A DNA stretch of 24,122 nucleotides from a virus. The stretch spans positions 1-24,122 of the IMG/VR virus record IMGVR_UViG_3300034072_000002; one strand, written 5' to 3'. This document shows, piece by piece, positions 1 to 24,122 of this stretch. The notes beneath the pieces are model-generated. The model was not told the DNA's origin, made no database searches, and saw only the letters and a program-made list of their open reading frames with translations. Numbering within the stretch: position 1 is the stretch's first letter; every line of letters starts with the position of its first letter. The translations under genes were made by a program, and so were the position numbers.

Positions 1-12
1 CCCCTCTACATA

Positions 13-41
13 TTGACTTTCGGGATTAAATATGCTAAAAT
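13..41 (+). promoter_or_regulatory. Sigma70-type promoter upstream of terL
   Basis: A -35 box TTGACT (13-18) is followed by a 17-base spacer and a -10 box TAAAAT (36-41), with an extended TGC at 33-35. Each hexamer matches the bacterial housekeeping consensus at five of six positions and the spacing is ideal. Transcription would start near base 48 and run into the terminase gene, so this is the likely promoter of the packaging/head operon. No phage-specific polymerase promoter was recognised. Confidence 0.65.
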
Positions 42-93
42 CGGAACAGTTTTTAGAGAAATGGATACACCCTGAGTTGGTCAGTGTGGGGTA

Positions 94-115
94 GGGACAC
101 TCCAAAGGGTGTCCC
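94..115 (+). promoter_or_regulatory. Leader hairpin GGGACACTC-CAAA-GGGTGTCCC
   Basis: Nine base pairs (eight Watson-Crick and one G-U) close a four-base CAAA loop. The stem is followed by a C run, not a T run, so it is not a standard intrinsic terminator. It lies about 50 bases downstream of the predicted transcription start. It could stabilise the mRNA 5' end, attenuate transcription, or serve as a packaging-related site. The sequence does not decide between these. Confidence 0.5.
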
Positions 116-202
116 CCCCGAGATAGGATGGTGAGGAGTGAGGGGGCTGGGTGTAGAATGCTCCAGAATATGCTGAAACGGGGGCTATTGTCCCTGCATT
201 TT

Positions 203-206
203 GAGG
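203..206 (+). promoter_or_regulatory. Shine-Dalgarno GAGG choosing the TTG start of terL
   Basis: GAGG at 203-206 sits nine bases before TTG at 216. The in-frame TTG at 201 has no Shine-Dalgarno before it, so 216 is the better start. The frame is closed upstream by TGA at 174-176. Confidence 0.5.
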
Positions 207-215
207 TTTTCAGTC

Positions 216-1715
216 TTGAACATCACTCCCGAAATCCTGAATAAAGTCAAACAGTTACCGTTTGACCAGCAAAAAGAGATTCTGAAACTCCTAGACGAGT
301 ACGAATCCGCTAAATCCAAGGAAGAGTGTCGGGAAAAGTTCATTCCGTTCGTGCAAAGGATGTGGCCGGGGTTCATTTCGGGCAGACATCACCGGATCAT
401 GGGGGAGAAGTTTGAGGAAATCGCCTCGGGTAAGTTGAAAAGGCTGATCATCTGCATGCCGCCTCGGCATACCAAGTCAGAATTCGGGTCATATCTCTTT
501 CCGTCATGGTTTTTGGGCAAGTTCCCACACAAAAAGGTCATTCAGACCTCACACACCGCAGAACTCGCAGTGGGTTTTGGTAGAAAAGTCAGAAACTTAG
601 TGGATTCTGAGGACTACCACAGCGTTTTTCCGGATGTTGGACTCCGGGCTGACTCCAAAGCAGCAGGACGCTGGTCCACTTCCAAGGGTGGGGAGTATTT
701 CGCTATCGGTATCGGCGGTGCGGTGACCGGAAAGGGTGCTGATTTGCTGATCATCGACGATCCCCATGATGAACAAGAGGGTCAGTCCGCTGATCCCACC
801 GTATTCGACCATGCTTACGAGTGGTACACCTCCGGTCCTCGCCAGCGTCTCCAGCCGGGTGGAGCCATTGTGGTGATTTGTACCCGTTGGTCGAAAAGAG
901 ACTTGGTGGGTCAGGTGCTAAAAGCCTCTGCCATGCGAGAAGGGGTGGATGAATGGGAGGTCATTGAGTTCCCAGCCATCATGCCCTCAGGCCAACCCCT
1001 CTGGCCCGAGTTCTGGCCCCTTGCGGAACTGGAAGCCATCCGCAACGAAATCCCGATTCACAAATGGCAGGCCCAGTACCAGCAAGATCCCACCTCCGAA
1101 GAAGGCGCACTGATTAAACGCGAGTGGTGGAAGGTCTGGGAGGAGAGAAACCCACCGCAGTGTCAGTATTTGATCCAGTCATGGGACACCGCTTTCTTGA
1201 AAAAGGAACGTGCCGACTACTCCGCCTGTACCACTTGGGGGGTTTTTTACCATCCAGACCAGAATGGGGTCATGCAACCCAATCTCATCCTGATGGATGC
1301 CCTGAAGGAGAAGATGGAGTTCCCCACCCTGAAGAAACGGGCTTACGAACTCTATCAATACTGGAAACCGGAGACCTTGATCGTCGAAGCCAAGGCTGCT
1401 GGAACCCCTTTGATTTTTGAATTGAGGGCGATGGGCATACCAGTCGCCGAATACACCCCCTCTCGGGGTAACGACAAGATTGCTCGTGTGAATGCGGTGG
1501 CGGATCTCTTTGCGAGTGGAAAGATCTGGAGACCACAGACCCGATTTGCTGAGGAAGTCGTAGAAGAATTTGCATCATTTCCCGCCGGGGAGCATGATGA
1601 CTATGTAGACTCAGGAACGCAGGCTCTTCTGAGATATCGGCGTGGAGGATTTATTTCTCTGCAATCCGATGCTCAGGATGAACCCGTCTATAGACGTAAA
1701 GTGGAGTATTACTAA
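216..1715 (+). CDS. terL: Terminase large subunit (ATPase and nuclease)
   Basis: This is the packaging motor subunit that docks on the portal, pumps genome DNA into the prohead with ATP, and cuts it. Numbered from TTG 216 (499 aa), the N-terminal ATPase has a Walker A-type loop PPRHTKSE (82-89) and a Walker B LLIIDDP (177-183). The C-terminal RNase H-like nuclease keeps its acidic residues: D324 in SWDTA, E391 in VEAKAAG, and D461/D462/D465 in EHDDYVD. Length is typical for a full terminase. An alternative TTG at 201 would add five residues but lacks a ribosome site. The stop overlaps the next start as TAATG. The small subunit is not in the window. Family assignment is firm. The packaging mode (cos, pac or terminal repeats) cannot be read from it. 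Confidence 0.96.
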   Translation: MNITPEILNKVKQLPFDQQKEILKLLDEYESAKSKEECREKFIPFVQRMWPGFISGRHHRIMGEKFEEIASGKLKRLIICMPPRHTKSEFGSYLFPSWFLGKFPHKKVIQTSHTAELAVGFGRKVRNLVDSEDYHSVFPDVGLRADSKAAGRWSTSKGGEYFAIGIGGAVTGKGADLLIIDDPHDEQEGQSADPTVFDHAYEWYTSGPRQRLQPGGAIVVICTRWSKRDLVGQVLKASAMREGVDEWEVIEFPAIMPSGQPLWPEFWPLAELEAIRNEIPIHKWQAQYQQDPTSEEGALIKREWWKVWEERNPPQCQYLIQSWDTAFLKKERADYSACTTWGVFYHPDQNGVMQPNLILMDALKEKMEFPTLKKRAYELYQYWKPETLIVEAKAAGTPLIFELRAMGIPVAEYTPSRGNDKIARVNAVADLFASGKIWRPQTRFAEEVVEEFASFPAGEHDDYVDSGTQALLRYRRGGFISLQSDAQDEPVYRRKVEYY

Positions 1716-1939
1716 TGAAAGGTCGCACTGAAATGTCCGACAAGGCTGAGGCTCCTAAGAGCCGCAAGCAGCCGAAGGACAAACTCAAAGGTAAGATGTC
1801 GGGCATTGGCAAAGCGGCGATGGTCGCGGGTGCCAAGCGTCCGGTTAAGATGTACGGTGGCTCTATGGTTCCGGGAACCAAGGGCACCGCTCGTGGAATG
1901 GGCGCTGCCAAGAAAGGCGGCAAGTTCACCGATCTCTAA
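1715..1939 (+). CDS. Small basic Lys/Gly/Ala-rich phage protein
   Basis: A 74-residue protein whose ATG overlaps the terL stop (TAATG), so it is probably translationally coupled. The N-terminal half is strongly basic (SRKQPKDKLKGK) and the C-terminal half is rich in glycine, alanine and lysine (KGTARGMGAAKKGGKF). No catalytic motif, membrane segment or cysteine is seen. Short proteins of this composition often sit between terminase and portal in related uncultured phages, but I know of no function. A nucleic-acid-binding or minor virion role is only an inference from charge. It resembles the tiny basic proteins at 9820-11734 in composition. The antisense reading frames across it are shadows. 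Confidence 0.75.
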   Translation: MKGRTEMSDKAEAPKSRKQPKDKLKGKMSGIGKAAMVAGAKRPVKMYGGSMVPGTKGTARGMGAAKKGGKFTDL

Positions 1940-1950
1940 GGAGATTCGAC

Positions 1951-4422
1951 GTGGCGGTTGATCGTGCATTGATGCCCTTCATTACCCAAGGGCAGGGGAT
2001 GGAAATCTCAGTTCTCCCACCGGAGGACGATTCCATCATGGTGGAACTTCCCGATGGTGGGATGGAATTGCAACTCGGACCCGAGCAGCAAGCCGCCGCC
2101 CATGATGACAACCTAGCCCAGTACATGGATGACAACACCCTGTCGAACATAGCCACGGAACTCGTGGCTTTGTTTGATGCGGATAAGGATTCCCGCAAAG
2201 AATGGGAACAGACCTACATGAAAGGTCTGGATCTTTTGGGATTGAAGATCGAACAGCGAACTCAGCCATGGGACGGAGCCTGTGGCGTGTTCCACCCCAT
2301 GCTCTCGGAAGCCGTCGTTCGTTTCCAAGCGCAGTCGATTCAGGAAATCTTCCCGGCCAAAGGCCCCGTTGAAACGAAGATCTTGGGTCAACAGACCCCA
2401 GAGCGTATGCAACAGGCCATGCGTGTTCAGGACTATTTAAACTATCTCCTGACCGAGAACATGAGCGAGTATCGATCCGAAACGGAGAAGATGCTCTTCT
2501 CATTGGCGATTGCCGGATCGGCTTTCCGCAAAGCGTACTTTGATCCGAATCTCGGAAGACCCACTTCCATCTTCGTTCCCGCAGAGGATTTCGTGGTTTC
2601 GTATGGAACCCCGGATCTGTACACCTGCGAACGTGCTACGCATGTCATGAAGAAGACCCCGAATGAAGTTCGCAAACTTCAGGTGTCTGGCTTCTATTTA
2701 GACGTGGAACTGGCGGAGCCGACTCCGGATATCAGCGATATCCAGAAGAAGTACGACAAGATGAACGGAGATGCGGCCATTGATCTAGATGGTCGCTACA
2801 CCCTCCTAGAGATGATGATCGATTACGATCTGCCGGGATTTGAAGACACGATTGACGGGGAACCCTCAGGGATTGCCTTGCCCTACGTCATTACGATTGA
2901 TAAGGGTTCCCGCACGATTCTCTCTATTCGACGTAACTGGTACGAAGGTGATCCGCTCAAGAAGCGCCGCCAGCATTTCGTTCATTACGTTTATCTGCCG
3001 GGACTCGGCTTCTATGGTTTTGGTTTGGTCCACATCGTCGGTGGCTTGGCAAAATCCGCCACCTCCATCCTCCGCCAATTGGTCGATGCGGGAACCTTGT
3101 CTAACCTTCCGGGCGGATTGAAAACTCGCGGACTCCGGATCAAAGGCGACGATACACCCATCATGCCGGGTGAGTTCCGTGACGTGGACATTCCGTCCGG
3201 AACCCTACGCGAAAACATCACCTTCCTCCCGTACAAAGAACCTTCCACGGTTCTCTATCAATTGCTCGGGAACATTGTCGAAGAGGGACGCAGGTTTGCT
3301 TCCCAGTCCGACATGAAGGTGGCGGACATGAACAACGAGGCTCCGGTGGGAACCACCCTTGCCTTGTTGGAAAGATCGATGAAGGTGCAAAGCGCGGTTC
3401 AAGCGCGTTTACACGCATCGATGAAGAAAGAACTGAAGATCATCGCTAATCTCGTCAAAGACTACGGTCCTCAGGAATACCCCTACGACATTCCGGGTAA
3501 AGAACTGACCGCGCAGGACTTTGATGATCGGATCGATATCGTTCCGGTTTCGGACCCGAACGCTGGTACGATGGCCCAGCGAATCATGAAGTACCAAGCC
3601 GCACTGCAATTAGCAGGCACGGCTCCGCAGATGTACAACATGCCGCTCCTGCATCGTCAAATGTTAGATACCTTGGGTATCCCGGATGCAGATCAGATCG
3701 TGCAGGTTCAAGCCGAAGTTCCGCCGACCGATCCGGTCACCGAGAACATGAAGGTGTTGAACAATCAGCCGATCAAGGCGTTTATCTATCAGGACCATGA
3801 GGCTCACATCCAGACCCATATGTCCTTCCTGCAAGATCCGAAACTGCAGGAAATGATCGGTCAGTCTCCGAATGCCCAAGCCATGCAGGGTGCGATTGCA
3901 GCCCACATGGCCGAGCATCTGGCGTTTAAATACCGCATGGAGATCGAAAAGGAACTCGGGGTCAAACTGCCTCCGCCGGGGGAACCGCTTCCCGAGGATG
4001 TGGAGTACCGCATTTCCCAGTTGGTCGCACCGGCTGCAGCCCAGTTGCTCCAGCGCGATCAGGCCGAGGCTCAGATGCAGAAGCAAATGCAAGAAGCCCA
4101 AGATCCGGTTCTTCAAATGGAGATGCAGAAACTGCAACTTCGCGCACAAGAGATTCAGCAGAAGGCCGAGGCCGAGATGGCCAAGATTCAAGCCGATATG
4201 CAGAAGGCTCAGATGCGTATGGCATCCGAGCAGGAAAGACTCAAGGCCCAAGAGCGCATCGAAGGTGCGCGTCTCGGGGTCCAGATCGCCAGCACCAACA
4301 CCCAAGCCGAACTCCAGAGCAAGGAAATTGCCTCGCGGGATCAGGTCGAAGGGGCCAAGTTGGGCGTACAGATTGCACGGGAACTTCTGAATGCAGAACG
4401 CCAGCCACCAAAATCTCGCTGA
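1951..4422 (+). CDS. Portal protein, P22-type, with long C-terminal coiled coil
   Basis: The portal forms the dodecameric ring at the capsid vertex where DNA enters and the tail attaches. The 823-residue reading frame begins at GTG 1951, seven bases after AAGGAG (1938-1943). Recognisable portal features include WDGACGVFHPMLSEAVVRFQ (about 107-126) and PVGTTLALLERSMKVQSAV (about 466-484), typical of large podovirus portals. From about residue 700 to 815 the chain is a Gln/Glu/Lys/Ala-rich helix with heptad character (QMQKQMQEA..., AEAEMAKIQADMQKAQMRM). This suggests a long barrel or crown reaching into the capsid, as in P22. The motif EGA(R/K)LGVQIA occurs twice near the end. The gene sits two positions after terL. 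Recognition is by sequence character only. Confidence in portal identity is high and in the exact subfamily moderate. Confidence 0.92.
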   Translation: MAVDRALMPFITQGQGMEISVLPPEDDSIMVELPDGGMELQLGPEQQAAAHDDNLAQYMDDNTLSNIATELVALFDADKDSRKEWEQTYMKGLDLLGLKIEQRTQPWDGACGVFHPMLSEAVVRFQAQSIQEIFPAKGPVETKILGQQTPERMQQAMRVQDYLNYLLTENMSEYRSETEKMLFSLAIAGSAFRKAYFDPNLGRPTSIFVPAEDFVVSYGTPDLYTCERATHVMKKTPNEVRKLQVSGFYLDVELAEPTPDISDIQKKYDKMNGDAAIDLDGRYTLLEMMIDYDLPGFEDTIDGEPSGIALPYVITIDKGSRTILSIRRNWYEGDPLKKRRQHFVHYVYLPGLGFYGFGLVHIVGGLAKSATSILRQLVDAGTLSNLPGGLKTRGLRIKGDDTPIMPGEFRDVDIPSGTLRENITFLPYKEPSTVLYQLLGNIVEEGRRFASQSDMKVADMNNEAPVGTTLALLERSMKVQSAVQARLHASMKKELKIIANLVKDYGPQEYPYDIPGKELTAQDFDDRIDIVPVSDPNAGTMAQRIMKYQAALQLAGTAPQMYNMPLLHRQMLDTLGIPDADQIVQVQAEVPPTDPVTENMKVLNNQPIKAFIYQDHEAHIQTHMSFLQDPKLQEMIGQSPNAQAMQGAIAAHMAEHLAFKYRMEIEKELGVKLPPPGEPLPEDVEYRISQLVAPAAAQLLQRDQAEAQMQKQMQEAQDPVLQMEMQKLQLRAQEIQQKAEAEMAKIQADMQKAQMRMASEQERLKAQERIEGARLGVQIASTNTQAELQSKEIASRDQVEGAKLGVQIARELLNAERQPPKSR

Positions 4423-4591
4423 TTACCTCCGTAAGTCCATCCGTTATCAGATGAATGAGATGACGGATCACATCGCAGGCGGTGCCTGCACTGACTATGC
4501 GGATTACAAACGCTGTTGTGGTGTCATACATGGCCTCGCCTTAGCAGAGCGAGAACTACTTGACTTAACAAAGCAAATTGATGACGATTAA
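4391..4591 (+). CDS. Small conserved phage protein after the portal
   Basis: A 66-residue protein overlapping the end of the portal gene by 32 bases in another frame. The segment DYLRKSIRYQMNEMTDHIAG followed by VIHGLALAERELLDL resembles small helical proteins commonly found directly behind phage portal genes. Their role is unknown to me. It is predicted helical and acidic at the end (KQIDDD), with two adjacent cysteines (CC). No strong Shine-Dalgarno precedes ATG 4391, and an in-frame ATG at 4451 is a shorter alternative. The start inside the portal gene suggests translational coupling. I cannot assign a function. Confidence 0.75.
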   Translation: MQNASHQNLADYLRKSIRYQMNEMTDHIAGGACTDYADYKRCCGVIHGLALAERELLDLTKQIDDD

Positions 4592-4597
4592 ACATCT

Positions 4598-4642
4598 CCG
4601 CATTTTGCGGTGCGCGTGACTCCGGGCACGTTTAAATCCCGG
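4598..4642 (+). promoter_or_regulatory. Two hairpins upstream of the co-chaperonin gene
   Basis: Hairpin one is CCGCA-TTT-TGCGG (4598-4610). Hairpin two pairs CCGGG (4622-4626) with CCCGG (4638-4642) around an 11-base loop containing GTTTAAAT. The second stem ends four bases before the GAGG ribosome site (4646-4649). It could influence translation of the GroES-like gene. Neither has a T run, so termination is unlikely. Confidence 0.4.
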
Positions 4643-4653
4643 TGCGAGGAAAT

Positions 4654-5001
4654 ATGTCTGAAAAACTAGCGAGTCAGTTACCGAAACCCACTGGTTACAA
4701 ACTGCTCATTGCGCTTCCTGACCCTGAGGAGAAGACCGAAGGCGGGATCATTAAGGCTTCCCAGACTCTTCAAGCCGAAGAGATCGGAAGCATCGTCGGG
4801 TTCGTCCTAGAGATGGGACCTGATGCATACCAATCCCAAGAGCGATTCCCCACAGGACCGTACTGTAAAAAGGGAGATTGGATCATGATGAGATCCTACT
4901 CCGGTACGCGCTTTAAGGTTCATGGCAAAGAGTTCCGTTTAATCAACGACGACAGCGTAGAAGCCGTAGTCGAAGATCCAAGGGGCGTGGCAAAGGTATG
5001 A
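4654..5001 (+). CDS. GroES-like co-chaperonin (Cpn10)
   Basis: This is a phage version of the GroEL lid. The 115-residue frame from ATG 4654 follows GAGG at 4646. A GTG at 4642 would add four residues with no ribosome site. Residues 13-20 (TGYKLLIA) match the first GroES strand. EEKTEGGII (25-33) corresponds to the mobile loop, whose GGI-hydrophobic tip binds GroEL. GSIVGFVLEMGPDAY and CKKGDWIMMRSYSGTRFKVHG follow the Cpn10 beta-barrel order. No GroEL gene is present, so it would act with host GroEL. T4 gp31 does this to fold its capsid protein. Its position before scaffold and capsid genes supports the same job here, by analogy. It overlaps the next gene by ATGA. It is somewhat longer than cellular GroES. 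Confidence 0.88.
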   Translation: MSEKLASQLPKPTGYKLLIALPDPEEKTEGGIIKASQTLQAEEIGSIVGFVLEMGPDAYQSQERFPTGPYCKKGDWIMMRSYSGTRFKVHGKEFRLINDDSVEAVVEDPRGVAKV

Positions 5002-5984
5002 GCGAGTTACAGACATCAAAGGAAGATAAGTTCTTCGGGGTTTCCTATCAGGTGGGTGCGCCTGAGCAGGAAGAAAAGCCGGTTCCCGCCGATGAGGTGG
5101 AACTGGAGATTGTCGATGACACCCCGAAAAAGCCGGTTCGTGCAGCCGAAGCCTCAGAGGAAACCGATGAGGAATTGTCGTCTTACGGCAAGAAGGTTCG
5201 CGACCGCATCAACAAGTTGAAGTATGAACAGCACGAGGAGCGCCGTCAGCGTGAGGCTGCGGAGCGTATGCGTGAGGAAGCGATCCAGTTCGCACAGCAA
5301 CTTGCACAAAAGAATCAGCAGTACGAGAACCTCATCCAGCGCGGTGAGAGCGCCCTTGTTCAGCAGATTAAATCCAAGGCGAGTATCGCCCTTGAGCAAG
5401 CCAAATTCCGATATAAGGAAGCCTACGAGCAAGGCGATGCTGAAAAGATTATCGCCGCTCAAGAAAGTCTGTTGAACGCACAGACGGAGTTTCGGGAGGC
5501 TGAAAAGTACGAGCGTACCCTTCAGTCTCGACCCAAACCCCAACCGCAAGAAATGGCGGTTCAACAGCCGGTTTATCAGGCACCTCAAGCACCCAAGGTG
5601 ACTGAGAAGACCGTTGCATGGACACAGCGGAATCCGTGGTTCGGAGACCCGAAGCACCTGAAGATGACCGCTCTGGCCTATGCCACTCACGAAGAACTGG
5701 TCCGATTCAAGGGCGTACAGCCTGAGACGGAGGAGTACTTCCAAGAAATCGACGCTACCATGCGTTCGCACTTCCCAGACTACTTTGGTTCGGACGATGT
5801 GCAGGTCACTTCGGTTCCGTCCCAAAAGCCCCCCTCCACGGTAGTAGCCCCCTCCAATCGGAGTAACGGTGCGAAACCGCGCAAAATCCAACTGTCTGCC
5901 ACACAAGTCTCCCTCGCTAAGAGACTTGGCTTAACCCCGGAGCAGTACGCCAAACAACTCATTAAGGAGAGTTCAAATGGCTAA
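4998..5984 (+). CDS. Probable capsid scaffolding protein
   Basis: A 328-residue protein starting in the ATGA overlap with the co-chaperonin gene. The N-terminus is acidic and proline-rich. Residues about 65-180 are a long charged helix (KYEQHEERRQREAAERMREE... through REAEKYERTL) with coiled-coil character. A Pro/Gln linker follows, and the C-terminus is short and basic (KPRKIQLSATQVSLAKRLGL). An acidic coiled-coil body with a basic helical tail, lying between portal and major capsid genes, is the usual layout of scaffolding proteins. These line the inside of the prohead and leave before or during packaging. No protease domain is seen. Identification rests on composition and position, not on a recognised family motif. 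Confidence 0.75.
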   Translation: MSELQTSKEDKFFGVSYQVGAPEQEEKPVPADEVELEIVDDTPKKPVRAAEASEETDEELSSYGKKVRDRINKLKYEQHEERRQREAAERMREEAIQFAQQLAQKNQQYENLIQRGESALVQQIKSKASIALEQAKFRYKEAYEQGDAEKIIAAQESLLNAQTEFREAEKYERTLQSRPKPQPQEMAVQQPVYQAPQAPKVTEKTVAWTQRNPWFGDPKHLKMTALAYATHEELVRFKGVQPETEEYFQEIDATMRSHFPDYFGSDDVQVTSVPSQKPPSTVVAPSNRSNGAKPRKIQLSATQVSLAKRLGLTPEQYAKQLIKESSNG

Positions 5985-6423
5985 TGAGCGCAATATTCGT
6001 GTAGACCGGCAGGCCGAGGCTCGTCCCAACGACACTTGGTTGCCGCAATCATCGCTTCCGGTCCCTGAGCCTAAAGACGGCTGGGTATTTCGCTGGATTC
6101 GAACCTCTTCGCGTGGACTCGCAGACAACACCAACGTCTCTCGCCAATTCCGCGAGGGCTGGGAACCTGTTCGGGCAGAAGATCATCCTGAGTTGAAGAT
6201 CCTTTCCGACATCAATTCTCAGTTCAAAGGAAACGTCGAAGTCGGTGGCTTGCTGCTTTGCAAGGCCCCTGAAGAGAAGATGAAGGCCAGACAGAAGTAC
6301 TACCAAGAAGTCTCGGACAGACAGATCGAAGGCGTTGATCGCAGTTATCTGCGAGAAAACGACCCGCGCATGCCGCTCCTCAATCCGGAACGGTCTACGC
6401 GCACGACCTTTGGACGTGGTTGA
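5977..6423 (+). CDS. Conserved head-region protein of unknown function
   Basis: A 148-residue soluble protein overlapping the scaffold gene by eight bases, with AAGGAG just upstream (5965-5970). The segment DGWVFRWIRTSSRGLADNTN followed by VSRQFREGWEPVRAEDHPEL resembles small proteins that many podovirus-like and uncultured marine/freshwater phages carry just before the capsid gene. It is rich in charged residues, with no membrane segment or cysteine cluster. The TGA stop forms the first three bases of an extended -10 promoter element for the next gene. A role in head assembly is inferred from neighbours only. Confidence 0.7.
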   Translation: MANERNIRVDRQAEARPNDTWLPQSSLPVPEPKDGWVFRWIRTSSRGLADNTNVSRQFREGWEPVRAEDHPELKILSDINSQFKGNVEVGGLLLCKAPEEKMKARQKYYQEVSDRQIEGVDRSYLRENDPRMPLLNPERSTRTTFGRG

Positions 6424-6429
6424 TATAAT
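6421..6429 (+). promoter_or_regulatory. Extended -10 promoter (TGATATAAT) before capsid genes
   Basis: A perfect TATAAT (6424-6429) is preceded by TGA, giving the extended -10 form TGnTATAAT that can work without a -35 box. No good -35 hexamer is seen 15-19 bases upstream. It sits 34 bases before the decoration-protein start and overlaps the previous stop codon. It would add transcription for the two most abundant head proteins. Confidence 0.45.
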
Positions 6430-6463
6430 CAATCTGTTTAAACTTTTTGTGAGGTAATTCAAC

Positions 6464-7312
6464 ATGGCTTCTGGAACGAATGTTTCGGCCCCCTACGGGC
6501 TGAAGCCGATCAACTTGATCGGCGGACAGGTGTTCGCGGGTTCGACCCGTGCCCTGCCGATTCAATATGGTTATGCCACGAACATCTTCTACGGCGATTT
6601 CGTGAAGGTGCTGCGTGGTTCCGTGACTCGCGCTGCTGTGTCCACGGGCACGGATTCGGCGCAGTTTGACGGCATCTTCTTGGGTTGCTCTTACACGGAC
6701 CCTGTTACGAAGACCAAGCGGTTCTCGCAGTACTGGCCTGCTTCGACGCTGGCTGGCGATGCGATTGCCTATGTGGCTGATGATCCGGACACCGTCTTCA
6801 AGGTCGCTGTCTGCTCGTCGGGAACCACGATGGCTTCGGGCGCTGTTGCTCTGATCGGCACTAACCTGTCGATGGTCAACAACACGGGCGACGTGAACAC
6901 GGGTAACTCCAAGAACGCCGTTCTTGCTCCGACTGCTACTCCGGTCAGCACGGTCCTCCCGGTCCGTTGCGTGGGCGTGGTAGAAGACACTGCCTTCAGT
7001 TATGCCGCCACGGGTTCTTCGTCTTCAACGACGGTGACCCTGACGGGTTCGGGCCTTCCGGCTGCAATTCCGGTGGGAACGGGCGTTGCCTACTACGCTT
7101 CGAATGGTCAGTTGATTGACACTGGCTCGTTTGTGGCGACGGCGGCAGCGGCTGGCGATACCTCGGTCACGCTCAATGCGGCGGTCGCGGTTCCCGGTGG
7201 TGTCACGGCGATTCCCGCTGCTTCGACGATTGTGTTTACGGTGTACCCGGAGATTTTGGTCAAGGCCAACCTCCTCGTGCATGCGTACTACAGCAGCACG
7301 TCGGGACAGTAA
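6464..7312 (+). CDS. Probable head decoration / structural protein
   Basis: A 282-residue protein with a GAGG ribosome site (6451-6454). It opens with SAPYGLKPINLIGGQVFAGS, a start seen in many phage structural proteins encoded next to the capsid gene. The chain is beta-rich, low in charge, and rich in Thr/Ser/Val/Ala/Gly, as expected for a virion surface protein. Residues about 190-265 (from SSSSTTVTLTGSGLPA on) look like an added immunoglobulin-like or fibre-like domain. Adjacent to the capsid gene and behind its own promoter element, it is most likely made in large amounts and bound to the capsid. Decoration is inferred. A second coat protein is an alternative. Confidence 0.65.
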   Translation: MASGTNVSAPYGLKPINLIGGQVFAGSTRALPIQYGYATNIFYGDFVKVLRGSVTRAAVSTGTDSAQFDGIFLGCSYTDPVTKTKRFSQYWPASTLAGDAIAYVADDPDTVFKVAVCSSGTTMASGAVALIGTNLSMVNNTGDVNTGNSKNAVLAPTATPVSTVLPVRCVGVVEDTAFSYAATGSSSSTTVTLTGSGLPAAIPVGTGVAYYASNGQLIDTGSFVATAAAAGDTSVTLNAAVAVPGGVTAIPAASTIVFTVYPEILVKANLLVHAYYSSTSGQ

Positions 7313-7338
7313 GGTCACGGTTTAAGGAGATTTAGAAA

Positions 7339-8247
7339 ATGGCTATTTCACGCGCACAAATGTTGAAGGAACTCCTGCCGGGGCTTAACGCGCTCTTCGG
7401 TTTGGAGTATGCCAAGTATGAGGATGAGCACACGCTCATCTATGAGACTGAGACCTCGGAGAAGGCATTCGAAGAGGAAGTCAAGTTGTCCGGTTTTGGT
7501 ACTGCCCCGGTTAAGGCCGAAGGCGCTGCCATTGCTTACGACAACGCTCAGGAGGCTTTCACCGCTCGTTACAACCACGAGACGATTGCCATGGGCTTTT
7601 CGATTACGGAAGAAGCCATGGAGGACAACCTCTATGACCAACTTTCGGCTCGTTACACCAAGGCTCTCGCCCGTGGTATGGCCAACACCAAGCAGGTGAA
7701 GGCAGCGGCCCTCTTGAACAATGGCTTCACGACCTTCCAGTCTGGCGACGGTGTGACCCTGTTCAGCACGGCTCATCCGCTCGTCTCTGGTGGCACGAAT
7801 GCCAACCGCCCGACTGTCGGTGCCGACCTCAATGAGACCTCGCTTGAAGACGCGATCATTTCGATTGCGAACTTCGTTGACGAGCGTGGCCTCCTCATTG
7901 CGGCTCGTCCCCGTCGTCTCGTGGTGCCGTCGCAGTTGATGTTCGTTGCCGAGCGCCTCATGGAGACCACTCTCCGTACGGCGACTGCCGACAACGATAT
8001 CAACGCGATCCGTAACATGGGCGCTATCCCGGAAGGCTATGCGGTCAACCATTATCTGACCGATACCAACGCCTTCTTCATCATCACTGACGTACCGAAT
8101 GGCATGAAGCACTTCGTCCGTACGCCGATGACGACGAGCATGGATGGCGACTTCGATACGGGCAACGTCCGTTACAAGGCTCGCGAGCGTTATTCGTTCG
8201 GTGTCTCGGACCCGCTTGGCATCTATGGATCTCCGGGTTCGGCCTGA
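7339..8247 (+). CDS. Major capsid protein, HK97 fold (Mu gpT-like)
   Basis: This is the shell protein of the icosahedral head. The 302-residue frame starts nine bases after AAGGAG (7324-7329), a strong site. It has the layout of Mu gpT-like capsid proteins: an N-terminal helix (LKELLPGLNALFGLEY), a central FSITEEAMEDNLYDQLSARY segment, and the LFSTAHPLVSGG motif near 140-151, which is typical of this group. DERGLLIAARPRRLVVPSQL and a C-terminal RARERYSFG-like segment (YKARERYSFGVSDPLGIYGS) follow. No long N-terminal delta domain is present, which agrees with a separate scaffolding gene upstream. An intrinsic terminator follows directly. The 254-residue antisense frame across it is a codon-bias shadow. 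Confidence 0.92.
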   Translation: MAISRAQMLKELLPGLNALFGLEYAKYEDEHTLIYETETSEKAFEEEVKLSGFGTAPVKAEGAAIAYDNAQEAFTARYNHETIAMGFSITEEAMEDNLYDQLSARYTKALARGMANTKQVKAAALLNNGFTTFQSGDGVTLFSTAHPLVSGGTNANRPTVGADLNETSLEDAIISIANFVDERGLLIAARPRRLVVPSQLMFVAERLMETTLRTATADNDINAIRNMGAIPEGYAVNHYLTDTNAFFIITDVPNGMKHFVRTPMTTSMDGDFDTGNVRYKARERYSFGVSDPLGIYGSPGSA

Positions 8248-8288
8248 TATATATTCAGGCTGTCCCTAGAGAGAGTCGGCTAGCACTG

Positions 8289-8324
8289 GGGGCTACGGGG
8301 GTAAAATCCTGTAGCCCCTTTTTT
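8289..8324 (+). terminator. Rho-independent terminator after the capsid gene
   Basis: GGGGCTAC (8289-8296) pairs with GTAGCCCC (8311-8318). The stem extends inward by four more pairs including two G-U, leaving a six-base loop, and six T residues follow (8319-8324). This is a textbook intrinsic terminator closing the terL-capsid transcription unit. Genes downstream therefore need read-through, antitermination or a promoter I did not identify. Confidence 0.85.
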
Positions 8325-8363
8325 AAAAGTTAAAAATGGCACGAGCAACACCATTGGATATTG

Positions 8364-8376
8364 TGTATGCCATACA
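8364..8376 (+). promoter_or_regulatory. Inverted repeat over the homing endonuclease start codon
   Basis: TGTATGCCATACA is a 13-base palindrome with a central C, and the proposed ATG (8367-8369) lies inside it. As RNA it can form a five-pair stem with a GCC loop that hides the start codon. As DNA it could be an operator for the protein's own C-terminal DNA-binding domain. Translational or autogenous repression is known for phage T4 homing endonucleases. Here it is inferred. Confidence 0.35.
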
Positions 8377-8957
8377 AGATTGATGTTTGCGGAATCTACA
8401 AAATCGTCAATAAAGTGACTGGGCAGTGCTATGTCGGGCAATCGCAACGAGTTAAAAAACGATTGAAGGAGCATTTCAGGCTTCTTCGTTGGAATAAACA
8501 TACGAACCCACACTTACAGAATGCCTATAACAAATACGGGGCATCTGCGTTTTACGGAGATATTGAAGTTGAATGCTCTAATCTTGACGAATTAGACCAG
8601 TTGGAAAATGAGTTTTTGCAAGGTACTGCTTGGTTTGAAGAACCGACTGTATACAACATCGCAGATTTTGCTAAAGCCCCAATGCGAGGAAAACAGCACT
8701 CCGAAGAAGTTCGGGAGCGTATTCGGTTAGGTAGAAGGGCTAGTACTTTTGATTTTCGTAGTCCGGAATACAGAGCAACGCTATCCAAAGCACAAATGGC
8801 TCGTTTTCACGCGGACCCAAAATTCATAGCAAAATTGAAATTTATTGTGGAGAATCCTCATCTAACGTATGCTGAACGCGCTAGAAGTCTTGGATCTGAT
8901 ACGAGTTCAGTACGTCGTCTTGCGTTAAAGTATCAGCATCTTAAAGGAGTTTTATAA
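8367..8957 (+). CDS. Freestanding GIY-YIG homing endonuclease
   Basis: A site-specific DNA nuclease that spreads its own gene. Numbering is from ATG 8367 (196 aa). A TTG at 8361 is less likely. The catalytic domain shows GIY (9-11), YVG (22-24), the arginine of QRVKKRLKEH (R28/R32), the glutamate in DQLENEFL (E80/E82) and the asparagine of VYN (N97). All conserved positions are thus present and the enzyme is probably active. GKQHSEEVRERIRLG (about 109-123) is a NUMOD3-type DNA-binding motif. LTYAERARSLGSDTSSVRRLA looks like a C-terminal helix-turn-helix, giving the I-TevI domain order. The gene is visibly richer in A+T than its neighbours and interrupts the structural genes right after the capsid terminator. 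Its last codons supply AAAGGAG for the next gene and its stop overlaps that start (TAATG). Confidence 0.93.
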   Translation: MPYKIDVCGIYKIVNKVTGQCYVGQSQRVKKRLKEHFRLLRWNKHTNPHLQNAYNKYGASAFYGDIEVECSNLDELDQLENEFLQGTAWFEEPTVYNIADFAKAPMRGKQHSEEVRERIRLGRRASTFDFRSPEYRATLSKAQMARFHADPKFIAKLKFIVENPHLTYAERARSLGSDTSSVRRLALKYQHLKGVL

Positions 8958-9187
8958 TGGCTCAGACACGTTTTTCCGGCCCGGTTGCCTCTGACAATGG
9001 TTTCGAAGGCGACATCGTTGGCAATGTTTCCGCCACCCTTGTGACTGCTACGACTCTTGTGATCGGCACGACCACGATTACTGCCGGTGCAGTTTCAGGA
9101 ACGATTGCTGACCAAGCCGGTTACATTCCGGTAAAAGTTGGATCGACTGTTGCGTACATCGCGCTGTATTCCAGCCTGACTCCGTAA
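8957..9187 (+). CDS. Short beta-rich virion-type protein
   Basis: A 76-residue protein starting MAQTRFSGPVASDNGFEGD, an opening I recognise from small proteins in phage structural clusters. The body is Thr/Val/Ala-rich with no charge clusters (TATTLVIGTTTITAGAVSG). The end GYIPVKVGSTVAYIALYSS resembles C-terminal strands of short capsid-surface proteins. The ribosome site AAAGGAG (8942-8948) lies inside the end of the homing endonuclease gene, eight bases from the ATG. That leaves translation tied to an inserted element. A head-fibre or decoration role is inferred, and function is not established. Confidence 0.72.
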   Translation: MAQTRFSGPVASDNGFEGDIVGNVSATLVTATTLVIGTTTITAGAVSGTIADQAGYIPVKVGSTVAYIALYSSLTP

Positions 9188-9197
9188 GATTTTTAAG

Positions 9198-9213
9198 GGG
9201 GGCGAAAGCCCCC
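9198..9213 (+). promoter_or_regulatory. GC-rich hairpin with GAAA tetraloop between structural genes
   Basis: GGGGGC-GAAA-GCCCCC is a perfect six-pair stem with a highly stable GNRA loop, flanked by TTAA on both sides. A T run lies on the 5' side, and the 3' side reads TTAACC. It therefore lacks the downstream T tract of an intrinsic terminator on either strand. It may stabilise or separate mRNA segments, or act as a weak pause site. It ends 21 bases before the next start. Confidence 0.5.
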
Positions 9214-9234
9214 TTAACCTAATGGAGATTCAGC

Positions 9235-9816
9235 ATGCAATACGATGTATGGGCGGTCAGCCCGGATTCTAACGACGATTACTTCTTTGCCTCTGGTTCC
9301 GCCAGTGGAACCCTGAGCCTGTTGGCCAATGATGTTGGTTTAAACGGAACAGGCTACAAGGTCTCCATTACCTCTGATGGTGTGGACTCCAACAAGACCT
9401 TCACTATTAGCGGTGTCGTGGTTGGCGCTGTGGGTTACGACGGTGTGGTTACTGAGTCAGTCACTGGCCCGAGTGCCGGTGTCGTGTACTCAACGAACTA
9501 CTACACCCGAGTCAACTCTGTGGCGATTAGCGCCACATCCACCGGCAATATCAAGATTGGATACGGTGGTGATCTGGCGTTCCCGCGAACCCGTATCAAG
9601 GGTGTGTACTTCGTCAGCAACGGTTCAAACGGTTCGATTGTCTTTACCGCCAAGCCAAGCAACAAAGTCATTTTGAATTTGGCAGTTCCCAGTGGGACCC
9701 TCTCTCAGGACATGATTATTCCGGGAGAAGGCATTCTGACCACCAAGAGTGCTAATGGTGATTATGCGGTGATGACCCTCACCAATCTGACCAATGCCAC
9801 GATTATCTGCGGGTAA
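9235..9816 (+). CDS. Beta-rich structural protein of unknown function
   Basis: A 193-residue protein with GGAG (9224-9227) seven bases before the ATG. It is rich in Ser, Gly, Val and Thr and poor in helix formers. Alternating hydrophobic strands (YKVSITSDGV, KTFTISGVVVGAVGYDGVV, GSIVFTAKPSNKVILNLAV) suggest a virion beta-sandwich or fibre-associated fold. No catalytic motif, signal peptide or membrane helix is seen. Its position among head genes suggests a minor capsid or head-fibre part. I do not recognise a named family. Confidence 0.7.
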   Translation: MQYDVWAVSPDSNDDYFFASGSASGTLSLLANDVGLNGTGYKVSITSDGVDSNKTFTISGVVVGAVGYDGVVTESVTGPSAGVVYSTNYYTRVNSVAISATSTGNIKIGYGGDLAFPRTRIKGVYFVSNGSNGSIVFTAKPSNKVILNLAVPSGTLSQDMIIPGEGILTTKSANGDYAVMTLTNLTNATIICG

Positions 9817-9819
9817 GTT

Positions 9820-10101
9820 ATGGCCAAAGATCCGGTCCTTAAACGTATCGGGGTTGCTGGCTACAACAAGCCTAAGCGCACCCCTAGTCATCCCACTAAG
9901 TCCCATGTGGTGGTGGCTAAGTCTGGCGATCAAGTAAAGACCATTCGCTTCGGACAACAAGGAGTCTCAGGTTCCCCGAGAAAAGCCGGGGAATCTGAGT
10001 CTTACCGAAACCGACGTGAATCGTTTAAAGCCCGACACGCCAAGAACATTTCCAAAGGCAAGATGAGCGCAGCCTACTGGGCTGACAAGGTTAAGTGGTA
10101 A
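9820..10101 (+). CDS. Conserved small basic phage protein (AYWADKVKW family)
   Basis: A 93-residue, strongly basic protein. Two blocks, NKPKRTPSHPTKSHVVVAKS and VKTIRFGQQGVSGSPRKAGE, are followed by a C-terminal block ending RHAKNISKGKMSAAYWADKVKW. I recognise this pattern from small proteins widespread in phage structural regions, but I know of no function. The lysine/arginine content suggests nucleic-acid contact, and the Trp-rich end suggests a small folded core. It starts three bases after the previous stop with only a weak ribosome site (GGTAAG). It opens the cassette of seven tightly packed tiny genes. Confidence 0.78.
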   Translation: MAKDPVLKRIGVAGYNKPKRTPSHPTKSHVVVAKSGDQVKTIRFGQQGVSGSPRKAGESESYRNRRESFKARHAKNISKGKMSAAYWADKVKW

Positions 10102-10107
10102 CCGGCC

Positions 10108-10362
10108 ATGGAAATGATGATTTGGAACATGATTCTGACCTTTATCGTGGCGATTCTGGGTTGGGTTGTGAAAGACAAGTTTGCCGAACTGCAACGCCTT
10201 GGGATTCTTCTCAACAGAACCCGAGAGGAAGTTGCCAGAGATCACATCACGAGAGCCGAGGTCCGAGCAGATTCTCAGATGCTGCTTGACCGACTGGATC
10301 GGCTGGAACAAAAGATTGATCGCATCGCAACCAACATGGCTACAGGTGATCGTCGTGGCTAA
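10108..10362 (+). CDS. Small membrane protein with cytoplasmic coiled coil
   Basis: An 84-residue protein. Residues about 4-21 (MIWNMILTFIVAILGWVV) form one membrane helix. The rest is a charged coiled coil (REEVARDHITRAEVRADSQM, LLDRLDRLEQKIDRIATNM). One membrane helix plus coiled coil is seen in phage lysis accessory proteins, such as inner-membrane spanins, and in some minor virion membrane proteins. No signal-anchor cleavage site is obvious and no partner outer-membrane spanin is seen. Its neighbour at 10524 also has membrane segments, so both may act at the cell membrane. In-frame ATGs at 10114 and 10117 are possible alternative starts. Confidence 0.72.
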   Translation: MEMMIWNMILTFIVAILGWVVKDKFAELQRLGILLNRTREEVARDHITRAEVRADSQMLLDRLDRLEQKIDRIATNMATGDRRG

Positions 10363-10540
10363 AGCCAAAAGCAAAGTAAACGCAGCCGGTAACTACACCA
10401 AGCCCGAGATGCGTAAAGCATTGTTCAACCAGATCAAGGGCGCTGCTGTGCAGGGAACCAAGGCTGGCCAATGGTCAGCCCGTAAAGCACAACTGCTTGC
10501 CAAGAAATACAAGGAGAAGGGCGGTGGATACCGGGACTGA
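10355..10540 (+). CDS. Tiny basic protein (GQWSARKAQLLAKKY family)
   Basis: A 61-residue protein from GTG 10355, preceded by AGGTGAT (10344-10350) at suitable distance and overlapping the end of the previous gene by eight bases. The frame is open further upstream to an ATG at 10181, but that part reads as out-of-frame shadow of the coiled-coil gene. The sequence TKPEMRKALFNQIKGAAVQG followed by GQWSARKAQLLAKKYKEKGG is a pattern I recognise from small conserved phage proteins of unknown function. It is helical and very basic. A DNA- or RNA-binding role is inference. Confidence 0.75.
   Translation: MAKAKSKVNAAGNYTKPEMRKALFNQIKGAAVQGTKAGQWSARKAQLLAKKYKEKGGGYRD
10511..10526 (+). promoter_or_regulatory. 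Shine-Dalgarno AAGGAG selecting GTG 10524
   Basis: AAGGAG (10511-10516) lies seven bases before GTG 10524-10526, inside the previous gene. The in-frame TTG at 10497 has no ribosome site, so 10524 is the better start. Confidence 0.6.
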
Positions 10541-10937
10541 TCTTGAGTTATTTAAGGCGCAGGTCCAAGCCGAACTAAATCGGCTTGAAGCCAAGTCGTC
10601 TGCCAAGGAAGTCGCTGGGAAGGCTATTGGCAAAGACGGACTCAAGTACATCACCGCCATTGTGGTGATCGGTGTTCTTTCCAGTCTGGCATTGGATTCG
10701 GAAAAGATTGCGGCAGTGATGGGTCTTTTAGGCGCATCGCTGACTGCCCTGATTTCCATGTTGGCCAGCATTGCTGGAGCCAGCGAAAAGGAAGAGAAGC
10801 CAGAGTTTGCTGTTATCAAGGAACTCATTGGCAAACTGGACAAGTTGGACCGTAAAGAGCAGCCCATGAAAGTGGATGTTGAGAACGGCCATGTCACCGT
10901 GACCAAGGGCGACGATGTCGTTAAGGCAAGTCGATGA
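10524..10937 (+). CDS. Two-helix membrane protein, holin-like candidate
   Basis: A 137-residue protein from GTG 10524, overlapping the preceding gene by 17 bases. After a short acidic/charged helix (LELFKAQVQAELNRLEAK) come two membrane segments, about 42-57 (YITAIVVIGVLSSLAL) and 62-85 (IAAVMGLLGASLTALISMLA region). A hydrophilic, partly charged tail follows (EKEEKPEFAVIKELIGKLDK). Two closely spaced membrane helices and a charged C-terminus are compatible with a class II-type holin. No endolysin gene is nearby in this window, so the assignment is weak. A membrane-associated virion or ejection protein is the alternative. The gene ends in an ATGA overlap with the next gene. Confidence 0.7.
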   Translation: MDTGTDLELFKAQVQAELNRLEAKSSAKEVAGKAIGKDGLKYITAIVVIGVLSSLALDSEKIAAVMGLLGASLTALISMLASIAGASEKEEKPEFAVIKELIGKLDKLDRKEQPMKVDVENGHVTVTKGDDVVKASR

Positions 10938-11179
10938 AGTCACCGCAGCAATCCTTGAAGGCTTGGACTGCTCAGAAATGGAGAACCAAAAGTGGTAAGC
11001 CATCTAGTCAAACAGGCGAAAGATATCTTCCAGAGGCTGCGATCAAGGCTCTTTCCCCAGCCGAGTACGCCAGAACCACCGCCGCCAAGCGAAAAGGTAA
11101 AGCGCAAGGCAAGCAGTTCGTCGCGCAACCGAAAGGCATCGCGAAAAAAGTAAGACCGTTTAGACAACGAGGTAAGTGA
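10934..11179 (+). CDS. Small basic conserved phage protein (ERYLPEAAIKALSPAEY family)
   Basis: An 81-residue, highly basic protein beginning in ATGA overlap with the membrane protein gene. SLKAWTAQKWRTKSGKPSSQ, then TGERYLPEAAIKALSPAEYA, then a Lys/Arg-rich tail (TTAAKRKGKAQGKQF, AKKVRPFRQRGK). I recognise this layout from small proteins shared by many phages, including T4-like cyanophages. Their role is not known to me. The middle block is predicted helical and both ends look flexible and basic. Nucleic-acid binding is plausible but unproved. Confidence 0.78.
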   Translation: MKSPQQSLKAWTAQKWRTKSGKPSSQTGERYLPEAAIKALSPAEYARTTAAKRKGKAQGKQFVAQPKGIAKKVRPFRQRGK

Positions 11180-11180
11180 C

Positions 11181-11420
11181 ATGGCGATCTCCAGAGCCAA
11201 CATGGCCCAGCAGATTGAGAAGCCGGGTAAGGTTCGCAAGGTCATGCGCGAGTTCAAAGAAGGAACTCTGCATTCCGGCAGTAAGAAAGGGCCTGTGGTG
11301 AAGAACCGTAAGCAGGCTATTGCTATTGCTCTTTCTGAGGCTGGCATGAGTAAGCCTGAGAAGAAGGCAATGGGCGGTCGTATTGATGGCTGCGCTATGC
11401 GCGGTTTGACGAGGGGCTAA
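11181..11420 (+). CDS. Small basic phage protein (RKQAIAIALSEAG family) with GGRIDGCA tail
   Basis: A 79-residue protein one base after the previous stop, with GAGG upstream. GKVRKVMREFKEGTLHSGS followed by KNRKQAIAIALSEAGMSKPE is a conserved small phage/bacterial pattern, often catalogued as a domain of unknown function (I believe DUF6496). It resembles a helical nucleic-acid-binding motif. The last 15 residues, GGRIDGCAMRGLTRG, are shared with the C-terminus of the next gene (GGRIDGCAIKGKTKG). The shared tail looks like a common peptide module joined to unrelated bodies. Confidence 0.8.
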   Translation: MAISRANMAQQIEKPGKVRKVMREFKEGTLHSGSKKGPVVKNRKQAIAIALSEAGMSKPEKKAMGGRIDGCAMRGLTRG

Positions 11421-11422
11421 TC

Positions 11423-11734
11423 ATGATGAAAGGAATGGGATTGCTCTCTTCCCTCATGGGAAGAAAGATGGGCAAGATGAACGGCAAAGATTCCAGTGTC
11501 TCCATCACCATTGAAAAGGAGATGGATGAGTCTGATGACATGATGGGGGGCGGCATGACTAAGTACGCAGAGGGCGGCAGCCTTAAGATGGTAGATAAAG
11601 GCGGACAGAAAGTTCCGTTCTTTGCTGCCGATGGGAAAGGCAAGATGATGGCTGGTGGCCCAGTAAAGTACGCCAAGGGCGGACGCATTGACGGCTGCGC
11701 CATCAAGGGCAAGACCAAGGGCACCTACCGGTAA
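11423..11734 (+). CDS. Met/Gly/Lys-rich small protein with GGRIDGCA tail
   Basis: A 103-residue low-complexity protein, with GAGG just upstream. The tandem ATGs at 11423 and 11426 are both possible starts. The N-terminus is Met/Gly/Lys-rich (MMKGMGLLSSLMGRKMGKMN), and an acidic patch (EKEMDESDDMMGGG) follows. Two similar short motifs, KYAEGGSLK and KYAKGGRID, flank a middle segment (KGGQKVPFFAADGKGKMM). The protein ends GGRIDGCAIKGKTKGTYR, repeating the tail of the preceding gene. No membrane helix or enzyme motif is seen. The composition is that of a small virion-associated or disordered protein. I do not know its function. The stop overlaps the next start (TAATG). Confidence 0.72.
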   Translation: MMKGMGLLSSLMGRKMGKMNGKDSSVSITIEKEMDESDDMMGGGMTKYAEGGSLKMVDKGGQKVPFFAADGKGKMMAGGPVKYAKGGRIDGCAIKGKTKGTYR

Positions 11735-12438
11735 TGGCTACCAGCGGCACAGCGACGTTTAATCCGGACTTCGCCGAGATCGTCGAAGAGGCGTACGAGC
11801 GTGCCGGTCTGGAATTGCGTACAGGCTACGACCTGAGAACTGCCCGTCGATCCATGAACTTCATGGCTCAGGAATGGCAGAACAGGGGTATCAATCTTTG
11901 GACTGTCGCGACGGGGACCCAGTCTCTGACTGCAGGCGTGTATACCTACACGATGCCCTCTGACACTATCGATTTGATTGAACATCAGTTGCGTATCTAT
12001 GATGGCAATCAGACGATGCAGGCCGACTACAGCATGGCCCGTATCTCGGTCTCCGACTACGCCATGCTCAACAACAAGTTGACCCAAGGCCGTCCGCTTC
12101 AGATCTATGTGGATCGTCAGCGAGACGCGCCGATTGTCTACTTGTGGCCAGTTCCCGATAACGTCCAGCAGTACACGCTGGCCTATTGGTACATCAGGCG
12201 TATTCAGGACGTGGGTGCTGGTGGAACCAATACCATGGACGTGCCAGCCCGATTCCTGCCTTGCTTGGTGGCAGGATTGGCTTACTACATTGCCATGAAG
12301 AAGCCCGAAGCAGCAGATCGTATTCCGTTGCTGAAGTCTGAATACGAAGCGCAGTTTGAGTTGGCGGCAGGTGAAGACCGTGACAAGGCTGCTTCACGGT
12401 TCCTTCCGTACATCTCTAGCGTCACCGGAGGAGGATAA
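11734..12438 (+). CDS. Head-tail connector / tail accessory protein (P22 gp4-like)
   Basis: A 234-residue protein. The N-terminal helix pair FAEIVEEAYERAGLELRTGY then DLRTARRSMNFMAQEWQNRG, followed by INLWTV, is the pattern of short-tailed phage connector proteins that bind under the portal. The middle is beta-rich (SLTAGVYTYTMPSDTIDLIE, PLQIYVDRQRDAPIVYLWPV). The C-terminal part is helical (FLPCLVAGLAYYIAMKKPEA), ending in a glycine tail. P22 gp4 has the same arrangement of four helices with an extended C-terminus. The start overlaps the previous stop (TAATG). It lies two genes upstream of a second adaptor-like protein. The connector role is well supported by type and context. Exact homology to gp4 is moderate. 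Confidence 0.78.
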   Translation: MATSGTATFNPDFAEIVEEAYERAGLELRTGYDLRTARRSMNFMAQEWQNRGINLWTVATGTQSLTAGVYTYTMPSDTIDLIEHQLRIYDGNQTMQADYSMARISVSDYAMLNNKLTQGRPLQIYVDRQRDAPIVYLWPVPDNVQQYTLAYWYIRRIQDVGAGGTNTMDVPARFLPCLVAGLAYYIAMKKPEAADRIPLLKSEYEAQFELAAGEDRDKAASRFLPYISSVTGGG

Positions 12439-12440
12439 CG

Positions 12441-12794
12441 GTGACTCAGCCTTTTGCATCTGGCAAACATGCGATTGGCTTCTGTGACATGTGCGGTTTT
12501 CAGTTTAAACTGCACCAGTTAAGGAAGGAAATCTACGATCAGATTTGGACTGGAAATCTGGTCTGTGATGAATGTTTGGACGTGGATCAACCCCAACTTC
12601 AGTTGGGCAAGATCCCGATGGACGATCCTCAGGCTTTGCAGAATGCAAGACCTGACCAGTCATTGATTGAGAGCCGGGACATCCAGTGGGGATGGAATCC
12701 GGTTGGCGGAGCGCAGGCGTATGATGACCCACTAACCCCCAACTACTTGGTTGCGGCTGGGGCTGTGGGAACCGTGACGGTCGCTACAAGTTAG
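12441..12794 (+). CDS. Zinc-ribbon-like protein of the connector module
   Basis: A 117-residue protein from GTG 12441, preceded by GGAGGAGG (12428-12435). Two cysteine pairs, CDMCG near residue 16 and CDEC near 42, sit about 22 residues apart and form a probable zinc knuckle. Between them lies FQFKLHQLRKEIYDQIWTGN. The second half contains SRDIQWGWNPVGGAQ and a short Gly/Ala/Val end. I recognise this combination from phage head-tail regions, but no function is known to me. The metal site could stabilise a small structural protein in the neck or bind DNA at the portal vertex. Both are inference. Confidence 0.8.
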   Translation: MTQPFASGKHAIGFCDMCGFQFKLHQLRKEIYDQIWTGNLVCDECLDVDQPQLQLGKIPMDDPQALQNARPDQSLIESRDIQWGWNPVGGAQAYDDPLTPNYLVAAGAVGTVTVATS

Positions 12795-12801
12795 TTTAAA
12801 C

Positions 12802-13443
12802 ATGAATTACTCACAACTCTCTACGCTCATTCAGGAATACTGCCAATCGACGGAAACGTCGTTCGTGGCCAATATCCCGAACTTCGTCCAGTTGGCCGAA
12901 GAGCGGATCTACAACTCGGTTCAGATCCCGGCCCTCCGCAAAACTTCCACTGCTTCAGCAGTGATCGGCAATCAGTACATGTCGCTGCCATCAGACTGGC
13001 TGGCAACATTCTCGTTGGCGGCGATCAACCCATCGACTGGCGTTTACACGTTCCTTCTGAACAAGGACGTGAACTTCATGCGGGAATGTTTCACCACCGC
13101 AACAACTTCGGGTGCGCCTGCGTATTACGCTGTTTGGGACAACGACACCATGTTGTTGGGTCCAACTCCAAACCTCGCGTACACCTTGGAACTGAATTAC
13201 TACTACTACCCGGTATCCATCGTGGATGCGGGAACCTCGTGGCTCGGCACTAACTTTGAGACAGTTCTTCTCTACGGATCACTCCGTGAGGCTTACACCT
13301 ATCTCAAGGGTGAGGCGGACATGGTCGCCGCCTACGAGCAGAAGTACCAAGAAGCACTGGCTCAGATTGATCGCCTTGGCGATGGTCTGGATCGTCAGGA
13401 TGCATATCGTTCAGGTCAGGTCAGACTTCCGGTGAGGACATGA
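12802..13443 (+). CDS. Head-tail adaptor protein (SU10 adaptor-like)
   Basis: A 213-residue protein starting directly after the palindrome GTTTAAAC (12794-12801), with no clear Shine-Dalgarno. The sequence YSQLSTLIQEYCQSTETSFV, then VQLAEERIYNSVQIPALRKT, then YMSLPSDWLATFSLA and LLNKDVNFMRECF, and later TSWLGTNFETVLLYGSLREA is characteristic of a widespread phage adaptor family typified by phage SU10. In that family the ring binds under the portal and anchors the tail nozzle or fibres. A C-terminal helix (AYEQKYQEALAQIDRLG) and the end DAYRSGQVRLPVRT also fit. The gene overlaps the next by ATGA. Confidence 0.85.
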   Translation: MNYSQLSTLIQEYCQSTETSFVANIPNFVQLAEERIYNSVQIPALRKTSTASAVIGNQYMSLPSDWLATFSLAAINPSTGVYTFLLNKDVNFMRECFTTATTSGAPAYYAVWDNDTMLLGPTPNLAYTLELNYYYYPVSIVDAGTSWLGTNFETVLLYGSLREAYTYLKGEADMVAAYEQKYQEALAQIDRLGDGLDRQDAYRSGQVRLPVRT

Positions 13444-13688
13444 GTTTTACCGCCACATCCGAATTAGGGCAGGTGTTTGTTCAAACGACTGATCATCGTG
13501 GACACACCGTGGAAGAGATTGCAGAACGTGCGGCTAACCGCATCCTCAGTGTTGACTCCAAGGAAGCACTGCAGCATTGGCTAGTGAAGTATCTCACCGA
13601 GGCTCAAAAGGCTGAACGTGAGTCGATCTGTAAGAAACTGAATCAACAGGGTTATGCGGAAATCGCACAATTAATTGGAGACCTCTAA
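13440..13688 (+). CDS. Small conserved helical protein (TTDHRGHTVEE family)
   Basis: An 82-residue protein, start in ATGA overlap with the adaptor gene and stop in TAATG overlap with the next. VQTTDHRGHTVEEIAERAAN matches a motif I recognise from small proteins in many podovirus-like clusters. Two predicted helices follow (SKEALQHWLVKYLTEAQKAE, YAEIAQLIGDL). No enzyme motif is seen. Tight coupling with adaptor and fibre genes suggests a virion assembly role. Nothing more can be said. Confidence 0.78.
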   Translation: MSFTATSELGQVFVQTTDHRGHTVEEIAERAANRILSVDSKEALQHWLVKYLTEAQKAERESICKKLNQQGYAEIAQLIGDL

Positions 13689-14143
13689 TGGCCATATCTC
13701 AAGCAATGGTGACTTCGTTCAAGGTTGAAATCCTTGACGGTATTCACGCTTTCGGTTCTGCCGTTATTCGCGCTAGCGCCGCTCCGGACGTGTTCATGCT
13801 GGCGTTGTACACCTCTTCTGCCACTCTAGATGCTACAACCACGGCATATACCGTTACGGATGAAGTGTCTTCCTCTGGCACGAACTACCCAACTGGCGGG
13901 TTGACGCTGACAGTGTCGCAGGCTCCGACATATACCGGCACGACCGCATGGTTGGACTTCGATGATCTGACGTTCCCGTCGGCAACGCTTACTGCTCGTG
14001 GCGCTTTGATCTACAACCTGACTCAAAGCAACAAGGCGGTAGCCGTTCTGGACTTCGGTTCGGATAAGACTTCGACCGCTGGTAACTTCACGATCCAGTT
14101 CCCGACAGCCAACTCTACGTCCGCGATTCTCCGTATTGCCTAA
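13688..14143 (+). CDS. Conserved beta-rich phage structural protein
   Basis: A 151-residue protein. MVTSFKVEILDGIHAFGS, FMLALYTSSATLDATTTAYT, LTARGALIYNLTQSNKAVAV and LDFGSDKTSTAGNFTIQFPT form a pattern that I recognise from many phage tail/fibre regions. It looks like a compact beta-sandwich, with no charge clusters and no cysteine. It starts in TAATG overlap with the previous gene. Function in related phages is unassigned, and a fibre-base or host-facing virion part is the natural inference. The GTTTAAA element and GAGGG ribosome site follow it. Confidence 0.75.
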   Translation: MAISQAMVTSFKVEILDGIHAFGSAVIRASAAPDVFMLALYTSSATLDATTTAYTVTDEVSSSGTNYPTGGLTLTVSQAPTYTGTTAWLDFDDLTFPSATLTARGALIYNLTQSNKAVAVLDFGSDKTSTAGNFTIQFPTANSTSAILRIA

Positions 14144-14155
14144 GAGGGTGTTTAA

Positions 14156-15544
14156 ATGGCCCTCGTACTTGCTGATCGCGTCCTAGAAACCACTACCACC
14201 ACCGGTAGTGGAACCATTTCGCTTGCCGGTGCGAGTGTCGGATATCAAGGCTTTTCGACAGGCGTTGGTGACGGGAACCAAACCTACTACACGATTGCCC
14301 TAGAAGGCGGCGCTGAGTGGGAAGTTGGTATCGGCACCTACACTTCGGTAGGCGATACGCTTTCTCGTGATACGGTCCTAGCCTCTAGCGATAGTGGAAA
14401 CAAGGTTACATTCTCCGCAGGCGTTAAGCAGGTCTTCGTCACATACCCTGCTGGCAAGTCGGTCTTCTTTACGCAGTCCGGAACGATCAGTGCGAACTCA
14501 GGCACGATCACGGATGTCGCAACTCCCACTGTTGCTGGCGATGCGGTCAATAAGCAGTACGTTGATGATCTGGTAGCCAGTGGTATCACTTACCACACTC
14601 CGGTTAAGTACGAAGTTCCTGACTCCACAGGCAACCTCGTTGCAACTTACAACAACGGAACTGCCGGTGTCAGTGCAACCCTGACAAATGCGGGAACGCT
14701 GGCAGCGTTCGTTCCGGATGGCACGACCGCCACGATCAGTGATCGCATCCTGATTTACAACCAGACCAACGCTTTTGAGAATGGCGTTTACACGGTCACT
14801 ACGGTTGGCGATGGATCAACGTCGTGGGTTCTGACTCGCGCTACGGATGCGGATACTTACGCTCTGAAAGACCCTAACGGGTTAGGTTCAGGCGATGCGT
14901 TCTTTATCACTTCGGGTAACACCGGAGCCGGTGAAACTTACGTCTGCAACACGACGGGAACGATTGTCTTTGGCACGACCGCCATCAACTTTGTTCAAGT
15001 CTCGGCCACGCAGATTTATGCCGGTGGTAATGGAATCACTATCAGTGGTCCAACCATCTCTCTTCAGGCTCCTGTCACGGTTGCAAACGGCGGCACTGGA
15101 CTAACGACTGCCCCAACTGACGGCCAACTGCTGACAGGTAACGGCACCGGCTACAGTTTAAATACGCTCAAAGCCGGTACTGGGATTAGCGTTGCCAACG
15201 CGCCGGGTTCCATCACCATTACGAACTCTGCCCCGGATCAGGTTGTCGATATAACGGCAGGAACCGGAATCACAGTTGGTGGTGGGTATCCTAGTTTTAC
15301 GATTTCTTCGACGGCTGCGGATGGTCCGATCTTAGAGTCGGAAATCACGATCAGCGAAAACTACACCATCAGCACTGGCAAGAATGGTTTGAGTGTTGGA
15401 CCTGTCACCATTGCATCGGGCTACAACGTCACCGTTCCTGCCGGTCAGACTTGGGTAGTTTTGAATCAAGCGTCTGGCAGCGGTGCCGGTACGATAGCAA
15501 CGGTTGGAAAGGCAATCGCAATGTCGATTGTGTTCGGAGGTTGA
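14156..15544 (+). CDS. Tail fibre-like protein with phage-fibre N-terminal domain
   Basis: A 462-residue protein with AGAGGG (14144-14149) six bases upstream of the ATG. The N-terminal 100 residues (ADRVLETTTTTGSGTISLAG, GGAEWEVGIGTYTSVGDTLS, then VFVTYPAGKSVFF) are a module I recognise at the start of many phage fibre proteins, probably the virion-binding part. DAVNKQYVDDLVASGI (129-144) is the typical fibre neck motif. VTVANGGTGLTT (about 307-318) is a common motif of fibre shafts. The C-terminal part is beta-rich (ENYTISTGKNGLSVGPVTIA, YNVTVPAGQTWVVL), ending in VFGG. It probably forms a trimeric fibre or fibre adaptor. No enzyme domain or intramolecular chaperone is visible. Confidence 0.82.
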   Translation: MALVLADRVLETTTTTGSGTISLAGASVGYQGFSTGVGDGNQTYYTIALEGGAEWEVGIGTYTSVGDTLSRDTVLASSDSGNKVTFSAGVKQVFVTYPAGKSVFFTQSGTISANSGTITDVATPTVAGDAVNKQYVDDLVASGITYHTPVKYEVPDSTGNLVATYNNGTAGVSATLTNAGTLAAFVPDGTTATISDRILIYNQTNAFENGVYTVTTVGDGSTSWVLTRATDADTYALKDPNGLGSGDAFFITSGNTGAGETYVCNTTGTIVFGTTAINFVQVSATQIYAGGNGITISGPTISLQAPVTVANGGTGLTTAPTDGQLLTGNGTGYSLNTLKAGTGISVANAPGSITITNSAPDQVVDITAGTGITVGGGYPSFTISSTAADGPILESEITISENYTISTGKNGLSVGPVTIASGYNVTVPAGQTWVVLNQASGSGAGTIATVGKAIAMSIVFGG

Positions 15545-15551
15545 TGAGATG
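15537..15551 (+). promoter_or_regulatory. Shine-Dalgarno GGAGG selecting ATG 15549
   Basis: GGAGG at 15537-15541 lies seven bases before ATG 15549, across the previous gene's stop. The upstream in-frame ATG 15504 lacks such a site. Confidence 0.6.
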
Positions 15552-15923
15552 GCGAATCCAAACATTGTCAGCGTTTCCGCAATCTACGGGAACAACTCAC
15601 TGACATCACTATCTACCACGAACGCAACGGCTATCGTGAACAATGCTGCATCTAGCGGCAAGGTCTTTAAGATCAACAGCATCATCGTGGCGAACGTGGA
15701 TGGTACTTCTGCTGCTGACATTACGATCAATGTTTACAGTCAGGATGACCTAGGTGGCACGGCTTATGCGCTGGCTTCCACAGTATCTGTTCCTGCTGAT
15801 GCGACGTTAGTAGTGATTGACAAGAACACTTCAATCTACTTGAAGGAAGATCAATCTATTGGTGCGACGGCTGGCACGGCCAGCGATCTTGTTGTTGTCG
15901 CTTCTTGGGAAGAGATCAACTAA
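15549..15923 (+). CDS. Small beta-rich fibre-associated protein
   Basis: A 124-residue protein from ATG 15549, with GGAGG (15537-15541) seven bases upstream. The reading frame is open to an ATG at 15504 inside the previous gene, but that extension is a shadow. Alternating hydrophobic strands and Ser/Thr/Asn/Ala richness (GKVFKINSIIVANVDGTSAA, DLGGTAYALASTVSVPADAT) suggest a beta-sandwich virion part. It ends with VVVASWEEIN, and the stop overlaps the glycine-rich gene's start (TAATG). A base or collar for that fibre is a reasonable inference. No named family is recognised. Confidence 0.75.
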   Translation: MANPNIVSVSAIYGNNSLTSLSTTNATAIVNNAASSGKVFKINSIIVANVDGTSAADITINVYSQDDLGGTAYALASTVSVPADATLVVIDKNTSIYLKEDQSIGATAGTASDLVVVASWEEIN

Positions 15924-17644
15924 TGACCCTGCGATATACAGGCGGAGTCATACGAGCGGCTGCGCCTACAGTTAATGCTTCTTCTGCAAAAGGAGTTTGG
16001 CTATTAAGTCAGGCTTTGCCTTACCGTGCTGCGGGAACATGGCCGCAACCAACTATTACTATTATTCAAACATTCCTTGCTTCCGGAACTTGGACTGCTC
16101 CTGCTGACGTAACTGAAGTTGAGTACCTTGTTGTCGCTGGTGGCGGCGGTGGTGGCGGTAATGACGCGCTAGTAGGTGCTTCTGCCGGTGCTGGTGGCGC
16201 TGGTGGTTTTAGAACCGGAACAGGGTTCAGCGTGACGGCTGGCACCGACTACACTATTACAGTCGGTGGTGGTGGAGCGTCAGGCACAGGAAACAATCCC
16301 GGTGCCGCAGGCAGCGATTCTGTCTTCAGCACCATTACCTCAACTGGCGGTGGATTAGGCGCAAAGGGTACTGCTCCCGGCGGCACATCTGGCGGCAATG
16401 GCGGGTCAGGTGGTGGCGGCACGGGAACTGCTGGCGGCGGCAATGGCAATACACCAAGCACCGCGCCTGCACAGGGCAACAATGGCGGTGGGTCAAGTTA
16501 TAGCGCCCCGAACTATGGTTCTGGAGGCGGCGGTGGCGCGTCTGCCGTTGGTTCTGCTGGCACATCTTCCGCTGGCGGCGATGGCGGTGCTGGCACAGCG
16601 TCGTCAATCTCTGGCGGTTCCGTTACTTATGCCGGTGGTGGTGGCGGCGGTAATGCTGGTAGCACTCGCTCAAGCGGCGGCGCTGGCGGCGGCGGCGGTG
16701 GTGGCACAAACACAGCGCCTAATCGTGACGGTATTGCGGGAACCGCAAACACAGGCGGTGGTGGCGGTGGCGGTGGAATCAACCCCAACGTGCCGTACAC
16801 ACCTTACGCAGCGGGCGGCGCAGGCGGCTCCGGTATTGTTGTCCTCAAATACACTGCTCCAGCAACCACAACCATATTCACATTTAAATCTACGCAGAAA
16901 TGGGTAGCACCAATTAACGCTGTCAGCGTTGATTACCTTGTCGTTGCTGGAGGCGGTGGGGGCGGTGCTGGAAATGGTGTTTGTGGACACGGTGGCGGAG
17001 GAGCAGGCGGATTCCGCACAGGAACCGGTTTAAGTATTACTGGAGGCACCGAGTACACTATTACTATTGGTGCTGGCGGCGCAGGCACAACAAATGCCCC
17101 GACAAGTGGTGCAGATTCAGTATTTAGCACGATTACATCCACAGGCGGTGGTCGCGGTGGATACTACAACGGGTCAAGTCAATTTGACGGAGCAACGGGC
17201 GGTTCTGGTGGTGGCGGGGGCTTTACCGCACCAAATTCAGGAGGCGCAGGTAACACGCCTAACACTTCGCCCTCACAAGGAAATAATGGCGGCGCAGGCG
17301 TTAATAACTTTCCTACTATTCGCGCTGGCGGTGGGGGTGGCGGGGCTGGTGCTGTAGGTGCCGCCGCTGGTGGAACTGCTGGCGCTGGTGGCGATGGAAC
17401 TGTGTCAGCCATCAGTGGATCTTCCGTAACCTATGCCGGTGGCGGAGGCGGTGGCGCATCACCCGGAACTGCTGCATCTGGCGGTAATGGAGGTGGCGGT
17501 GCCGGAGGTTCAAGTGCTGCGGGGACAAGCGGGACCGCTAACACGGGCGGTGGCGGTGGTGGTGCTGGTGCAAATGGCCCCGGTGCTGGACCTAATGGTG
17601 GTTCCGGCGGTTCCGGTATCGTGATCCTAAAAGTAAACTATTAA
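15923..17644 (+). CDS. Glycine-rich adhesin-type protein with two modules
   Basis: A 573-residue protein from ATG 15923 (TAATG overlap). A TTG at 15905 would add six residues. After about 50 residues come two copies of a roughly 260-residue glycine-rich module. Each begins with an 18-residue beta lead-in (FLASGTWTAPADVTEVEY, FKSTQKWVAPINAVSVDY) and continues YLVVAGGGGGG, then GGFRTGTG, YTITVGGGG, DSVFSTITSTGGG, NTP-S-QGNNGG, VTYAGGGGGG and ANTGGGGGG, closing at GGSGIVVLK or GGSGIVILK. Polyglycine of this kind is known in phage S16 adhesin gp38, where it packs as polyglycine II helices. It also occurs in glycine-rich domains of phage tail fibres. Adhesion is inferred. The length is a whole-module multiple. 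Confidence 0.85.
   Translation: MTLRYTGGVIRAAAPTVNASSAKGVWLLSQALPYRAAGTWPQPTITIIQTFLASGTWTAPADVTEVEYLVVAGGGGGGGNDALVGASAGAGGAGGFRTGTGFSVTAGTDYTITVGGGGASGTGNNPGAAGSDSVFSTITSTGGGLGAKGTAPGGTSGGNGGSGGGGTGTAGGGNGNTPSTAPAQGNNGGGSSYSAPNYGSGGGGGASAVGSAGTSSAGGDGGAGTASSISGGSVTYAGGGGGGNAGSTRSSGGAGGGGGGGTNTAPNRDGIAGTANTGGGGGGGGINPNVPYTPYAAGGAGGSGIVVLKYTAPATTTIFTFKSTQKWVAPINAVSVDYLVVAGGGGGGAGNGVCGHGGGGAGGFRTGTGLSITGGTEYTITIGAGGAGTTNAPTSGADSVFSTITSTGGGRGGYYNGSSQFDGATGGSGGGGGFTAPNSGGAGNTPNTSPSQGNNGGAGVNNFPTIRAGGGGGGAGAVGAAAGGTAGAGGDGTVSAISGSSVTYAGGGGGGASPGTAASGGNGGGGAGGSSAAGTSGTANTGGGGGGAGANGPGAGPNGGSGGSGIVILKVNY
16073..17641 (+). repeat. Two tandem glycine-rich modules
   Basis: Copy one runs 16073-16882 and copy two 16883-17641. 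The matching EVEY/SVDY points are 810 bases (270 residues) apart. Both keep the frame and the same motif order, but diverge strongly at the nucleotide level outside the GGN-rich runs. This is a protein repeat, not a recent DNA duplication. Confidence 0.85.
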
Positions 17645-17661
17645 AGGTTTGAGGTTTTGAA

Positions 17662-18123
17662 ATGGCTAACGTAATCAATGCCCAAAACGGGATCGTATCG
17701 ACCGCAGATTCAACGTCTGAGTTAAACATTCAGACAGGCGGTGTCACGGCCATTTCAATTGGCTCAAGCCAATCCGTTACTATCTCCAACCTATCTGACT
17801 CGGTTGGCAATCTTCGCAACATTCCATCAGCCGGTGCAGCCAAAACAACGGCTTATACCCTCACCATCTCTGATATCGGTGAGTTTGTTACGGTTGGAAC
17901 CAGCGGCAGTATCACGGTCGTCAATGATGTGTTCAGTGCAGGCAACGCTGTCTCTATCTACAACAACACATCCGGTAACGTCACACTGACCATGAGCATC
18001 ACGACGGCTTATATCGCGGGAACCGATTCCGACAAAGCCACGATGACTCTGGCAACTCGGGGTCTGGCGACACTGCTATTCTTGTCTGCTTCAGCCGTGG
18101 TTGTTACGGGGAACGTCACCTAA
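17662..18123 (+). CDS. Small beta-rich fibre-associated protein
   Basis: A 153-residue protein, with GAGG (17651-17654) seven bases upstream. The segment LRNIPSAGAAKTTAYTLTIS then DIGEFVTVGTSGSITVVNDV resembles a domain common in phage tail-fibre regions, with the pattern LRNIP...AYTL..SD.G. The chain is almost free of charged residues and beta-rich. It ends VVVTGNVT and overlaps the next start (TAATG). It sits before the larger glycine-rich protein just as 15549-15923 sits before the smaller one, but the two small proteins do not look homologous. Probably a fibre or fibre-base part. Confidence 0.75.
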   Translation: MANVINAQNGIVSTADSTSELNIQTGGVTAISIGSSQSVTISNLSDSVGNLRNIPSAGAAKTTAYTLTISDIGEFVTVGTSGSITVVNDVFSAGNAVSIYNNTSGNVTLTMSITTAYIAGTDSDKATMTLATRGLATLLFLSASAVVVTGNVT

Positions 18124-21100
18124 TGTCCGGCATCATGATGCTTTTGCTGGCGCGTGTCGTCGGCACTAGATATGTTGAAGTCAAAACCTTTACGACTTCA
18201 GGCTCGTGGGTGTGTCCTACTGGCGTGAGCGAAGTTGAGTATCTCGTCGTTGCTGGCGGCGGTGGTGGTGGATTCGATGCTGGTGGGGGCGGCGGTGCTG
18301 GAGGGTTTAGGACTGGCACTGGATATTCTGTAACAGCAGGAAACACCTATACAGTTACTGTTGGAAGTGGTGGGGCTGGAGCATCAACGGCTGCTCGTGG
18401 ATCAAGTGGGAATGATTCGGCGTTTGATACCATCACCAGCACGGCTGGGGGTGGAGGTGGTTCCTATTCATCACCAGCAAATGCAAATATAAATAATGGC
18501 GGCAATGGTGGTTCTGGTGGCGGTGGAGGAGTTGCTACATCAGCAGGAACCGGCGGCAGCGGCAATACTCCGGTTACATCCCCCTCACAAGGATCAAATG
18601 GAGGGAATGGTGCGTACCCTGCTTACAGCGGCGGCGGAGGTGGTGGGGCTAGTGCAACCGGATCAAATGGCAGCACAGGCGGCGGTAATGGCGGTGCTGG
18701 TACAGCCTCAACAATTTCTGGCGTATTTACTTATTATGCTGGCGGCGGCGGTGGGGCTGATGGTGACCCCGGATCTGGATCTGGTGGCGCAGGAGGTGCA
18801 GGAGGCGGCGGAGATGGAGGTACTGGCGCAGTAGCGGGCGGTAACGGAACCGTAAATACAGGCGGGGGCGGCGGTGGTGGTGATTCGCCGGGTGTAGGCG
18901 GCGCAGGCGGCTCCGGCATCGTCATTCTTCGCTACGCAGTACCTGTCCAGACCGTAGTTCAGTCATTCACTGCATCCGGAATCTTTGTTCCGCCGACTGG
19001 TGTGAGCGAGGTTGAATATCTCGTCGTTGCGGGTGGTGGCGGCGGTGGCGGCGCTAACGCTCCGCACGGCGGTGGCGCTGGTGGCGGTGCCGGTGGGTTT
19101 AGGACAGGAACCGGGTTTAGCGTAACTGCTGGAACTAACTACACCGTCACAATCGGTGGCGGCGGCTCTGGAGGAAGTGGTAGTTCAAATACCGGATCAT
19201 CTGGTTCTAATTCAGTATTTTCTACAATAACTTCTGCTGGTGGAGGCGGCGGTGGCGCAACAACCACCGCGACAGCAAGAAACGGCCTGAGCGGTGGATC
19301 AGGCGGCGGCGGGTCAGGCAGTGCTGGAACAAGCGGAACCGGCGGCTCTGGAAACACGCCTAGCACTTCTCCAAGCCAAGGAAGCAATGGAGGAAACGGC
19401 TTAACAGACGGCGCTACTTACGATAACGGGGGTGGCGGCGGCGGTGCGTCTGCAACTGGAGCAAATGCCACATCAGCCGGTGGAGGCAATGGGGGCGCGG
19501 GTACTGCATCGTCAATCTCTGGCGGCAGCGCGACTTATGGCGGCGGCGGTGGTGGCAGCGGATATGGTGAGTACGGCCTGTCTCAAGGCACAGGCGGCGC
19601 AGGCGGCGGCGGCAATGCTGGTTCTGCTGGAACCGCTAACACAGGCGGCGGTGGCGGTGGAGCAACCGTTTCAACAGGCGCAGCAGGCGGCTCCGGCATC
19701 GTCATCATCAAATACACACTGGGTACTGCTTCGATCCTGACGTTCAACTCAACCACCAACTTTGTGATGCCTGCTGGCGTGACGAGCGTGGACTACCTCG
19801 TGGTTGCGGGTGGTGGCGGAGGTGGTAATAACGGCGCACAGCAAGGCGGCGGCGGTGGCGCTGGAGGTATGCGTACCGGAACGGGGTTAACCGTTACACC
19901 GGGATCTACTTACACGATCACCGTTGGCGGTGGTGGCACGGCTGGAACAACCGGAAACGGTGGAAACGGCAACAATTCAATCTTCAGCACCGTAACGTCA
20001 ACCGGTGGTGGTGGGGGTGGGCAACGTCAAACTGCTGGAAACAACGGCGGTTCTGGTGGTGGCGGTGGAGATGCTGGGCCGGGATCAACGGGCGGCGCTG
20101 GCGGTTCTGGAAATACCCCAGCCACGTTCCCCTCACAAGGTAGCAATGGCGGTCGCGGGGGGAACATTAGTTTTGGTGGCGGCGGTGGGGGCGGTGGCGC
20201 TTCTGCTGTTGGTAGCAATGGTGCAGACAGCAACCCGACTAGTGGCGGTAATGGTGGCGCAGGTACAGCGTCATCAATTTCTGGTGGCTCCGTTACCTAC
20301 GCTGGCGGTGGCGGCGGCGCTGCTGGAACCGGAACTGCTGGAACCGGGGGTGCTGGCGGCGGTGGTCGCGGCGCTGTGTATAACGGTGGAAGCGGAGAAT
20401 CTGCCGTTGAAGGTACGGCCAACACCGGAGGTGGAGGTGGGGGTGGATCAACCGGCGGCGCTACTCCATCCAGTGCAGGCAAGGCAGGTGGCTCCGGCGT
20501 AGTCATCCTGAAGTTGAACTTCAACAATTACCTGCTTTACACCTTCACTTCGACGCAATCGTGGACGGCTCCGGCTGGTGCGGTGAGCGTGGATTATTTG
20601 GTTGTAGCCGGTGGTGGTGGAGGTGGTAAGGCCCGTGGTGGTGGCGGTGGAGCCGGGGGATTTAGAACTGGTACAGGTTTATCAATTACTGCCGGTCAGT
20701 CTTACACTATTACTGTTGGCGCGGGTGGCGCTGGAGCAACATCTAACAACGTAACCGCTCCGAATGGATCTGATTCCGTATTCAGCACTATCACATCAAC
20801 AGGTGGCGGTGGCGGTGCCGGTACACTAAGCACTTACGGAACTACCTTAAATGGTGCTAACGGTGGCTCTGGCGGTGGCGCGTCTGGAAATCCAACTCCT
20901 GCGGGAGCGGGAGGGACCGGTGGCTCTGGCAATACTCCGTCAACAAATCCATCGCAAGGCAATAACGGTGGAAAGACATATTCGGATAATCTGAATTACA
21001 CCTCTTCTGGCGGTGGCGGCGGTGCATCTGCTGTTGGTGCTGACGCAGGTGTAAGACAATGTGGTAACGGCGGTGATGGTTCAACGTCTGCTATTAGCGG

Positions 21101-21341
21101 TTCTTCTGTAACTTATGCTGGCGGCGGCGGTGGCGGTGGAGACGGAGCGGGAACTCCCGGAGGAAATGCTGCTGGAACAGGTGGTGCTGGAGGCGGTGGC
21201 GCGGGATCAACAACTACAACAGCAACCGCTGGAACGGCTAACACAGGCGGCGGTGGCGGTGGCTCTGGTGGTGGCAACCCATCAAATCCAAATGGCGCAG
21301 CAGGCGGTTCAGGTATCGTAATTCTCAAGGTGAATTTCTAA
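18123..21341 (+). CDS. Giant glycine-rich adhesin-type protein with four modules
   Basis: A 1072-residue protein from ATG 18123. After a short hydrophobic start (MSGIMMLLLARVVGTRYVEV), four modules follow at about residues 23, 282, 541 and 808. They open FTTSGSWVCPTGVSEVEY, FTASGIFVPPTGVSEVEY, FNSTTNFVMPAGVTSVDY and FTSTQSWTAPAGAVSVDY, each then reading LVVAGGGGGG. Each module repeats GG(F/M)RTGTG, YT(I/V)TVG, STITST/SAGGG, GNTP, QG(S/N)NGG, VTYAGGGGGG and NTGGGGGG, and closes with GGSGIVILRY, GGSGIVIIKY, GGSGVVILKL or GGSGIVILKV. Module spacing is 259, 259 and 267 residues. The hydrophobic start is not a clean signal peptide. The layout suggests stacked polyglycine II sandwiches on beta supports forming a long host-binding rod. 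The stop overlaps the next gene. Confidence 0.87.
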   Translation: MSGIMMLLLARVVGTRYVEVKTFTTSGSWVCPTGVSEVEYLVVAGGGGGGFDAGGGGGAGGFRTGTGYSVTAGNTYTVTVGSGGAGASTAARGSSGNDSAFDTITSTAGGGGGSYSSPANANINNGGNGGSGGGGGVATSAGTGGSGNTPVTSPSQGSNGGNGAYPAYSGGGGGGASATGSNGSTGGGNGGAGTASTISGVFTYYAGGGGGADGDPGSGSGGAGGAGGGGDGGTGAVAGGNGTVNTGGGGGGGDSPGVGGAGGSGIVILRYAVPVQTVVQSFTASGIFVPPTGVSEVEYLVVAGGGGGGGANAPHGGGAGGGAGGFRTGTGFSVTAGTNYTVTIGGGGSGGSGSSNTGSSGSNSVFSTITSAGGGGGGATTTATARNGLSGGSGGGGSGSAGTSGTGGSGNTPSTSPSQGSNGGNGLTDGATYDNGGGGGGASATGANATSAGGGNGGAGTASSISGGSATYGGGGGGSGYGEYGLSQGTGGAGGGGNAGSAGTANTGGGGGGATVSTGAAGGSGIVIIKYTLGTASILTFNSTTNFVMPAGVTSVDYLVVAGGGGGGNNGAQQGGGGGAGGMRTGTGLTVTPGSTYTITVGGGGTAGTTGNGGNGNNSIFSTVTSTGGGGGGQRQTAGNNGGSGGGGGDAGPGSTGGAGGSGNTPATFPSQGSNGGRGGNISFGGGGGGGGASAVGSNGADSNPTSGGNGGAGTASSISGGSVTYAGGGGGAAGTGTAGTGGAGGGGRGAVYNGGSGESAVEGTANTGGGGGGGSTGGATPSSAGKAGGSGVVILKLNFNNYLLYTFTSTQSWTAPAGAVSVDYLVVAGGGGGGKARGGGGGAGGFRTGTGLSITAGQSYTITVGAGGAGATSNNVTAPNGSDSVFSTITSTGGGGGAGTLSTYGTTLNGANGGSGGGASGNPTPAGAGGTGGSGNTPSTNPSQGNNGGKTYSDNLNYTSSGGGGGASAVGADAGVRQCGNGGDGSTSAISGSSVTYAGGGGGGGDGAGTPGGNAAGTGGAGGGGAGSTTTTATAGTANTGGGGGGSGGGNPSNPNGAAGGSGIVILKVNF
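18189..21338 (+). repeat. Four tandem glycine-rich modules
   Basis: Copies run 18189-18965, 18966-19742, 19743-20543 and 20544-21338. The first two spacings are exactly 777 bases and the third is 801. Loops between glycine runs vary in length and sequence, while the GTGxS, TITST and IVILK frame elements stay. Copy openings fall into two types, EVEY (copies 1 and 2) and SVDY (copies 3 and 4). The same two types occur as copies 1 and 2 of the upstream gene. Confidence 0.87.
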
Positions 21342-21589
21342 TGAAAGCGTATCAAATCATGGGTATTGACACGGCGATGCACTTGCTTCGTCCGGGTGCG
21401 AAGTGGGAAATCAGTAATCGTGAGATCACGCGCTGGGAAGATCCGCGTCCAAAGCCCTCGTGGGAAGAGATCATGTTCACAATTGAAAAGATCAAAGAAC
21501 TGGAAGATGCGGTTCCCACGATCCTGTTGCCCGAGCAGCAGAAAGCCTTTGATGATTATGTGAAGCAAATCGAACAGGCGGCTGCATGA
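21341..21589 (+). CDS. Small fibre-region protein (possibly XkdW-like)
   Basis: An 82-residue protein in TAATG overlap with the giant glycine-rich gene and ATGA overlap with the oxygenase. AMHLLRPGAKWEISNREITR followed by WEDPRPKPSWEEI, then a helical acidic tail (KIKELEDAVPTILLPEQQKA), resembles the R..I..W....P.P..EE pattern of small proteins encoded right after phage tail fibres, such as XkdW. Roles proposed there include fibre assembly or chaperone. This link is from pattern memory and is weak. The strict coupling to the fibre gene supports a matched function. Confidence 0.7.
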   Translation: MKAYQIMGIDTAMHLLRPGAKWEISNREITRWEDPRPKPSWEEIMFTIEKIKELEDAVPTILLPEQQKAFDDYVKQIEQAAA

Positions 21590-22191
21590 TTCTGCACGGG
21601 ATATTCCCCACACCGGTTGCCCGGTTCAACCTCGACCGTGAGTTCACGGAGCGGGAGTTGGAGTTCGTGCTGAAACAAAGCCAGCACAACAACGAAGGCA
21701 ACACGACAAGCGACGATAGTTACGTCTTCAACAACATTGAGTTGAATGGCTTGAGCGATTTTTGTGAGGCTTCTGTTGCGACGTATCTGAAGGAAATCTA
21801 CGCACCGAGCAAGGACGTAAACCTTCGGATCACGCAGTCATGGCTCAACTACACCAAGCCCGGACAGTGGCATCACAAACACGCTCATCCAAACTCTTTT
21901 GTCTCTGGTGTGCTGTACATCAAGGCCAACAAAGAATCGGACAAGATCTACTTCTACAAGGACGGCTACAAGCAGATCAGCCTGCCGACAGAGAATTGGA
22001 ACTTGTACAACTCCGAGTCTTGGTGGTTTGAAGCAGTCGCAAAAGAATTGATCCTGTTCCCGTCTAGCCTTCAGCACATGGTTCAGACCGTGCAGGGCGA
22101 AGACACCCGGATCAGTTTGTCGTTTAACACGTTTCCTGTTGGTTACGTTGGGGATGAAAAGTCTCTAACCGGTTTACATTTGAGGGATTAA
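21586..22191 (+). CDS. 2-oxoglutarate/Fe(II)-dependent oxygenase
   Basis: A 201-residue protein of the phage 2OG-Fe(II) oxygenase family (TIGR02466-like). These enzymes use iron, O2 and 2-oxoglutarate to hydroxylate a substrate. The opening ILHGIFPTPVARFNLD and the core WLNYTKPGQWHHKHAHPNSF then VSGVLYI match the family. H99-x-H101 gives the first metal ligands. H164 in SLQHMV is the distal ligand, and R175 in DTRISLSFN binds 2-oxoglutarate. The usual HxD is HxH here, as in several members. All key residues are present, so it is probably active. It starts inside the preceding fibre-region gene (ATGA), which favours a virion or host-surface substrate over nucleotide metabolism, but the substrate is unknown. 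Confidence 0.88.
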   Translation: MILHGIFPTPVARFNLDREFTERELEFVLKQSQHNNEGNTTSDDSYVFNNIELNGLSDFCEASVATYLKEIYAPSKDVNLRITQSWLNYTKPGQWHHKHAHPNSFVSGVLYIKANKESDKIYFYKDGYKQISLPTENWNLYNSESWWFEAVAKELILFPSSLQHMVQTVQGEDTRISLSFNTFPVGYVGDEKSLTGLHLRD

Positions 22192-22193
22192 AC

Positions 22194-22574
22194 ATGGCTC
22201 ACTTTGCAGAGATTGATGAAAACAATGTTGTGCAGCGCGTGATTGTCGTAGCCAACAAGGATACGGCTGACGCTAACGGCAACGAAGTCGAGAGCATTGG
22301 CGTGGCGTTCTGCCAGCGTTTGCTGGGCGGGAACTGGAAACAGACTTCCTACAACGCAAACTTCCGCAAGAACTATGCAGGTATCGGCTTCACCTACGAT
22401 GCTGGTATCGACGCATTTGTTCCACCGAAGCCGTATCCGTCGTGGGTTCTGAACAGCAACACCGCGCAGTGGGAAGCCCCAGTACCGATGCCGCAAGATG
22501 GCAAAATGTACTCATGGGACGAAGCCACGCAGTCGTGGGTTGAAGTTCCGAGCGCAGGTTCGCTGACGATCTAA
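22194..22574 (+). CDS. Conserved phage tail-region protein (NNVVxRVIVVAN family)
   Basis: A 126-residue protein two bases after the oxygenase stop. Its start context is ATTAAAC-ATG, with GAGGG ten bases upstream. AHFAEIDENNVVQRVIVVAN, FCQRLLGGNWKQTSYNANFR, KNYAGIGFTYDAGIDAFVPP and KPYPSWVLNSNTAQWEAPVP form a pattern that I recognise from many T4-like and T7-like aquatic phages, where it lies with fibre genes. The C-terminal W/Y-rich repeats (WVLNSNTAQWEAP, MYSWDEATQSWVE) resemble short carbohydrate-binding or tail-spike add-on motifs. Function is not established to my knowledge. Confidence 0.82.
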   Translation: MAHFAEIDENNVVQRVIVVANKDTADANGNEVESIGVAFCQRLLGGNWKQTSYNANFRKNYAGIGFTYDAGIDAFVPPKPYPSWVLNSNTAQWEAPVPMPQDGKMYSWDEATQSWVEVPSAGSLTI

Positions 22575-22578
22575 GCCG

Positions 22579-23268
22579 ATGCTCGGCTTTGTACCTCTTT
22601 CAGCAGCGCCATTCTCCGCACTGGGGGAAGGGGCAGTTGTTGTTACAGGGGTACAGGGCAATGGCTTCGTTGGAACTGTTCTTGTTGTTGCTGATGCCAA
22701 CGCCTTTGTTGATGGTGTTGAGGCAAACGGACAGATTGGAACAGTCTTTGTCTTTGGCGAAGCCAATGTTCCCGTCACGGGAGTTGAAGCCAACGGGCAG
22801 ACCGGCACCGTCGAGGTCACCGGAACTGCCACGGTCTTCCTCACCGGGGTCGAGGCGACAGGCGAAGTTGGCACCGTTGCGGTTGCTGCGGATGCGAATG
22901 CCCCAATTACAGGGGTTGAAGCCACTGGCGCGGTGGGAACCGTTGTCGCCACAGGCGCAGCCAATGTCACCCTTACCGGGGTTGAGGCAACAGGCGAACT
23001 TGGCAATGTCTCAATCTTCATTGAGATTGTTGTCCCAGTTACCGGGGTATCCGCCACAGGGCAGGTCGGGACGGTTACGGTTGCGGCGGATGCCGTTGTC
23101 TTCGTCACGGGCGTGTCGGCAGTGGGAACCGTGGGGCAAGTCACTGTTTGGGGTAAGATTATCCCCGGACCAACCGGGCCGTGGACACCGATTCCAGATC
23201 CGTCAGCGTCAGTTTGGACACCAGTTAATACGGGCGATTCAGATATCTGGACCCCGGTAGCAGCGTAG
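22579..23268 (+). CDS. Beta-solenoid-like protein with eight 22-residue repeats
   Basis: A 229-residue protein starting MLGFVPLSAAPFSALGEGAV, a start known to me from fibre-region proteins of aquatic phages. Residues 21-195 are eight tandem units of the form (V/P)(V/I)TGVEATGxVGTVxVxADAN. Regular Val/Gly/Thr spacing predicts a stacked beta structure such as a solenoid or triple-stranded fibre. The C-terminus has three W-T-P motifs (WTPIPD, WTPVNT, WTPVAA) after the linker PGPTGP. This suggests an anchoring or binding tail. No cysteines or catalytic motif are present. The protein is probably a fibre or virion surface component. The 210-residue antisense frame here is a repeat shadow. Confidence 0.8.
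   Translation: MLGFVPLSAAPFSALGEGAVVVTGVQGNGFVGTVLVVADANAFVDGVEANGQIGTVFVFGEANVPVTGVEANGQTGTVEVTGTATVFLTGVEATGEVGTVAVAADANAPITGVEATGAVGTVVATGAANVTLTGVEATGELGNVSIFIEIVVPVTGVSATGQVGTVTVAADAVVFVTGVSAVGTVGQVTVWGKIIPGPTGPWTPIPDPSASVWTPVNTGDSDIWTPVAA
22639..23163 (+). repeat. Eight 66-base tandem repeats
   Basis: Eight units of 66 bases (the last 63) encode 22-residue repeats. Core positions T-G-V and G-x-V/I-G-T-V are kept, while codons differ between copies. The array is therefore old or under protein-level selection. Units 3, 4 and 5 share the strongest nucleotide similarity by eye (ACGGGAGTTGAAGCC, ACCGGGGTCGAGGCG, ACAGGGGTTGAAGCC). Confidence 0.85.
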
Positions 23269-23278
23269 AGGTTTAAAC

Positions 23279-24122
23279 ATGCCTAGTACATATTCACCCA
23301 ACCTCGCGTTGGAACTTATTGGAACCGGCGATCAAGCGGGTACTTGGGGTAATACCACCAATACCAACTTGGGAACCCTGATTGAGCAGGCTATCAGCGG
23401 CTACGAGGTTCAGTCCCTGACCTCGGGAACTACCCTGACCCTGACCATCCCTAATGGCGCAACGGGTGTAGCCCGTAACATGTACTTGGAGTTTACGGGC
23501 GATGGCAGCACGGTCATTGTCCCGTCCAATAAGAAACTCTACTTCGTCTACAACAACTGCACCTCCGGCACGATCACGATGAAGGTCGCTGGCCAGACCG
23601 GTGTAACAATCCCCAATGGGGAAAGAATGGTTTTGGTTTCCAACGGAACCGATGTAGATGAAGCCATCACCATTGAATCCTTGACTGGCATTACCACTAG
23701 CACGGTCACTGCTTTGGGCAGTGGCGCTGGCGACAGTGTCACGAGCGCAACAGGCACTACCGCAATTGGAAAGAATGCCGGGATGGCGATTACGAGCGGC
23801 ATTTCAAATACTTTCGTTGGTGAAGAAGCAGGATTAGTTTGCACCGATGGCATTCTGAATACGGGTATCGGGCTTGGTGCATTAAAATCTTTGACAAACG
23901 CAAGCGGGAATAGCGCAATCGGTTGGTTTGCAGGGTCTTCAATTACAACTGGATTTAGAAATACCGCTATTGGCAGAAGCAGTATGTCTGCCAACACAAC
24001 TGGAAGTTACAACACAGCGTTGGGAACAGATTCGTTAGATAATACAAACTACGATAATACAACTGGTGTTGGCTCAAGTTCGTCGGTAACAGGAGACAAT
24101 CAAGTTCAATTAGGAGATGCCA
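23279..24122 (+). CDS. Tail fibre protein, 3' end outside the window
   Basis: A reading frame open to the window end (281 residues seen, no stop). ATG 23279 directly follows GTTTAAAC and has only a weak GAG before that. The start MPSTYSPNLALELIGTGDQA then GTWGNTTNTNLGTLIEQAIS is a widespread N-terminal virion-attachment domain of aquatic phage tail fibres. Beta-rich sequence follows, then seven repeats around N-T-A-I-G at residues 160, 177, 194, 211, 228, 245 and 261, as in trimeric fibre or YadA-like head repeats. The segment ends TGDNQVQLGDA, which in such fibres precedes a C-terminal knob or intramolecular chaperone (often peptidase S74). That part lies beyond the window. Receptor binding is the likely role. 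Confidence 0.85.
   Translation, partial: MPSTYSPNLALELIGTGDQAGTWGNTTNTNLGTLIEQAISGYEVQSLTSGTTLTLTIPNGATGVARNMYLEFTGDGSTVIVPSNKKLYFVYNNCTSGTITMKVAGQTGVTIPNGERMVLVSNGTDVDEAITIESLTGITTSTVTALGSGAGDSVTSATGTTAIGKNAGMAITSGISNTFVGEEAGLVCTDGILNTGIGLGALKSLTNASGNSAIGWFAGSSITTGFRNTAIGRSSMSANTTGSYNTALGTDSLDNTNYDNTTGVGSSSSVTGDNQVQLGDA
23756..24073 (+). repeat. Seven NTAIG repeats with 17-residue period
   Basis: The units TTAIG, NTFVG, NTGIG, NSAIG, NTAIG, NTALG and TTGVG begin every 17 residues (51 bases), the last after 16. A glycine usually lies three residues before each unit. The period is exact at the protein level while the DNA varies. Confidence 0.8.

Follow-up and report, generated by a model that had tools for sequence, protein, structure and literature searches.

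A recurrent C-terminal peptide on small basic proteins in the head module of an uncultured phage lineage, a possible tag for virion loading

In an uncultured phage, two small proteins encoded between the capsid and connector genes have a C-terminal peptide in common, and related peptides close many otherwise unrelated proteins of one structural lineage. We consider it almost certain that this tail is a real, movable protein module. Sequence comparison confirms that it is C-terminal and lineage-specific, that it is gained and lost on the same protein, and that its type follows the structural genes. The best overall explanation, to which we give about even weight, is that the tail serves as an address tag for loading proteins into virions. 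A literature search returned no published description of such tails, its two text matches being unrelated papers, and no virion proteome of a tagged phage.

The stretch of DNA analysed here (the window) is a complete viral record of 24,122 bases from an uncultured phage and carries a head-to-tail module. The head-module genes run in the order terminase, a gene for a 74-residue protein, portal, GroES, putative scaffold, capsid, a GIY-YIG gene, a cassette of small genes and two SU10-type adaptors. The features relevant to this analysis are as follows.

1715-1939, + strand: 74-residue basic protein in the terminase–portal interval, with a class-2 tail at its end
1883-1936, + strand: class-2 C-terminal tail of the 74-residue protein, GTARGMGAAKKGGKFTDL
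7339-8247, + strand: major capsid protein (Phage_capsid_4/Mu gpT-like), left border of the cassette
9820-10101, + strand: 93-residue basic protein, stand-alone form of a DUF5754-like small domain (phrog_7595, E = 6e-41)
10108-10362, + strand: 84-residue protein with an N-terminal membrane helix and a probable coiled coil (KD19 maximum 2.22; phrog_462, E = 3e-7)
10355-10540, + strand: 61-residue basic protein of the phrog_17747 family, GTG start (17 cultured phage records)
10524-10937, + strand: 137-residue acidic protein (pI 5.5) with two hydrophobic segments, GTG start (rare, 7 fetched loci)
10934-11179, + strand: 81-residue very basic protein (pI 11.5) of the phrog_14910 family (19 cultured phage records)
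11181-11420, + strand: 79-residue DUF6496 protein (PF20106, E = 1.7e-11) with a class-1 tail at its end
11373-11417, + strand: class-1 C-terminal tail of the 79-residue protein, GGRIDGCAMRGLTRG
11423-11734, + strand: 103-residue Gly/Met/Lys-rich protein with five [YFMLIV]xxGG motifs and a class-1 tail at its end
11678-11731, + strand: class-1 C-terminal tail of the 103-residue protein, GGRIDGCAIKGKTKGTYR (41.5 bits, top match in the capsid-anchored set)
11734-12438, + strand: SU10-type adaptor protein (PF24175, E = 1e-16), right border of the cassette
12802-13443, + strand: second SU10-type adaptor protein (PF24175, E = 2e-27; solved SU10 adaptor 7z47, E = 5e-5)

Both adaptors score above the curated PF24175 cut-off. 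Three further features of the window deserve mention. Directly 3' of the capsid gene, a GIY-YIG domain protein (8361-8957; PF01541, E = 1e-6) is probably a homing endonuclease. The GroES co-chaperonin gene within the head module (4642-5001) is also found in the relatives Pag-Yong1, HTVC023P, HTVC027P, DSL-LC04, psg01, CRP-902 and QDWS535. Two very Gly-rich proteins of 579 and 1072 residues (15905-17644 and 18123-21341), built of repeated 'VEYLVVAGGGGGG' units, are likely tail or adhesin proteins.

An earlier note on this DNA had described a tight cassette of seven small genes at 9820-11734, and the location and lengths (93, 84, 61, 137, 81, 79 and 103 residues) are confirmed. Three junctions overlap by 4–17 nt, the remaining gaps measure 1–6 nt, and the first adaptor gene (start 11734) begins at the final base of the stop codon of the 103-residue gene. 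The note's description of the proteins also holds. Five of the seven (93, 61, 81, 79 and 103 residues) are strongly basic, with a pI of 9.7–11.5 and a net charge of +8 to +18; hydrophobic segments occur in two, one of them N-terminal in the 84-residue protein and two in the 137-residue protein; and small phage families are matched by the 93-residue (phrog_7595), 61-residue (phrog_17747), 81-residue (phrog_14910) and 79-residue (Pfam DUF6496) proteins, the last scoring 44.8 bits against a curated cut-off of 24.

The 93-residue protein provides a link to known head proteins. The family phrog_220, 'minor head protein and DNA pilot', matches 26 of its 29 homologues (best E = 6e-20), the small domain matching part of that family, in which it is embedded. 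The window protein itself does not match the DUF5754 (PF19058) model, which only 4 of the 29 homologues match (best E = 1.7e-4). Its AlphaFold2 model (pLDDT 87) is a hairpin with two helices; a structure search gave no match in the PDB, and the viral structure matches include segments of phage proteins that bear XkdF and ChaB annotations. Part of the cassette thus has a sequence-level tie to head proteins.

The families of the 61- and 81-residue proteins travel together. Among cultured records, all from marine phages, 16 of the 17 with the former also carry the latter (19 records in all). Across 41 capsid-to-connector loci, 25 have both families, 11 have neither, and single occurrences number 1 and 4 (Fisher p = 5e-6, uncorrected for kinship). 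HMO-2011, CRP-9, HTVC034P and HTVC103P share the 61- and 81-residue genes and have no tails in the regions scanned. The earlier proposal that the strictly clustered cassette is a cooperating set stands in part: head-module position, the common C-terminal tag and co-occurrence speak for cooperation, but the strictness is lost, since gene content differs widely among relatives, some of which retain the 93-, 61- and 81-residue genes without any tagged protein. Among the roles that had been suggested for such a set, DNA-condensing or ejected virion proteins would fit best, given the late head-module position, the tag, the co-occurrence and the presence of the 93-residue domain in a head/pilot family.

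A lysis unit had been suggested as well. Here the 84- and 137-residue proteins would be holin- or spanin-like and the basic genes hitch-hikers. The two proteins do have membrane segments, in CRP-902 a homologue of the 84-residue protein is encoded two genes away from a peptidase, and in CRP-9 and ICBM2 homologues of the 93-residue protein have endolysins in their vicinity. However, the cassette and neighbouring genes scanned in the window include no recognisable endolysin or other lytic enzyme, and the common tails, which neither membrane protein has and which non-membrane proteins bear, would be left unexplained. As a description of the entire set the claim is unsupported, only these two proteins could qualify, and we consider it extremely unlikely. 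The 84-residue protein is nonetheless a conserved cassette member, with homologues in 68 fetched loci; the 137-residue protein matches no PHROGs family at E 0.1.

The C-terminal peptide itself was overlooked in the earlier note. The class-1 form, GG-R-IDGCA-x-[RK]-G-x-T-[RK]-G, closes both the 79- and the 103-residue proteins; the window tails read GGRIDGCA[MI][RK]G[LK]T[RK]G, to which the 103-residue protein adds TYR. Beside the portal gene, the 74-residue protein ends in a peptide related to that of class 1, RGMGAAKKGGKF (RGMGAAKKGGKFTDL). In public viral contigs at least four kinds of tail occur, with a core approximating RGxGx[AV]: class 2 is RGMGAA-x-[RK]-GG, class 3 is RGCG-[AK]-VM-xx-RRK and class 4 is RGGGMARMKPTKLY. 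Among the matches listed, the stop codon lies 6–7 residues past the motif in 81 class-2 matches, 7 or 11 residues past it in 101 of 120 class-3 matches, and exactly 3 residues past it in all 28 class-4 matches. A class-4 tail, ARGGGMARMKPTKLY, forms the exact C terminus in 28 of 28 cases in the terminase–portal interval of loci L477-L504. In one protein family a variant of the class-2 motif is N-terminal (MAGRGMGAA.RGGGAV...GP; L472:15016-15243 of DSL-LC04 and class-2 loci such as L287, L302 and L266), and the DSL-LC04 member of this family lies upstream of the adaptor gene. Another common module, LKMV.K.G.KVPFFAADGKGKM, is found in class-1 and class-2 tagged proteins (L274, L261, L213, L181 and window 11423-11734). 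A reading of GxxxxGKT as a P-loop was set aside, the Lys being variable (K/R/H/L) and no NTPase family being matched.

Several results establish the tail as a protein-level feature. Scanning IMG/VR with the class-1 pattern at the DNA level yielded at least 120 contigs, and of 171 in-frame matches in the contigs listed the stop follows exactly 3 residues past the motif in 128 and immediately in 21; such counts come from fragmentary contigs, are inflated by near-identical ones and are uncorrected for kinship. An unbiased set was obtained from loci fetched solely by their capsid gene and searched with HMM tail models at a threshold of at least 9 bits. The 6,190 plus-strand ORFs gave 62 matches, of which 60 lay no more than 25 residues from the stop, whereas the 8,915 minus-strand ORFs gave none. 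The class-1 pattern matched 22 times in 14 larger records, versus none for a reversed control. The strand and reversed-pattern controls rule out chance or composition as the origin of the tails. In bacterial and archaeal genomes, 257 Gb in all, the DNA pattern matched three times, never in the frame that gives the motif. Tail-only tblastn queries proved too insensitive. Finally, every synonymous codon is in use at the conserved tail residues, indicating that the constraint acts on the protein and ruling out a DNA-level element at gene ends.

The proteins that carry the tails are diverse. Their N-terminal parts fall into 93 BLAST clusters, that is, otherwise unrelated bodies with common tails, although this count is approximate because the proteins are of low complexity. 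At the cassette locus, orthologues of the DUF6496 protein have a class-1 tail, variant tails or none, and a bacterial DUF6496 protein has none; the AlphaFold model of the DUF6496 protein predicts a helical core followed by a disordered tail. For a 268-residue tagged protein, a guess of ADP-ribosyltransferase likeness found no Pfam support. A 65-residue ORF with a strong class-3 tail (L473:7844-8041; 47 bits) is absent from the annotation of phage 023Pt_psg01.

The tagged proteins are basic almost without exception (pI above 9 in 99%), and 95% remain so once the tail is removed. Together with the very basic 93-, 61- and 81-residue partners, this would suit late condensing or packaging helpers that bind DNA or RNA, the Gly/Lys/Arg-rich tail being a nucleic-acid contact and not a docking tag. 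Yet the tail is fixed in sequence beyond its composition (D-G-C/I-A and invariant G and T positions), keeps a constant distance from the stop and has a class that tracks the capsid lineage, and on balance nucleic-acid binding by the tail seems unlikely.

In class-1 tagged proteins [YFML]xxGG motifs are five-fold more frequent than in shuffled sequences and lie directly before the tail in 175 of 214 cases; the large polyvalent protein of Pag-Yong1 has no xGG motif. The tail could accordingly be an assembly or maturation signal on scaffold-like factors that sit on the portal or adaptor and undergo cleavage at [YFM]xxGG, so that fragments alone stay in the virion. Adenovirus core proteins undergo a somewhat similar cleavage. 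The position of the tail genes next to portal, capsid and adaptor genes agrees with this scheme, but a Pfam scan of ten head-module and neighbouring window proteins revealed no protease and the xGG repeats are possibly plain linkers, so that we regard it as quite improbable.

The tails belong to a single structural lineage. Of 120 listed contigs selected solely by the class-1 DNA pattern, 118 contain homologues of the window's structural genes. In all 168 tail–capsid pairs (most counted through two capsid queries) both genes share a strand, and the tail gene lies 1.1–6.7 kb downstream of the capsid gene. Classes 2, 3 and 4 are part of the same lineage: class 2 is located next to the portal gene or in the stretch from cassette to adaptor genes, class 3 in the capsid–adaptor interval or near a needle gene, and class 4 between terminase and portal. 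An assignment of RGCGxVM tails to T4-like cyanophages proved wrong, as those tails fall in the window's own lineage. Tails also occur in relatives that are cultured or deposited: Planktothrix phage Pag-Yong1 (tagged protein UMO75986.1), Pelagibacter phage HTVC023P (tagged gp32, QGZ17661.1) and 023Pt_psg01, in which the tailed ORF is unannotated. About a third of the capsid-to-connector loci (14 of 41) lack a recognisable tail, and the tail is thus inessential to this capsid type.

Tail class also follows capsid phylogeny, with 2 changes on a 101-row capsid tree versus 32.6 when shuffled, a match that could reflect common descent alone. Classes 1 and 3 were never seen on one contig among those examined. 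A test for concerted evolution of the tails in one genome showed none: two tails from one contig resemble each other no more than tails of different contigs do, which also argues against fine-scale co-evolution with one receptor per genome. The association with structural genes bears on a further explanation, in which the tail binds a host protein and its carriers are late or ejected takeover factors with a common host target. One tail on many unrelated bodies, the small accessory nature of the proteins and the LysM domains present in two of them are compatible with this. However, tail class follows the phylogeny of the phage capsid, and in every class the tails occur beside structural genes; a host-directed function is, in our view, very unlikely.

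What leads us to favour docking and loading is that a short conserved peptide forms the flexible end of many unrelated proteins, is restricted to one structural lineage and stays beside head genes. The capsid–adaptor interval would then be a variable cargo locus of a lineage with a Mu gpT-like capsid and SU10-type adaptors, comprising semi-conserved small proteins (93, 84, 61 and 81 residues) and changing basic, mostly disordered ones. Many of the latter, along with others beside the portal gene, would be marked by their R-G-x-G-x-[A/V]-like end. One head or portal component may recognise the tail, so that its carriers are built into the virion, and the tagged proteins would probably be released into the host along with the DNA; both packaging and ejection we infer. 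DNA binding would fall to the basic bodies, and the [YFM]xxGG repeats may represent further binding or cleavage sites. More tentatively, we propose that a swappable tag of the RGxGx[AV] type loads changing small basic proteins into the virions of a widespread uncultured lineage, and that new cargo is recruited by gain of a tail. If the tail is a loading tag, protein ends would reveal virion-borne proteins in phages that are mostly uncultured, those of unknown function included. The hypothesis can be tested directly in at least two deposited isolates.

Known systems offer several points of comparison. Escherichia phage SU10 (Kuravirus) shares the adaptor family of the window's two connector genes, and its head–tail module is without a comparable cassette: by gene number, gp10 alone separates capsid gp9 from adaptor gp11, and the ejection proteins are gp20-24 (PMC9509320). 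Phage polyvalent proteins are likewise encoded beside late virion genes, and their travel in the virion has been inferred from that position; they are multidomain, often large and enzymatic, whereas the tailed proteins are mostly small, of low complexity and basic (PMC5512222).

The internal head proteins of T4 are placed in the prohead by a terminal signal, and many are ejected into the host; this capsid targeting sequence is N-terminal and is removed by gp21 (PMC9026906). The window lineage resembles T4 in having several small basic proteins of the head module with a common short terminal signal. Unlike in T4, its candidate signal is C-terminal in nearly all matches, the exception being the one N-terminal class-2 family, and occurs on dozens of protein types; the ten scanned window proteins match no protease family. 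Encapsulin cargo-loading peptides are also short, conserved, mostly C-terminal, borne by unrelated cargo and encoded beside an HK97-type shell gene, with the consensus SDGSLGIGSLKRS (PMC8346489). The 93 clusters with common tails repeat this arrangement of a short conserved peptide ending unrelated proteins, with a consensus that differs from that of encapsulins, and, unlike encapsulin systems, the window lineage is one of phages that often have several tagged proteins per genome. The T4 capsid targeting sequence and the C-terminal cargo peptides of encapsulins are the nearest precedents for docking and loading, and the tail, if it does load virions, would be a C-terminal phage counterpart to both.
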